Shown here in pieces: positions 1 through 64,000 of a DNA stretch of 64,000 bases (position 1 is its first letter; every line of letters begins with the position of its first letter). The stretch spans positions 62,001-126,000 of the forward strand of contig NVWL01000004.1 of NCBI GenBank assembly GCA_002733645.1, given 5' to 3'. The position numbers and the translations under genes were made by a program. The DNA comes from Oceanobacter sp. (GTDB lineage Bacteria; Pseudomonadota; Gammaproteobacteria; Pseudomonadales; Oceanobacteraceae). The notes under the pieces are model-generated. The model was not told the origin of the DNA and searched no databases. It saw only the letters and a program-made list of their open reading frames with translations.

Positions 1-727
1 TAAAGACCTCGAATGGATGACGGCCCACACGAAGGGCTTCGACATCAGCCTCACCGAGCGTCCAGAAATGGCGATGGTTGCCGTTCAAGGGCCTGAAGCC
101 ATGGGTATGGTGCAGAAGATCAAGCCAGAAGCCGCAGAGCTAATTGATGGTTTAAAAGTATTCCAAGGCTTACCACTACAGGGCTGGTTTTATGCCCGCA
201 CGGGTTACACCGGTGAAGATGGCCTAGAAATCATGATCCCTGAAGACGCGGTGGCGGACTTCTGGACACAGTTAATTGAAGCCGGAGTTCAACCCTGCGG
301 CCTAGGCGCTCGTGATACCTTGCGTTTAGAAGCTGGCATGAATCTCTACGGCAATGACATGGATGAAGAGACCAGCCCGCTACAAGCCGGAATGGGCTGG
401 ACTATCGCATGGGAACCAAGCGACCGTGAATTTATTGGCCGCACTGCTCTAGAAGCTGAAAAAGCCGCAGGCGTCCCCATGAAACAAGTGGGGTTGGTGA
501 TGGAAACACGCGGAGTCATGCGCTCTCACCAAAAGGTCATTGTCGAAGGGGCAGGAGAAGGCGAAGTCACTTCTGGGACTTTCTCGCCAACCTTACAGTG
601 CTCAGTGGCGATTGCTCGCGTTCCAACCAACACCGGCGATACCGCACAAGTGGACGTGCGCGGTAAGTTGATAGACGTCAAAGTGATTAAATTACCATTC
701 GTTCGCAATGGAAAAAAACTATTTTAA
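1..727 (+). CDS. gcvT: Aminomethyltransferase GcvT (T protein), 3' part
   Basis: The reading frame enters from the left edge at base 2, so this is the C-terminal ~240 residues of a protein that is usually about 360-375 residues long. It has the folate-binding GcvT signature: GARDTLRLEAGMNLYG, then a C-terminal beta-barrel with the SGTFSPTLQCSVAIARV stretch. The T protein transfers the methylene group from the aminomethyl-lipoyl arm of GcvH to tetrahydrofolate and releases ammonia. gcvH begins 70 bases downstream on the same strand and gcvP follows, so this is a gcvTHP operon in the usual enterobacterial order. The ATG at 17 is an internal methionine, not a start. Confidence 0.95.
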   Translation, partial: KDLEWMTAHTKGFDISLTERPEMAMVAVQGPEAMGMVQKIKPEAAELIDGLKVFQGLPLQGWFYARTGYTGEDGLEIMIPEDAVADFWTQLIEAGVQPCGLGARDTLRLEAGMNLYGNDMDEETSPLQAGMGWTIAWEPSDREFIGRTALEAEKAAGVPMKQVGLVMETRGVMRSHQKVIVEGAGEGEVTSGTFSPTLQCSVAIARVPTNTGDTAQVDVRGKLIDVKVIKLPFVRNGKKLF

Positions 728-797
728 TCAGTTTGGTATATCCAAACTGAACGATTTATCTATTAAAAGCATTTGAATACTGATTGGAGAGTTAACC

Positions 798-1181
798 ATG
801 AGCAACATTCCTGCTGAACTCAAGTACGTTGCATCCCACGAGTGGATTCGCGTTGAAGCAGACGGCACCGTGACCGTAGGCATTACAGACTTCGCCCAAG
901 AACAACTGGGCGATGTCGTATTTATTGAGTTGCCAGAAGTCGGCACTGAAGTGACAGCGGATCAAGACATTGCCGTGGTTGAATCAGTAAAAGCGGCGTC
1001 TGATATTTACGCACCGCTAACGGGTAAAATCATTGCGATTAACGACGCTGTTGTTGATGCCCCCGAAGCCGTGAACGAAGATCCTTACGGTGAAGCATGG
1101 TTCTTTAAAATGGAACTGTCTGACGCCTCGCAATTAGATAGCCTAATGGATGCAGACGCTTACGCCGCTGCCTGCGAATAA
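798..1181 (+). CDS. gcvH: Glycine cleavage system H protein
   Basis: 127 residues, the normal family length. The lipoylation site lies in [17 protein letters not shown], with Lys65 as the attachment residue (Lys64 in E. coli). GcvH carries the aminomethyl group on its lipoyl arm between the P, T and L proteins. A GGAG sequence lies about 9 bases before the ATG. A strong hairpin terminator lies between this gene and gcvP, so gcvP is probably transcribed at a different level from gcvTH. Confidence 0.97.
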
Positions 1182-1200
1182 GCGAACGATCGTTAGCATT

Positions 1201-1237
1201 AACGCAGAGGCCCGCCCTCTGCGTTCTAGTTTTTTAT
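1201..1237 (+). terminator. Rho-independent terminator between gcvH and gcvP
   Basis: AACGCAGAGG at 1201-1210 and CCTCTGCGTT at 1216-1225 form a perfect 10-bp stem with a 5-base loop, followed by CTAG and a run of six T. It sits inside the gcv operon, 20 bases after gcvH, and should attenuate transcription into gcvP unless gcvP has its own promoter in the following 55 bases. Confidence 0.85.
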
Positions 1238-1291
1238 CTCTTTATTTTTGTATGTCAGGGACTCCACCTGAGGTACTAGCTAGGGTAACTC

Positions 1292-4204
1292 ATGAGCACG
1301 CTTTCTCTACTTGAACTGGAACAACGCGACAACTTTATCAGCCGTCATATCGCCTCAAATGGTGCAGGTTACGATAACCACGAAGAATCGGCTCTATTGT
1401 CATCAATCGGTGCAGAGTCACTCGAAGCACTTACCAGCGAGATTGTTCCCGCCGATATTTTACGTGAGTCTTTTTTAAGTTTTGGCGAAGCCACCCCAGA
1501 GTTTGAAGCGCTAAATCGCCTGCGCTCAATGGCAGAAAAAAATAAAGTTCATAAAAGCTATATAGGCTTGGGTTATCACGACACCATTATTCCGCCCGTC
1601 ATTTTACGTAATGTGCTTGAAAACCCAGGCTGGTACACCGCTTACACGCCCTACCAACCAGAAATTGCTCAAGGACGTTTAGAGTCACTGTTAAATTTCC
1701 AGCAAATGGTGATCGATTTTACCGGCATGGAACTCGCCAACGCGTCTTTGTTGGATGAAGGCACCGCCGCAGCTGAAGCCATGGCGATGGCCAAGCGCAC
1801 CGTACGTAAAAACAAATCCAACACCTTCTTCGTGGATGAAAACTGCCTACCGCAAACCATCGACGTGGTAAAAACACGTGCCGAAGCCTTTGGCTGGGAT
1901 GTGCAAGTTGGCCCCGCCGCCGATGCTGCCAACGCAGATGTGTTTGGTGCTTTATTCCAATACCCGGGCAAAAATGGCGACGTCTGTGACTTCACTGACA
2001 TCATTACCGCCTTACATGAAAAAAGCGCATTAGCCGCCGTTGCCACTGATTTAATGGCTTTGGTCATGCTGAAATCGCCGGGGGAAATGGGCGCGGACAT
2101 CGTGTTAGGTAATGCTCAGCACTTTGGTGTACCGATGGGCTTCGGTGGCCCTCACGCCGCTTTCTTTGCAACACGTGATGCCTACAAACGATCGATTCCG
2201 GGGCGTATTATTGGCGTCTCTATTGATGCTCAAGGCAATCAAGCTTTGCGCATGGCGTTGCAAACTCGCGAGCAACATATTCGTCGTGAGAAAGCGAACT
2301 CGAATATCTGTACCGCTCAGGTACTGCTGGCCAACCTGAGTGCATTTTATGCTGTATATCATGGCGCCGAAGGCCTTAAAACTATCGCCGGTCGAATTCA
2401 CCGCCTAACGGATATCCTTGCCAAAGGTCTACAGGACAATGGCATAACGCTAACGAATACCTCTTGGTTTGACACCCTCACGTTTACGGTCAGTGATCGT
2501 GACGCCGTGATCGCACGGGCTACGGCCGCAGGCATTAACCTGCGCAACGACAGTGCCCTTGGCTTAGGCAATGCATTAGGTGTCAGCCTGCATGAAAAGA
2601 CATCCGCAACCGACCTCATTGAACTGTTTGATGTGATTTTAGGCGAAGGCCATAACTTGGATGTGTACGCCTTGGATGCGGCCATTGTTAACGACGGCAG
2701 CACCAGCATCGAACAAGCGTTAGTTCGCACCAGCGAATTCCTTACGCACCCAACGTTTAACCGCTACCACACTGAACACGAGATGCTGCGCTACATGAAG
2801 TGTCTCGAAAGCAAAGATCTGGCGATGAATCACTCGATGATTACGCTCGGTTCTTGCACCATGAAATTAAACGCCACCACTCAGATGATACCGGTCACTT
2901 GGCCTGAGTTCTCAAACATCCACCCTTTTGCGCCTAAGGATCAAACTCAAGGCTATGAGCAAATGGTTGAAGAGTTAGATGGCTACCTACGTGACATCAC
3001 TGGTTTTGACGCCATCTGTATGCAGCCAAACTCAGGCGCACAGGGTGAATACGCAGGTTTGCTCGCCATCAAGAAATACCACGAGAGTCGTGGCGAAGGG
3101 CATCGTAATGTCTGTTTGATTCCACGCTCAGCCCACGGAACGAATCCAGCATCCGCACAAATGGCGTCGATGCGGGTGGTTGTCACTGAGTGTGACGAGC
3201 ACGGCAATGTCGATTTCGCCGACCTCAAAGCCAAAGCCGAAGAGCTGTCAGATCAGTTGTCGTGTTTAATGCTGACCTACCCTTCCACACACGGCGTGTA
3301 CGAAAAAGGGGTGAAAGAAATCTGTGACCTGATCCACCAGCACGGTGGGCAAGTCTATATGGATGGTGCCAATCTCAACGCCCAGGTCGGCGTCACTCAG
3401 CCGGCCTTTATCGGCGCGGATGTGTCACACATGAACTTACACAAAACCTTCGCGATTCCTCACGGTGGCGGCGGCCCGGGTATGGGCCCTATTGGTGTGG
3501 GTAAACATTTAGCACCGTTCGTTGCGAATCACGCGGTTCGCCCGATTGAGAACGAAGCGAAAGGCAACGGGGCGGTCTCGTCTGCACCTTATGGCTCAGC
3601 TAGCATTCTTACCATCAGTTGGATGTACATCACGCTCATGGGCGGTTCAGGCTTACGTCAGGCGACTCAAAACGCCTTATTGAAAGCTAACTATTTGGCC
3701 AATCGCTTATCAGCTCATTACCCGATTTTGTACTCAGGTCAAAACGGCCGCGTGGCACACGAATGTATTGTCGACCTGCGTCCAATCAAAGCAGAAACAG
3801 GCATTACTGAAGTGGATATCGCTAAACGCTTAATGGACTACGGATTCCATGCGCCGACCATGTCGTTCCCTGTGGCCGGGACTTTTATGATTGAGCCAAC
3901 CGAGTCTGAGAGCAAGGCCGAAATTGATCGTTTCGCCGACGCTATGATCGCTATTAAGGGTGAGATTGATGCGATTCAACGGGGTGAATTAGACGCGGAA
4001 GATAACCCACTGAAACACGCACCACACACAGCTAAAGTGGTCGCAGGCGAATGGAATCATGCGTACCCGCGTGAACTTGCGGCTTACCCAGTGAAGGATC
4101 TCGGTGCACATAAGTTCTGGCCAACAGTGGGCCGCATTGATGATGTCTATGGCGACCGTAACTTGATTTGTTCTTGTCCGGCGATTGAGAACTACGAGGA
4201 TTAA
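1292..4204 (+). CDS. gcvP: Glycine dehydrogenase (decarboxylating), P protein
   Basis: 970 residues, matching the single-chain GcvP of gammaproteobacteria, a fused pair of homologous PLP-fold halves. The C-terminal half holds the PLP-binding Lys718 in [20 protein letters not shown]. The N-terminal half begins with the typical FISRHIA motif and contains [19 protein letters not shown]. The enzyme decarboxylates glycine and loads the remaining aminomethyl group on GcvH. The start has a TAGGG ribosome site seven bases upstream. No lipoamide dehydrogenase gene is nearby; the L protein is normally shared with the 2-oxoacid dehydrogenases and encoded elsewhere. Confidence 0.97.
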
Positions 4205-4684
4205 AAGCGCTACTGTTTCCCATTGTGTGGAGTGACATAGTTTGGAGTGACATACGTTACTCCAAACTGCTTAATTTATGTAAAGCTCAGCTCTTAAACT
4301 AAGTTCTCAAACTCAAATCCCTTTCGGGGCTCCGCCCCCGGCCCCATGCAAGGAGAGGTTTCTCCTTACGATCCTCTCTTCTCGGCGCATCCGGCTTCAT
4401 CCAGCCAACAGCAGTCATTATGCGGCACGCAAAACAATCCGCCCCGGAGCGACCTCTTAAAGCATCCATATATTTGTATCGCTCCGGGGCAAGGTTTTGC
4501 TCTAAAGGCCACAGAATAACTTTGTTGTCTGGCGCCGCACGCATGCCGATTAAAAAGAAAAGCCGCTCAACCATATTTCACATTAGGCGGTACTAGAAAC
4601 AGAAAACAGAAAACAGAAAATCAGGTATTTAATCTGAAAAAAGGTATCGCAGCATTCATAGTGATCAAATGCAGAAGCGATGAC
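4205..4684. repeat. Non-coding patch with several hairpins and short repeats
   Basis: 480 bases with no credible gene. Right after gcvP, AGTTTGGAGT (4239-4248) and ACTCCAAACT (4259-4268) can pair, and TGGAGTGACATA occurs twice there. Then come CGGGG/CCCCG (4325-4340), AAGGAGA-GGTT-TCTCCTT (4350-4367), and a perfect 12-base inverted repeat, GCCCCGGAGCGA (4441-4452) against TCGCTCCGGGGC (4479-4490). ACAGAAA-type heptamers repeat at about 4597-4618. The 91-codon open frame on the minus strand inside it looks like chance. The density of short stems suggests a dispersed palindromic element, but whether it recurs in the genome cannot be seen here. Confidence 0.5.
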
Positions 4685-5488
4685 CTAGCGTAAGGGCATT
4701 GCGGCACGTCGTTGCACGACATTTTTTAAATCAATGTCCACCGCCACTACCCCTGGTGTGTCATTGAGCTGAGCCATGACTTCACCCCAAGGATCGATCA
4801 CCATAGAGTGGCCCCAGGTTTGTCGTTTGTCGTCATGCCAGCCGCATTGGTTGGCGGCAATTAAATAACACTGTTGTTCAATGGCACGTGCACGGAGAAG
4901 CACTTCCCAGTGTGCTTTTCCGGTTGTATACGTAAACGCCGCAGGCACTAAAAGAATATCCGCACCTGCGTTACGTAAAGCGAGGTAATGCTCAGGAAAA
5001 CGAAGATCAAAACAAATACTTAATCCGACGTTTCCAAGGGGGGTATCAACCACAACAATGTCTGTTCCCGGTGCAAAGCGCTCCGATTCACGATACCGAC
5101 TGTGCGCGTCCCCCACATCAACATCAAATAAATGAATTTTGTCGTAGCGTGCAATCTGTTCGCCTTTCGGATTAAACACCAACAAGGCAGAGCGTACTCG
5201 CGAGTCACCATCCGGGCTACTTTGCGGTACCGCTCCGGCAAACAACCAAATATCATTCGTACTGGCTTGCTTCGAGAGCCAAGTGTGTAAAGACGTATCC
5301 TGCGCCATCGCTTGATACTGAGCGCCATCCATGCACAAACACATCTCAGGAATCAGCACGAGCTTGGCACCTTGCTGGGCCGCTTGAGCAATAAGACCCG
5401 CAAGGGATGCTTTATTTTTATCTATATCATCGCCACTATGACACTGGATCGCAGCAACCTTAGCCGAGCCGGTTTGAGTAATAGTCAT
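4685..5488 (-). CDS. Carbon-nitrogen hydrolase (nitrilase superfamily, Nit/omega-amidase-like)
   Basis: 267 residues with the full catalytic triad of the superfamily: Glu48 in LIPEMCL, Lys117 in RYDKIHLFD and Cys159 in GLSICFDLRFPEHY. These enzymes hydrolyse C-N bonds of amides; the Nit1/Nit2 group acts on deaminated glutathione or alpha-ketoglutaramate, but the substrate cannot be told from sequence. I chose the ATG at 5488, which overlaps the TGA of yhdP by one base and has AGGGGGTGA as ribosome site; a TTG one codon earlier is less likely. The yhdP-nitrilase arrangement downstream of rng recurs in many gammaproteobacteria. Confidence 0.88.
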   Translation of the reverse strand: MTITQTGSAKVAAIQCHSGDDIDKNKASLAGLIAQAAQQGAKLVLIPEMCLCMDGAQYQAMAQDTSLHTWLSKQASTNDIWLFAGAVPQSSPDGDSRVRSALLVFNPKGEQIARYDKIHLFDVDVGDAHSRYRESERFAPGTDIVVVDTPLGNVGLSICFDLRFPEHYLALRNAGADILLVPAAFTYTTGKAHWEVLLRARAIEQQCYLIAANQCGWHDDKRQTWGHSMVIDPWGEVMAQLNDTPGVVAVDIDLKNVVQRRAAMPLR

Positions 5489-8400
5489 CAATCACCCCCT
5501 AAGCCAAAAATACTTAATACGCGATCCATAAAACCACGGCTGCTTTTGCCATCAACATCGTTATCAAACGCTTTATTTAGCTTAACTTCGGGCTTTTCCC
5601 ATGTGCCTGTAATGTTGTAACTGGCACTGGTAAAACGCTCTAACTCGTCGCCAATTAATCGCTCAGTCACATAAATCGAAGCTGCCACAGGCGGTGCAAA
5701 ACCGGCGAGAACAGCAACCAATGGTAAGGTGCTGGTTACCGGGAAAGTTACTGCCAATTTCATATCCAGCTCGCCGGTATTCAAATCAGTAGTACCGGAG
5801 GTGGCAAACTTGCCGCCTGGGCCATCCACAGTAATCGGTTCGCTAAGCGTTAATAAGCCCTGTTCAATATTGGCTTTACCCTTCATAGTATCAAACGCCA
5901 TACCTGACCCCACGAGGTCAGAGAAATCTAAGCGCATACGGCGGAAAATAGAATTAAAGTTTAATGCGCCAAAAGCTTTTAACGCCCCAGCACCTTCCGC
6001 GTTGACGACGCCATTTCGTATTCTAAAATTCACATTTCCATTTAATGATTTTGCATTCACACCCGCCGGTGAGCCGATCCAGTCAAGTGAGAAACCGCCA
6101 TCGAGCTCTTTCCCTTGTACTACTGGCTGCAAACGAAATGCTTTTTGAATGTTTTCGACATTTTTTGCCGACATCGTAAAGTCTGTCATGCGAGTCGCAT
6201 GCTGGCCTTCACGCATAATCCAATCCATTCGACCTTTTAACGTGAGGCCTTTCATATCACTGTCGAGTAAATTTAAAGTTAAGCCAGATGGTATTGGTCG
6301 CGTTGTCGCCTTCCAGCGACCAAAGTTTCGGGTGCCGTAATACAATTCATCGATAGTAATATCTAACTCTGCCACATCGGCTGGGATTATATCTTCAAGA
6401 GGATCAGGTATGGGGGCCGCAAGCTCGCCATCACTGGCAATATTACGATCACTGCCAGGGCTGCTTTCAAGTACTGCGTCAGTGTCTGGAGACTCTGGAG
6501 TGTCGGTTTCAGGCAAATGAACGTAGTCCATTAACAACACAACAGGGGCGGTTGTATCTTCACGAATAATAACAGAGCCACGAGCAAGGTCGTTGTCGAC
6601 TTTCATGGTCCATTCATTAAATGCTTGTTTACCCGTGACGGATGTTTTGCTCACAGGAATATCCCACGCATTTAAACCGGCAATCGTTAAGTTTACCGAA
6701 GACACAGGGTTGTTATTACCCAGGCTATTTTTGGGGTACGTTGCGCCAGAGGACGAACCAGATGCAGATTCTTGGTCGAGTAATAGCATCATTCGATCCC
6801 ATACATCCCACCACTTTTCAACGCTCAACGTCGTTGGAATATTCCCGTTTATTGCAATACCCGTAGTGTCTGTTAACTTGGCATTATCACCACCAAACAC
6901 AACTTCTCCGGTTTCAACGCCTTGCTCACCAACCCGCATCGCTAGCTGCATAAAGCTGTCGTAATTTAAATTAATAACAGAGGTGTTTCCCGGCGAAACC
7001 AGTGTCGTCAGCGTTCGGGGCTGCTCATTGGTTTTCCCCATAGGGGCCGGTAAGTCAATCGTGGTCCCTACAAGGTCACTTTCAATTAAAAGGTTAACTG
7101 GTGATGCTAATTCAGGATTTACTTCAAACCGGGCTTGATAATTTAGCTCGCCCTTCACAGGATCAAGTAAAAAAAGATCGAGCCATTTTTTTACATGAGT
7201 CCATTGCGCCGAACCTTCGCCATCGGCAAATATTCGATAGCTTTCACCTATTTTTTGCGAACGTACATCGGCGGTAAATCGCCCACCAAATAAATCAACG
7301 GATAAGTCTTTCGCCGTTAACCCCGTCGCAGAGTTAAATGCCAACTTACCATTAATTCCATTCAGGTTTAGCCCGCTATCCGTTAGCGTTAAGTGTGTAT
7401 TTTTTAACTGTGTCGATAAATCGACATCCGGCACGGCATCGTCACGCCCCAGTATCATGCTCAGACTGATGTCTGTGGCTGCTTCCCCTTTCACGCTCCA
7501 GTCAGCCAGTGCATTATCCACCATCTCCGCCAAAGGCGTGGTTTGCAGGTAGCCAATGGCATCTGCGGCTTGGCCATTGATGTTTCCAGACAAGCTTAAG
7601 CGAGTGCCTTGCTGGGTGTCGCGCAAACGCAGGCGCGCCCCTGAAGCGATAGTTCCACCTAAGGTTTCGGCGGAATCTATCCACGCGTCAAGGTCTGGCG
7701 AGTTTAAAAAGACTCGCCCATGCACATTCGTGACCGACGGCCAATCTTCTAAGTAATCAATACGCGCGTTGTCTGCCTCAAGATACAGCTGTGTCGTTAA
7801 GCTGTTGGGAGGAATATTCGAGCCGGTATGACCATTAAGAATAAACCCAACGTTCGATACTTTGCCTTCAACTAACCCCTCGTCTAGCCATTGATTGATG
7901 GCGGGATCGAGCATATCCGGCACTAATAATTTTTGCAGACCTATGTCGGCTTGTTCAATCCCAAGCATCAAAGCCATATGGTATTCGACATCGGTATCAC
8001 GCCGAGGCACTCGGATCGCCAGATCACCGTAAACGCGCGCACCATCTAGCCCGGCATCCAGCCCGACCAAGCGTAAATTAAATAACTCAGGTTCAATGCT
8101 CCAAAAGAAACGCGCCGAAGCATCGGTTAAATCCCAAACCGGGTCATACACCCCTTCGATCTTCATGCTTAACGATGGGTCGTCTATATAAGCAACTCCT
8201 CCGTCACGCTGAAGATGCAGACTACCATCCGCATCTTTAAATTGAGGTATTCCAATATACGATTCGAGACTTAAACCGGCGACGTCAGAGCGTATATCAA
8301 CGCCGCCTTCCATTCCGGGCACGAAGGTAACGCGTACGTCGGACGCAGTACCTCGTAATTTCAAGTTGGTGAAATATTTACTAAAGCGCTCAGGCAATAC

Positions 8401-9549
8401 ATTGTAATCAAGAATAAAGTCACTGAATTCTTCAAGGTCAACGTTGGGCACGCCTACCTGCCAACCACGCTGATCTGACAATTGCACCGAACTCAGACGC
8501 ACTTCATTTAACGGGATATTTTGTTTAAATTCCGGCTGAATACTTAGGTGCCAGTCGTCATCAATCCGCTCACCTGAAACAAGTAACTCACCCTCTGTTA
8601 GCACTAAGTTCTTCTCTGGAGTATCGAGTGTTAATTCCGGCACATGACCTTTCACATAGAGTGAGTTCAAATCACCATCAGTAATCGATAGCCAACCTTC
8701 AGCTCGGCCTCGTAACGTCGGAACTTTTAATTCGCGCGGTAAGTCATCCGGTATCCAGCGGGTCCACTGTTGCTCATCAATACTTACGTACACTTCACCG
8801 TCTTGATCACTCCAAGGCCATAATGGCCCGCGCAACTCAGCCCCCACATAAATATCGGCTATTTCTTCACGCCCCCAAGCAACATCCCCTTCCAGCGAAT
8901 GCTGTTCACCGCGATTTCGCCAAAGTACTTTGCGAACTAATAGAGTTTCCGCACCACTGCTGCGCTGGTTGGTCACAGTCCAATTACTTAACACAACCGC
9001 CTGCTGATACCCTAGCCATTCAAGCCATGCTGGTGTGTCTGTGGATCTATCTTGGTTATTAAGTGGCTTGGGGTTTTCTAGATCGGTGGCGGAGAAATCA
9101 ATCAACGATTGCTCGCCAAGAAACAATTCACCATCGTCATCCTGACGTAATGGTGCAGACACCCCATCAATCACAATGCGTTTAAATACCGGCGCTAAAT
9201 AAAAGGCCGAGGCACTAATATCAAGTTCGGCATCAATTTGCGTAATAGTGAGCAATGAATCATCAGGCGAATCATCAGGCGAATCATCAGTTAAGGACAA
9301 AGCATCTTGCGATTCAACACCAATACTCACTCCACGAATTTTGAAAACCGGGGATAATAAATTCCATTCGCCTAATAACTCATCGATCTTTACGGGCACA
9401 CCAAGCTGGCCAGTGAGCAGCTCTTCGAGCGCTGGCTTTTGAGTTTCAATTAATGGAACGAGCTGACGCCCAAGACTGGTATAGAAGGCCAGCAGCACTG
9501 TCGCTACGACCAACGTAATCCATACCTGTGTCCAGACGGAGCGTATCAT
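5488..9549 (-). CDS. yhdP: YhdP-type AsmA-like envelope protein
   Basis: 1353 residues with one N-terminal membrane anchor (about residues 9-27), then a very long, mostly beta-rich periplasmic part ending in an AsmA-like C-terminal region (LDLNTGELDMKLAVTFPVTS type sequence, then a hydrophobic patch). The family (TIGR02099/DUF3971) belongs to the bridge-like lipid transfer proteins; in E. coli, YhdP with TamB and YdbH moves phospholipids to the outer membrane. Length fits the E. coli protein (about 1266). A low-complexity DDSPDDSPDDS run near residue 95 comes from a 12-base tandem repeat at about 9259-9290. It starts 12 bases after rng ends and overlaps the nitrilase start. Confidence 0.92.
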   Translation of the reverse strand: MIRSVWTQVWITLVVATVLLAFYTSLGRQLVPLIETQKPALEELLTGQLGVPVKIDELLGEWNLLSPVFKIRGVSIGVESQDALSLTDDSPDDSPDDSLLTITQIDAELDISASAFYLAPVFKRIVIDGVSAPLRQDDDGELFLGEQSLIDFSATDLENPKPLNNQDRSTDTPAWLEWLGYQQAVVLSNWTVTNQRSSGAETLLVRKVLWRNRGEQHSLEGDVAWGREEIADIYVGAELRGPLWPWSDQDGEVYVSIDEQQWTRWIPDDLPRELKVPTLRGRAEGWLSITDGDLNSLYVKGHVPELTLDTPEKNLVLTEGELLVSGERIDDDWHLSIQPEFKQNIPLNEVRLSSVQLSDQRGWQVGVPNVDLEEFSDFILDYNVLPERFSKYFTNLKLRGTASDVRVTFVPGMEGGVDIRSDVAGLSLESYIGIPQFKDADGSLHLQRDGGVAYIDDPSLSMKIEGVYDPVWDLTDASARFFWSIEPELFNLRLVGLDAGLDGARVYGDLAIRVPRRDTDVEYHMALMLGIEQADIGLQKLLVPDMLDPAINQWLDEGLVEGKVSNVGFILNGHTGSNIPPNSLTTQLYLEADNARIDYLEDWPSVTNVHGRVFLNSPDLDAWIDSAETLGGTIASGARLRLRDTQQGTRLSLSGNINGQAADAIGYLQTTPLAEMVDNALADWSVKGEAATDISLSMILGRDDAVPDVDLSTQLKNTHLTLTDSGLNLNGINGKLAFNSATGLTAKDLSVDLFGGRFTADVRSQKIGESYRIFADGEGSAQWTHVKKWLDLFLLDPVKGELNYQARFEVNPELASPVNLLIESDLVGTTIDLPAPMGKTNEQPRTLTTLVSPGNTSVINLNYDSFMQLAMRVGEQGVETGEVVFGGDNAKLTDTTGIAINGNIPTTLSVEKWWDVWDRMMLLLDQESASGSSSGATYPKNSLGNNNPVSSVNLTIAGLNAWDIPVSKTSVTGKQAFNEWTMKVDNDLARGSVIIREDTTAPVVLLMDYVHLPETDTPESPDTDAVLESSPGSDRNIASDGELAAPIPDPLEDIIPADVAELDITIDELYYGTRNFGRWKATTRPIPSGLTLNLLDSDMKGLTLKGRMDWIMREGQHATRMTDFTMSAKNVENIQKAFRLQPVVQGKELDGGFSLDWIGSPAGVNAKSLNGNVNFRIRNGVVNAEGAGALKAFGALNFNSIFRRMRLDFSDLVGSGMAFDTMKGKANIEQGLLTLSEPITVDGPGGKFATSGTTDLNTGELDMKLAVTFPVTSTLPLVAVLAGFAPPVAASIYVTERLIGDELERFTSASYNITGTWEKPEVKLNKAFDNDVDGKSSRGFMDRVLSIFGLGGD

Positions 9550-9561
9550 CGGGTCAGCCTG

Positions 9562-11019
9562 TTATTGGAGGACGATGTCGTATTGATCCTGTACATATTG
9601 GCTCTCAACTTGAAGCTTAATGGCCTTACCAATAAACGCTTCGAGATCGGCCATGCCTTGGCTATCTTCATCTAACAACCGGTCGACCACTTGCTGGCTC
9701 GCCAGTACCAAGTAGGTGCCTGCTTCATAAGCGCGTTCTTCTCGTAGAATTTCGCGGAATATTTCATAGCAAATCGTCTCGGCTGTTTTAACCACACCTC
9801 GCCCATCACAAGCACTACAGGTTTCCATAAGCATGTGCTCTAACGATTCTCGCGTTCGTTTACGCGTCATCTCGACTAAGCCAAGCTCAGAAACACCACT
9901 GATTTTCGTTTTGGTGTGATCTTTTTCTAAGACTTTTTCTAACATGCGTAACACTTGGCGGCGATGTTCTGCGTCCGTCATATCGATAAAATCGAGAATG
10001 ATAATACCGCCTAAATTACGCAAACGGACCTGACGACCAATCGCCGTTGCCGCTTCTAGGTTTGTCTTGAAAATAGTTTCTTCAAGGTTACGGCGTCCAA
10101 CAAAACCACCAGTGTTTACATCTATCGTGGTCATGGCTTCGGTTTGATCCACCACTAAGTACCCACCCGACTTTAACGGCACTTTGCGCTCAAGCGCGCG
10201 TTGGATTTCATCTTCAACACTGTAAAGCTCAAATACCGGTCGTGGCCCTTGATAATACTCCACTTTCTCAGCAACTTCGGGAACATACTGCTGACAAAAC
10301 TGTTCAATTTTTTGGAATGTTTCGCGTGAATCAATTAATAATTTTTGTGTTTCGGGGCGAGCCAAATCACGAATGGTGCGCAGCGATAACGGCAGTTCGT
10401 CATACACGAGACTCGGAGCTGAATTGTCTTTTATGCGCTCTTCCAGTTTGCGCCATAAGCGTCGTAAATAACGAGTGTCGGCGGTAATCTCTTCTTCACC
10501 GACACCTTCCGCCGCTGTGCGCAGAATAAAACCCACTTCCCCCGTCAGACCTTCTGACTCCATGCAGTCTTTCACTAATTGCTTGAGACGATCACGCTCA
10601 GCGGTCTCTTCAATTTTTTGTGAAATCCCCACATGCACAGACCCAGGCATATACACCAAATAGCGCGACGGAATCGCCAACTGCGTGGTTAGACGCGCAC
10701 CTTTTGAGTTAATGGGATCTTTAGTCACTTGCACGACTAATGACTGGCCTTCGTGCACCAGTTGATTAATAGGTGTCGAGCTATCACCCGAGCCTATTTC
10801 TGCGACATGAATAAATGCCGCACGTTCCAGCCCTATATCAACAAAAGCGGCTTGCATACCGGGAAGTACCCGTACAATTTTGCCTTTGTAAATATTACCC
10901 ACCAGCCCGCGATGATTGGTGCGCTCAATAAATATTTCCTGCAGAACCCCATTTTCAACCACCGCAACACGAGTTTCGGTGGGAGTGACGTTCATTAAAA
11001 TCTCTGCGTTTACGTTCAT
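9562..11019 (-). CDS. rng: Ribonuclease G
   Basis: 485 residues from the ATG at 11019, close to E. coli RNase G (489). It has the N-terminal S1 RNA-binding region (GLVGNIYKGKIVRVLPGMQ), the metal-binding acidic residues in TTIDVNTG and IILDFIDM, and the zinc-link motif CSACDGRG. RNase G matures the 5' end of 16S rRNA and degrades some mRNAs. I prefer this ATG over the TTG six codons upstream because it overlaps the maf stop as TAATG and gives the usual N-terminus (NAEILMNVTPTETRVA). maf precedes it and yhdP follows, the common maf-rng-yhdP order. Confidence 0.95.
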   Translation of the reverse strand: MNVNAEILMNVTPTETRVAVVENGVLQEIFIERTNHRGLVGNIYKGKIVRVLPGMQAAFVDIGLERAAFIHVAEIGSGDSSTPINQLVHEGQSLVVQVTKDPINSKGARLTTQLAIPSRYLVYMPGSVHVGISQKIEETAERDRLKQLVKDCMESEGLTGEVGFILRTAAEGVGEEEITADTRYLRRLWRKLEERIKDNSAPSLVYDELPLSLRTIRDLARPETQKLLIDSRETFQKIEQFCQQYVPEVAEKVEYYQGPRPVFELYSVEDEIQRALERKVPLKSGGYLVVDQTEAMTTIDVNTGGFVGRRNLEETIFKTNLEAATAIGRQVRLRNLGGIIILDFIDMTDAEHRRQVLRMLEKVLEKDHTKTKISGVSELGLVEMTRKRTRESLEHMLMETCSACDGRGVVKTAETICYEIFREILREERAYEAGTYLVLASQQVVDRLLDEDSQGMADLEAFIGKAIKLQVESQYVQDQYDIVLQ

Positions 11020-11591
11020 TACAACCCGGCCTGCCAAACAGGCACTTTAAATTCATTCAATAAGGCGGCAGTTTCAGTCAGTGGAAGCCCCACAACATTG
11101 CTGTAACTGCCTTTTATACCAGCCACTAAAATAGCGCCCAGCCCTTGTATCCCATAACTGCCTGCTTTATCGGCAGGTTCGCCTGTTTTTACATAGGCGG
11201 CAATTTCTTCGTCGCCCAACTCGCGAAAACGCACTTGCGTACTCACACTGATCACACGCTCTTGATCACCACACACAAGTGCTACGGCACTGAGTACCGA
11301 ATGTGTTTGACCAGATAACGACGCCAACGTTGCTTTAGCGTCGGAATCATCCACTGGCTTACCAAGAATACGGTCGCAAAAAATCACCGAGGTGTCAGAG
11401 CCAAGCACCACCTGCCCCGGATGACGAGAAGCCACAGTACGTGCTTTTTCTAATGCCATTCGCTCAACGTAGGCCACCGGCGCTTCATTCTGCTCTGGCG
11501 TCTCGTCAATGTCAGCGACATCAATATCAAAACGCACACCTATTTGGTTCAGTAACTCCCGACGGCGCGGCGACGATGATGCAAGTATCAT
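11019..11591 (-). CDS. maf: Maf-family nucleotide pyrophosphatase (YhdE type)
   Basis: 190 residues. The signature LASSSPRRRELL is at the N-terminus, with GSDTSVIF in the middle and the KAGSYGIQGLGA motif typical of Maf. The YhdE group hydrolyses dTTP, UTP and modified pyrimidine triphosphates, a house-cleaning role, and was first noticed as a septum inhibitor when overexpressed. The ATG at 11591 overlaps the mreD TGA; a GTG one codon earlier is also possible. Its place between mreD and rng is conserved in gammaproteobacteria. Confidence 0.93.
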   Translation of the reverse strand: MILASSSPRRRELLNQIGVRFDIDVADIDETPEQNEAPVAYVERMALEKARTVASRHPGQVVLGSDTSVIFCDRILGKPVDDSDAKATLASLSGQTHSVLSAVALVCGDQERVISVSTQVRFRELGDEEIAAYVKTGEPADKAGSYGIQGLGAILVAGIKGSYSNVVGLPLTETAALLNEFKVPVWQAGL

Positions 11592-12067
11592 CACATTTCC
11601 AAACGCTTAAGCGAGCGATAACCCACCACATACAACCAAGGCCATAAGATAGCGGTGGTAATGGCTGGGGCGAATAACATCACAGGCGTCGCCTCTTCAT
11701 ATAACACCGCCACTGCCCAGTAATGAATAATTTGCTCGGCCATAATCATTAAAAATAATACCGCCGACTGCTGCGCAACATTGAATAAGTAAATACGACG
11801 ATACAGTAGCTGCAGCAAATAAATATGCAGCGCCACCAAAATGATATGTAAACCTAGCGGCGTGCCGTGTTCAGCATCAAGCATTAACCCCAGAGGTATC
11901 GCTAACCATAGCCCAAAAGCACTTGGCGCAAATAATACCATCACAGTAACTATCAGCATGACCCAGGCCGGTTGAAACCAGCTGATTAATTCTGGCATTG
12001 GCAGGTGCTCAAGCATAAAGGCAAGAAACAACATCATCAGAATGTAGACCACGGCTTCGAGCTTCAT
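11591..12067 (-). CDS. mreD: Rod shape-determining protein MreD
   Basis: 158 residues with about five hydrophobic helices, the normal size and build for MreD, the small inner-membrane partner of MreB and MreC in the elongasome. The start at 12067 overlaps the mreC stop as ATGA and has GGAGAGG six bases upstream; the ATG five codons earlier lies on top of that ribosome site and is unlikely. The sequence is poorly conserved in this family, so the call rests on length, membrane pattern and position between mreC and maf. Confidence 0.9.
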   Translation of the reverse strand: MKLEAVVYILMMLFLAFMLEHLPMPELISWFQPAWVMLIVTVMVLFAPSAFGLWLAIPLGLMLDAEHGTPLGLHIILVALHIYLLQLLYRRIYLFNVAQQSAVLFLMIMAEQIIHYWAVAVLYEEATPVMLFAPAITTAILWPWLYVVGYRSLKRLEM

Positions 12068-12909
12068 TGGCCACCTCTCCATAATTCATTCGGCGACACA
12101 CGCTCGGCTTTATCGGTATACACCAGCAGTAAATGACGACTGCGATCAAGCTTTGCGGTTGGCTCGGCTTTCACATTGGCAAACGATTTACCCGGTTCAT
12201 TTTCAACCACGGTGACCGTCGCGACGGGATACCCTTTTGGGTAGCGGCCACCCAAACCAGAGCTAACCAATATATCGCCGACTTTAATATCCGCGGTGTT
12301 GGGCACATAAATCAGCTCAAGCTCGTTTAATGCACCGGTGCCCGTCGCAATCGCTCGCACACCGTTACGATTCACCTGAACAGGCAACGCATGATTTGAA
12401 TCAGCAATCATTAACACTCGTGCTGAAAACGGTAAAACATCAATCACTTGCCCCAACAAGCCATGGGCATCAAGCACGGCTTGCCCAACAAATACACCTT
12501 CGCTACCGCCTTTATCGATAATAATTTGCTGGGTGTAAGGGTCTGGATCTACTGCGGTAACAGACGTTACCAGTACTCGATCATCGACTTGATCAGACGC
12601 CGACAGCAGTTCACGAAGAGACATATTCTCCGCTTCGAGTGACGCCATGCGTTGCGCTTTACGCTCAAGAATTAGATTGCGTGCAGAAAGAATTTTATTT
12701 TCTTTAAGAAGCTCACGACGCAAGGTCGCGGACTCGCCCATCCATTCGGCGATAGCCAAAGGCACAGCGGCGGTTTTTTGAGCTGGCGCGACAAGATAAC
12801 CGACACTATAACGCACCGGATCAAGCCAAGAATATTCATCATCCAGCCACATCAACACGAGCGAGAAAACTGCAATAACAGCAACGCGTTGGCCCTGAAA
12901 GGATGGCAT
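12064..12909 (-). CDS. mreC: Rod shape-determining protein MreC
   Basis: 281 residues: a short cytoplasmic tail, one membrane helix (about 8-22), a coiled coil (about 60-95) and the periplasmic double beta-barrel, with GLLGQVIDV, DSNHALPVQVNRNGVRAIATG and VGDILVSSGLGGRYPKGYPVA, all typical MreC segments. It links the MreB cytoskeleton to cell-wall synthases such as PBP2. The first ATG lacks a good ribosome site and the N-terminus is shorter than in E. coli, so the true start is slightly uncertain. A hairpin terminator lies between mreB and this gene. Confidence 0.93.
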   Translation of the reverse strand: MPSFQGQRVAVIAVFSLVLMWLDDEYSWLDPVRYSVGYLVAPAQKTAAVPLAIAEWMGESATLRRELLKENKILSARNLILERKAQRMASLEAENMSLRELLSASDQVDDRVLVTSVTAVDPDPYTQQIIIDKGGSEGVFVGQAVLDAHGLLGQVIDVLPFSARVLMIADSNHALPVQVNRNGVRAIATGTGALNELELIYVPNTADIKVGDILVSSGLGGRYPKGYPVATVTVVENEPGKSFANVKAEPTAKLDRSRHLLLVYTDKAERVSPNELWRGGQ

Positions 12910-12984
12910 CTGAAACTGAGATTTGATGGTACAGACCCGCTTCTAGATTAAGAAGGTTCAACTATACCTGTTGGCAGGTAGTCA

Positions 12985-13019
12985 GAAAAGAATAACGGCA
13001 CCGCAGTTACGCGGTGCCG
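12985..13019 (-). terminator. Terminator downstream of mreB
   Basis: CGGCACCGC (12996-13004) and GCGGTGCCG (13011-13019) form a perfect 9-bp stem with a 6-base loop. Read on the minus strand, it is followed by TTATTCTTTTC. It probably limits how much mreC/mreD is made relative to the abundant MreB. Confidence 0.8.
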
Positions 13020-13048
13020 AATAGCAACCCCCCAAAAAGAGACGCTTT

Positions 13049-14101
<1,053 letters not shown>

Positions 14102-14215
14102 TTACATAGTGCAAAAAATTGCCGTAACTCTAGCAACGGCGGGGATTTAGGGCAAGGCGCTTTTGTGCTAATGTTGCCCTCTTTATTAATAGACCCCATT
14201 CACTGGAGTAACAAC

Positions 14216-14503
14216 ATGGCTCTGGATCAGGATCAGGTACGTAAAATCGCCAGCTTGGCGCGCCTGCAGATCGACGACAATCAGATTAGCGAATACCAAA
14301 CTAACCTGAGCAATATTCTCCACTTGGTTGATCAGCTTGCTGCTGTTAACACCGACGGTGTAGAACCAATGGCCCACCCGCTGGATGCCGTACAACGTTT
14401 GCGTGCCGACGTAGTGACTGAAGAAAATCAGCGCGAACACTTCCAGAAAATCGCACCGGCCACCGCCGAGGGACATTACTTAGTTCCTCGTGTCGTTGAA
14501 TGA
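14216..14503 (+). CDS. gatC: Asp-tRNA(Asn)/Glu-tRNA(Gln) amidotransferase subunit C
   Basis: 95 residues from the ATG at 14216, which has GGAG nine bases upstream and gives the classic ALDQDQVRKIASLARL N-terminus; the in-frame ATG at 14165 is too early. The C-terminal region MAHPLDAVQRLRADVV is typical. GatC wraps around GatA and stabilises the GatAB complex. It is the first gene of gatCAB. Confidence 0.96.
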   Translation: MALDQDQVRKIASLARLQIDDNQISEYQTNLSNILHLVDQLAAVNTDGVEPMAHPLDAVQRLRADVVTEENQREHFQKIAPATAEGHYLVPRVVE

Positions 14504-14521
14504 TTACGTCAGGATTTAAAA

Positions 14522-15973
14522 ATGCATAACAAAACTATTGCCGAGATCTCCCGCGATCTGGCCGCTGGCACCTACTCCAGCGAAGAAATTACTAAAGATT
14601 TGCTGACGCGTGTTAGCAAGCTCGATAAAGACATCAACAGCTTTATCACCGTCACCGAAGAACAAGCCCTCTCGCAGGCCAAAGCCGCCGACGCCAACCG
14701 TGCCGCCGGAAATGCCAGCGCATGGACGGGTGTACCAATGGCGCACAAAGATATCTTTTGCACCAACGGCGTATTAACCACCTGTGGTTCCAAAATGCTG
14801 AGTAATTTTGAAGCCCCTTACGATGCCACCGTCGTCACTAAATTTAATGACGCTGGCGCAGTCTCGCTCGGTAAATTGAACATGGATGAATTTGCCATGG
14901 GCTCGTCTAACGAGAATTCATTTTATGGCCCAGTGGCCAACCCGTGGGATAAAGACCGCGTACCAGGCGGCTCTTCGGGTGGTTCAGCCGCTGCTGTTGC
15001 CGCCGGATTTGTCCCAGGTGCGACCGCCACCGATACCGGCGGTTCAATTCGCCAGCCCGCCGCTTTGTGTGGTGTAACTGGATTAAAACCAACTTACGGT
15101 CGTATCTCGCGTTACGGCATGATCGCTTACGCCTCCAGTTTGGATCAGGCGGGCACCATTACTCATACCGCCGAAGACGCCGCCATGATGATGAACGTGA
15201 TGGCTGGCTTTGATGCCAAAGACTCCACCTCGGTTGATCGTGACGTGCCGGACTACACCGCCACACTCGATAACAGCATTGAAGGCATGACGATTGGTTT
15301 ACCCACCGAATACTTCCGCGATGACTTAAGCGCCGACATGCAACAGCAAGTGCGTAACGCCATTGCTGAATACGAAAAAATGGGCGCAAAAGTAAAAGAA
15401 ATCTCATTACCTAACACCCATTTAGCCATCCCTGCGTACTACGTGATTGCACCGTCTGAATGTTCGGCCAACTTATCACGCATGGACGGTGTGCGTTTTG
15501 GTCACCGCTGTGAAGACCCAAAAGACATTGAAGACCTCTACTGCCGTTCACGTGGTGAAGGCTTTGGCGAAGAAGTTAAGCGCCGCATTATGGTGGGTTC
15601 CTATGCATTGTCTGCCGGTTTTTACGATGCTTACTACAAAAAAGCACAGCAAGTACGCCGATTAATTAAAAACGATTTTGTGACAGCTTTTAATGACGTC
15701 GACATTATCATGGGGCCAGTGACCCCAACGCCGGCGTTTAAACGCGGTGAAAAAACATCTGACCCTGTTGAAATGTACCTCGAAGATATTTTCACCATCG
15801 CCCTTAACTTGGCAGGCCTACCGGGCATGTCAGTCCCGTGTGGTGCAGTGAATAACTTACCCGTGGGCTTACAGCTCATTGGTAACTTCTTCGACGAAGC
15901 CCGTTTGTTAAATGCCGGACATAAATTCCAGCAAGCAACCGACTGGCACCTAAAAACACCAACGGGCATATAA
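14522..15973 (+). CDS. gatA: Asp-tRNA(Asn)/Glu-tRNA(Gln) amidotransferase subunit A
   Basis: 483 residues with the amidase-signature catalytic triad Lys76 (PMAHKDIF), Ser151 ([10 protein letters not shown]) and Ser175 ([11 protein letters not shown]), spaced exactly as in characterised GatA. It releases ammonia from glutamine, which GatB uses to amidate mischarged tRNA. It begins 18 bases after gatC, with AGGA as ribosome site. Presence of gatCAB suggests that Asn-tRNA and/or Gln-tRNA is made by the indirect route in this organism. Confidence 0.97.
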
Positions 15974-15986
15974 GAGGACAGTAATA

Positions 15987-17447
15987 ATGGAATGGGAAGT
16001 TGTTATTGGCCTAGAGATTCACGCTCAGTTGGCCACCAAATCAAAAATATTTTCCGGCTCATCAACCGCCTACGGTGCTGAAGCGAACACCCAAGCAAAT
16101 GCCGTTGATCTCGGTTTACCCGGCGTATTGCCCGTATTTAACGAAGAAGCGCTGCGCATGGCGGTAAAATTTGGCCTCGCGATTGATGCCGAAATCGGCA
16201 TGAAATCCGTGTTCGACCGTAAAAACTATTTTTACCCAGATTCGCCTAAAGGCTACCAGACCACACAATTGCATCACCCAATTGTCGGCATGGGTCATAT
16301 CGATATCGAATTAGAAAATGGCGAGAGCCGTCGCATTAACGTGACCCGCGCGCACCTTGAAGAAGACGCCGGTAAATCCGTACACGAAGGCTTTGACGGC
16401 ATGTCCGGCATCGACCTTAACCGTGCCGGAACACCGCTGGTCGAGATCGTCTCGGAGCCAGAAATGCGCACCGCCAAAGAAGCCGCCGCCTACTTTAAAA
16501 AAATGCACAGCATTGTGACTTACCTAGGTATTTGTGACGGCGACTTATCCCAAGGCTCTATGCGTTGCGACTGCAACGTCTCGCTGCGACCAAAAGGCCA
16601 AGAAGAATTTGGTACCCGTACCGAAATTAAAAACGTCAACAGCTTCCGTAACGTAGAGCGCGCCATTAACACCGAAATTCAGCGTCAAATGGATATTCTT
16701 GAAGACGGCGGCAGCATCACCCAAGAAACCCGTTTATACGACGCCGACAAAGACGAAACCCGCTCAATGCGCTCGAAAGAAGTAGAGAACGACTACCGCT
16801 ACTTCCCGTGCCCAGATTTATTGCCAATCATCATTGATCAGGAATACGTCGACGCCATTAAAGCGACCTTGCCAGAACTACCCGACGCGAAAAAAGCCCG
16901 CTTCCAAAGCGAACACGGCTTATCGTTAATGGACGCAGCGGTACTGTCATCTGATCGACAACTTGCCGACTACTTTGAAGCCGCCGCAAACATCTCGGGC
17001 GACTACAAAATTGCGGCTAACTGGGTCATGGGCGATGTGTCTGCGGCACTTAACCGCTTAGAAATCAGCATCAGCGAACTGCCTGTGACTGCCGAGCAAC
17101 TGGGCCGCCTATTAAGCCTAATTAAAGACAACACCCTCAACAACGGCGGTGCCAAAGAAGTCTTTAATGCACTGCTCGACGGCAAGGGAACGGATGGGGC
17201 TGAAGGGGTAGATGCCTTGGTTGATTCACTCGGCCTGAAGCAAGTGTCTGACACCGGCGCAATTGAAGAGATTGTGGCGCAAGTATTAGCCGACAACCCA
17301 AAACTGGTGGAAGGCTACTTAGCGACTCCCGAGGAAAAACGTGGCAAAGCCATGGGGCCATTTATTGGTTTAACGCGTAAAGCCGCGAAAGGGGTCAACC
17401 CACAAGTGGTGATGGACGTGTTGAAGCAGAAGTTAAGTGAGTTATAG
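15987..17447 (+). CDS. gatB: Asp-tRNA(Asn)/Glu-tRNA(Gln) amidotransferase subunit B
   Basis: 486 residues, with the GatB opening [13 protein letters not shown], the core [13 protein letters not shown] and [15 protein letters not shown], and a C-terminal YqeY-like helical tail ([21 protein letters not shown]). GatB phosphorylates the Asp or Glu on the mischarged tRNA and amidates it with ammonia channelled from GatA. GAGGA precedes the ATG, 13 bases after gatA. The accessory island begins right after its stop codon. Confidence 0.97.
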
Positions 17448-17497
17448 TAATACCAATTTCAAAGTGATTTTTTTATCTAAATGCAAAGGAATGCCCT

Positions 17498-20158
17498 ATG
17501 AAAGCAAAAGAACTAATAAGCTCGCAACTAAAAAGTAAACGAAGAACTGAGTCAGACTTGATTAGATATCTCCAAACCAGAGATACAAGCGATACCTGTA
17601 ATTACTCTTTACTTTTAGGTGCTGGCGCATCCGTTACGTCAGGAATAAAAACTGCCAAAGAGTTGGTTGACAAATGGACAATTGAGCTTTATGAGCGTTA
17701 CAGTGAGCATACCACTGACAGTTTAGATATAGCGGAAAAATATCTTAATAGTAATCAAGGAAGCTGGTATAACCCTTTAAACAAGTATTCATCTCTTTTC
17801 GAGAAAAAATTTGATCTTCCTAGCCAAAGGAGAAGGTTTGTTGAGCAAGAAGTAGATCAAAAATTACCTTCAATTGGGTACGCTTACCTTACCTCCCTTT
17901 GTGAGAAAAATTTCTTCAATACTATATTTACTACTAACTTTGATGATTTAGTAAACGAAGCGTTTTATCAATTCTCAAATATTCGCCCTACACATTGTGC
18001 GCACGACTCTTCAATTAGTGCTGTTTCTCTTTCTTCAAAACGCCCAAAAATCATAAAAGTCCATGGTGACTACCTCTTTAATGATATTAAAAGCACTTTG
18101 AGAGAAACTGAATCACTAGAAAAAAATACAAAAGAAAAGTTTGGGGAGTTTTGTAAAGAATACGGATTAATTGTAATTGGATATGCAGGAAATGACAGAT
18201 CTGTAATGGATGTATTAGATTTCTTAGTAAAACAAGATAATTACCTATCAAATGGAATATACTGGTGCTTAAGAGAAGATGACTACATTAGTCAAGATCT
18301 AAAAAATCTTCTATGGAAGGAAAAGGTTTACCCAGTAATAATCGAAGGATTTGATGAGTTCATGGCAAAACTACATCATAATCTAACCGATGAAAAATTA
18401 AACTTAACTCCAAATTCTAGCGAGTCAAAATTAAAGAAAACCATATCCCAAATTCTTAATGATGATTTCAATTTATCGAGAATCCCAGAGATAGATGAAG
18501 ATATAGATTATTTGAAAAATGAAACCGACAGATCTGACGTTTCATTACTTCTCTCAGATTTAACTTTCGGAGATGAAAAAAATACAAGCCTCAAAACCAG
18601 CACTCTAAAAGAGTTAATGGAGATTGATGCTATGATTAAGAATGGGAACCTAGATAACGCAAAAAAAATAGCAGAGGAAAAATACAGAAAACATGAAGGT
18701 ACAGACCAAGAGATCAGCTTTATACAACGCTTACTAACGATATCAAAAAAGCTATCCGATGAATATCAAGAAAAGAAGTGGGTAAAAAAACTATTAGACA
18801 TCGATCCTAATAATATAAGTTATATTTTATACAACTCTGAAACAATTTCAGATCTAGAGGATAAAATAAAATACTTACAAAAAATGAAGAGCAATATAAC
18901 TCCGAGCTTTTCCTTCCTTAACCGCCTAGCTTCAAGTATAAACCAGCTCTCAGAAAGAACCATTAAAGAAATTGAAAAAAAAGAAAATATCGAACAAGAA
19001 ATTTCTATTCTTGAGCAAAGCATTAAGCTTGAACCATCACCAAACAACCCCGCTCATAGAATTCGAATAAATCTACTAGTGAAACTATATAATATATATA
19101 ATGAGCCCGAAAAAAACGGAATAATAAGAAAGATTGAGGAGTCCATAAATGAACTAAATGAAGTTTGTAACACGCATAGAGAGCTATGTTTTATTAAACT
19201 AAAAATATTGTCAAACAGCTCTGATAAAATAAGTAAAATAATAAAAGAAAGATTTTCCGAAATTTTAGAATTATTAATTAGTACATTCAGAAAATCCTCT
19301 AATTCAGAGAAGGACAACATACAAGAGCGCATCTTAAACTTCGCCTCAAATGAGCTTTATAATGAAAGAAATATAATTAGTCTACGTGAAATATTTAACT
19401 CTGAAATAATCAGCTACGATGGAAATGAGTGTCTTAAGTCTATAAAGATCGCAGAATATGAAATCTATATCAATGCTGATGAAAAAGCTTCCGAGAAGGA
19501 AATCAAGAAATCTTTAAATTGTCAGGAGACAGAAGATTATATAAAGGATATTTTAGATTTATCAATTATAATCGGTGGCGAAATAAAGAATGAAGCTTTC
19601 GACCGATATAGAGACATAAAGCAGAATCTTGACAGCGAGAGCATACATTTCTGCGAAATTTCAGTACTCGATTCCGAAAAAAAATATAAAGAGTGTGCCG
19701 ACCTTGTACGAAATAGGTCTAAAGAGCTGAATTATGACAAATACGGAATCGAAACAAGAACATTTTTCCTAATTAAAGCTCAAGCCTATGAAGAAACAAT
19801 AAATTTAATTCAAAAACATATGGATTATGCTAAAAGCGAGCAAGGTGAGGTAGCTTTCATAAATTATTGTTTTGCGATGAAAAAAATAAAAAAAGATCTA
19901 CCCTCCAATGAGATTACCCATTTAAGAAACATACTGGCTAAAAGTGATAAACCTGCGGTAAAAGCTTGTGCAGAACTGATATTAGGAAAAACCACACAAC
20001 AATTAAAAAATAACCTTAGTGACGACATCACCAGCAGTATAAAAACATTATACACTTATAAGACCTGGCCAATCATTGAGGATAAAACGGTAATCAAAGA
20101 AGCTGCTAAACTAGCATCAAAAAAAGGAATAAATTATATCGAGGGGATATTAGGGTAG
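17498..20158 (+). CDS. SIR2-domain protein with long helical C-terminus, likely anti-phage
   Basis: 886 residues. The N-terminal ~300 form a SIR2-type NAD-binding domain with LLLGAGASVTSG (GAGAS 41-45), FTTNFDDL (145-149), KVHGDY (His189) and VIGYAGND (228-233). The rest, about 300-886, is acidic/lysine-rich and predicted helical, like TPR or HEAT-type repeats. The same build, SIR2 plus a large helical sensor, is known in defence proteins (DSR1/DSR2-like) that deplete NAD on phage infection; that function is inferred from architecture. Its bases are markedly richer in A and T than gatB before it, and its codon use differs, so it is probably acquired. AAAGGA lies seven bases before the ATG. 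No partner gene follows on the same strand. Confidence 0.75.
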   Translation: MKAKELISSQLKSKRRTESDLIRYLQTRDTSDTCNYSLLLGAGASVTSGIKTAKELVDKWTIELYERYSEHTTDSLDIAEKYLNSNQGSWYNPLNKYSSLFEKKFDLPSQRRRFVEQEVDQKLPSIGYAYLTSLCEKNFFNTIFTTNFDDLVNEAFYQFSNIRPTHCAHDSSISAVSLSSKRPKIIKVHGDYLFNDIKSTLRETESLEKNTKEKFGEFCKEYGLIVIGYAGNDRSVMDVLDFLVKQDNYLSNGIYWCLREDDYISQDLKNLLWKEKVYPVIIEGFDEFMAKLHHNLTDEKLNLTPNSSESKLKKTISQILNDDFNLSRIPEIDEDIDYLKNETDRSDVSLLLSDLTFGDEKNTSLKTSTLKELMEIDAMIKNGNLDNAKKIAEEKYRKHEGTDQEISFIQRLLTISKKLSDEYQEKKWVKKLLDIDPNNISYILYNSETISDLEDKIKYLQKMKSNITPSFSFLNRLASSINQLSERTIKEIEKKENIEQEISILEQSIKLEPSPNNPAHRIRINLLVKLYNIYNEPEKNGIIRKIEESINELNEVCNTHRELCFIKLKILSNSSDKISKIIKERFSEILELLISTFRKSSNSEKDNIQERILNFASNELYNERNIISLREIFNSEIISYDGNECLKSIKIAEYEIYINADEKASEKEIKKSLNCQETEDYIKDILDLSIIIGGEIKNEAFDRYRDIKQNLDSESIHFCEISVLDSEKKYKECADLVRNRSKELNYDKYGIETRTFFLIKAQAYEETINLIQKHMDYAKSEQGEVAFINYCFAMKKIKKDLPSNEITHLRNILAKSDKPAVKACAELILGKTTQQLKNNLSDDITSSIKTLYTYKTWPIIEDKTVIKEAAKLASKKGINYIEGILG

Positions 20159-20176
20159 CGACCAGAGGTTCTACGG

Positions 20177-20206
20177 GATTCAAGGGGTCGAGTCGTTGAT
20201 TTCTTA
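20177..20206 (+). repeat. REP-like arm, left copy
   Basis: Contains GATTCAAGGGG followed by GAGTCGTTGATTTCTTA (20190-20206). The last 17 bases recur perfectly inverted at 20443-20459, and a related 13-base copy lies at 22283-22295. It flanks the transposase remnant. Confidence 0.7.
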
Positions 20207-20442
20207 TACGCCTTCGACTTCCGACCACCACCATGCCCTGCTGTTTTACCAGCAACTCCTACTCGACGTTCAAATTGCTCAATAAACTTCTCACTACCTA
20301 ATGATTTATTGGTTGCTAGACGAATCGCGTCTATATCCATCTCGGGAATGTGTGCTCGAAACAATTCCCGATACGCACTTTCACGCAAGCTTGATGTTTT
20401 ACCAAGTGTCATCCGAGGATTCGACACTGAGAGCTTACTGTT

Positions 20443-20472
20443 TAAGAAATCAACGACTCTCCCCCTAGAATC
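20443..20472 (-). repeat. REP-like arm, right copy (inverted)
   Basis: TAAGAAATCAACGACTC is the exact reverse complement of bases 20190-20206, followed by CCCCCTAGAATC, which is close to the reverse complement of GATTCAAGGGG in the left arm. Confidence 0.7.
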
Positions 20473-20593
20473 TCTGACTCCTGAATCCAGCCATAGCAAG
20501 TAAAGAGTAATATTGGCACGACATAGGGTTATGAAGGCTAGAGCTTATTGTGTATAACTTCACTTATAAATTTCAAATAGGGATATTCATATT

Positions 20594-20728
20594 ATGATTC
20601 TAAGGACTTATTCTTCACTCATTCTTACTGCCGTGCTTTCCATCGGCCTTTCTGCCTGCGGTGGAACAGAGGATTATGAAACATCAAATGGCAGTATCCT
20701 CTGGTCTGACTATGAAAGTAATAATTAG
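20594..20728 (+). CDS. Small putative lipoprotein (44 aa), possibly truncated
   Basis: A 44-residue frame with a clear type II signal: positive start, hydrophobic core LILTAVLSIG and lipobox LSAC at residues 19-22, followed by GGTEDYET. The mature peptide would be only about 23 residues. Its stop codon TAG is the first three bases of the 29-bp repeat at 20726, so the original gene may have been longer and cut by that repeat. Its ribosome site is weak. Function unknown; small lipoproteins can be entericidin-like or bacteriocin-release proteins, but nothing here decides that. Confidence 0.4.
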   Translation: MILRTYSSLILTAVLSIGLSACGGTEDYETSNGSILWSDYESNN

Positions 20729-20754
20729 TCCTAATTGGACACCCATCTTAATTT
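20726..20754 (+). repeat. Element-end repeat R1
   Basis: 29 bases containing CTAATTGGACACCCATCTTA, identical to R2 at 20922-20950. The core GGACACCCA is shared, in inverted orientation, with R3 to R5. Confidence 0.8.
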
Positions 20755-20921
20755 CGCTAATTTGCTGGCTTGAGCTTGGCTTTCGATATTCAAACGTACA
20801 TCAGCCTTCGGGGAGTTAGGGTTCCGCGTTGCGAGAGTAATACCCCGCTCGGCATTGCTAAAGGCGGTACCACGATTTTTAGCTCTTAAGGCCTCCGGAG
20901 CAAATTTCTGTAGCTCGACAC
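20755..20921 (-). pseudogene. 167-bp copy of the middle of the toxin gene
   Basis: Aligns without gaps to bases 23717-23883 of the toxin gene, with seven mismatches in 167 by my count, in the same orientation. On the minus strand it still reads VELQKFAPEALRAKNRG and so on. It is bounded exactly by repeat R1 on one side and R2 on the other, with no start or stop of its own. Confidence 0.85.
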
Positions 20922-21115
20922 TAGTCCTAATTGGACACCCATCTTAATTTTGAGCCAAAATCAGGCTATTCATCACTCACCCAATAATTCTGTGCAACAA
21001 CTCCTATTAGTGCATGGCCGAGGCGCCGGATTTTCAATGAAAAGGTCGAATTTAAGACATGCTCAACACCAGCAGTTACTGGTGTTCGCTTTTGAATGTG
21101 GGTTACAGAATTCTG

Positions 21116-22111
21116 CTAGCCGAATGCCGCTCTACACCGGCTGAGTCCCGGTGACCTTTGATAATTTAATGTTTCGCAAGCGCTACGTAAGCGCTGTTCG
21201 TTACCCGCAAAGGTCGCAAAACATTCTTCGAAGTTTGAAGTCATATCCAACCATTGTGAATCATCAATTCCGAGTCGAATCAAAATGTTTTCGGCATTTT
21301 CTGAAATTGCACCACGCTTGTCTTCGCGGTGGATCCGGCCAGTCCAGTCGACGAGTTCCAGGTAATCAGTAAGGCGCATCTGAATTCCGTCAGGCATGTC
21401 CTGACGAGGGTTGCCCACAAATGGATGCAGTTCTTTCACCTGCTGATTTGGATGATTCACCTGTTGAGATTGCTTAGCCTTCTCAGAGCGCTTCTTTATC
21501 GACGTATGGTCTGATTGCTCTGGTGTGTCTGCCATCTGAGCACGAACTGGGTTCAAGTCAACATAAGCCATACACGCAGTAAGCGCAGCTTCATCAAGTA
21601 ACGCCTGTGATTTAAACCGCCCTTCCCAGAAACGACCTGTACACTGATCTTCGCTATTCGCTTCGCGAGCGATAGACTCATTCAGAATGCGCATAAACCA
21701 GCTGATGTCGCATAAACGCGCCCGCCACTCATCTATAAACATCTGTAGACGCGCTCGTTGCGCCGAATCCAGAACTTCACCCCTGATAAATTTCTGCGAG
21801 GACAGATTACCTTTGAAAATCGAGTGCCAGCGCTCAATCACCTCAAGGTCAGACCACTGATCCGCCTGCTTTTTGTCGATATGAAGCACCACGTGATAGT
21901 GATTACTCATGATGGCGTATGCTGCAATATTTATTGCGAACGTCTGAGGCAAAGCCAGCAACTTCTCTTCTAACCACCCGCGACGGTGTTCATAGCTTTA
22001 ACCCGAATATGAATCCGTACCGCAAAGAAACGCCCTGCGGACACATCGTGATACGCAGTGATAGTAAGGCGTCGCATCTAGAGCGATCTGCTGTTTTCTT
22101 GGCTTTGGCAT
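21116..22111 (-). pseudogene. Y1/HUH transposase of the IS200/REP family, interrupted by an ochre codon
   Basis: The frame starts at the ATG at 22111 (MPKPRKQQIALD, then PYYHCVSRCVRRAFLCGTDS) and runs to 21116, 331 sense codons plus one internal TAA at 21998-22000 (codon 38). Downstream the frame is intact and carries the HUH motif His71-Tyr-His73 in AIMSNHYHVVLHID, plus the CTGRFWEGRFKSQALLDEAA and MAYVDLNPVRA blocks typical of this transposase group. A single base change, CAA to TAA, would explain the break, so the loss is recent. A rescue by an internal TTG start after the stop would still keep the HUH motif. Confidence 0.82.
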
Positions 22112-22180
22112 AGTGTTGATCCTTCAACAACAAAGATAATAAAAGAATATCAAAGCCTGATTATTGATCAATCAGGATAA

Positions 22181-22210
22181 AGTACTAGCGTGGGTGTCCT
22201 ATTGGATCAG
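22181..22210 (-). repeat. Element-end repeat R3 (right end of the Y1 element)
   Basis: AGTACTAGCGTGGGTGTCCT followed by ATTGGATCAG. It shares 22 bases with R4 and, in reverse complement, the GGACACCCA core of R1 and R2. Confidence 0.75.
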
Positions 22211-22282
22211 GTTGAAGAATGAAAAATCTGCCTCAAGCCTTTGTTCTTTTCGGCAGCTGAATAAAGACAGATGCAAAAGTTA

Positions 22283-22312
22283 GAGTCGTTGATTTTGAAT
22301 AGCCCCTTGAAT
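22283..22312 (+). repeat. Third REP-like sequence
   Basis: GAGTCGTTGATTT followed by CCCCTTGAATAC. Both halves match pieces of the two arms around the transposase remnant at 20.2-20.5 kb, but here the second half is inverted, so the whole could form a different fold. Confidence 0.45.
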
Positions 22313-22358
22313 ACTTATGTGAATATAAATAAATTCATATTTTACATCCCTTGCTACT

Positions 22359-22706
22359 TCAAAAGTAGAATACACCGACAAGACCAACGATTAATAGTGA
22401 GTATATAGACAGGGATAATAATAACCCTACTCGCCGATCAAAAGCAGTTCCATATGGCCGAAGTGCTTTAACATCAATCAATGGATCATCTTCATGGTTA
22501 AAAATGTTACCTACAGGAAGCGATATAGCACCCGCTATCATCATAACTCTTAAGCCCACAATATCGATTGGGCATGCCCTAGCTTGACCATCATCAATCA
22601 TCTGCTTATCAATTCTAGGAATTGATATACGGCTAAATATGAACCAATTTACTCCCATAAAAATAAACAGCCCAAAAAACAAAATAGCAAATGTATATTC
22701 ACTCAT
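22359..22706 (-). CDS. Membrane immunity protein paralogue 2 (orphan module)
   Basis: 115 residues with three hydrophobic helices (about 4-26, 53-68, 92-114). It is clearly paralogous to the 121-residue protein at 23.0-23.4 kb: both carry WFIFSR(I/V)SI, then RID, RACPIDI-GLRV, ISLPVGN and a PYGT-FD-VGL stretch. It starts nine bases after the stop of a displaced toxin C-terminus, repeating the toxin-immunity order seen upstream. Small 3-4 helix proteins of this kind are typical immunity proteins for membrane-acting toxins; the role is inferred from the pairing. Confidence 0.6.
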   Translation of the reverse strand: MSEYTFAILFFGLFIFMGVNWFIFSRISIPRIDKQMIDDGQARACPIDIVGLRVMMIAGAISLPVGNIFNHEDDPLIDVKALRPYGTAFDRRVGLLLSLSIYSLLIVGLVGVFYF

Positions 22707-22715
22707 AATAATGCC

Positions 22716-22913
22716 TTAAAAGCGTCCATCATCCATAATTCGCGTGGATAAATCTTGCGTTAGGGAATCTATATTGCTTCCAACTAAATAGCCGACCGCA
22801 ATGCTTCCAGCAAAGATAGTGCCTAGCAATAGCCACCCAACCGGCCCCGCGAAAGTCAAGCCTGCTTGAATAGCTATGGCAGTTCCCGCACCAAAAGAAA
22901 CCCTACCAGAAGT
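22716..22913 (-). pseudogene. Displaced toxin C-terminus without start (orphan tip)
   Basis: On the minus strand this reads AGLTFAGPVGWLLLGTIFAG and on through GYLVGSNID to a TAA at 22716, matching the last ~65 residues of the full toxin (AGLTLAGPVGWLILGGIFIT, then GYLIGSSID). Identity is clear but far lower than between the toxin and the 167-bp copy, so it is a divergent tip. It begins exactly at repeat R4, has no start codon in frame, and is followed nine bases later by its own immunity paralogue. Confidence 0.8.
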
Positions 22914-22958
22914 ACTAGCGTGGGTGTCCTATTAGTTTTACTAGCGTGGGTGTCCTAT
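22913..22958 (-). repeat. Tandem element-end repeats R4 and R5
   Basis: TACTAGCGTGGGTGTCCTAT occurs at 22913-22932 and again at 22939-22958, 26 bases apart. R4 abuts the displaced toxin tip; R5 lies 44 bases beyond the end of the immunity gene of the complete pair. Confidence 0.85.
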
Positions 22959-23002
22959 GAGTTTTAATATTTTCTGTTCGGATTCAAAGGAGCAAAGTCG
23001 AA

Positions 23003-23368
23003 TTAATCGGGAAAAAATGATGCCGTCACACCTAAAATAATCATCAGGTATGCCGATAAATTAAGTATCAGTCCAACCCATTTATCAAATTTAGTACCGT
23101 AGGGACGAACTGACTTCACATCAATCATCGGATCATGTTCGTGATTTAGAAAATTTCCTACAGGGAGCGAAATCGCAGCCGCAATAATAATGACCCGCAA
23201 GCCAAAAATATCAATAGGGCAAGCTCTGGGTAAACCGTCCGCCGCCATATCGGCATCTATTCGAGTTATAGATACACGACTAAAGATGAACCAACTGATT
23301 GCCATCGCAAATAGAGAGGTAATAAACCCATAAGCAATGATACTGAATAGCACCGGATAGCTTTCCAT
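23003..23368 (-). CDS. Membrane immunity protein paralogue 1
   Basis: 121 residues, three hydrophobic helices (about 6-29, 56-74, 96-118) separated by short polar loops. Its ATG follows the toxin's TAA with no gap, so the two are translationally coupled. A paralogue follows the orphan toxin tip. Size, topology and coupling resemble immunity proteins that protect against pore-forming toxins in the inner membrane. I do not recognise a named family. Confidence 0.6.
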   Translation of the reverse strand: MESYPVLFSIIAYGFITSLFAMAISWFIFSRVSITRIDADMAADGLPRACPIDIFGLRVIIIAAAISLPVGNFLNHEHDPMIDVKSVRPYGTKFDKWVGLILNLSAYLMIILGVTASFFPD

Positions 23369-24391
23369 TTACTTCATAAGCCAGTCTGAGAATTTTTGTG
23401 AACCGTTATCTATAGATGAGCCAATCAGATATCCAGCACCAACACTAGTGATAAAAATACCACCTAAAATTAACCATCCGACAGGGCCAGCAAGCGTTAA
23501 CCCTGCCTGCACAGCCAACAGAGTGCCTCCAGCGAAAACAGCTCTACCGGCAACCATGCCTCCAGCAGCTCCAGCTCCAAACCCCGTCATTTGCTTAGCC
23601 CCCTCTCGCATCCAGTCTCCGCCTTCTGCTTCGATGTCCATCACCTTAACCACTCGCAGTCCAGCATCAACTGCAATAGCCGTATGTCCTAGACCATTAA
23701 CAAGCTTTCCCATTCGCGCTAACTTACTGGCTTGAGCTTGGCTTTCGATATTCAAACGGACATCAGCTTTCGGGGAATTAGGGTTCCGCGTTGCGAGAGT
23801 AATGCCCCGCTCGGCATTGCTAAAGGCGGTACCACGATTTTTAGCTCTTAAGGCTTCCGGAGCAAATTTCTGTAGCTCGACACCATAGCGACGACTTAGC
23901 TCGGCATAAGCCTCTCGAACGCGCACCTTAGCCTTCTGGACCGTAGCAGAGTGCCCACGCCCATGTTTACCCGAGGCAGCCAAACCACGCAAACCATTCA
24001 AGGCTTTTTGATAATTAACAACCGCTGTTTCAAAGCCATCCAAGCGAGCGACGGCTGCTGTCGCTCCAGCTCCGATCACTGAATTCATTTTTTGGATATT
24101 TTCTGGGCTAAAGTAGCGATCCAGAAATGCAGCCAGTACCAGCGTTTCATTTCCACACGTTTGAGTGATGTTGCCAATACACTGTCTTTCTGGGGCAGGA
24201 AGATAATTTAGTTGCGCGCGAATATTCGCAGCTCGCACATCGTCATCAAGAGAAAATATGCTGCCACGCTGCAAGGAAGTACCAGATGTTGAATTGTTAA
24301 CTCGGCATAGATCATCACTTGTGCGCTGATCCAAACCATTCAATAAAGCGGAGGGGGTGGTAACGTCTTGTACGAAAAGCATTTCTGGCAT
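23369..24391 (-). CDS. Putative membrane-active interbacterial toxin
   Basis: 340 residues, no signal peptide. The N-terminal ~90 residues hold four cysteines (LCRVNN, RQCIGN, QTCGNE and nearby) and the middle is helical and basic. The last ~70 residues are a glycine/alanine-rich double hydrophobic segment (GAGAAGGMVAGRAVFAGG, then GPVGWLILGGIFITSVGAGY), like glycine-zipper or colicin-type membrane-inserting tips. A membrane immunity protein is coupled to it, and a second tip-immunity pair lies downstream, the arrangement seen with polymorphic toxins. Delivery by a type VI secretion system would fit the lack of a signal peptide, but no secretion gene is in the window. The ribosome site is weak. 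I do not recognise the family. Confidence 0.5.
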   Translation of the reverse strand: MPEMLFVQDVTTPSALLNGLDQRTSDDLCRVNNSTSGTSLQRGSIFSLDDDVRAANIRAQLNYLPAPERQCIGNITQTCGNETLVLAAFLDRYFSPENIQKMNSVIGAGATAAVARLDGFETAVVNYQKALNGLRGLAASGKHGRGHSATVQKAKVRVREAYAELSRRYGVELQKFAPEALRAKNRGTAFSNAERGITLATRNPNSPKADVRLNIESQAQASKLARMGKLVNGLGHTAIAVDAGLRVVKVMDIEAEGGDWMREGAKQMTGFGAGAAGGMVAGRAVFAGGTLLAVQAGLTLAGPVGWLILGGIFITSVGAGYLIGSSIDNGSQKFSDWLMK

Positions 24392-24764
24392 GGCTAATAA
24401 TCCGTTATTGATTCAATATTCCGTCAAATTTGAGCTGCGATAATTCTCGCAGAGTACTTGCCGCCATTATGCTACAGGGCCAAGCTAGCGACAACAACGG
24501 CTCATCCAGCAGGTAACTCAATGCGAGCATTCAATAGGCTAGGAGGACTCTCTCTGGGTTAGGTCATACTGAATCGCTGGCAGCCCTGATTGATTCCAGC
24601 AATTTTTAACGATCCGCCGCGGCTGATGACTATAAGATTTTTTTATTTATTGGCGTAGTTACTATAAATATCTAAAAACTCAATCTACATCATCAGCCCG
24701 TCATTATTCCTAAGGTATTATTGTTAACCATCAACATCTCCAAACACATTTAGTAGGCTACTTT
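24392..24764. other. Intergenic stretch between toxin and MaoC gene
   Basis: 373 bases holding the divergent promoters of the toxin gene and of the dehydratase gene. It has no credible open frame and I see no strong repeat in it. Confidence 0.5.
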
Positions 24765-25244
24765 ATGACGAATATAACCAACATTACGTTCAGTGAGTTA
24801 AAAGTTGGTGATTGCTCTCACTTAAGCCACCAAGTTACTGAGTCCGATATTCGGCTGTTTGCGGCTTCAAGTGGTGACAACAACCCAGTGCATTTGGATG
24901 CAGAGTACGCCAGCCACACTCGGTTTGGGCATACCATTGCCCACGGTATGTATTCGGGCGTGTTAATTTCTCGGGTGCTGGGCACTCAATTTCCGGGGCC
25001 GGGGACGATTTACTTATCCCAGTCGCTTAATTTTTGCGCGCCTGTGCTGCCCAATGATACGTTGACGATTCTGCTGGAGGTGGTGGCTTTGAGCGATCAT
25101 AAGCCGGTGGCAACCCTGTCTTGCCAGATCACTAATCAAGATGAGGTCGTGGTCTGCAAAGGAGAGTCAGTGGTCTTGGTACCCACGGAGAAGCAAACCG
25201 TGGCTATGCCGCCGTTACCCGCGTTTACTGAGGTTGATCACTAA
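24765..25244 (+). CDS. MaoC-like (R)-enoyl-CoA hydratase (PhaJ type)
   Basis: 159 residues, a single hot-dog domain. The hydratase-2 signature is present: SGDNNPVHLDAEYA, with the catalytic Asp and His spaced as in PhaJ, and GHTIAHGMYSGVLISRVLG. Such enzymes hydrate trans-2-enoyl-CoA to (R)-3-hydroxyacyl-CoA and can feed fatty-acid intermediates into polyhydroxyalkanoate synthesis. No PHA gene is adjacent, so the pathway is not settled. It stands alone, with gaps on both sides. Confidence 0.85.
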   Translation: MTNITNITFSELKVGDCSHLSHQVTESDIRLFAASSGDNNPVHLDAEYASHTRFGHTIAHGMYSGVLISRVLGTQFPGPGTIYLSQSLNFCAPVLPNDTLTILLEVVALSDHKPVATLSCQITNQDEVVVCKGESVVLVPTEKQTVAMPPLPAFTEVDH

Positions 25245-25431
25245 GTACTGTCCTGTCATTCCAACATAAGCGCTTCAACATTAGCGCTTTCGACATCAGC
25301 CCTAGACCGCCTACCCACAGATCAAAAGGATGACTTAACCATCCCTGTCATCTGCGAGCCAAAGGCTAGTCACAGGTGCGTATTTCATACCCTAGGGGTA
25401 TGCTACTCATTTAATCTACTAAGAGAATTCT

Positions 25432-25872
25432 ATGCTTGCTTCCTCTGTTGCCATTATCGCTTCTGGGCTGTTTTTTCTTAGTGGTTTGCTCACGGGTGTG
25501 ATGAAGTATCAGCAAATTATGGCGTCGCCTAAAGGAGAAGCTCATATCTATATCGACATCTGCCATCGTGCTTCGCTGATGTACGCCTTTGCCTGTGTGT
25601 TGATTTATCAGTTTGTTTTGATTAGCCAATTACCTGAATGGTTGGAATTAACAGCAGTGCTTTTGTTGGTGGTGTATTTCGCTACGGCAATCATCAGTTA
25701 TTTTGTACATGGTGTTTTAAAAGACACTGATAACCAGTTAAAGCCACCCCACCACGTCGGAAATACGAAATTAGCGCCGGGACTTATTTCACTCTATATG
25801 TGGGCATTGATCACAGGTGAAATTGGTGGTTTTTTGATTCTATTTTACGGTGTCATTATGACTTTAATCTAA
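25432..25872 (+). CDS. Four-helix membrane protein of unknown function
   Basis: 146 residues with four hydrophobic segments (about 5-24, 48-66, 74-93 and 119-143). Between helices 1 and 2 is a conserved-looking polar loop with KYQQIMASPKGEAH and DICHRASLMYAF, where the histidine and arginine might be functional. I recall similar short proteins in marine gammaproteobacteria but know no function. It is a single gene with its own promoter region. Confidence 0.6.
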   Translation: MLASSVAIIASGLFFLSGLLTGVMKYQQIMASPKGEAHIYIDICHRASLMYAFACVLIYQFVLISQLPEWLELTAVLLLVVYFATAIISYFVHGVLKDTDNQLKPPHHVGNTKLAPGLISLYMWALITGEIGGFLILFYGVIMTLI

Positions 25873-26274
25873 CAGGTGGCTCTTATTTAACAGATAGCTC
25901 TGGTTTAACGGGTGGTAATTTATTACAAGAGCCACGCTTTGTTGCTGAATAACAACCTTCATATTCGGTGTTTATTGCGTACTACCCCGCACAAAATGGA
26001 CGTTATCAGCCACTTCTATTTTCTAGTCCGTTAAGATTTTCAGAACTAACAATTAACTCACAAACTTATCAATGACACCTCTATAAGCATTCCCTTTAAA
26101 TTCAATAAGTTAGATTTTGTCGCTTGATGCCAGTCAAGTTTTCATAGTTTGACTCTTCTTATCAGGGGTATAGCATCATTTTCTCTCTGATAAACAGAGA
26201 GCAAAGGAGTTGTCCGGGGAGTCTGATGCCCCGAGTCCTATGTCGAACTTTTCTAACGACAAAAGGAACTGACT
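25873..26274 (+). promoter_or_regulatory. Intergenic region and structured leader before the DUF2589 operon
   Basis: 402 bases without a gene. Close to the next start, two stems can form in an mRNA leader: CTCTCTG/CAGAGAG (26183-26201, 5-base loop) and CGGGG/CCCCG (26215-26233). An AAAGGA ribosome site then precedes the ATG at 26275. The stems sit where they could control translation, but no known riboswitch class is recognised. Confidence 0.4.
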
Positions 26275-26850
26275 ATGGCTATCGGTAAAGAACTCTCCAG
26301 TATCGATTTTCAATCAATGATTGGCGGACCGCTTGATGCGGTTGTTCGAGCACAAGCTCAATCGGCTCAAACCTCTGTCGATTTCATTAAAGCCGTTGGC
26401 TTCGATGAAGATGGCAACACCCCTACGATGGTAACGTTTAGCTACATGAAGCCGGTCGAAACGACGGATGCTCAAGGTGCGGTTACCGTTACTCCTACAA
26501 AATATGACCTCACGGTTCCTATTTTGACCATGCTCCCTATTCCATTCATTCGCGTGGAAGAGACCACCATCGACTTCAATGCGAAGATCAATTCGGTGCA
26601 GGAGTCTTCAACAACGTCTTCCCACGACCTCAATACCAAGCTTAACCTTAAGCAAGGTTGGGGCACGGGTTCGGTGAAGCTGAGCGCCAGTTACTCGTAT
26701 AAGAAATCGTCGTCTTCGTCATCGAAAATTGAGCGAACCTATAGCTTACAAATCCATGTACGTGCGGTTCAAGACGAGCTGCCAGCAGGTACTGAGAAGC
26801 TACTGGGTATTCTTGAAAATGCAATTCAAGAGACGCCTAACGCTGGGTAA
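26275..26850 (+). CDS. DUF2589-family protein
   Basis: 191 residues. The N-terminus MAIGKELSSIDFQSMIGGPL and the following LTVPILTMLPIPFIRVEETTIDFNAKI are typical of the DUF2589 family, whose function is unknown to me. The C-terminal part has a serine-rich run (YKKSSSSSSKIERTYSLQI) and a beta-rich pattern, and there is no signal peptide or membrane helix. It is the first gene of an apparent three-gene operon. A strong terminator right after it suggests that it is made in excess over the other two. Confidence 0.8.
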   Translation: MAIGKELSSIDFQSMIGGPLDAVVRAQAQSAQTSVDFIKAVGFDEDGNTPTMVTFSYMKPVETTDAQGAVTVTPTKYDLTVPILTMLPIPFIRVEETTIDFNAKINSVQESSTTSSHDLNTKLNLKQGWGTGSVKLSASYSYKKSSSSSSKIERTYSLQIHVRAVQDELPAGTEKLLGILENAIQETPNAG

Positions 26851-26856
26851 CTAAAT

Positions 26857-26886
26857 AAAAGCGACCTTAGTAGGTCGCTTTTATTT
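26857..26886 (+). terminator. Internal terminator of the DUF2589 operon
   Basis: AAAGCGACCT (26858-26867) and AGGTCGCTTT (26872-26881) form a perfect 10-bp stem with a 4-base loop, followed by TTATTTATAA. It separates the first gene from the next two. Confidence 0.85.
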
Positions 26887-26925
26887 ATAAATGACAGCAA
26901 CAATGGATTTAAGGAATTAAAACTT

Positions 26926-27627
26926 ATGGCTGAGTTAAGTGAAGTGCTTGGGGCACTGATGGTAAGTCTGGTACATGCTCGTAGAATGGCGGATGAAGAA
27001 ACCGCAGCCGTGGCGGAGTATTATAAAGACCACCCTCTGCTCGAAGGCATGAGTTTGCCCCGCGTTCGAGTACCTGAATTAACTATCTCTATGCCAGTAA
27101 CCATCGATGATCATATTGCGGCCAGCGATGCCAAAATAGACTCTACAACCAATATTTTACGAGCGGTATCGTCGCAATTATCTAGCAGTGTTAGAAACGA
27201 AAAAATTGAATCAAGAAACGTTGCAGCATTTAGAAATTCGTTTAATTCTGAAGCCAAAACCGCATTAAATAAATTAACTATTTTACAAAAAAAGAATCCG
27301 GGAAGAGTCAGTAAGGAAGCTGTCGTACGCGCAGTGGATGATGCATTACAAACCTCAATAAAAAATTCAAATTTAAGTGCCGACATATCCAACGATCAAA
27401 AAATGCAGCTGACACAAGCCATGCGCCACACCGTCAGTTCGGTGGCATTAAAAGAAAGCTCAGCCCCACTCTCACTCAAAGCTTCTGCCGTAACCAGTGC
27501 GGTTAAAGAAAAATCGACCAAAGAGTCTAGCGTTCATCTAAGCATTACGTTGCGCGAGGAAGGTTTGGAGTGGTCAACGGCACAGGGCGATAACGGGGGC
27601 ATTCAAAGCCGCCTGCAACCGGAGTAA
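26926..27627 (+). CDS. DUF2589-associated protein, helical
   Basis: 233 residues. The section PRVRVPELTISMPVTIDD (about 45-62) is beta-like and resembles sequence seen next to DUF2589 proteins; most of the rest is predicted helical and rich in serine, lysine and alanine. No membrane helix or signal peptide is visible. AAGGAAT precedes the ATG. The next gene follows seven bases after its stop, so the two are co-transcribed. Function unknown. Confidence 0.6.
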   Translation: MAELSEVLGALMVSLVHARRMADEETAAVAEYYKDHPLLEGMSLPRVRVPELTISMPVTIDDHIAASDAKIDSTTNILRAVSSQLSSSVRNEKIESRNVAAFRNSFNSEAKTALNKLTILQKKNPGRVSKEAVVRAVDDALQTSIKNSNLSADISNDQKMQLTQAMRHTVSSVALKESSAPLSLKASAVTSAVKEKSTKESSVHLSITLREEGLEWSTAQGDNGGIQSRLQPE

Positions 27628-27633
27628 TGTGTT

Positions 27634-28221
27634 ATGCAGTCGATCATCAGGGAACGAATTTTAGAGCAACTGCTTAGTATTCCGGGGCTTGTAGACCAGT
27701 ACGCTGCACAGGAAGGCAGCTTTATGCAAAATGTTGCGCACTGGTTACGAGCTACAGAGCAAGCCTTAGAACCTTTTCGCTTACCTTTGGTATCTCGTTT
27801 ATCCACCATTCGAGGCCAGCTAATTGCGGTATCGGAAGGATCAATGGATGTTGGAACCATCAAGATCACGCGCAAACAAAAACGTGGCGAAGCGATTAAA
27901 CTTTTACAGCAATCAGAAGAGGCTTTACGCGAGCATATTTCAAAAATAGATAATCAGTTCGAGGAGTTTAGAGAAAAACTATCCCAATTGCTTGCCGTTG
28001 CCTCTAGCCGTGAAGCATTGCCTGCCACTGATCACATTACCGCAGGGTATTTAGATAACGTGTGGGAGCTAGCAAAAAAAGTCCCTGAAAATAGTACGCT
28101 GGCTTTATACCTGCAAGGGAGGCTGACGGAAACCGACCGCCGTTATTTGCTCGCAGACTTAATTGAGCACTTATTAACGCGGATGGTTCCTAGCCCTGCT
28201 GCTCCAGAAATTCACGAATAA
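27634..28221 (+). CDS. Hypothetical coiled-coil protein in the DUF2589 operon
   Basis: 195 residues, mostly helical, with a likely coiled coil at about 80-120 (KLLQQSEEALREHISKID region). No family recognised. It is the third gene of the operon and its last 32 bases overlap the end of the convergent DUF4112 gene. The frame is fully open, follows its neighbour by seven bases and has ordinary codon use, which makes it a credible gene. Confidence 0.6.
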   Translation: MQSIIRERILEQLLSIPGLVDQYAAQEGSFMQNVAHWLRATEQALEPFRLPLVSRLSTIRGQLIAVSEGSMDVGTIKITRKQKRGEAIKLLQQSEEALREHISKIDNQFEEFREKLSQLLAVASSREALPATDHITAGYLDNVWELAKKVPENSTLALYLQGRLTETDRRYLLADLIEHLLTRMVPSPAAPEIHE

Positions 28222-28537
28222 GCTGCGCATTACGAAGATTGGCTTTAAACCCGATATCGAAAACATCGCCGATAATAGGGATGGAGCCGATAACCGTATC
28301 AATTAAAATATTAACCAACATCTTCAATTTCAGCCCGGTACTCACACCAATTCGGTGTGCTTCAAGCACAGGGTAAAGCGCCAAGATAAGAGACACGCCG
28401 TCACCGACAAAGGGAATGATACCGATAAGCCCGTCTATACCTATGCTTATTGGTGTAAATGGAATCTTAAATTGGGCATCCATCAAGCGCGCGAAGGCTT
28501 CTACACGCTTGAGTCGTTTTTGGTTGTCGGCATTCAT
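28190..28537 (-). CDS. DUF4112 membrane protein
   Basis: 115 residues with the DUF4112 hallmark repeated hydrophobic loops: SIGIDGLIGIIPFVGDGVSLI and IDTVIGSIPIIGDVFDIGFKANLRN. Two or three short membrane or membrane-associated segments are likely. Function unknown. Its 3' end overlaps the convergent gene by 32 bases. It is separated from sspB upstream by a terminator. Confidence 0.8.
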   Translation of the reverse strand: MNADNQKRLKRVEAFARLMDAQFKIPFTPISIGIDGLIGIIPFVGDGVSLILALYPVLEAHRIGVSTGLKLKMLVNILIDTVIGSIPIIGDVFDIGFKANLRNAQLIREFLEQQG

Positions 28538-28604
28538 GAGACGTTATCTCTTATACGATATTGCAAGATCATAGTCCCGCATAAAATCCGCATCTTCAAT
28601 GTTC

Positions 28605-28634
28605 CAAACAAAAAAAACCGCCTTTCGGCGGTTT
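28605..28634 (-). terminator. Terminator of sspAB
   Basis: AAACCGCC (28615-28622) and GGCGGTTT (28627-28634) pair with a 4-base loop. On the minus strand a run of T follows. It closes the sspA-sspB unit. Confidence 0.85.
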
Positions 28635-28667
28635 CATTGAGCATCTGCACATATCACTTTGTGATAC

Positions 28668-29090
28668 TTACTTTACTACCTTCAACGAAGGTCGGCTGCC
28701 GATGGATGTCACAGGCTCCGCTTTCTTTGTTTTAGGTGCCGGCGGCGGATCGTCTGGATCGGGTGCTCCGGCTTCAGAGCCGAACACCATACCTTGGCCA
28801 TTCTCCTTTGCGTATATCGCAAGGATGGCGATCAAGGGTACGTAGACATCCATTGGCACACCGCCAAAGCGTGCATTAAATGACAACCCTTCCTGATTGA
28901 TCAGCAAGTCATGAATAGCACTTGGACTTATATTCAACACGATTTGGCCGTTGTTGACGTAGTCTTGTGGTACTTGAACATTCGGCAACCCAGCATCCAC
29001 AAGGACATATGGTGTCGTGTTGTTATCCAGTATCCACTCATTCAGTGCCCGCATTAGATACGGACGGCTAGGGGTCATTTTTTCACTCAT
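28668..29090 (-). CDS. sspB: Stringent starvation protein B, ClpXP adaptor
   Basis: 140 residues. The substrate-binding domain contains LNISPSAIHDLLINQEGLSFNARFGG, then an acidic linker, and the C-terminal tail RPSLKVVK is the ClpX-docking peptide found at the end of SspB proteins. SspB delivers ssrA-tagged proteins from stalled ribosomes to ClpXP. Its ATG overlaps the sspA TAA by one base, so the two are coupled. Confidence 0.95.
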   Translation of the reverse strand: MSEKMTPSRPYLMRALNEWILDNNTTPYVLVDAGLPNVQVPQDYVNNGQIVLNISPSAIHDLLINQEGLSFNARFGGVPMDVYVPLIAILAIYAKENGQGMVFGSEAGAPDPDDPPPAPKTKKAEPVTSIGSRPSLKVVK

Positions 29091-29716
29091 TAGTCGCGCA
29101 TCTCACGCTCTGCTTCAGACAATGATGCCTGGAAGCTTTCACGTTCAAACAAACGCTCCATGTACTGAATCATCGGCTTGCACTGTTTTTCTGGCAGCTC
29201 GATACCCAGCACTGGTAAACGCCATAAGATAGGTGCAACACAGCAATCTACGATTGAGAATTCTTCGCTCATGAAGAACGGCATCTCAGTAAAGATTGGC
29301 GTGGTTGCAATGATGCTATCGGTTAATGCTTTGCGCGCTTTATCTGCATCTTTTGGCTTACCAGTCAGGATGGTTTCTACCAACCCAGCCCAGTCGTGCT
29401 CAATGCGGTGCATCCACAAACGGCTCTGCGCACGTGCTACCGGGTAGACAGGCAGTAGTGGCGGATGAGGAAAACGCTCGTCGAGGTATTCCATCATTAC
29501 GTTGGCTTCATACAGAACCAAATCACGGTCTACCAAGGTAGGCAGCGTGTTGTAAGGGTTCAGCGTTGCCAGATCTTCTGGCTTGTTGTCCGGGTCGATA
29601 TCATGAATATCAACGGTCACGCCTTTTTCGGCAAGTACGATTCGTACGCGATGGCTATAGTGGTTAGCCGGGTCGGACAAAAACGTCATGGAAGAGCGCT
29701 TGGCTACAACTCCCAT
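29090..29716 (-). CDS. sspA: Stringent starvation protein A
   Basis: 208 residues with a glutathione-S-transferase fold: N-terminal thioredoxin-like part ([23 protein letters not shown]), ending with [22 protein letters not shown], then a helical domain. SspA binds RNA polymerase and supports stationary-phase and acid survival in E. coli; it has no GST activity. It lies between petC and sspB, as in many Pseudomonas and Oceanospirillales genomes. Confidence 0.95.
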
Positions 29717-29756
29717 AGTTTCCTCTCTTGTTAACTTGAAAATAGTTAAGCAAACC

Positions 29757-29798
29757 TAAAAAACGAACATAGCCCGGCCGCTTTTAAACGGCCGAGCT
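29757..29798 (-). terminator. Possible terminator after petC
   Basis: CGGCCG (29775-29780) and CGGCCG (29789-29794) pair across an 8-base loop, extended by AGC/GCT past one mismatch. On the minus strand it is followed by TTCGTTTTTTAGG, between petC and sspA. Confidence 0.65.
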
Positions 29799-29823
29799 TT
29801 GATTCAGGCACTGTTTTGCGTGT

Positions 29824-30591
29824 TTATTTAACGTCGCGCCAGAACTCTTTGTTCAGCATATATACTGGTACAAATAAGATCGCGAGGAACAGCAAGACCC
29901 ACCAACCAAGACGTTGACGCTCAAGAGCGATCGGCTCAGCCATGTAGACCATGAAGTTCACTAGATCGAAGACAAGTTTATCGTACTCTTCAGCAGACAG
30001 TTTACCTTCTTCTTCTAGGTACAATACACCTTCGTGCTCTTCAGTGATTTCCTGACCTGTCAGGGTATCAAATCCAACAGCAACTTGGGCAGTACCCATC
30101 ACTTGGCGACCCTGAAGGCCAGCCAGTACGTGTGGCATACCAACGTCTTTAAATACAACGTTGTTCACACCCCAAGGACGGCTGTCATCTTCATAGAAGC
30201 TACGCAGGTAAGTGTACAGCCAATCAGGACGTCGCACACGTGCAACCAAGGTTAGATCTGGCGGTGTCGCACCAAACCAACGCTTAGAGTCACCTTTGTC
30301 CATTGCGATGGTCATTAGGTCGCCGAATTTTTTATCGGCGAAGACTAAGTTTTCCATCATCAACTCTTCAGGGATGTCCAAATCTTGAGCAACACGGTTG
30401 TAACGTGCGTGCTCCATTGAGTGACAACCCATGCAATAGTTTGTGAACGTCTGAGCGCCACGTTGCAAGGATGCAGTATCACGAAGGTCAGTTAAGTGTT
30501 CATCAAGGTGCACGTTACCACCAGCTGCAAGTGCAAACGCAGGAACAACAGCAGCGACAAGTGCGAATAGTTTTTTCATGCCCAATGTCAT
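29824..30591 (-). CDS. petC: Ubiquinol-cytochrome c reductase, cytochrome c1
   Basis: 255 residues: a signal peptide (KKLFALVAAVVPAFALAAGG), the haem c site NYCMGCH, the axial-ligand region with KDVGMPHVLAGLQG, and a C-terminal membrane anchor (WWVLLFLAILFVPVYML). It passes electrons from the Rieske protein to soluble cytochrome c. The ATG at 30591 is kept because GGAGG lies eight bases before it; the methionine four codons later would be too far. It follows petB after one base. Confidence 0.95.
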   Translation of the reverse strand: MTLGMKKLFALVAAVVPAFALAAGGNVHLDEHLTDLRDTASLQRGAQTFTNYCMGCHSMEHARYNRVAQDLDIPEELMMENLVFADKKFGDLMTIAMDKGDSKRWFGATPPDLTLVARVRRPDWLYTYLRSFYEDDSRPWGVNNVVFKDVGMPHVLAGLQGRQVMGTAQVAVGFDTLTGQEITEEHEGVLYLEEEGKLSAEEYDKLVFDLVNFMVYMAEPIALERQRLGWWVLLFLAILFVPVYMLNKEFWRDVK

Positions 30592-30592
30592 C

Positions 30593-31837
30593 TTAGTGGC
30601 CTCCAGTTACACGTTCAGGTACAGGCTTAGTTTTTTCCATGCTGCTATAGAATGGCATCAACAGGAAGAACGCGAAGTAAATGACCGAACAAATCTGAGC
30701 CATAAGAGTGTTATCAATCAAGCCTAAGAATAAGCCTGACGATGGCTGCGTACCCAACCAAGTCAGAATAACGAACGTAATTCCGAAGACAACGATGAAT
30801 ATACGGCTAATAATGCCTTTGTAGCGCCAGCTACGCACTGGGCTGCGATCAAGCCAAGGCAATACGAACAACACTGCAATTGCACCACCCATCGCAGCAA
30901 CACCTAATAATTTATCAGGAACCGCTCGAAGAATGGCGTAGAACGCACCGAAGTACCATACCGGCGCAATATGCGCTGGAGTCTTAAGACCGTTTGCAGG
31001 CTCAAAGTTAGCGTATTCAAGCATAAAGCCGTTGCCTTCGGGGAAGAAAAACATCACGGTACAGAACACCATCAAGAAGACCACAATACCCACCAAATCG
31101 TGCACGGTGTAGTAAGGGTGGAATGGGATGCCATCAAGCGGCTTACCGTTTTCATCTTTCAGTTTTTTGATGTCGACGCCATCAGGGTTGTTAGAGCCAA
31201 CTTCGTGCAGTGCAAGAAGGTGCATCACAACCAAAGCAACAATAACTAATGGCACTGCAACAACGTGCAATGCGAAGAAGCGGTTCAGGGTAGCGCCTGA
31301 GATCAGGAAGTCACCACGAATCCATTCAGTCAGTAGGTCGCCGTATGGCATTACTGAGAATAGAGAAATAATTACCTGGGCACCCCAGTAAGACATCTGA
31401 CCCCATGGCAGTACATAGCCCATGAAGGCTTCGGCCATCAGTGCTAGGTAAATAGCCATACCGAAGATCCAGATCAACTCACGTGGCTTCTGATACGAGC
31501 CGTATAGGACTGCACGCATCATGTGCAAGTAAATAGCGATAAAGAAGAAGGTCGCACCCGTGGAGTGCATGTAGCGAATCAGCCAGCCCCACTCAACATC
31601 ACGCATGATGTATTCAACTGATGCGAAGGCAGCTTCGGCACTAGGCGTGAACTGCATTGTCAACCAAACACCGGTCAGGATTTGGTTAACCAACATAAGC
31701 ATGGACAATACGCCAAAGAAGTACCAGAAGTTGAAGTTCTTCGGGGCGTAGTACTTAGACATGTGCTTTTCATACGTCTGGGTAACCGGTAGACGGTCAT
31801 CAATCCAGGCCATGATTTTATTGCTGTTCTGGCTCAT
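30593..31837 (-). CDS. petB: Ubiquinol-cytochrome c reductase, cytochrome b
   Basis: 414 residues with eight membrane helices. Haem-ligand histidines lie in the RYMHSTGATFFFIAIYLHMMR and FFALHVVAVPLVIVALVVMH helices, and the Qo-site stretch reads SYWGAQVI with PEW-type replaced by the proteobacterial APVWYFGAFYAILRAVPDKL region. It is the catalytic core of the bc1 complex. Its start overlaps the petA stop as TAATG. Confidence 0.96.
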   Translation of the reverse strand: MSQNSNKIMAWIDDRLPVTQTYEKHMSKYYAPKNFNFWYFFGVLSMLMLVNQILTGVWLTMQFTPSAEAAFASVEYIMRDVEWGWLIRYMHSTGATFFFIAIYLHMMRAVLYGSYQKPRELIWIFGMAIYLALMAEAFMGYVLPWGQMSYWGAQVIISLFSVMPYGDLLTEWIRGDFLISGATLNRFFALHVVAVPLVIVALVVMHLLALHEVGSNNPDGVDIKKLKDENGKPLDGIPFHPYYTVHDLVGIVVFLMVFCTVMFFFPEGNGFMLEYANFEPANGLKTPAHIAPVWYFGAFYAILRAVPDKLLGVAAMGGAIAVLFVLPWLDRSPVRSWRYKGIISRIFIVVFGITFVILTWLGTQPSSGLFLGLIDNTLMAQICSVIYFAFFLLMPFYSSMEKTKPVPERVTGGH

Positions 31838-32439
31838 TACGCATTCTCCTCATCAACGCCAACGATCAATACGCTTTTACTTTCAGTTTCGAAAGAATAA
31901 GGCGGTACGACCAAGTTGTCAGACGCAGGTGAACCGTTAAATACTCGGCCAGACAGGTCAAAGCGAGAACCGTGACATGGGCAGAACCAGCCGCCTTTCC
32001 AGTCTTTATCAAACGGTTCTGGTTTTACTTCTGCAAAGTACTTAGGTGCACAACCTAGGTGAGTACATACGCCCAGCAGTACAATCAGATCAGGTTCGCG
32101 GGAGCGGTAGACGTTATCAGCGTATTCTGGCTGCTGAGCTTTGTTCACGTTCTCCGGATCTTTTAGGCGACTTGCTAGGCCTTCTAAGGTTTTAAGTGTC
32201 TCATCGCTACGACGAGCGATATACACAGGCTTGCCTCGCCATTCAGCAGTAAGCATGGCACCAGGCTCAAGCTTGCTGACATCGACTTTTGCTGGTGCAC
32301 CTGCGGCCTTCGCTTTTTCACTGGGCATCCAGGACTTCACGAATGGAACTGCAAGGAAGCCAGCACCGACAGCACCGACACCGGCAGTCGCACCGACCAG
32401 CAGAGTACGCCGGGCTTTATTAACGCCGTCTTGACTCAT
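31837..32439 (-). CDS. petA: Ubiquinol-cytochrome c reductase, Rieske iron-sulfur subunit
   Basis: 200 residues from the ATG at 32439. An N-terminal twin-arginine-type anchor (KARRTLLVGATAGVGAVGAG) precedes the Rieske domain with both cluster motifs, CTHLGCAPKY and CPCHGSRFD. The ATG at 32445 touches the ribosome site (GGGAGAAG), so the next ATG, nine bases after GGAG, is preferred. First gene of petABC. Confidence 0.95.
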   Translation of the reverse strand: MSQDGVNKARRTLLVGATAGVGAVGAGFLAVPFVKSWMPSEKAKAAGAPAKVDVSKLEPGAMLTAEWRGKPVYIARRSDETLKTLEGLASRLKDPENVNKAQQPEYADNVYRSREPDLIVLLGVCTHLGCAPKYFAEVKPEPFDKDWKGGWFCPCHGSRFDLSGRVFNGSPASDNLVVPPYSFETESKSVLIVGVDEENA

Positions 32440-32604
32440 GACCATCTTCTCCCATCAATAAAATACGTATGTAGCTTCGCGATCTATTATTAGTTGTACA
32501 TTTTATATACAGACCAAGCGTAGCATACAGAGCGGCGCACATAGTAAAGAAAACAAGGGCAGGAAACAACTGGAAATACCTACGAAACGTGGGGTTTCAG
32601 GCAT

Positions 32605-32645
32605 AAAAAAAGCGCTTATTGACCTGAGCCAATAAACGCTTCTTT
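32605..32645 (-). terminator. Terminator of rplM-rpsI
   Basis: A long imperfect stem: AAGCGCTTATTG (32609-32620 region) against CAATAAACGCTT (32630-32641). On the minus strand a run of seven T follows. It lies 20 bases after rpsI. Confidence 0.8.
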
Positions 32646-32663
32646 TTGTTCGTCGTCGGCGTA

Positions 32664-33056
32664 TTAACGCTTGGAGAACTGTGGTTTCTTACGTGCTTTA
32701 CGTAGACCCACTTTCTTACGCTCAACTTCACGAGCATCACGAGTAACATAACCCGCTGCACGTAAAGAAGGACGAAGTGTTTCGTCGTATTGCATCAAGG
32801 CACGAGTAATGCCGTGACGAATAGCACCAGCTTGGCCATTGCCGCCGCCGCCTTTAACGTTAACGATTACGTCGAATTTCTCGAGGCTTTCGGTAAGTTC
32901 TAGTGGCTGACGCACAACCATACGAGCTGTTTCACGACCAAAGTATTGGTCTAGAGTGCGCTTGTTTACTACGATGCTGCCAGTACCTGGACGCAAGAAA
33001 ACGCGTGCTGTGGAAGTCTTACGACGACCTGTACCATAATATTGAGTAACTGCCAT
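32664..33056 (-). CDS. rpsI: 30S ribosomal protein S9
   Basis: 130 residues from the second of two adjacent ATG codons, equal to E. coli S9. It has [31 protein letters not shown] and the conserved C-terminal tail QFSKR that reaches the P-site tRNA. It follows rplM by a few bases, the universal rplM-rpsI pair. Confidence 0.97.
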
Positions 33057-33061
33057 CATAA

Positions 33062-33493
33062 TTATCCTACTATCAGGTCTTGAGGCTGTTGAGCAGTATG
33101 TGGATGCTCAGTACCTGCGTAGACTTTCATTTTTTTGAACATGGCACGACCTAATGGGTTCTTAGGTAGCATACCTTTAACAGCAAGTTCGATTACCTGT
33201 TCTGGCTTGTAGTCAATCAGCTTCTCAAAAGAGATAGACTTCAATCCACCAGGGTAACCTGTGTGACGGTAGTACATCTTGTCCGCCGCTTTCTTGCCGG
33301 TTACTTTTACTTTATCTGCATTGATAATGACGATGTAATCGCCAGTATCAACGTGAGGAGTGTATTCTGGCTTGTGCTTACCTTTAAGACGGTGAGCAAC
33401 CTCAGTGGCCAGACGACCCAGCGTTTTTTCAGCTGCATCAACTACAAACCACTCACGTTTTACGGTTTCGGGTTTTGCGCTGTAAGTTTTCAT
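33062..33493 (-). CDS. rplM: 50S ribosomal protein L13
   Basis: 143 residues from the ATG at 33493 ([15 protein letters not shown]), with AAGGCGAG as ribosome site; a TTG one codon earlier is unlikely. The core [20 protein letters not shown] and [15 protein letters not shown] are diagnostic. L13 is an early assembly protein of the large subunit. Confidence 0.97.
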
Positions 33494-33679
33494 CAATTTC
33501 TCGCCTTAAAAGGGCTTGTTGAATCGAAAAGAGGGCGGCATTCTATAGCAGGGATTACACTTTCGCAAGGACTATTTCAGTTTGATTTAACGAGAGGGGA
33601 TTTAATGAAAACTCCCCAGAATTCAAGGCTTAGACGCAACTATATTTAGCAGCTCGAATGAATCACTTCAGCTCAGCGC

Positions 33680-33991
33680 TTAATATTTCTCAGGCTCACG
33701 CAAGGACACCAACCCCCAAATAAGGCTTAGCAGCGCAACCATGACGTCTAGTAATATCGCCAAGCCCATCGCCTGCGATGTTTCTGGTGACTCACTGTAG
33801 CCTAGCACTTGCCCAGCCCAAAAGAATCCGGCACTGACCAAAAAACCAACGACAATGCACGCGATCAAAAAATAACCCTTCGCATCATCTAAAAACAACT
33901 GCTCTCGACTAAGAAGGCTTTGTATCCACCAACGAATCGAGCCGCACATCACTAGTGTTATCAAACTTCCGGTAAGAAAGTAGACCGCCAT
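33680..33991 (-). CDS. Small membrane protein, unknown
   Basis: 103 residues with three hydrophobic helices (about 3-22, 42-64, 72-95) and a short polar C-terminus. Located alone between rplM and prfC on the same strand as both. Frame and codon use look real; no family recognised. Confidence 0.55.
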   Translation of the reverse strand: MAVYFLTGSLITLVMCGSIRWWIQSLLSREQLFLDDAKGYFLIACIVVGFLVSAGFFWAGQVLGYSESPETSQAMGLAILLDVMVALLSLIWGLVSLREPEKY

Positions 33992-34108
33992 ATCGGTAAC
34001 CTCTGCTTAACGATGATCTATTACGATCAATCAATTGAGAGAAGTTTAGTACAGACAGTCGCGTCTGCAAGGAAAGTCACTTAGTTGATTTCCTTGCAGA
34101 CACTGCGC

Positions 34109-35698
34109 TTAGTGTTCGCGCGTGGAGCGGAACTGCACGTCAGGCCAACGTTCTTGCGTCAGCGAGAGATTGACCCGTGTTGGAGCAATATAAGTGAGGT
34201 AGCCACCGCCATCTATGGCGAGGTTTTCTCCGCCCTTGCGCTTAAACTCTTCAAGCTTACGGGCGTCATCACAATACACCCAGCGTGCCGTGCTAACACT
34301 GATTGGCTCGTAGATACACTCAACCTTGTATTCGTCACGCAGACGCTGCTGCACCACATCAAACTGCAGCACACCCACCGCCCCTAGAATCAGGTCGTTA
34401 TTATTAAGTGGCATAAACAGCTGGGTGGCACCCTCTTCTGACAACTGCTGCAAACCTTTCTGCAGCTGCTTCATTTTTAGAGGATCTTTTAATCGTACGC
34501 GCTTAAACAGTTCGGGGGCAAAGTGTGGGATACCCGTAAATTGGATATCGTCACCGTAAGTAAAGGTATCGCCAATTTGGATGGTGCCGTGGTTGTGCAA
34601 ACCAATAATGTCACCTGACTTAGCTTCCTCTACCGCAGATCTATCGCCCGCCAAAAAGGTCACAGCGTCGGCAATTTTAATGTCTTTGCCGATACGCACG
34701 TGCTTCATCTTCATACCCTTGGTGTAGGTACCTGAGCAAATGCGCATAAAGGCGATACGGTCCCGGTGTTTTGGGTCCATGTTTGCCTGAATTTTAAAGA
34801 TAAAGCCGGTGAATTTATCGTTATCTGGAGCAATCTCACCTTGGTCGGTCACTCGTGGTAGCGGTGACGGTGCCCAATCAACAAAGTAATCGAGCATTTC
34901 ACGCACACCAAAATTCGCCAATGCGGTACCAAAAAATACCGGGGTCATTTTGCCATCAAGGTATTCTTGCAGATCAAATTCGTGACTCGCGCCCTGCACA
35001 AGCTCTATTTCATCTTTTACTTCGTCAATAAGATCCTGCCCCAACAGCGCAATGGCTTCTGGAGACGTTAGGCCTTTGATCTGAACGTCATCAGGAACAA
35101 TACTCGCCTGCCCCGGCTTGAACACGTGGATCGTGTCCGTCAGTAAGTTATATACTCCTTTAAAGGCTTTACCCATACCGATCGGCCAAGTCACCGGCGA
35201 ACATTTAATATTTAAAACGGTCTCGATTTCATCCATCACCTCAATATGGTCCCGCACTTCACGGTCCATTTTGTTGATGAAGGTGAAAATAGGGGTATCA
35301 CGCAGACGACAGACATCCATCAATTTAATGGTTCGATCCTCTACGCCCTTCGCGCCATCAATCACCATCAATACAGAGTCAACCGCCGTAAGAGTACGGT
35401 ACGTATCTTCCGAGAAGTCTTCGTGACCCGGGGTGTCCAACAGGTTGACCATGCGTTCTTTATAAGGAAACTGCATCACCGAGGTCGTGATCGAGATACC
35501 ACGGTCTTGCTCCATCTGCATCCAGTCAGACGTAGCCATGCGGCCAGTCTTGCGGCCTTTTACCGTACCCGCGAGCTGAATTGCATTCCCGAACAGCAAC
35601 AGCTTTTCGGTAATGGTGGTTTTACCGGCATCCGGGTGAGAGATGATACCGAAAGTGCGGCGCTTGCCCACTTCCTGATGAAACGGTGTGTCAGACAT
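34109..35698 (-). CDS. prfC: Peptide chain release factor 3
   Basis: 529 residues, equal to E. coli RF3. GTPase motifs: [16 protein letters not shown] (G1), [11 protein letters not shown] (G2), [16 protein letters not shown] (G3) and FINKMDRE (G4). RF3 recycles RF1/RF2 from the ribosome after termination. Stands as a single gene. Confidence 0.97.
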
Positions 35699-35913
35699 GA
35701 TTACTCAAAGCTGGAGAACATAAAGGCCGCTATTCTCGCTGAAAGCGGCGCATTGTTCAAAGGGTGAGCGACTTTTGTGTCGGTCTTTCATTTCGGGCTA
35801 GATCTTGCCTGCCAAGAGCCTCGCCTGCAAAATCACCATATCAAAGCAATATATACTTCTGTGCGCTATGTAGAGGATACCGGCGACGTATAGAAGATAC
35901 AGCTTCAAGAAAT

Positions 35914-36506
35914 TCAAGCCCCAACGTATTTAAACAAAGGCTCGTAATCTCCTTTATCTGCTGCTCTTAACGCTGAAATATACTTTTTTCTCTGTTCAGA
36001 CATTGCTTGCAAGCTTTGCCCTCCAGACCAATCAATGGGTTTCTCGCCCATTGCAATGGTAAGAACAACGTCTGCCATAATTCATGAATGCCGACCGTTC
36101 CCATTCGGAAATGGATGAATAGCGACCAACCTATGATGAAAACGCGCGGCCAGCTCTTTAGCTGGATAAGTATCATGCTCGACCCAGTAGCGCGCATCAT
36201 CCAATAGATTTCTAAGTTCAATACCTATCTGAATGGCATCGCACCCGATATTTTTACCCGTCTTTCGGAAAGAGCCTGCCCAATCCCATACTTGGCCAAA
36301 CAGCCTTTTGTGCAGTTCGCAAACAAACTGCTCAGTAAATGGATCAGCCTTTTTTTGACGCATCAGCCACTTCATCCCAGCCTGAATGTTGACCTGTCAA
36401 GTTCGTCCAACTGCCCACTGGTTTGGATGTGTTTGAAAACCAAACCGGCCATTTCGTTAGGATCAAGTGGCGTCGCCCCCTCTGGCTCCCCTACAATCTT
36501 ACTCAT
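35914..36506 (-). pseudogene. Mobile mystery protein B (Fic family), broken by frameshift and stop
   Basis: The start overlaps the stop of protein A as ATGA (SKIVGEPEGATPLDPNEMAG). The frame is lost after about residue 36 (near 36395), where one base appears missing. It resumes one frame over with MKWLMRQKKADPFTEQFVCE and carries an intact Fic motif, HPFPNGNGR. Right after the motif a TGA (36082-36084) stands where an arginine codon is expected. The same frame then continues in MADVVLTIAMGEKPIDW to a natural stop at 35914. Fic proteins AMPylate or otherwise modify targets; here two lesions should abolish the product. Confidence 0.82.
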
Positions 36507-36967
36507 TCATCGTTCCATAAATCTGAGTTGGAGTTTTTTAGTAATTCTTCGGCAAAGCTTTGCACCTGCTCCCGCAACTTCTCTTCACTTAGCGCCTGCT
36601 CCTCTAAAGCCATGTGAACACTCACCTGCTTGACCTGCGCCCGCGCTTTTTCCAAAGCTCGTTTTTGCACAATCTCTTCAATGTCATGCTCAGGAACAAT
36701 CGCGTAAACAAAACGACAGTTCATAGAGTGCGCCATATTTTGCATCGCTTTAATTGTCACGCCACCCGCCAGCTCCGCTTTTTCTGTATTGGAAACAAGA
36801 CCTCTTGTTACTCCCATACGCCGGGCGAGCTGAGCACCAGACATCCCAAGAGCTTGCCTTACGGTACGAATCCACCCTTCAGAGGGGATAGTAAGTCCCA
36901 CCAACTGCGCTCTGGCGCGATTTACATTTTCTCGATATTGCTTTTGTACAATGCGCTTCATGTTCAT
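36503..36967 (-). CDS. Mobile mystery protein A (Xre-type regulator/antitoxin)
   Basis: 154 residues. A central helix-turn-helix, VRQALGMSGAQLARRMGVTR, of Xre type is followed by an acidic/glutamine-rich helical tail. It matches the TIGR02612 protein that is almost always paired with a Fic protein (protein B). It probably represses the shared promoter and may neutralise B. Protein A is intact although B is broken. Upstream lie several copies of a TATACCTATA-like motif. Confidence 0.85.
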   Translation of the reverse strand: MNMKRIVQKQYRENVNRARAQLVGLTIPSEGWIRTVRQALGMSGAQLARRMGVTRGLVSNTEKAELAGGVTIKAMQNMAHSMNCRFVYAIVPEHDIEEIVQKRALEKARAQVKQVSVHMALEEQALSEEKLREQVQSFAEELLKNSNSDLWNDE

Positions 36968-37090
36968 ATTATCGATCTATAGGTTTGCAGCAGACATTTT
37001 TGTATACCTATAAATAAACCTAGATGAAAATATGTCAACCTATAGATATACAAAAATATAATTAACGTATACCTATAAATGTACAAACTT
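36968..37090. promoter_or_regulatory. Repeated operator-like sites before mobile mystery A
   Basis: TTTTTGTATACCTATA at 36997-37012 has a near-perfect inverted partner at 37041-37056 (TTTTTGTATATCTATA on the minus strand). Further related cores are ATCTATAGGTTT at 36975-36986 and GTATACCTATAAAT at 37067-37080. Four sites in 110 bases just before an Xre-type gene suggest autoregulation. Confidence 0.6.
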
Positions 37091-37152
37091 ACCAATAACG
37101 ATCATCTAAAAAACAAAAAGTTGTTTTCTGGCGAGTTAGGTTGATACTCACA

Positions 37153-39273
37153 TTACATTTCAGCCCAAACCAACGGCCCAAAGGCAACGATGACCAAAGC
37201 CGTAGCCATAGTCACTAAGGGCAACAATATTTTCTCGTGGCGATACCAAAAACTCTCGCCCACGGTCTCTAGTTTCGATAAACGAATTTCTTCTTCCCCT
37301 ACGACTTGCCTTGTCAGTAGATGATTAAGTGCCACTGGCGGACTCAAGTATCCCAACTCAAAGGCCACCAGCGTGACCATCCAAAAGTGAATAGGGTCAA
37401 TACCGGCTTTATAAGCAATACTGGCGATACTCGCACTCACCAATAACACAGCACCGTATGGATCCATGATCATGCCGATCAATACCAAGATAGTGACCAG
37501 CAGCAACATGGCCATCCACACCGAGCTGAATTCTGCAGGCAAGAGTGCCATTAACTCTGCGCGTTCAATCACACCGCCGATGGTCATGGTTGTGCCCATT
37601 AACATCAGCAGCGCCCCAATGTGTACGGAAGCTTCTGACGTAGAGGATTGCAACGTTGTAAACAGGCTAGGTTTTTCTTCTAGATTAGACGTTGGGTTTT
37701 TCTGACGTTCTCTTTTATTCGCAAATCGTTCATACGCCAGAATCACGATCAAGAGCACGGGCAGCACCGTCGGTGCAGAAAATTCATCTAAGTACGCTGC
37801 TAAAACCAGTGCATAAATGAATAATGTCGCGGCAATTAATATCACGTAAGGAATCAGTGGTTTTAATGCCTGAACAAACCCGGACCAAACCTCGCCCTTA
37901 TGCTCATTGATACTTAGTGATTCATCAGCATTAGTAGTCACCTTTTTACTTGAAATAAAGGCGTAAAATGCAAATAACGCGGTGGTGAGTAAGAATACTT
38001 TCACACCCCAACTAAATAATTGATCTGTGGTAACTTCATTATTTAATGCCGCCACAATCACTACCAACAAACAAGGCCGTAAGACTACACCAAGCGATCC
38101 TGACATTGCGGTCGCCGCCAGTGCCAATTGCCTACGCGCGCCTGCTCGACGAACTTCCATGTAAACCAAACTACCCACGGCAATCACAAAAATTCCCGAA
38201 CCGCCGGTGTACGCTGTTGGAATAGCCGAGACTGCAACCGCGACCACCGCTAGCATTTCTGGACGCAGGTTGAACGGCCGAAATACATCGAATACTTTCT
38301 GAGCCATATCCGTGCGTTTTAGCAACATGCCAATCAAAACGTACAAGGCGACATTCAACATCAAAGACGCCAGTTCCATCATTTGATTGATATAAATACC
38401 AATGCCCGATGCATGACCATCAAGAATAAAATAGCTACCCGAAATAAGCGTAAAGATCGCATACAGTGGCGTCGCCAAAATCGCACTGCCAATATTGCCG
38501 CCTTTTTCAGCCTCTACTGGCACCTTGATGAATTGGTAGACACAAATTCCGATGGCCGAACCAAACCCGATTATCCATATCCACAACAACACCAAATGCT
38601 CAGGAATAACATTAATTCCTGCGGATAACGCGACCCCTTTGAAGCTAACCATGGACGAAAATAAAATTCCAAAAGCCAGCATCTGAGCAACCGCCGACAC
38701 CCGATAATCAAGTACCGTTAATGCCGGACGCAAAGATATATGATGCTTACGGAACAATGCAGTACCGCCACAGATCAAGACCAGTACCGCAAGCATAATG
38801 CCCGAGGCTCGCATACGCACTTCACCAAGATCCGCCACCCATTTTTCAATAGCGCGGAAAGTTTTTACGTTAGGAGTAATCCGTTCAACGATGCTGTTGT
38901 AGCGATCTACACGGAAGCGACATTCTTTTTGTGCCGCCACAATTGACTGCCTTAGAACGTCAGGGGAAACCGGTTCTGCCGCCAGCAAATCAAACTCATC
39001 ATCGACACTGGCAGCCTGTTCTCGCATGGCTCGCTGTAATGCTGTTTCAATATCTAGTTCAGGGTTACAGGGAGGCGCAACCGGATCAATACGAAGTTGG
39101 TAATACCCTTCCCATGTATCGCCGCCAAACTGTAATAATTGTGCATGAATTTTATGGCTGGTATTCAGTAAAACAACCACGACCAAGATCAATAGAACAG
39201 GCAAGGTCGATAACCAACGGTAAGCCTGAGATTTAGGGAGGTACGTAGTCTGATCCATTAGAACATCAACCAT
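37153..39273 (-). CDS. TRAP transporter large permease with fused N-terminal small-subunit-like part
   Basis: About 706 residues from the ATG at 39273 (another at 39258). An N-terminal helix, a soluble loop with acidic residues, and three or more helices precede the DctM-type permease, with signature stretches AMSGSLGVVLRPCLLVVIVAA and FELGYLSPPVALNHLLTRQ, about 13 membrane helices in all. Large permeases of this length combine DctQ- and DctM-like parts. TRAP systems import organic acids by sodium symport with a periplasmic binding protein, but no binding-protein gene is adjacent, so the substrate is unknown. The longer open frame upstream lacks hydrophobic or conserved sequence. Confidence 0.78.
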   Translation of the reverse strand: MVDVLMDQTTYLPKSQAYRWLSTLPVLLILVVVVLLNTSHKIHAQLLQFGGDTWEGYYQLRIDPVAPPCNPELDIETALQRAMREQAASVDDEFDLLAAEPVSPDVLRQSIVAAQKECRFRVDRYNSIVERITPNVKTFRAIEKWVADLGEVRMRASGIMLAVLVLICGGTALFRKHHISLRPALTVLDYRVSAVAQMLAFGILFSSMVSFKGVALSAGINVIPEHLVLLWIWIIGFGSAIGICVYQFIKVPVEAEKGGNIGSAILATPLYAIFTLISGSYFILDGHASGIGIYINQMMELASLMLNVALYVLIGMLLKRTDMAQKVFDVFRPFNLRPEMLAVVAVAVSAIPTAYTGGSGIFVIAVGSLVYMEVRRAGARRQLALAATAMSGSLGVVLRPCLLVVIVAALNNEVTTDQLFSWGVKVFLLTTALFAFYAFISSKKVTTNADESLSINEHKGEVWSGFVQALKPLIPYVILIAATLFIYALVLAAYLDEFSAPTVLPVLLIVILAYERFANKRERQKNPTSNLEEKPSLFTTLQSSTSEASVHIGALLMLMGTTMTIGGVIERAELMALLPAEFSSVWMAMLLLVTILVLIGMIMDPYGAVLLVSASIASIAYKAGIDPIHFWMVTLVAFELGYLSPPVALNHLLTRQVVGEEEIRLSKLETVGESFWYRHEKILLPLVTMATALVIVAFGPLVWAEM

Positions 39274-39411
39274 ATTATTTTTATTTGTATACGCATGATC
39301 ATACACAGAAACAGGACACCACAAAAATATCCAAACCTGTGCACAGTCGTCCAGTAACGGTAGGATGCTCCTAAAGCACTGGCAGCCAATTTTTTTTTCA
39401 AGAGAACAACG

Positions 39412-40146
39412 ATGAGTGATGCTGAGAACACCCACCTAGATGACATGCCAAATATCGAAAAAACGTGCCTAACACCTATCGATACTGATGCCTTAATGCC
39501 CCGTAACGATACGCAAACCAAGCCTCGAATATTGCTACTTTATGGCTCTCTGCGTGAGCGTTCATTCAGCCGACTAGCAACAGAGGAAGCCGCACGTATT
39601 CTGGAATTTTTTGGTGCAGAAACCCGTACGTATAATCCTTCAGGATTACCACTACCAGAGGATACCGACGCCGATCATCCCAAAGTGCAGGAATTACGTG
39701 ATCTAGCAAATTGGTGTGAAGGCATGGTGTGGTGCAGCCCAGAACGTCATGGTGCCATGACCGGCGTGATGAAAGCGCAAATCGACTGGATACCACTGGC
39801 ATTACAAGGTGTGCGCCCTACTCAGGGGAAAACGCTGGCGATTATGCAAGTATGCGGCGGCTCGCAATCATTTAATGCCGTTAACCAAATGCGAATTCTA
39901 GGCCGCTGGATGCGCATGGTGACCATCCCTAACCAGTCATCTGTGGCGAAAGCTTGGATGGAGTTTGACGATGACAATCGCATGAAGCCGTCGTCGTATT
40001 ACGACCGCATTGTCGACGTGATGGAAGAGCTCACCAAGTTCACGCTATTGCTGCGTGATAATAAAGACTACTTTGTAGATCGTTATTCCGAACGAAAAGA
40101 AAGCGCCGAGGAATTTCGAAAGCGCATTGATACTCGCTCCATATAA
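39412..40146 (+). CDS. arsH: ArsH-type NADPH-dependent FMN reductase
   Basis: 244 residues. The flavodoxin-like FMN site [17 protein letters not shown] and the ArsH blocks [20 protein letters not shown] and [21 protein letters not shown] are clear. ArsH oxidises trivalent organoarsenicals or acts as a quinone/azo reductase. No arsR, arsB or arsC is nearby, which is unusual for arsH. It is divergent from the TRAP permease gene across about 140 bases. Confidence 0.9.
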
Positions 40147-40182
40147 CTAACGCCTAAGAAACATCGCAAATTAAACGGCGGA

Positions 40183-41562
40183 CTAAACCTTCACCAGTCC
40201 GCCCTTTTCGTAGCCTAAGCGGCCGGTGCGTACTTTCTGTCGCTGAATTCCCGGCACCGGACGCAGCATAAAGACATCACCATTACGCCCCGTCATCGTT
40301 TGTGGCACGCCACAGCCCTTGGCTAATCCTGCGTGTGCTTTCATGTGAACATCCTCACCATGCACAGGGATAGATATTTGCGGCTGCACCCATTTATACA
40401 GGGTTTCAAGCTCCTCTTGGGCTGGATGTCCCGAAGCATGAATGGGAAGCTCAGCGTCATCAGCGGTAATCACTTCGACCCCCATGCTCTTGAGTTGGCT
40501 AATGATGCCTTCAATCGCTTCTTCATTACCGGGAATCGCACGGGCACTAAAGATCACCCGATCACCGGCTTCTAAATCAAAATCAGGGTGTGTGCCTGCC
40601 GCTAAACGGCGCAGCGCACTGTGCGGCTCACCTTGGCTTCCTGTAGCAACCGCTAACACTTCACAGCGGGGTAAATACCCCAAATGCCCGGTATCGACCG
40701 AGCCAGCACTGAATGGCCAAACTCCCGCGCGTTTTGCGCACTGGTGCATATTAATCATGGAGCGACCGTACAAGCCCATATAGCGACCGGTATCGTCCGC
40801 CACATGCGATAGCGTTAATAGCCGCGCGACGTTACTGCCAAAACAGGTGACGATGACACGTCCTTTAGCGCTTTCTATATAGCGACGTAAGCCATCGTAC
40901 AAATCGCCTTCGGACACCGAATGCCCAGACGTCGTGGCATTAGTGGAATCACACACCATCGCCACTACGCCTTCATCTGCTAACTTGGTAAACGTCTCTT
41001 TTTTATAACCGTGCCCTATCACAGGATCAGGGTCGAGTTTCCAATCCCCGGTATGAAACACATTGCCCACTGGCGTACGAATCATTAATGCATTCGGGTC
41101 AGGGATCGAATGGGTTAATTCTAAAAACTCGACATCGAACGGGCCTATATTCAGGCGTTCGCCAGTCTCAGGAATTATGATTTTTACTTGATGCAACAAA
41201 CCGTGTTCGGCGAGTTTCTTTTTGAGTACTTCCGCAGTAAATCGCGTGCAATAAATAGGGCAGCGTAATTTGTGCCACAAATACGGTACGGCACCCACGT
41301 GATCTTCGTGCGCATGGGTAATAATCAAACCGGCCAATTGATCTTTACGCGCTTCGATAAATTCAGGATCCGGCATTTGCGTATCAGGTTCGCCGGAATG
41401 ATGACGAGTGCCATCGGCACTCACTCTGCCCGGTTTCGGAAACGTCACGCCGCAATCGACCATCAGCCAGTGTCCATCATGGCCATAGAGATTCATATTC
41501 ATCCCAATCTCGCCAGTGCCGCCAAGGGGTAGGAAGATTAAATCGGTGGACGAGGGTGTCAT
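40183..41562 (-). CDS. RNase J-like metallo-beta-lactamase ribonuclease
   Basis: 459 residues. Metal site HAHEDH (83-88), second-shell FHTGDWKLDPDP, and the beta-CASP blocks AVATGSQGEPHSAL, FSARAIPGNEEA and IHASGHPAQEEL that mark RNase J. It is shorter than Bacillus RNase J1 (555) because the C-terminal domain is missing, as in several proteobacterial homologues. Gammaproteobacteria rely mainly on RNase E, so its role is not obvious. Its start overlaps the GDPD gene's stop by four bases. Confidence 0.85.
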   Translation of the reverse strand: MTPSSTDLIFLPLGGTGEIGMNMNLYGHDGHWLMVDCGVTFPKPGRVSADGTRHHSGEPDTQMPDPEFIEARKDQLAGLIITHAHEDHVGAVPYLWHKLRCPIYCTRFTAEVLKKKLAEHGLLHQVKIIIPETGERLNIGPFDVEFLELTHSIPDPNALMIRTPVGNVFHTGDWKLDPDPVIGHGYKKETFTKLADEGVVAMVCDSTNATTSGHSVSEGDLYDGLRRYIESAKGRVIVTCFGSNVARLLTLSHVADDTGRYMGLYGRSMINMHQCAKRAGVWPFSAGSVDTGHLGYLPRCEVLAVATGSQGEPHSALRRLAAGTHPDFDLEAGDRVIFSARAIPGNEEAIEGIISQLKSMGVEVITADDAELPIHASGHPAQEELETLYKWVQPQISIPVHGEDVHMKAHAGLAKGCGVPQTMTGRNGDVFMLRPVPGIQRQKVRTGRLGYEKGGLVKV

Positions 41563-42530
41563 TGTTTATCCTTTAAGCTGAGTTCTGGCATGTGCGAAGG
41601 AGAAATATCGGTAATGATGATATCGGCACCGTGATCAATGGCGATGGAAAATGCTTTAGGCGTATCCACTAAAAACGTGCCAAATAAAACGCGCTCATGA
41701 TGCAATTTTTTAATAGACGAATACGACATCACCACCGTAGGGCTCATTAACATATCGGCACCAGCATCCGTTACGGTTGATAATGGACGACTCGGAAAAA
41801 CAAAGGTTTTTAACGCCGACCATGCCCCCACTTTGTTCCAGTTTTCACCAGCGTAAAAGGCTGGATATGACAACACTTTCGTTATTTTGTAGTCACTAAA
41901 CTGCGATTCGAGTATGTGAATGTGCGCCGACTTCGGCACTTCAATAAAGATTGGATTGCTTATCTCAGCCGCAATAAGCTGATGATAAATTTCAGCCGCG
42001 TATTCAAAGGCTGATTGAGTCATTTTTTCTTGAATTTTCAAATCCAAATAGAGGATTTTATTCGGGTGATCCTTGGCAAAATCAAACGCCTCCGATAACG
42101 AGATGAGCGAATGATACCCTCCAGCCGCTGTTTGGTTTTTTGCATTTAAAAATCGACATTCAAATACACGAGTCAATTCATCAAAGGCGATGTCTTTGAT
42201 CAACACCTGCTCAAAAGGCGCGCCATCTTTGCGACGACAGCTATCCTCGTTGATCCACGGGTCATGCGCCAACACAGGGATACTGTCTCCAGTAAGCACG
42301 AGATCAACTTCGATGCCATCGTAGTGAGGATTGCCCAAGGTGGCTTGTATGGCTGCCATCGAATTCAAAGGCTCACTGCCGCTACTGGCTCCATGGGCTA
42401 AAAATACTGGAGCCCTCTTTGCGGATGCACTATTACTGTTTGTGTTCTCAAGAAACAAGGGGGTCAGCGGAGCAAAACTGCAAGCAGAGAGACACGCGCA
42501 CAGTGCTAGAACGATGTATCTATTTATCAT
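41559..42530 (-). CDS. Glycerophosphodiester phosphodiesterase-like lipoprotein
   Basis: 323 residues from the ATG at 42530, which gives a lipoprotein signal with lipobox LSAC (residues 15-18). The GDPD fold shows as FLAHGASSG (HGxxG-like), GIEVDLVLTGDSIPVLAHDP and YLDLKIQEK. It would hydrolyse glycerophosphodiesters in the periplasm, though the entry loop differs from GlpQ and the substrate is unsure. It overlaps the DCC-family gene by 11 bases and the RNase J-like gene by four, so all three are co-transcribed. Confidence 0.8.
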   Translation of the reverse strand: MINRYIVLALCACLSACSFAPLTPLFLENTNSNSASAKRAPVFLAHGASSGSEPLNSMAAIQATLGNPHYDGIEVDLVLTGDSIPVLAHDPWINEDSCRRKDGAPFEQVLIKDIAFDELTRVFECRFLNAKNQTAAGGYHSLISLSEAFDFAKDHPNKILYLDLKIQEKMTQSAFEYAAEIYHQLIAAEISNPIFIEVPKSAHIHILESQFSDYKITKVLSYPAFYAGENWNKVGAWSALKTFVFPSRPLSTVTDAGADMLMSPTVVMSYSSIKKLHHERVLFGTFLVDTPKAFSIAIDHGADIIITDISPSHMPELSLKDKQ

Positions 42531-42942
42531 TCGAGCTAGCACTATCAATCGAACATCCTTTCGGCCCGCACGTGTCACAACGCTCTCTGCCCGTCAGCCA
42601 GCCTGAAACCTTATAGCGGTTTCGGGCAAACCAAAGATACGCCTTATCCGCAAACCAGCGAATCACCGGCCAACGCAAGGGAGCGTATAGATAACCCTTG
42701 CCCACTAGCCCCCACGCTTTGTGAGCGACATCTAAACCTAAAATGATACGACCATCCGGATACTCGGCGTGTAAGATGTCACTCGCCGCCTGCGGATCGA
42801 TATGCGGATAGCGCTCTGTAAAGCCCGGCTCCTGAATATCGACCATCCGCATTTTCTGGCCTTTGTCGCGCTTCATGAGCTGGGTTACTTCCGCCACACA
42901 CAGCGGGCACTGGCCATCGTAATACAGGGTAAGTTCTGTCAT
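42520..42942 (-). CDS. DCC-family thiol-disulfide oxidoreductase-like protein (DUF393)
   Basis: 140 residues from the ATG at 42942, with GGAGAG as ribosome site; the longer frame adds 19 unlikely residues. The family motif YYDGQCPLCVAEV (DxxCxxC) is at the N-terminus, and a second cysteine cluster, CDTCGPKGC, is at the C-terminus. The C-terminal cluster is an addition that may bind a metal. Role in thiol chemistry is inferred from the family. Confidence 0.85.
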   Translation of the reverse strand: MTELTLYYDGQCPLCVAEVTQLMKRDKGQKMRMVDIQEPGFTERYPHIDPQAASDILHAEYPDGRIILGLDVAHKAWGLVGKGYLYAPLRWPVIRWFADKAYLWFARNRYKVSGWLTGRERCDTCGPKGCSIDSASSNDK

Positions 42943-43039
42943 TTCACTCTCCGGTTTCAGCTGCTGCACATAAGCGCAGTCGTTGGTACAATACCGCACA
43001 GAATATTTCTTATTTTCACGTATTTAGAGACGAGACACC

Positions 43040-44878
43040 ATGCCTCAGTATCGCTCAAAGACCTCAACCGCTGGCCGTAATATGGCTGGAGCCCGCGCCC
43101 TATGGCGTGCCACGGGTATGAAAGACGACGATTTCCAGAAGCCAATTATCGCTGTTGCCAACTCATTTACGCAGTTTGTACCGGGCCACGTGCATCTAAA
43201 AGACATGGGTCAACTGGTTGCGCGTGAGATCGAACGAGCCGGTGGTGTGGCAAAAGAGTTCAATACGATTGCAGTCGATGACGGTATCGCCATGGGGCAC
43301 GACGGCATGCTTTACAGCTTACCTAGCCGTGAACTGATCGCCGACTCGGTAGAATACATGGTTAACGCACACTGTGCTGATGCCATCGTTTGTATCTCTA
43401 ACTGCGACAAGATCACACCGGGAATGCTGCTGGCGTCTTTGCGTTTAAACATCCCTGTGATTTTTGTGTCTGGCGGCCCAATGGAAGCCGGCAAAACCAA
43501 ACTTGCGGAGCACAAGCTCGATTTGGTTGATGCTATGGTGATCGCCGCGGATGATTCCGCCTCGGACGAAAAAGTCGCTGAGTACGAGCGCAGCGCTTGC
43601 CCTACTTGTGGTTCTTGTTCTGGCATGTTCACCGCCAACTCAATGAACTGCCTAATGGAAGCTCTGGGCTTAGCGCTACCGGGCAATGGTTCAGTACTAG
43701 CGACTCATAGTGATCGCGAGCAGCTGTTCTTAGAAGCCGGTCGTACGATTGTTAAAAACGCGAAAAAATATTACGAAGAAGACGATGAGTCGGTATTACC
43801 ACGCTCTATCGCCAACTTTAAAGCGTTTGAAAATGCCATGTCTCTCGACATCGTTATGGGTGGTTCAACCAACACCATTCTCCACCTACTAGCAGCGGCA
43901 CAAGAAGCGGAACTCGATTTCGATTTAAAAGACATCGACCGTTTATCTCGTGTGGTTCCGCAGTTATGTAAAGTGGCACCTAACTCGCCGCTATACCATA
44001 TGGAAGACGTTCATCGTGCCGGCGGCATCATGGCTATTTTGGGTGAAATCGACCGTGCCGGTTTACTCCACAGCGAACTTCCTACCGTGCACAGCGCCAC
44101 GATGAAAGATGCCCTAGATAAGTGGGACATCATGCGCAGCCCAAGCGAAGACGTGATTAAATTCTACAAAGCTGGCCCTGCAGGGATACCTACGCAAACT
44201 GCGTTTAGCCAAAGCACACGCTACCCAACGGTTGACGGTGACCGTGAGAACGGCTGTATTCGTAATCTCGCCAACGCTTATTCCCTCGAAGGCGGGCTGG
44301 CTGTTCTTTACGGCAACATAGCCCTTGATGGCTGTGTCGTTAAAACCGCCGGTGTGGATGAAAGTATCCACGTATTCCAAGGTAAAGCGAAAATCTTTGA
44401 AAGCCAAGACGATGCCGTTCGCGGAATTTTAGCGGATGAAGTGGTCGCCGGTGATATCGTGATTATCCGCTACGAAGGCCCGAAAGGCGGCCCGGGTATG
44501 CAAGAAATGCTGTACCCAACGTCTTACCTTAAATCGAAAGGCTTAGGAAAAGACTGTGCATTACTCACCGACGGTCGCTTCTCTGGTGGAACATCTGGCT
44601 TGTCTATTGGCCACTGTTCACCAGAAGCTGCCTCTGGTGGTGCGATTGGCTTGTTGCAAGATGGCGACATCATCAATATTGATATCCCTAACCGCACGAT
44701 CAATGCTGATCTTTCCGTTGAAGAGTTTTCCCACCGTCGTCATGAGCAAGACAAAAAAGGGTGGAAGCCTGCGGAAGAGCGTCCTCGTAAGGTGACAACA
44801 GCGTTGAAGGTATACGCTAAGTTCGCCACCAGCGCCGATAAAGGTGCGGTACGAGATAAAACGATGCTGGACGATTAA
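43040..44878 (+). CDS. ilvD: Dihydroxy-acid dehydratase
   Basis: 612 residues, like E. coli IlvD (616). Iron-sulfur cysteines lie in [13 protein letters not shown] and [18 protein letters not shown]; the C-terminal signature [15 protein letters not shown] is intact. It catalyses the third step of isoleucine and valine synthesis, making 2-oxo acids. Monocistronic, with a strong terminator. Confidence 0.97.
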
Positions 44879-44895
44879 TCATAAATAATATTATT

Positions 44896-44920
44896 AACGG
44901 GGGCTTAGCCCCCGTTTTTA
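44896..44920 (+). terminator. Terminator of ilvD
   Basis: AACGGGGGC (44896-44904) and GCCCCCGTT (44908-44916) pair around a TTA loop, followed by a T run. Confidence 0.9.
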
Positions 44921-44943
44921 TTCACGCAATAACTGGATGCTTT

Positions 44944-45426
44944 ATGAAGAGTTTTATTAAAAATACAGGCCGTATTTTTTCTGCACTTTGCTTAGTCGCA
45001 GTATCGCAAGCGGCACTCGCTCAGAAAATCAACATGGTCGACAGTATAGATGCAAACCAGTGCTCTCTGATCGCTCAAGAAAGCTGCAGCAGCGCAAAAA
45101 GCGAAGGCGTTAAAGTTTGTACTGAAAAACATAAAGAAGCGGCACGAAAATTAAACGCCGACTCGATTATGCTTGGTACTATTAACACCTCAAAACACCG
45201 CAAACCAAGCTTAACCGGCGGAATTAAATCCGTCACCATCACTGAAGTTCCTGCAAGCTATTACGCGTGTAATGTGAAAGAAAAAACATCATCAAACGCT
45301 ACAACTAGCGGCAACACCGCCTCTATTGAAGCGCGCTTAAACACACTCAACCGCTTAAAAGAAAAAGCGTTAATCAGTGAAGCAGAGTACTCAAAGAAAC
45401 GACAAGAAATCCTCGACGATTTATAA
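44944..45426 (+). CDS. Secreted protein with C-terminal SHOCT-like domain
   Basis: 160 residues. Signal peptide with cleavage near SQAALAQ (about residue 27). The mature part has four cysteines in a DUF4156-like arrangement (CSLIAQESC, KVC, YAC). The last ~33 residues (IEARLNTLNRLKEKALISEA and on) look like a SHOCT oligomerisation tail. Function unknown. Confidence 0.6.
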   Translation: MKSFIKNTGRIFSALCLVAVSQAALAQKINMVDSIDANQCSLIAQESCSSAKSEGVKVCTEKHKEAARKLNADSIMLGTINTSKHRKPSLTGGIKSVTITEVPASYYACNVKEKTSSNATTSGNTASIEARLNTLNRLKEKALISEAEYSKKRQEILDDL

Positions 45427-45429
45427 ATA

Positions 45430-45468
45430 ATAAAAACGAGGCCAGAGAATTTACCTGGCCTTATTTTA
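45430..45468. terminator. Bidirectional terminator between SHOCT protein and ccoG
   Basis: AGGCCAG (45439-45445) and CTGGCCT (45454-45460) form a stem with A-rich sequence on the left and T-rich sequence on the right, serving both convergent genes. Confidence 0.75.
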
Positions 45469-45469
45469 T

Positions 45470-46882
45470 TTAGCGCACGCTACCCGCAAGAAATGTCGAA
45501 GTTTTAGCTAGCTCAATACCCTCTGCAGAAAATACAAAAGCCACCTCGGTTCGGCGCTGTCTTGCGCTATCCGTACAAACACGATAGTTTTTTGTCACAA
45601 CCTTTCCGTCAGGTAGATGAATGCCTTCTGGCCCCTCAAGTATAAAGCCATTACTGTTTTCTGGCGTTCGCAACGAGACACGCAGCTTAAGTGACTTGGG
45701 ATAAAAACTTTCCAACTCTACCGTATAGGTATTGCAGATTTGGCCATTAGGCAACTGAGTAAACAAGTTCGTGCGATCACGCTCTATGCCTATGTGTAGC
45801 TGGTCGCGCCCAATTACCGCCAAATTTAGCGCTATGATCGACACTATAAAAATCGTTAGGTACGCCATTGCCCGCCAGCGAAATAGCGGCGCTATCGCAT
45901 TATGCAACTGAGCACCTGCTCTTTTATTTAAGGGAGTACTCAATGTGTGTTGTGAATAAAAGCCAATTAATCCTTTCTCGCGGTTTAACTGCGTCATGAC
46001 GCTGTCACAGGCATCGATACATGCACCACAGTCAATACAGGCCGCTTGTAATCCCTCTCGAATATCAATCCCTGTAGGGCAAACCTGCACGCACAATGTG
46101 CAGTCAACGCAATCGCCTGACTGAGTCGAATGACCAGAACCTTTTGGCTCTCCTCGCAATGCGTCATAAGACACTGTGCGTGTATCGTCATCAAACATCA
46201 CACTTTGGAATCGTGAATATGGACACGCATGCAAACAAATTTTCTCTCTCACTAAGCCCGCGTTTAAATACGTTAGCCCTGCCATTATCATTACCCACGA
46301 CCATACCCCTAGATCGGAATTGCCTGATACAACACCATTCAACACGTCTCGGATCGGTACGAAATACCCGGTAAATGTGATCGCCGTTATCAAGGCGATC
46401 GCTCCCCAGATGACGTGTTTACCGATACACCGGTAGTATTGTGGCGACGCCCAAGCTGTTGATGCCTGTTTTTTCCGACGCCATGCCGGTCCTTCTAATG
46501 CATTCTCAACTCGCAAAAAAAGCCAAGTCCAAACACTTTGAGGGCAAGCAAAACCACACCAAATACGACCAAACGTGAGGGCTACGACAAATAGCCCGAA
46601 AGCGGCGACAATTAATATGCCTGCTAGCAGAGAGAGGTCATTCCAACCAAGCTGAGACCCGAAAAAGAACAAACGTCGGTCATCAATGGAAAACAAGATC
46701 CAAGGCTGTCCGTCTGATTGCCCCCATACCAAAGCAAAATATGCGAAAAGTAACGGCCAACTCACCATGCGTCTCAGTTGAGAATACACGCCGGGAAACA
46801 TGCGCACGTGAATTTTATCCGAGGCAAAAACAGACGCATTTTTGTGCTCGGTATGATGTTCAACAACTGGAATTCGCTCCAT
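45470..46882 (-). CDS. ccoG: Cytochrome c oxidase accessory protein CcoG (FixG/RdxA)
   Basis: 470 residues with about five membrane helices, the marker FGRIWCGFACPQSVWTWLF, then two ferredoxin-type clusters: CVDCTLCVQVCPTGIDIREG and CIDCGACIDACD. The C-terminal ~100 residues form an Ig-like periplasmic domain. CcoG helps reduce copper for cbb3 oxidase assembly. The ccoNOQP genes are not in the window. It is divergent from a MocR regulator gene. Confidence 0.93.
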   Translation of the reverse strand: MERIPVVEHHTEHKNASVFASDKIHVRMFPGVYSQLRRMVSWPLLFAYFALVWGQSDGQPWILFSIDDRRLFFFGSQLGWNDLSLLAGILIVAAFGLFVVALTFGRIWCGFACPQSVWTWLFLRVENALEGPAWRRKKQASTAWASPQYYRCIGKHVIWGAIALITAITFTGYFVPIRDVLNGVVSGNSDLGVWSWVMIMAGLTYLNAGLVREKICLHACPYSRFQSVMFDDDTRTVSYDALRGEPKGSGHSTQSGDCVDCTLCVQVCPTGIDIREGLQAACIDCGACIDACDSVMTQLNREKGLIGFYSQHTLSTPLNKRAGAQLHNAIAPLFRWRAMAYLTIFIVSIIALNLAVIGRDQLHIGIERDRTNLFTQLPNGQICNTYTVELESFYPKSLKLRVSLRTPENSNGFILEGPEGIHLPDGKVVTKNYRVCTDSARQRRTEVAFVFSAEGIELAKTSTFLAGSVR

Positions 46883-46993
46883 AGCACTGCCTTATGAGCT
46901 GTGAATATGGAGGTAGCCTAATGGCGCAACCTGTATAGGTTAAGGCACAAAAAAATGATATTTTATAGGCACAGATTGAAAGACGAGTGACTT

Positions 46994-48430
46994 ATGTCCG
47001 CCAGAGCATCGACGATGCGCAACACACCGCTCTATCGACAACTAGAGCAACACCTTAGCCAAGAGATTCATCAAGGACGTCTTGCTGCAGGTGAGCGACT
47101 TCCCTCCATCCGTCAGTTATGTGCCGCCCATGGTATATCCAAGGCCACGGTGTTACATGCGCTTCAACGACTTGAGAACAGCGGACGTATAGAAGCCCGG
47201 CCACGATCTGGCTATTACGTTAAAGCAGAACTAGGCCACTCCGACAGCGCACTCAAATCAGCCCACGCACCTGCCAAGCGACCTTCACCGGTCAACGTGA
47301 GTGATCTATTACTGGACATTATGGAGCGTAGCGCCGCGTTTGACTTAGTACCCAATACTTCCTCATCCGTTATAGAACCTGGTCTACTGGAATTAAATCG
47401 AGCGATTGGCCGCGCTCAGCGATTAAATAGAAGTAATTACCATCAATATTATGATCGCCCTGAAGGCCTTGAAGGATTGAGGGGACAAATCGCAAAACGG
47501 TTGCAGCGTCGAGGCTGCCATACGCTCAGCGATGAGGTGTGCATAACATCGGGGTGCCAAAACTCGCTATTTTTAGCCTTAATGGCCACCACCAAAGCTG
47601 GTGATGTCGTGGCGGTTGAGTCACCGGGATTTTATGGCGTGATGCAACTGCTGGAGCAACTGGATTTAAAAGTCGTTGAAATACCGACCTCCCCCACCAC
47701 GGGGATGCACATTCCTGCACTCGCCGAAGCGTTAAAGCAATGGCCAATCAAGGTTTGTCTTGTCTCACCCAATTTTTCTACCCCCTCCGGCTCGTTAATG
47801 CCGCAAGGACACCGCGATCAACTATTACAGTTAGCTGAGCATCATGATTTGGCCGTTATCGAAGATGATATTTATGCGGATACCGCATTGACGATCACGC
47901 CTGCCCCCCTCAAAGCCCAAGACAGACAAGGACGAGTTATTTTATGCAGCTCGTTATCAAAATCATTATCGCGAGATGTCAGAGTCGGTTGGATCATCGG
48001 AGGTCGCTGGCACAAAGCCATTATCAAACTCAAACTTATTTCTCAACTTGCAGGAAGTCGAAGCGTTCAACAAGGTGTGGCAGATTTTTTAGTGTCTGGC
48101 GCTTACGACAGTCACTTAAAGCGCCTTAAAAAAGAACTCACTAAACAACGAGATTATTTATTCACACAACTGACAGACTGGCCATGCACGCCACGGCATC
48201 GCCCTGAAGGCGGCCTAGCAATATGGATTGAGCTACCTCCTACTATCAACACCATTGAGCTATATGCTCGCGCACAACACGAAGGCATTTTAATTACACC
48301 GGGCAGTCTTTTTTCAAATAATGGCGAATACACACATTATTTACGAGTCAGCTATGCACATACATGGAACGACGAACGAAAAAATGCACTTCAGATTCTA
48401 GGGCGTTTTATCAATGAATCTGCGAAATGA
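46994..48430 (+). CDS. MocR-type regulator (GntR helix-turn-helix plus aminotransferase domain)
   Basis: 478 residues. N-terminal GntR winged helix (QIHQGRLAAGERLPSIRQLC region, about 25-75) is followed by a fold-type I aminotransferase domain with VCLVSPNFSTPSG, VIEDDIYAD and the PLP-lysine motif SSLSKSLSRDVRVGW. MocR proteins use PLP or a derivative as effector. The target is unknown; its divergence from ccoG might only reflect shared intergenic space. Confidence 0.9.
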   Translation: MSARASTMRNTPLYRQLEQHLSQEIHQGRLAAGERLPSIRQLCAAHGISKATVLHALQRLENSGRIEARPRSGYYVKAELGHSDSALKSAHAPAKRPSPVNVSDLLLDIMERSAAFDLVPNTSSSVIEPGLLELNRAIGRAQRLNRSNYHQYYDRPEGLEGLRGQIAKRLQRRGCHTLSDEVCITSGCQNSLFLALMATTKAGDVVAVESPGFYGVMQLLEQLDLKVVEIPTSPTTGMHIPALAEALKQWPIKVCLVSPNFSTPSGSLMPQGHRDQLLQLAEHHDLAVIEDDIYADTALTITPAPLKAQDRQGRVILCSSLSKSLSRDVRVGWIIGGRWHKAIIKLKLISQLAGSRSVQQGVADFLVSGAYDSHLKRLKKELTKQRDYLFTQLTDWPCTPRHRPEGGLAIWIELPPTINTIELYARAQHEGILITPGSLFSNNGEYTHYLRVSYAHTWNDERKNALQILGRFINESAK

Positions 48431-48759
48431 CTGGAAGGCTATCAATACGGTCTTATTAATATATTTATCATTTATGAATTTTGTATTCTCAAAATTATTA
48501 CCAATTGAGTCATTATTGTTTTGAGAAAAAAAGATGAACACTCGAGAATTCTTCCTGTCGTATTAGTTCAATGCAGATGTCATTTAATTATCATGCAACC
48601 GTGTAAGCATGCTGTAAAACATGCTGTAAAACATGCTGAAATTTAGTCACATGAACGCATAACTAGGTACGAATCTAGTGTAATAACTAGCACCTGTAGT
48701 ATATTGCCAACGCCTTGAAGCTAGAGGCATAAAAAACATTAAAAAATAGGAATCAAACC
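48431..48759 (+). promoter_or_regulatory. Promoter region of the OmpA-family gene with a 12-bp tandem repeat
   Basis: 329 bases without a gene. CATGCTGTAAAA repeats in tandem at 48608-48619 and 48620-48631, with a third partial copy to about 48641. Such repeats near a porin promoter could be binding sites or simple slippage products. A ribosome site, AGGAA, precedes the GTG start. Confidence 0.5.
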
Positions 48760-49866
48760 GTGAAACGTACGTTGCTTGCTACTGTTATTTCTTCATTAAG
48801 CCTCGGCGCAATCGCTGACGACGCTTACTACGTTACCTTTGGTGCTGCGCATACGGACACCGAAGTAACCAAAGATTATTTTGATGACTACATGAAACAC
48901 AGCTACGACCTAGAGTTGTCTGCCGGTTACATGTTTAACGAAGACACTGCGATTGAATTGAGCATTGTTCAGCCGTCACCAGAACAAGTTGATGGTCGTG
49001 CGGATGTTGAACAAGCACGTTTAAGCGGTTTGTACTTCTTCGGTTACAACACACTGAAGCCTTACATCAGTGCTGGTGTTGGTTACGGCAAAGTTTCAAC
49101 CGATGGTGGGGCTGTTGAAAATGCATTGCTGAGCTTAGGTTATGGTGTACAAGTTGCTGTGACTGACAATTTCTTTGCTCGTGCAGAAGTACGTTACGAC
49201 GATATGGTTAACGAAGTTGTTGAGCACAACAACTACGTACTTGAAGCCGGTTACCGCTTTGGCACCCAGACAACGGCCTCTGATTATTCATCAGCAAACA
49301 ATATGACTGATGAAGCAGATAAGGCAAAAGCAGACGCACAAGCTAAAGCGGATGCCGCTAAGGCCGCAGCAGAGAAAGCCAAGGCTGATGCAATGGCAAA
49401 AGCAGAAGCAGCAAAAGCCGCCGCTGCCGCAAAGCTTGATTCAGATAAAGATGGCGTCGTTAATACGGCAGATAAGTGTGAAAACACACCCGCCAATACC
49501 AGCGTTGATGCTGATGGTTGCCCAGAGTTTAAAGGCAGCCTACAAGGCGTATTCTTCGAGACTAGCTCAGCTCGTCTGACTGAAAGCAGCAAAACTATCC
49601 TTGATAATGCCGCCGCTGAATTGAAGCGTTACCCGAACATTACTGTTGAAGTTCAAGCATTTACCGATAGCCGTGGTAGTGATGCGCTAAACCAGAAAAT
49701 AAGCCAAGAGCGTGCTAACTCAGTGCGTACTTACTTGTTAAACAAAGGCGTTGACGCTGACAAGGTCACTGCAAAAGGTTACGGCGAAGCTAACCCTGTT
49801 GCGAGCAACGAGACTGTTGAAGGTCGCGCTGCCAACCGTCGTGTTGAGCTGTCAGTTAAGAAGTAA
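48760..49866 (+). CDS. OmpA-family outer-membrane protein with TSP3 repeat
   Basis: 368 residues, GTG start. A signal peptide (to about residue 19) precedes an eight-stranded OmpA-type barrel (about 20-170). Then come an alanine/lysine-rich linker of KADA-type repeats (about 185-225), one thrombospondin type 3 calcium repeat (DSDKDGVVNTADKC to DADGCPE), and a C-terminal OmpA peptidoglycan-binding domain (VEVQAFTDSRGSDALNQKIS to NRRVEL). It anchors the outer membrane to peptidoglycan. The long linker is a low-complexity coiled stretch. Confidence 0.92.
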   Translation: MKRTLLATVISSLSLGAIADDAYYVTFGAAHTDTEVTKDYFDDYMKHSYDLELSAGYMFNEDTAIELSIVQPSPEQVDGRADVEQARLSGLYFFGYNTLKPYISAGVGYGKVSTDGGAVENALLSLGYGVQVAVTDNFFARAEVRYDDMVNEVVEHNNYVLEAGYRFGTQTTASDYSSANNMTDEADKAKADAQAKADAAKAAAEKAKADAMAKAEAAKAAAAAKLDSDKDGVVNTADKCENTPANTSVDADGCPEFKGSLQGVFFETSSARLTESSKTILDNAAAELKRYPNITVEVQAFTDSRGSDALNQKISQERANSVRTYLLNKGVDADKVTAKGYGEANPVASNETVEGRAANRRVELSVKK

Positions 49867-49909
49867 TTGGTGGGAATGTATTTATAAAAAATACACTTTC
49901 AGCTATAAA

Positions 49910-49948
49910 AAAATCCGCTCGGTAGTAATACCGCAGCGGATTTTTTAT
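49910..49948 (+). terminator. Terminator after the OmpA-family gene
   Basis: AAATCCGCT (49911-49919) and AGCGGATTT (49935-49943) pair around an inner loop, with T-rich sequence after it. It also lies just downstream of the convergent hisF and can serve both. Confidence 0.8.
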
Positions 49949-49960
49949 TTATAACAAACA

Positions 49961-50722
49961 CTACAAGCGCATTTCTATTCCTGCGTCAGCCATGTGTTGT
50001 TTCGCCTGCTGCACGGTGTACTCACCAAAGTGAAAAATACTCGCGGCTAATACTGCATCCGCGCCACCCAGCTTCACTCCATCAACAAGATGTTCCAGAT
50101 TACCAACACCGCCAGAGGCAATGACTGGTATATTAATGGCATCAGAAATAGCTTTAGTGACACCCAGATCAAATCCGGTTTTTACACCATCACGATCCAT
50201 ACTGGTTAATAAAATTTCACCAGCACCAAAATCTGCCATTTTTATAGCCCACTCAACCGCATTAATGCCCGTTGGTTTACGGCCACCGTGGGTGAATATT
50301 TCCCAATGGTTATCGCCTACTTGCTTAGCATCAATGGCCACAACGATGCACTGCGAACCGAATTTATCGGCTGCCGCTTTTACAAACTCAGGGTTATACA
50401 CCGCGGCTGAGTTAATCGAGACTTTATCCGCACCGGCATTCAGCATGTTACGAATGTCCACCAGCTCACGAATACCACCACCCACAGTGAGCGGAATAAA
50501 CACTTGCTCAGCAATGGCTTCTACCATGTGTACAGTAGTTTCGCGCTCTTCATGGCTGGCAGTAATATCGAGAAAGGTAATTTCGTCCGCGCCTTGGTCG
50601 TTATAACGTTTTGCAATTTCGACCGGATCGCCTGCATCACGAATGCCGACAAAATTAACGCCTTTTACAACGCGGCCTTTATCAACATCAAGACAAGGAA
50701 TAATGCGCTTCGCCAGTGCCAT
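49961..50722 (-). CDS. hisF: Imidazole glycerol phosphate synthase subunit HisF
   Basis: 253 residues; a (beta/alpha)8 barrel with catalytic Asp in [13 protein letters not shown] and VVAIDAKQ. It joins ammonia from HisH with PRFAR to make imidazole glycerol phosphate and AICAR. Last gene of hisBHAF, three bases after hisA. Confidence 0.97.
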
Positions 50723-50725
50723 GAC

Positions 50726-51466
50726 TTAGGCTCCTGTTATTTCGTCAGACAAGGTCTGAGCTTCAGCCACATCGAGCATACCGTCATAAATAGCACGGCC
50801 AGTGATGGCACCTAAAATACCTTGGCTAGACACTTGGGCCAGCTTACGAATGTCTTCGATATTGGTGACACCACCTGAGGCAATTACAGGAATACCGCCT
50901 TCTATCGCTAACTGCAAAGTCGCTTCAACATTAACACCTTGCATCATGCCATCACGGGCGATGTCGGTATAAACGATGGCAGACACTCCGTCGTTACGGA
51001 ATTGCTTGGCTAAATCAACGGCTTTGATGTCAGAAATCTCAGCCCAACCGTCTGTTGCAACAAAACCATCCTGTGCATCTAAGCCAACGATCACATGGCC
51101 TGGAAATGCATCACAAGCTTCTTTTACGAACGACGGTTCTTTAACTGCTTTTGTACCAATAATGACGTATTCAACACCGGCTTTAATATAGTGCTCAATC
51201 GTTTCTAGCGAACGAATGCCACCACCAATTTGAATCGGCAATTTAGGGAAGGCTTTGGCAATGGCCGTCACGGCCTCACCATTCACTGGTGTACCCGCGA
51301 AGGCACCATTTAAATCAACAAGGTGCAAACGACGACAACCTGCATCAACCCAACGCTTAGCCATAGACACAGGATCATCACCAAACACGGTGGAATCTTC
51401 CATACGGCCCTGACGTAAACGTACACATTCGCCATCTTTTAAATCAATCGCAGGAATTACGAGCAT
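50726..51466 (-). CDS. hisA: Phosphoribosylformimino-ProFAR isomerase HisA
   Basis: 246 residues, barrel fold like HisF, catalytic Asp in [14 protein letters not shown] and in VYTDIARDG. It performs the Amadori rearrangement giving PRFAR. It lies between hisH and hisF. Confidence 0.97.
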
Positions 51467-51512
51467 TCTATTTAAACCTTAATGTGTTCTGGAGGTTAGG
51501 CGTGCTTCTGAA

Positions 51513-52163
51513 TTACGCCTGACCATCCCAAGATAAAAAATTCTTTAATAACGCGAGGCCCGCGTTGTGGCTTTTTTCTGGGTGAAATTGCACTGCAAAA
51601 ACATTGTCTTCACCCATTGCGGCGGCAAAATCAACACCGTAATGGCCATGCCCTTTTACTTGTTCCGGGTTATCTGCCTTCACGTGGTACGAGTGAACAA
51701 AATAAAAACGGCTGTTGTCGGCAATGCCTGTCCAAATTGGATGAGCAACCTGACTGACCGTATTCCAGCCCATGTGTGGGACTTTTAAACGCTCGCCGTT
51801 TTCCGTAAGGTCATCACCAAAGTAACGAACCTGCCCAGGGAAAAAGTTCATACAATCGACGCCGCCGTTCTCTTCACTGTGGGTCATTAATGCCTGTAAG
51901 CCAACACATATACCCAGTAGAGGTTTGGTTTTGGCGACTTCACGCACGACCTCATCAATACCTTGGCGACGAATCTCGGCCATACAATCACGAATAGCAC
52001 CAACCCCCGGCAGCACCACGTGATCCGCACGACGAATAACGTCTGGATCACCGGTGACTAATACTTGGGTATCGGGAGCGACGGTTTGCAACGCACCATG
52101 CGCGGAATGGAGATTGCCCATTCCGTAATCAATCACGGCACAAATTTTACTTGCTCTGCTCAC
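51513..52163 (-). CDS. hisH: Imidazole glycerol phosphate synthase subunit HisH
   Basis: 216 residues. Class I glutamine amidotransferase: oxyanion strand VVLPGVGAI, nucleophile Cys86 in [11 protein letters not shown] and the His-Glu pair in VQFHPEKS. It supplies ammonia to HisF. Confidence 0.97.
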
Positions 52164-52178
52164 TTAAACACTCGCCTC

Positions 52179-52769
52179 TTACAGACTGCCTTTGGTGGAC
52201 GGCATCATTCCGGCCATGCGCGGATCCAGCTCAACCGCCATACGCAGAGCACGACCAAATGCTTTGAATATGGTCTCCGCTTGATGGTGTGCATTGAAAC
52301 CTTTGATGTTATCTATATGTAGGGTCACGTTGGCGTGGTTCACAAAGCCTTGGAAAAACTCCCAAAACAACTGTGTATCCAAGCGGCCAATGGCCCCACG
52401 GGTGAAGTCGACTTTCATATCAAGGCCTGGACGGCCAGAGAAATCGATCACAACACGTGACAGCGCTTCGTCTAATGGCACATAAGAGTGGCCATAACGA
52501 ACGATGCCTTTTTTATCACCAATCGCTTGAGCAAATGCTTGCCCGAGTGTAATACCGATGTCTTCCACCGTGTGGTGATCATCAATATGAGTGTCGCCGT
52601 TACAGGTGATGTCGAGATCAATCAGGCCATGACGCGCAATCTGATCCATCATGTGCTCCAAAAAAGGAACACCTGTGTCAAACTTCGACTTACCAGTGCC
52701 ATCAAGATTAATCTTAACCGTGATCTGGGTTTCGAGCGTATTACGCTCAACGGATGCTGTGCGTGCCAT
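52179..52769 (-). CDS. hisB: Imidazoleglycerol-phosphate dehydratase HisB (monofunctional)
   Basis: 196 residues, with the metal-binding motifs [11 protein letters not shown] and [10 protein letters not shown], and THLTHANVTL-like [12 protein letters not shown]. Unlike the E. coli protein it lacks the histidinol-phosphatase half. It is the first gene of hisBHAF and is divergent from the PanM-like gene. Confidence 0.97.
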
Positions 52770-52907
52770 AGTGAGATTGCTCCGAACTCTCGCAAAACTA
52801 AAAAGAAAGCATTATAAAGCAAAGCGCCTGAGAAAGTAGGCTAGATACTGCGGATTCACATAATTCCGTATTACCCTAAAACACACACACCCTCCGAGGA
52901 GTTCATT

Positions 52908-53312
52908 GTGCCGGTAAAACTCGAACATCTGACCCAACCCAACGACGCTGACTGGGTCGATCTTGAGAAGATCCAGAATGAAACTGCCCCCTATGGTTTA
53001 GCATCAGCGTCCGATCTTAAAAACTGGCCAGACGACTCTCATTGGTTTATTGGCGGACGTTTCAATGATCGCATCATCGGTGCTTTGTTAGCTGAGAAGT
53101 CAGGAAACGCCATTACTCTTAGTGCCGCTGGAGTTCGTCAAATTACTCAACGTCGTGGTGTGATGCATCAAATGCTGCATTTTATTCAAAAGTGGGCTGT
53201 TGAATCTGGATTTTCATTGGCTGTAAAGGTAAGTGATGACTCACTCAGAGCTTCATTGCTGAAACGAGGCTTCACCACTGAGGGCGAACTATTACGCTAT
53301 AATCATAACTAA
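52908..53312 (+). CDS. PanM/PanZ-like GNAT acetyltransferase-fold protein
   Basis: 134 residues, GTG start with GAGGAG upstream. A compact GNAT fold; GGRFNDRIIGALLA and VRQITQRRGVMHQML correspond to the PanZ segments around RFNERLLAAV and VREVTRRRGVG. PanZ binds acetyl-CoA, promotes maturation of aspartate decarboxylase PanD and inhibits it, controlling pantothenate synthesis. The acetyl-CoA loop QRRGVM is retained. The match is by memory of short motifs, so a generic GNAT is possible. Confidence 0.6.
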   Translation: MPVKLEHLTQPNDADWVDLEKIQNETAPYGLASASDLKNWPDDSHWFIGGRFNDRIIGALLAEKSGNAITLSAAGVRQITQRRGVMHQMLHFIQKWAVESGFSLAVKVSDDSLRASLLKRGFTTEGELLRYNHN

Positions 53313-53507
53313 CTAGGGCACCTATGAACGACTCAGAGGTGCTTATAACTTGAAGTTAGAACGTGAGAAATGAGCGCACTCATAAACCTTCGGCCTTCAT
53401 TGTCTCATTAAGGTAACAAATAATTGTTGATCCAACCCTATGCCATACCTATTTAGTCAGGTACTTTGTAGGGGTACTGAGTCAATATTCACAAGGAAAT
53501 AAAAACA

Positions 53508-54134
53508 ATGCGCTTAGCTATAAAGTACACCCTAGCAACCGTTTTAGTGATGTTATTTGCTGTTCGCAGCTACGCAGATGACGCCCCGATGAAGGTCGTA
53601 TCTGAAGCCACTAATGGCGTCATCAAAGAGTTAATTAAAACCTCACCGGAAGATCGCGACCCCAAATTAGTGGAACGCTTGGTCGCCAACTACATTTTAC
53701 CCGCCATCGATCAAGAAAAAATTGCCATGGGCGCATTGGGCAAATACTGGCGTCGTGCAACACCAGAAGAACAGCAACGCTTCATCACCATCTTCCGTGA
53801 ACGTCAAATGAAAACGTACGGAGGCGCTTTTAAAGCCTTTAGTGGTGAAACACTGACCTTTTCTGAAACTCGATACAGTCCTGATGGGGAACGTGCGATT
53901 GTAAAAGGCGAGTTCACTCAATCCAGTGGTTCTAAAGTTCCGGTCGATTTTCGTCTTTATTTAGACAAAGATTCAGACCAGTGGCTAGTCTACGACGCGG
54001 TCATTTCGGGGCTTAGCATGGTCAAAACCTATCGAACTCAGCTCAGCGATAGACTACAAAACATCAGCATCGCAGAGCTTCTTACCGAACTAGAAACTGA
54101 ACCAGTCACTCCCGTGACCGTTCAGGATTCGTAA
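53508..54134 (+). CDS. mlaC: MlaC-type phospholipid-binding periplasmic protein
   Basis: 208 residues with a signal peptide (cleavage near RSYADDA). The MlaC domain shows VERLVANYILPAIDQEKIA, LGKYWRRATPEEQQRFITIF, and SQWLVYDAVISGLSMVKTYR-like DQWLVYDAVISGLSMVKTYR. MlaC shuttles phospholipids between the outer-membrane MlaA complex and the inner-membrane MlaFEDB transporter. The other mla genes are not here, so it may be a second, stand-alone copy. Confidence 0.85.
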   Translation: MRLAIKYTLATVLVMLFAVRSYADDAPMKVVSEATNGVIKELIKTSPEDRDPKLVERLVANYILPAIDQEKIAMGALGKYWRRATPEEQQRFITIFRERQMKTYGGAFKAFSGETLTFSETRYSPDGERAIVKGEFTQSSGSKVPVDFRLYLDKDSDQWLVYDAVISGLSMVKTYRTQLSDRLQNISIAELLTELETEPVTPVTVQDS

Positions 54135-54136
54135 AA

Positions 54137-54158
54137 AGAGCCCGAATCGGGCTTTTTT
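54137..54158 (+). terminator. Terminator of mlaC
   Basis: AGCCCG and CGGGCT (within 54139-54153) form a short GC stem with an AAT loop, followed by seven T. Confidence 0.85.
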
Positions 54159-54404
54159 TGTGACCTTTTCCCGGAAAAGTCGCCAAAGTACGACTAAACT
54201 TTAAATAGCCGTTATCCAGTACTTAGAGGCTCACTTTTAGTGAAATACCATGCCTCCTCACCGATGGAGTGTGACTTAGTACGCCGAAAGCTTACGAGTG
54301 GCGGAACCGAACTTATTTTCACTCGTTACTTGTCAGAACCCAACTGATAACACCAGTGGAAACCTTAAACCTATTTCTGACAGCAGTATGATGGAGAGGA
54401 AAAA

Positions 54405-54449
54405 ATGAGTAAGGAGAAATGCTTCTGTCAGCGCCGCAACAATCCATGA
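54405..54449 (+). CDS. Possible leader peptide before the GGDEF/EAL gene
   Basis: A 14-codon frame (MSKEKCFCQRRNNP) with a good GGAGAGG ribosome site five bases before its ATG. Its TGA overlaps the ATG at 54446 of the next gene as ATGA. The large gene otherwise has only a badly spaced site for its first ATG (54419). This fits translational coupling, but a frame this short can arise by chance. Confidence 0.35.
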   Translation: MSKEKCFCQRRNNP

Positions 54450-56902
54450 GTAATTCGGATAAGACGAAGTCCACCAAAGAGACAGAAGGAATGACCTTGT
54501 TCAAAACTCAGTCTCTACGGCGCCGTTTGGTTTTAATCTCATTAATTACCACAGGGCTAACCCTGCTTCTTGCGAATTTTGCGTACATATCACTTGAGTA
54601 CTATCTCGCCCGACAAGACACAGAGAATAAGCTTGAAGTGCTTGGTGAGGTCATTTCAGATCGTATTACTGCAGCGCTTACGTTTAATGATCGAGCCCTG
54701 CTCGAAAGCAACCTAGACACATTGCAGTCTGATAGCTCTATTGTGCGTGGCTGTATTTACCACAACGACCAAAGCCTTGCCGCCAGCTATCACTCTGCGG
54801 AATATGACCGACTCGATTGCCCAACCTACTTACCGCGCATAGAGGCTATGCATTCGTATAATTTCTCGCGAATATTTCCGGTTAAACGTAGTGACGAGGT
54901 AATAGGGACGCTCTACATCGAGAGCAGCCGACGCCAGTTATTAGACCGTTTTTTCCAGTTCTTAGGATTCTCACTCGTCATTATTCTCTCGGCGTTTGCC
55001 GTCGCTTTTGTACTCGCGAATAAATTAAAGGATGTTATCTCTCATCCTATGCGTGAACTCAGTGGAACGCTGACAAAAATTCTGAACAATAAAAATTATT
55101 CGATCCGTGCAACCAAAACAAACAACGATGAATTAGGCGCCTTGGTCGACCTATTCAACCGATTACTCAGTACCATTGAAGACGAAAATCAATCTCTCAA
55201 GACCTCTGAAGAGCGCTTTCGCAAACTAACGGCGCTCTCTCCTGTTGGGATCTTTCAAGTCGATCCTGACCAGCGTCTACGTTACGTTAACCAGCGCTGG
55301 CGTGATATTCATGGCGTCACCAACGAGCAACCGGATCTGCAAGACTGGTTTGAAATGATCAACCCTAGAGATATGGTCAACGTCCACGAAACGTGGAACA
55401 GAATGGTCATGGAGCAAGAAAGTATTGCTCTTGAAATACGTCTGGTCCGATCAGACCAGTCACACACTTGGATTCATTTGATGGCTAGTGCTCTGCATGA
55501 CAGAGATGGCGCATTACTGGGTTACTTAGGAGCCATTTCTGATATTTCTGAGCTTAAAGCTGCGCAGATCCAAATGGAAACGCTGGCCTTCTATGACCCA
55601 CTCACTGGCTTAGCGAATCGTCGTTTATTTAAAAATCGTTTAGAGAATTCGGTAAAAAGCGTATTACGCTCTGGCCAATCAATGGCGCTGATGTTTCTAG
55701 ACATGGATCAATTTAAACGCGTTAACGACACATTAGGGCACGATGCTGGGGATATTCTCCTTAAAGAAGTCTCCAACCGCTTAAGCAATACGGTTCGGGA
55801 AAACGACACCGTATCCCGAGTGGGCGGTGATGAATTTACCATTTTGCTCACGGATATTCGTGGCGTAAAAGATGTACGTGTAGTTGCAGACAAGATCCTG
55901 AAATCTTTGGCCAAACCTATCCGAGTGAAAGGCCAAGACATTATCACCTCGGTGAGTATTGGTATCACCATGACGCCGGAAGATTCTACCGATATTAATA
56001 CCCTGATGAAAAATGCCGACCTAGCGATGTATTCGGCCAAAGAACACGGGCGCAATAATTATCAGTTTTTCTCGGAAGAGATGAACCACTCTATTCTGGA
56101 GCATTTGGCACTAGAAAAAGAAATATCCGAAGCCCTTCAACGTGATCAATTTCGCTTAGTGTTCCAGCCCAAAGTCAGTTTGTTCGATTACCGAACCACC
56201 GGGGTAGAAACATTAATTCGCTGGGAGCATCCGGAAAAAGGACTGATTCCGCCGGACTACTTTATTCCTGTGGCTGAAGAAACTGGTCAAATTATCGATA
56301 TTGGTAACTGGGTTTTAGAGCAGGCGTGCCGTCAAATCAGCACCTTGCTTCTAAAAAACATCATGGCTCCCGACACAAAAGTAGCAGTTAACTTATCGGC
56401 GAAACAGTTCAGTGACCCACTGCTTCCAGACCGTATTCGGGAGGTACTGGAGATCACTAAGATTCCGCCACGTTGCCTAGAGTTAGAACTGACTGAAAGC
56501 ACCCTGATGGAAGATGTTGAATCTGCAATTAAGATCATGCAAGACATCAAAAACACCGGCGTATCAATCGCCATTGATGATTTTGGTACGGGCTACTCCT
56601 CACTGGCTTACATCAAACGCTTCCCCATTGATGTACTTAAAGTGGATCGTTCATTTGTGATGGATATTCCGGAAGATAAAAACGACATGGCAATTACGGC
56701 GGCGGTTATCGCCATGGCACATAAACTCAGCCTCAACGTTGTCGCCGAAGGCGTTGAAACGGAAGAGCAGCTCAAATACCTTCGCCAGAATAACTGCGAT
56801 GAAGGGCAAGGCTACTTTTTCAGCCGCCCTCTTTCCCTTGGGCAATTACATCAATACCTAATTGTGAGCGCCGAGCGTAATACCAATAGCTACGAAATCT
56901 AA
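54446..56902 (+). CDS. Membrane-bound GGDEF/EAL cyclic-di-GMP protein with PAS domain
   Basis: 818 residues from the ATG at 54446. Two membrane helices (about 30-50 and 170-195) frame a periplasmic CHASE8-like sensor (ITAALTFNDRALLESNL). A HAMP segment, a PAS domain (about 245-370), a GGDEF domain and an EAL domain follow. The GGDEF site is intact (RVGGDEF) and the inhibitory RxxD site lies five residues before it (REND). The EAL domain has ETLIRW, NLSAKQF, and DDFGTGYSSL with KVDRSFV, so both synthesis and breakdown of c-di-GMP are possible. The start at 54419 is an alternative. Confidence 0.9.
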   Translation: MSNSDKTKSTKETEGMTLFKTQSLRRRLVLISLITTGLTLLLANFAYISLEYYLARQDTENKLEVLGEVISDRITAALTFNDRALLESNLDTLQSDSSIVRGCIYHNDQSLAASYHSAEYDRLDCPTYLPRIEAMHSYNFSRIFPVKRSDEVIGTLYIESSRRQLLDRFFQFLGFSLVIILSAFAVAFVLANKLKDVISHPMRELSGTLTKILNNKNYSIRATKTNNDELGALVDLFNRLLSTIEDENQSLKTSEERFRKLTALSPVGIFQVDPDQRLRYVNQRWRDIHGVTNEQPDLQDWFEMINPRDMVNVHETWNRMVMEQESIALEIRLVRSDQSHTWIHLMASALHDRDGALLGYLGAISDISELKAAQIQMETLAFYDPLTGLANRRLFKNRLENSVKSVLRSGQSMALMFLDMDQFKRVNDTLGHDAGDILLKEVSNRLSNTVRENDTVSRVGGDEFTILLTDIRGVKDVRVVADKILKSLAKPIRVKGQDIITSVSIGITMTPEDSTDINTLMKNADLAMYSAKEHGRNNYQFFSEEMNHSILEHLALEKEISEALQRDQFRLVFQPKVSLFDYRTTGVETLIRWEHPEKGLIPPDYFIPVAEETGQIIDIGNWVLEQACRQISTLLLKNIMAPDTKVAVNLSAKQFSDPLLPDRIREVLEITKIPPRCLELELTESTLMEDVESAIKIMQDIKNTGVSIAIDDFGTGYSSLAYIKRFPIDVLKVDRSFVMDIPEDKNDMAITAAVIAMAHKLSLNVVAEGVETEEQLKYLRQNNCDEGQGYFFSRPLSLGQLHQYLIVSAERNTNSYEI

Positions 56903-56947
56903 TCAGCTTGCGGCATACTGCGAACACTAGCCGCAACGCAGATCACA

Positions 56948-58003
56948 ATGAGTATGTCAGCATTCAGCGATACCGTGCTCGCTTGGTACGACAAGCACGG
57001 ACGTAAACACCTTCCTTGGCAGCAAAACATTTCACCTTACCGCGTGTGGGTGTCTGAGATCATGCTGCAACAAACTCAAGTAACCACCGTTATTCCATAC
57101 TTCGAACGTTTTATGCACAGCTTCCCGACCGTGGAGGCTCTTGCGAGCGCAAGCCAAGATGACGTACTGCACCACTGGACTGGCTTAGGTTATTACGCTC
57201 GTGGGCGTAACCTGCATAAGTGTGCACAAATGGTCGTGAATGAGCATCAAGGCGTGTTCCCTATATCGGTTGAAGGACTATCAGCTCTGCCCGGTATCGG
57301 CCGTTCAACCGCGGGAGCCATTGCCTCCATCAGCATGGGCGTTCAAGCGCCCATATTGGATGGTAATGTTAAACGCGTACTTACCCGCTTTTACGCCGTA
57401 GAAGGCTGGCCCGGCACCACCGCGGTAGAAAAAAAGCTATGGGAGGTAGCTACCAACCTTACCCCAGATCACAGCCACCAGCAGTACACCCAAGCCATGA
57501 TGGATTTAGGTGCCACCCTGTGTACTCGCAGTAAGCCTGCCTGTGGCGTGTGCCCGCTTCAACCCAACTGCGAAGGCTACGCCACCGGCAAACCGACTCA
57601 GTTCCCTAATTCGAAGCCTAAAAAAGACAAGCCAAGCAAAGCAACGGTTTTAATCGTACTTGAGAACAGCAATGGCGAAATGCTGCTAAGACAACGTCCA
57701 CAAACTGGGATATGGGGCGGTTTATGGAGTTTCCCGGAGCTAACCGATCAAGCAGATTTACCTGCGTGGCTACAAAAAGAAGTCGGGCACGATAAGGTCA
57801 CGCAAGAGACTCTCAAACCCTTTCGCCATACCTTCTCCCATTACCATCTGGACATCACACCCGTGCGCTTAACCCTTAAGGCACCAATGACGGTTGTGCG
57901 AGAGAGCAAAGATCACTGGTACAATCTAAACGCTCCAAGCAAAATTGGGCTAGCTGCGCCAGTCAAAGCATTGCTAACTTCCTTTGCAATGGACCAATCA
58001 TAA
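56948..58003 (+). CDS. mutY: A/G-specific adenine glycosylase MutY
   Basis: 351 residues. Helix-hairpin-helix [15 protein letters not shown], catalytic Asp in [13 protein letters not shown], the [4Fe-4S] cysteines in [17 protein letters not shown], and a C-terminal NUDIX-like domain that reads 8-oxoG. It removes adenine mispaired with 8-oxoguanine. A second ATG two codons later is an equal start. yggX follows 50 bases after, the common mutY-yggX pair. Confidence 0.96.
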
Positions 58004-58053
58004 ACACCACTATAGACACCACTATATATAGACACCACTACTCAGGACACGTT

Positions 58054-58332
58054 ATGAGCCACAAAGTACATTGCCGCAAATATGAAAAGGAACTCGACGG
58101 CCTATCTCAGCCACCATTCCCTGGCCCTGCTGGTGAAGTCATCTTCAAAAATGTTTCAGCCCAAGCTTGGAGCGAGTGGACAGAGCATCAGACGCGCCTG
58201 ATCAATGAAAAGCACCTCAACGTTATGGATCCTGATGCACGAAAGTACCTGACGGAGCAGCGAGAAAAGTTTCTTAGCGGCTCAGATTATGACAAAGCCG
58301 ATGGCTATGTTCCTGAAAACAAAGAAAATTAA
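58054..58332 (+). CDS. yggX: Fe(2+)-trafficking protein YggX
   Basis: 92 residues, usual length. It has VHCRKYEKELDGLSQPPFPG with the single conserved cysteine, then AWSEWTEHQTRLINE. YggX protects iron-sulfur clusters from oxidation and aids iron handling; its pairing with MutY, itself an Fe-S enzyme, is conserved. Confidence 0.96.
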   Translation: MSHKVHCRKYEKELDGLSQPPFPGPAGEVIFKNVSAQAWSEWTEHQTRLINEKHLNVMDPDARKYLTEQREKFLSGSDYDKADGYVPENKEN

Positions 58333-58409
58333 TGCGCTTAGTGTTGACAGAGCAAAGCTGTCGCGGTTTAATACGCGCCACTTGAGAAGCACACGTTGCT
58401 TAGCAAGAC

Positions 58410-58485
58410 GCCCGGATAGCTCAGTCGGTAGAGCAGAGGATTGAAAATCCTCGTGTCGGTGGTTCGATTCCGCCTCCGGGCACCA
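58410..58485 (+). tRNA. tRNA-Phe (GAA)
   Basis: 76 bases. The acceptor GCCCGGA pairs with TCCGGGC and CCA is encoded. The anticodon loop reads TTGAAAA with anticodon GAA, and the T loop GGTTCGATTCC is standard. It lies 77 bases after yggX. Confidence 0.98.
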
Positions 58486-58494
58486 TATTTTAAA

Positions 58495-58525
58495 AGCCTG
58501 CATAGCAATATGCGGGCTTTTTTTA
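58495..58525 (+). terminator. Terminator of tRNA-Phe
   Basis: AGCCTGCATA and TATGCGGGCT pair with a short GCAA loop, with one mismatch, followed by seven T. Confidence 0.85.
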
Positions 58526-58738
58526 TGACTAAAATATATAAATATTCAATCTATGACGCTTAGAGAGCGGCCAAGGCAAGCAGGGTCCATCAGTTATAAA
58601 TACGATGCTAAAACAATAAGTTTTGAATCAATAGGTTTTGAATCAATAAAGACAATGAAAAAATAAGACGCTGAAGAATCAAAACCGCACATTGGTGAAT
58701 TGGCAAAGCAAGAAATACACTTTGGTGTTCTCTATAGC

Positions 58739-58840
58739 TCACATCACCAGCATTGCCATCAGTAGAACACAGGTAGATGTGAACGCCGCCACAATGTGTG
58801 TATGAATAAAACTCGGTTCGTTTAGTTCATTCTCGTCCAT
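58739..58840 (-). CDS. 33-aa single-helix membrane peptide
   Basis: A small frame with AGAGGGA as ribosome site about nine bases before its ATG. It begins with ten mostly acidic residues (MDENELNEPS), then a hydrophobic helix to the end (HIVAAFTSTCVLLMAMLVM). It looks like a genuine small membrane protein. The rest of the stretch 58526-58949 holds only a tandem TTTTGAATCAATA (58621-58633, 58636-58648). Confidence 0.45.
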   Translation of the reverse strand: MDENELNEPSFIHTHIVAAFTSTCVLLMAMLVM

Positions 58841-58949
58841 TGGTCTTTCCCTCTGGTTAACTTAACCACTGTTCTTTCAGTAAGGACCAATCAATAGGAA
58901 TTCGCCAGAACGAGTATGTGCTTTTTTGTTAGCTCCCTTTAACGCAGTT

Positions 58950-59816
58950 TTACATGACAAGAAAGTCACGCACCATACCAATCTGATCATCTGACATTAA
59001 TGCTGGAGCGTGACCTACGTCTGGGATTTCAACTAATTGGACACTCTTTTTAGAGGTCATGGTTTTTGCGTCTTCCGCCGTAAGTAGGTCAGACTCCTGC
59101 CCTCGTATGACCAAAACAGGACATGCCACAGCATCCCATATGCTCGTTAAATCAACATCTGCTTCGATGCCTTGAAATGCCATGGCAATCGCGGGGTCAT
59201 AGTTCATTTCCCACATCCCCTGTTCATTCTGTCTTGAGGAGTACAATGCCATACGTTGCCATTGCGCGTCCGTGAGAGCTCCAAACGGACTGGCGACAAT
59301 ACGCAGGTAATCTTCAACTTCTTTCTGTGAGGAAAAAATAGGAGCCTTTCCAACGTATTCTGCCAGCCGCTGTAATGCTGTTAAGGGGATACGCGGCCCA
59401 ACATCGTTCATGATCAATCGAGTAATCGGTGAGTGAGGAGAGGACGCGATCATCATGCCGATCAAACCGCCCATCGATGTACCCAGCCAATCCACCGTGG
59501 ACTCACCGGTTTTTTCTCTAAGATGCGCAAGCAGCTGCATCATCTGACTGACATATAACGGGTAGCCATACAACTCTGGCTGAGACACTCGGTCACTCTC
59601 ACCACGGCCAATAATGTCTGTGGTAATAACACGATAATGATCGGTCAGTTCCGCCGCTAGGGTATCAAAATCATGCCGATTCCGAGTCAGGCCGTGAACA
59701 CAGATAAGAAGAGGGGCATTGTCCATCCCGTCTTTCTGCCAGCACTGCCAAGCTATCTGATGACGCCCCTCTGGGGTGTCGATAGAGAGAAATTCAGTGT
59801 GCGACTCAATTGTCAT
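58950..59816 (-). CDS. Alpha/beta hydrolase
   Basis: 288 residues from the ATG at 59816; the longer frame would overlap the SPOR gene and adds no conserved sequence. Oxyanion motif CVHGLTRNRHDF, nucleophile Ser in WLGTSMGGLIGM, acid Asp in the ESDLL region and His in DVGHAPAL. The substrate cannot be told; the sequence is like esterases or hydrolases of small esters. Confidence 0.82.
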   Translation of the reverse strand: MTIESHTEFLSIDTPEGRHQIAWQCWQKDGMDNAPLLICVHGLTRNRHDFDTLAAELTDHYRVITTDIIGRGESDRVSQPELYGYPLYVSQMMQLLAHLREKTGESTVDWLGTSMGGLIGMMIASSPHSPITRLIMNDVGPRIPLTALQRLAEYVGKAPIFSSQKEVEDYLRIVASPFGALTDAQWQRMALYSSRQNEQGMWEMNYDPAIAMAFQGIEADVDLTSIWDAVACPVLVIRGQESDLLTAEDAKTMTSKKSVQLVEIPDVGHAPALMSDDQIGMVRDFLVM

Positions 59817-59889
59817 AACGGTGCCCAATAGGAGTGTGTTACTCCAATTTGGCACAGTGACTTGCGAACGGCAAGCGGGAGTTATTTGT

Positions 59890-60438
59890 TCACTTATTGC
59901 TTGAGACTTTTTGCTTAAGTACGAGGGGGCTAACATTATTGCTAACTAGGATGTCTTGCGCTTTGTTCATTTTCGATCGGTTGGTATACGGGCCAACAAA
60001 CACGCGATGCCACGTAGATGAGTTCACTGAACTGCTTTCTAGGTACGCTGGCAAGCCTTCCAGAATAAGTTGGGCACGCATTCGATCAGCATCCATTTCT
60101 GAACGGAATGACCCTGCCTGCAAACGATATTCGTATTTTACAGCGGCATCTTTCGGTGTTGATTTGTAGGCTTCGACTTCTTGAACTTCAACGGTTTGCT
60201 TTTCTAGCAGACGATAGAAGTCATAGCTTGGTTTCGCTGTTTCGGTGGCTTTTTGCTTATCTTCACGCGCTTGTGCTGCCGTCGCTTCGAGTGCCTTGCG
60301 GGCATCCCCTTTGACTGCGTCTAACTCATTACCAGCCGGTACGGTTGATAAATAAAAGATAAACCCGGCAAATGCTAAGGCGATGGCTGGTGTGGTCACC
60401 CATACCCAGCCCGGTACGTTATTACCGCTATCGGCCAT
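59890..60438 (-). CDS. SPOR-domain division protein (FtsN-like)
   Basis: 182 residues: short cytoplasmic start, one membrane helix (WVWVTTPAIALAFAGFIFYL), an alanine/lysine linker and a C-terminal SPOR domain (YEYRLQAGSFRSEMDADRMR, FVGPYTNRSKMNKAQ) that binds denuded septal peptidoglycan. It follows argS, where Pseudomonas and relatives keep their FtsN-like gene. Confidence 0.85.
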   Translation of the reverse strand: MADSGNNVPGWVWVTTPAIALAFAGFIFYLSTVPAGNELDAVKGDARKALEATAAQAREDKQKATETAKPSYDFYRLLEKQTVEVQEVEAYKSTPKDAAVKYEYRLQAGSFRSEMDADRMRAQLILEGLPAYLESSSVNSSTWHRVFVGPYTNRSKMNKAQDILVSNNVSPLVLKQKVSSNK

Positions 60439-60540
60439 AAAGGTTGGCCTCAGCTGTTTTATTTACAACATTTCCGTTCACACTAGTTTTGTTCACATTA
60501 GCCCCGCTCAGAATGAAAAATGTCATCCGAATATCTCTCG

Positions 60541-62226
60541 TTACATCTTACTTGGTGCGCTAACACCAAGAAGGTCGAGACCATTTGCCAGCACCTGTCG
60601 TACCGCTTCGGCCAATGTCAGGCGCGCATTTCTTAGATCTGTATCCTCAACCAAGGTTTTCTCTGAGTTATACCAGGTATGAAAATCACCCGCGAGATCG
60701 TACATGTAGTTTGCGATCATGTGCGGCTCATTATTCTCTGCGGCTTTGCGGACGATTTCCGGGAAGCGGCCAACTTTTACCATGATTTCTTTTTCTGTTT
60801 CTAACGTCAGTGCGCTAAGGGCTGCTAAACCGGTTTCTTGATTCCAGCTTTGTTCTTCGGTTTCTAACTTACGGAAGATTGAACACACACGTGCGTGAGC
60901 GTATTGGATGTAATACACAGGATTATCTGACGATTGAGAACGTGCTAAATCAATATCAAATGTCAGCTGGCCATCGGCTTTACGCGCCGCTAAGAAATAG
61001 CGAGTAGCATCACGGCCGACTTCATCGATCAAATCACGTAAGGTCACGTAGCTGCCCGCGCGTTTTGAGATTTTCACTTCTTCGCCGCCACGCATAACAG
61101 TCACCATTTGGTGTAATACGTAACCGGGCCATCCTTCTGGAATGCCTACATTTAACGCCTGTAGCCCTGCACGGACGCGGGTAATCGTGCTGTGATGATC
61201 CGCACCTTGTTCGTTGATGACACGGGTAAAGCCACGCTGCCATTTATTCAAGTGGTAGGCGACGTCAGGCACAAAGTAGGTATAGCCACCATCCGTTTTA
61301 CGCATCACACGATCTTTATCGTCGCCAAAATCTGTGGTGCGTAACCACAGCGCGCCACCCTCTTCGTAGGTGTAGCCGTTTTCAATAAGCTTTTGCACTG
61401 TCGCTTCAACTTTGCCTTCTGAGTACAAGGACGACTCTAAGAAGTAAACATCGAAATCCACCCCAAACGCTTTGAGGTCTAGGTCTTGCTCGTTGCGTAA
61501 ATAAGCCACCGCAAAATGGCGTATTCCTTCAATGTCATCAGCATCTTTGGTGCCGGTAAAGCTTTGGTCGGCGGCAGTGATCGAATCACCACGCATAAAG
61601 CTTTCGGCAAGCTCAGTAATATAATCACCACGGTAGCCGTTTTCTGGCCAGCTTTCATGATCTGGCGTTAGGCCTTTACAGCGCGCCTGCACTGACAAGC
61701 CTAGGTTGTTGATTTGCTGGCCGGCGTCGTTGTAATAAAATTCACTGGTCACGTCCCAGCCTGTAGCTGCAAGTAAACGACAAAGACTATCACCTACCGC
61801 TGCACCACGACCGTGGCCAATATGAAGAGGGCCTGTTGGATTGGCAGAAACAAATTCGACCTGAACCTTACGACCTTCACCAACATTGCTGTGGCCATAT
61901 TTTTCTTTCTGCTCAAGCACGGCTTGAATCAATGAGGTAGTGGACTCTTCACTGAGATAAAAGTTGATAAACCCAGGACCAGCAATGACTGTTTTTTCAA
62001 CCAAACTGCTTGCAGGAATTGCATCAACCAGAAGCTGCGCGAGTTCACGCGGATTCTTCCCTGCCGGTTTTGCTAGCATCATGGCTAAGTTTGTTGCCAA
62101 GTCACCGTGAGCTTTGTCGCGAGTGTTGTCGACCTGAATTCGTGGTTCCAGATCTGCGGGCAGTATATTTTTTTCTTTCAGTACGTTTACTGCTGCGTTC
62201 AAAAGCTCTGCAATCTGCGGTTTCAT
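60541..62226 (-). CDS. argS: Arginyl-tRNA synthetase
   Basis: 561 residues. Class I signature [18 protein letters not shown], the KMSKS-like [16 protein letters not shown], an N-terminal tRNA-recognition domain and a C-terminal anticodon-binding DALR domain. Charges tRNA-Arg. The SPOR gene lies 102 bases downstream. Confidence 0.97.
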
Positions 62227-62359
62227 AGCGGCTAATTTAGTCCAGTGTGATGAAAATGCTGTGTGTTCGTAATCTGGTCATGCAAGGTGATCTATCTAGG
62301 CGGGCGATTATCGCAAAAATGCCTCTGTGCGTGAAGTGCAGGTATGTAATGCGCTATCG

Positions 62360-63013
62360 CTAATTAAAATAAGAGTCCTGATCAAACGTACTCAGCCATT
62401 GCGGATGAAAGCTGACCATACCGGCTAAAAACATGCCATTGATTACGCCTTCAGGAAACATCATGAGTGGCAAAAACCGTAAATAATTCAACCAGAGTTC
62501 TTTGCCTGTGTAGGTGTCGTCCAGCCAATAAAAGCCACTCACGGTGACCGCGTGCAACGCCTGAGTGACACCGGCAGTCAAAAAGCCGGCGACCAATATG
62601 TACACAAAGGGATTACATGGAAGTCGACGATAGACATGCAAAAATATGAGATAGGTAAACAGCACCGGAATAACGACAACTAAAGCGTACGATAACCCCC
62701 ACTCTTGAAAGCTGATTTTACCAAACACCGCCATCGACGAGACAACGAACGCACCAGCTAATAATGCAAAGCGCCAGCCCATTAATAGCGTCAGCGAGGT
62801 GAGTCCTAGAATATGAAAATCTAAGCCTCGTTTGATTCCGGCATGCATACACCACAATCCGGTAATAACCAGAACAGCGCCAGCAAAAAAGTGCTGTACC
62901 CCTGCAAAACGGCGAAATGAGCGCCAGTTTGCCGAATATACGGAATAAAATACAAAAGCTAGAGCAAACACCCAGCCAAGAAGTAGTGAGATGGGGGTTT
63001 CAGAGTAAACCAC
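62360..63013 (-). CDS. CbiM-like energy-coupling-factor permease (COG3235)
   Basis: 217 residues, GTG start overlapping the rimI TAG as TAGTG. Six or more hydrophobic helices and the FPEGVINGMFLAGMVSF end are typical of this small group of predicted CbiM/NikM-related membrane proteins in gammaproteobacteria. The metal or vitamin carried is unknown, and no ATPase gene is adjacent. Confidence 0.75.
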   Translation of the reverse strand: MVYSETPISLLLGWVFALAFVFYSVYSANWRSFRRFAGVQHFFAGAVLVITGLWCMHAGIKRGLDFHILGLTSLTLLMGWRFALLAGAFVVSSMAVFGKISFQEWGLSYALVVVIPVLFTYLIFLHVYRRLPCNPFVYILVAGFLTAGVTQALHAVTVSGFYWLDDTYTGKELWLNYLRFLPLMMFPEGVINGMFLAGMVSFHPQWLSTFDQDSYFN

Positions 63014-63453
63014 TAATCAATTAGTTCAATAGAATAAATAAGTGCATCTTCCCGACCTTTTTTCATAGGGTAGTAACCTGATCGCCTTCCTGTTTCGCAA
63101 AAGCCAAGTGATTCGTAAAGCGCGATAGCTGCCTCGTTTGACTCACGAACCTCAAGAAACATACAGCTCGCACCGCGACTCTGTAGTTGTTGCATTGTAC
63201 GCTGCAATATTAGTTTCCCTAGGCCTTTTCCTTGATACTCAGGGGCAACGGTAATCATCAATAACTCAGCTTCATCGAGCACCAAAGACACCACGGCATG
63301 GCCACGGTGTTCACCTTCTTGCTCTAGCAAGGTAACGGCATCTGGTTTTTGTAGATAACGTAGCATGACTTTATCCGACCACGGATAATCATGAGCACGC
63401 TTTTCAATTGCCATAATACGGTTTAAGTCGTTGGTCGTTGCTGGGCGCATCAT
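63013..63453 (-). CDS. rimI: Ribosomal-protein S18-alanine acetyltransferase RimI
   Basis: 146 residues from the ATG at 63453, a GNAT fold with MIAIEKRAHDYPW-like MAIEKRAHDYPWSDK, the acetyl-CoA loop VAPEYQGKGLGKLIL, and FLEVRESNEAAIALYESLGF. It acetylates the N-terminal alanine of S18. The next upstream gene is in the holD position, as in E. coli. Confidence 0.93.
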   Translation of the reverse strand: MMRPATTNDLNRIMAIEKRAHDYPWSDKVMLRYLQKPDAVTLLEQEGEHRGHAVVSLVLDEAELLMITVAPEYQGKGLGKLILQRTMQQLQSRGASCMFLEVRESNEAAIALYESLGFCETGRRSGYYPMKKGREDALIYSIELID

Positions 63454-63455
63454 AC

Positions 63456-64000
63456 TTATAATTCGGGTAGCTGCCGTAAACACAACCAAAGCTGACGCTT
63501 AAGTTGAGCATCACTTTGCAATATCGACATGTCAGCCACATGAAAATGGCTATTGGCCTCAACACTCGCCATCCACTGCTGAGCTTCCGCACCAAGGGTA
63601 ATGATGTATCGAGTGCCTTGGCTTTGGAAAAACTGCCACTGTGCTTGCAGTGCCTGCAATGCTACTGGGCGACTTTGATCCTGATGGGACGACTCTATAA
63701 AAGGCCAACTGAAATTAATTGGCTGACTCATGAAGTCTGGTGCAGCACCCATTCCTTTTAATACTCGATAGGCAAACTGCTGCACGTCCTGAATCGACTG
63801 ACTTGCATCTATCACCCACAACCCCTGCCGTGAAATTGGAATAAACTCCAACACAAAACGCGGCGGCCTCATATCATGCACAGGTGCCAGACTCACTGAT
63901 GGAGACTCTGCTACTAGAGTCCCTGAATTCTGAGTCCCTGAATTCTGAGGCTCGGAATTCTGAGCTGCTGGGTTTTGAGGTGTGCCCGCTTCCACATCTT
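63456..64000 (-). CDS. Uncharacterised protein in the holD position, partial
   Basis: At least 179 residues; the frame is open to the window edge, and a GTG at 63995 is the last visible start. The N-terminal part is low in complexity: QNSGT-type repeats come from 14- to 15-base direct repeats with GAATTCTGAG near 63920-63965. The rest (VLEFIPISRQGLWVIDASQS, YIITLGAEAQQWM) could be a divergent psi subunit of DNA polymerase III, judged by place next to rimI rather than by clear sequence match. Confidence 0.5.
   Translation of the reverse strand, partial: DVEAGTPQNPAAQNSEPQNSGTQNSGTLVAESPSVSLAPVHDMRPPRFVLEFIPISRQGLWVIDASQSIQDVQQFAYRVLKGMGAAPDFMSQPINFSWPFIESSHQDQSRPVALQALQAQWQFFQSQGTRYIITLGAEAQQWMASVEANSHFHVADMSILQSDAQLKRQLWLCLRQLPEL

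Follow-up and report, generated by a model that had tools for sequence, protein, structure and literature searches.

Several described systems resemble, each in one respect, the cassette considered here. In gas vesicle and encapsulin-type operons, a strongly conserved major subunit is accompanied by more divergent accessory proteins. The cassette shares with them the combination of a conserved major subunit and divergent accessories, and it differs in that its first protein, g1, matches no solved structure. In some lineages carrying DUF2589 genes there is also a likeness to phage holin-endolysin cassettes, namely a constant pair of small genes next to exchangeable endolysins; unlike the products of such cassettes, however, DUF2589 proteins are nearly devoid of membrane helices, and the cassette described here has no endolysin. 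R-body proteins are small and are thought to assemble. The source genome also has a gene for an R-body protein (RebB, PF11747), which is unlinked to the cassette, and a sequence relation between RebB and DUF2589 was rejected (hhalign probability 0.15%, p 0.38). Conflict systems, in turn, couple their parts through duplicated small domains, according to a passage of PMC7159879, and the Trypco and effector-associated domains are treated in sections of PMC7159879 and PMC10907252. The DUF2589 family itself received one passing mention in the open-licence papers searched (PMC3949148), and PF11655, IPR024510 and pfam11655 were not mentioned in them. The relevant passage reports that the Archaeoglobus fulgidus genes AF0414-AF0417, labelled 'DUF2589 related', are specifically up-regulated on lactate (PMC3949148), and that passage is silent on gene pairing and on a three-gene module. 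No known kind of system matched the cassette.

The window, i.e., the whole 64,000-nucleotide stretch of DNA that was analysed, carries three consecutive co-directional genes at positions 26275 to 28221, and the open reading frames were confirmed where the original prediction had placed them. These genes, termed g1, g2 and g3, and the features surrounding them are as follows.

25873-28189, no strand assigned: module-bearing interval between two convergent genes; the same two genes lie 27-216 nt apart in five congeners
26176-26208, + strand: leader inverted repeat, arms of 14 nt with 86% complementarity; probably without function
26261-26268, + strand: ribosome-binding-site-like AAAAGGAA ahead of g1, by direct sequence reading
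26275-26850, + strand: g1, 191 aa, DUF2589 protein (PF11655)
26852-26887, + strand: hairpin in the g1-g2 gap, 16 perfect pairs closing a 4-nt loop, by inverted-repeat search and folding
26911-26916, + strand: ribosome-binding-site-like AAGGAA ahead of g2, by direct sequence reading
26926-27627, + strand: g2, 233 aa, divergent DUF2589 paralogue, by its model and a profile-profile match
27621-27624, + strand: ribosome-binding-site-like GGAG ahead of g3, overlapping the end of g2, by direct sequence reading
27634-28221, + strand: g3, 195 aa, starting 6 nt after g2

The gap between g1 and g2 is 75 nt, and the final 32 nt of g3 overlap a convergent DUF4112 gene. In the Pfam scan, the nearest neighbours of the cassette are this DUF4112 gene, a MaoC-like gene and a gene for a 146-aa protein with no Pfam match, and no endolysin is found among them. 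A further neighbouring gene presumably encodes SspB.

The reading preferred here, to which we assign a probability of roughly 0.43, is that of a horizontally mobile cassette for a cytosolic hetero-oligomer, with g1 as the major component, serving envelope lysis or antagonism in some hosts. In such an arrangement, the DUF2589 protein g1 would form the major subunit, g2 would be a minor subunit likely to cap, nucleate or regulate g1, and g3 would act as a helical accessory. The hairpin past g1 would lead to more g1 than g2 and g3 message, either by termination or by shielding the g1 message at its 3′ end. The resulting assembly would then act at the cell envelope, in lysis or antagonism, at least in some hosts. 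The existence, stoichiometry and role of this assembly are inferred from the computed features of the unit described below.

The first protein is a full-length member of the DUF2589 family, as had been predicted. It matches the PF11655 model over positions 2-153 of 154 with an E-value of 2.7e-29 and 102.9 bits, where the curated cut-off is 23. The predicted model of g1 is poor (pLDDT 58.5) and suggests helices at residues 12-42 and at the C-terminus, together with four longer strands. Searches with it against solved structures gave no Foldseek match in the PDB at E 0.001 or better and a best VIA-align Z of just 3.5, and the sequence had no match among PDB chain sequences up to E 10. Compared pairwise, 61 complete modules have a median identity of 0.495 in g1, 0.232 in g2 and 0.197 in g3; thus, g1 evolves much slower than g2 and g3. 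Several proteins from other phyla share 68-74% identity with it. It is likely that g1 is the major subunit of an assembly.

Neither g2 nor g3 gives anything over the Pfam or NCBIfam cut-offs. In the original prediction, g2 was described as associated with DUF2589, and it was missed that g2 is a DUF2589 paralogue itself. Profile-profile alignment by hhalign joins g2 to g1 with E 1.2e-4 and a probability of 55% over 41 columns, centred on a common P-x-x-R-x-x-E segment. Against a wider DUF2589 alignment, the match rises to E 2.8e-6 and 88% over 67 columns, and the N-terminal helices are paired too. The iterated DUF2589 profile also finds two near-identical g2 proteins (E 6e-5 and 1e-4). The model of g2, predicted with high confidence (pLDDT 92.6, pTM 0.71), places a helix at residues 4-35, a strand at 51-64, a four-helix bundle at 74-173, and short strands and a helix up to the C-terminus. 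Judged by these profiles and this model, g2 is a DUF2589 paralogue with a predicted four-helix bundle inserted. Foldseek found no match of g2 in the PDB at E 0.001 or better, and the best hit among PDB chain sequences, searched up to E 10, was a designed helical repeat with E 0.018. A known fold was considered for g2 and rejected, as the best VIA-align rows (Z 8.1; a Cascade subunit and propionyl-CoA synthase) span the four-helix bundle only, which is a common arrangement.

The third protein is probably helical and is putatively an accessory subunit. Its comparison with DUF2589 by hhalign (probability 0.09%, p 0.61) places it outside that superfamily, and its best match among PDB chain sequences, again up to E 10, reached E 0.26. 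An identity with known defence systems was considered for g2 and g3, and the weak PADLOC matches (E 0.031 for g2, E 0.0045 for g3) were not accepted as kinship. A match to the structure of a known enzyme would have contradicted the structural-subunit idea of the original prediction; none was found for g1 and g2 by model and sequence or for g3 by sequence. Membrane helices, checked by hydropathy alone, are nearly absent: a 19-residue hydropathy of at least 1.6 is reached in 3 of 81 g1, 0 of 78 g2 and 4 of 70 g3 proteins, which fits cytosolic proteins.

The conservation of the three genes as a unit was computed in two samples. A genome scan with a six-sequence DUF2589 alignment returned 132 relatives, from which 80 loci (L030-L109) were kept. 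After the exclusion of L047, L053, L075 and L104, where the contig end lies too near for g2, 76 untruncated loci remain, all of which contain g2 and 69 of which contain g3; these counts are biased because all six seed sequences come with g2. The first counting rule had given g2 in 74/80 and g3 in 67/80, and two loci were added on inspection, namely L065, with an overlap of open reading frames and a g3 found by a wider profile, and L076, with a 783-aa gene inserted between g1 and g2, which is located 2.6 kb off. Six of the seven loci with no g3 have a second DUF2589 gene. The unseeded sample consists of 15 loci found in whole genomes solely by the Pfam profile. It comprises seven three-gene modules (the window, G006, G007:C12, G016, G020, G455, G675), two loci with g1, g2 and a further DUF2589 gene (G181, G326) and six tandem pairs (G007:C2, G022, G543, G592, G473, G585). 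Since g2 itself is of DUF2589 type, all 15 loci contain at least two DUF2589-type genes. Furthermore, the pairwise identities of g1, g2 and g3 covary over the 61 modules (Spearman 0.71, 0.68 and 0.66). The evidence supports g1, g2 and g3 as a real conserved unit, and the expectation that the three genes travel together across genomes was confirmed, in its counts on the seeded set.

The hairpin between g1 and g2 lies just past the g1 stop codon. Its 16-nt arms are 100% complementary, and the region folds with -28.9 kcal/mol (z -5.59), a value equalled by none of 200 shuffles. The perfect terminator predicted at this place thus exists as a perfect hairpin, but with a length of 16 bp instead of 10. 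An A tract on the 5′ side and a T tract on the 3′ side both lie within the stem, so the hairpin, predicted to be intrinsic-terminator-like, could terminate on either strand. A simple terminator scan did not list it, probably because the T tract lies within the stem, and Rfam returned one match only, below threshold (E 0.69) and antisense on the hairpin. The two structured stems predicted in the leader did not hold up. The leader fold is close to that of shuffled sequences (z -1.50, 14/200 equal), as are stem 1 (z -1.92, 7/200) and stem 2 (z +0.32, 120/200) taken alone, and the stems are absent from the leaders of the four relatives compared.

The hairpin recurs in other modules. Among the 59 modules with a g1-g2 gap of at least 40 nt, 33 have a significant stem (p 0.02 or less vs shuffles), whereas control stretches of equal length yielded such a stem once in 59 within g2 and five times in 59 upstream of g1; 48 of 81 modules have no significant hairpin. 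The 33 are not independent, as 14 of them are Chryseobacterium loci with similar stems. Stems unrelated in sequence are found in the window, in G006 and in Alteromonadaceae, Cellvibrionaceae, Prolixibacteraceae, Pontiellaceae, Methanoperedens, Flavobacterium and Lysobacteraceae loci. Just 14 of the 33, ten of these from Chryseobacterium, have a T tract behind the stem (at least four T within the next 8 nt), and termination is therefore not the sole possible role of the hairpin. The window hairpin falls among the 19 with no such tract, and the stems of its nearest relatives (L019, L030, L077) also have none.

The codon usage was compared with that of 23 ribosomal genes from the source genome, of which 21 were recognised by likeness to those of E. 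coli and two, located in the window, are taken by us to be ribosomal. The codon adaptation of g1 is 0.561 (rank 22 of 50 window genes), with 0.493 (rank 43) for g2 and 0.505 (rank 41) for g3, and it fits a higher output of g1 than of g2 and g3. The middle rank makes g1 unlike a very abundant protein during growth. Hence, the claim of much more first product finds indirect support in the recurrent hairpin and the codon adaptation, but its strength is tempered by the 14 T tracts in 33 hairpins and by the rank of g1. The related claim of a structural-subunit design survives in part: the slow evolution of g1, the recurrent hairpin and the lack of an enzyme-structure match fit a major subunit, while the structured leader drops out. 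Taken together, the paralogous pair, the conserved g1 with its fast-evolving partners, the few membrane helices and the hairpin are compatible with a cytosolic hetero-oligomer containing an excess of g1.

The order of the cassette is kept across many bacterial phyla and archaea, and DUF2589 is rare in the genomes sampled. It was found in 6 of 55, 3 of 369 and 7 of 299 genomes, the source genome being counted each time, and in 1 of 149 genomes of a further sample, that one being the source genome itself. In the tree, a fork with SH-aLRT 100 unites Gammaproteobacteria, Burkholderiales, Prolixibacteraceae, a Clostridia bin, a KSB1 bin and Methanoperedens; bins may contain stray contigs, and Limnobacter, Aquabacterium and Pontiellaceae B1224 carry no bin label. 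The cassette moves between phyla. Five congeners (G001, G002, G003, G005, G008) have no cassette, and in them the DUF4112 gene and the gene for the 146-aa protein adjoin, with a gap of 27-216 nt. In G006, the module adjoins sspB and the DUF4112 gene is absent. Neither a module nor a DUF4112 gene was seen in the sspB region of G007 (L203), and this genome carries, elsewhere, a tandem pair and a module belonging to another clade. In two other lineages the module lies beyond gatB, so this position looks ancestral in the group, with losses; in L030 the module lies between gatB and sspB. The names gatB, sspA and sspB in these neighbourhoods are our own assignments. The flanks of three-gene modules largely differ from one another.

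Beside some related loci there are lytic enzymes, an aspect missed in the original prediction. Such enzymes, called by Pfam or PHROGs, were found near DUF2589 loci in 13 lineages other than that of the window: GH25 (L015, L031), N-acetylmuramidase (L026), GH24 (L028), Amidase_2 (L037), GH19 (L162), M15 with Patatin (L069 and its genus), PG_binding_1 (L073, L084, L096, L105), Amidase_3 with a Tle1-like phospholipase (L160) and, 100 nt past g3 in G675 (L204), an endolysin called by PHROGs. The call for L073 combines a sub-cut-off Pfam match with a PHROGs endolysin match at E 6e-5, and that for L204 is from PHROGs only (E 1e-25), with no Pfam match. Nine of the counted enzymes were compared with PHROGs, and an endolysin was the top match for eight and an amidase for L037. 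The lytic gene is co-directional in 11 of the 13 lineages, with L031 (GH25, divergent) and L105 on the opposite strand, and the chance of such a bias is about 0.011 by hand calculation, a modest value. The candidates were initially chosen by visual inspection of incomplete neighbour lists; the count leaves out L165 and L025 (candidate lytic), a papain-like neighbour in L053 and one Peptidase_S11. Among the 15 profile-found loci, four (G022, G473, G585, G675) have a lytic neighbour. The 72 three-gene modules have one near 19, of which 14 are from Chryseobacterium.

A control Pfam scan compared, under one rule, 135 near and 117 far neighbours of 83 loci, and the 25 commonest of 155 and 164 families, respectively, were listed. 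Among the families listed, GH25, Patatin and PG_binding_1 have two members each in the near set, which also has one Peptidase_S11, and the far set has eight families with two members, none of them lytic. The comparison is a weak control, because families with a single member are mostly hidden, and the near set consists of the closest reading frame from a simple caller prone to false genes in G+C-rich DNA.

Viral contigs bear DUF2589 genes as well. A compact DUF2589 pair (E about 3e-29 and 2e-11) is present in L168-L171, and in L168 a DPBB lytic transglycosylase precedes it and the gene of the large terminase subunit follows. Two DUF2589 genes each are found in L023 and L024, and one in L022. 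On L110, a viral contig with Chryseobacterium-like genes, the vicinity of M15, Patatin and DUF2589 includes a DUF2586 protein and, as a weak match, a tail terminator; the contigs of L022 and L110 end soon after the DUF2589 gene. Such phage pairs, along with the interchangeable phage-type endolysin and phospholipase neighbours, point to a possible role of the DUF2589 assembly in lysis or antagonism in some hosts.

The neighbourhoods do not all point in the same direction, and they also bear on a cytoplasmic assembly for stress, storage or metabolism that is unrelated to lysis. Under this explanation, which we regard as somewhat unlikely, the endolysin neighbours would reflect prophage carriage in some lineages. 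Many three-gene modules, that of the window included, lie amid unrelated genes, and the module is present in archaea, most of which have no bacterial peptidoglycan. The up-regulation of DUF2589-related genes of A. fulgidus on lactate, as far as the passage in PMC3949148 describes it, agrees with a metabolic setting. The lytic neighbours, however, belong to many unrelated classes and keep the same direction in 11 of 13 lineages, which argues against this explanation.

The same neighbours would be expected around a phage-type device for lysis or antagonism, in which the DUF2589 pair is constant, the endolysin is exchangeable, and the two replace holin and endolysin. The variety of enzyme families (GH24, GH25, Amidase_2, M15, PG-binding, GH19, Amidase_3, N-acetylmuramidase), the phospholipases (Patatin, Tle1-like), the PHROG endolysin calls and the pair in a viral contig speak for this explanation. 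It is nevertheless unlikely: scarcely any transmembrane pattern is seen in g1, g2 and g3, which argues against a holin, no PHROGs family matched any of the DUF2589 proteins tried, and no endolysin adjoins the cassette of the window. A bolder version of the idea would be a holin-free device of phages, bacteria and archaea, in which two paralogues form a cytosolic hetero-polymer, with hairpin-driven excess of g1, that gathers exchangeable lytic enzymes or delivers them to the envelope; we hold it to be quite improbable. It is highly improbable that DUF2589 proteins are distant Trypco2 (PF19631) kin acting as conflict-system adaptors that link sensors and effectors via homotypic contacts, since the helix-strand-strand-strand layout similar by eye, the weak alignments in plausible register and the precedent of duplicated small coupling domains (in the passage of PMC7159879) are set against a profile-profile p of 0.02-0.09 and a probability of 2.3% or less (with 8 Trypco2 sequences only), the lack of any Trypco2 match among 18 genomes, including the source genome, and partial neighbour lists in which NTPase, vWA or trypsin partners were not seen to recur.

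The preferred reading remains the mobile cassette for a cytosolic hetero-oligomer. The order of the unit is kept across archaea and many bacterial phyla, and one of its proteins is about 70% identical between phyla, a combination that must reflect a selected function. The rule that DUF2589 genes occur as hetero-pairs and the presence of lytic neighbours make this function testable, in asking whether the pair assembles and whether it acts with the lytic enzymes.

Among loci which carry two adjacent DUF2589 genes (tandem-pair loci), there are some where a DUF2589 gene is followed by a member of a family of about 90 residues. This family is an additional constant partner of the DUF2589 genes in tandem-pair loci, and its members lie 3′ of a DUF2589 gene at the following positions:

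L023: 8618-8905, family member
L025: 10914-11186, family member
L026: 10912-11193, family member
L029: 10833-11105, family member
L160: 7434-7709, family member

The first four were clustered by blastp, and the L160 member was assigned by eye. The L023 and L160 members, the two which were scanned, gave no Pfam match. L025 and L029 are Vibrio plasmids with the DUF2589 genes in tandem, and TcdA/TcdB-like gene titles are found on both stretches. Near the DUF2589 genes of L029 lie a peptidase-domain ABC transporter, an HlyD-type adaptor and a YcaO-like gene.

The g1 proteins of L080, L081, L084, L089, L092, L105 and L073 are 50-100 residues longer than the others, seemingly through an insertion N-terminal to the conserved VPxLTMLPIP segment; in the L105 genome this insertion is glycine-rich. 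In one module, a gene separates g1 from g2:

L076: 7980-12493, stretch with the 783-aa gene between g1 and g2

Judged by eye, the product of this gene may be a secreted repeat protein; the L068 relative carries a Por secretion tail.

The R-body gene RebB is present in 8 of the 9 searched genomes of the genus, including the window's own, where it lies beyond the window:

G000:C74: 38324-38527, RebB gene

Within the window lies a further gene group:

window 23003-24391 and 22359-22706, minus strand: gene of a 340-aa protein, then genes of 121-aa and 115-aa membrane-like proteins

The C-terminal part of the 340-aa protein is hydrophobic and glycine/alanine-rich, and the two membrane-like proteins are similar to each other. 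A Pfam scan of the group gave no match. Pieces of it are present in repeats in the congener G008 (L201). Judged by eye, the group resembles a gene for a pore-forming toxin accompanied by immunity genes that have been duplicated.
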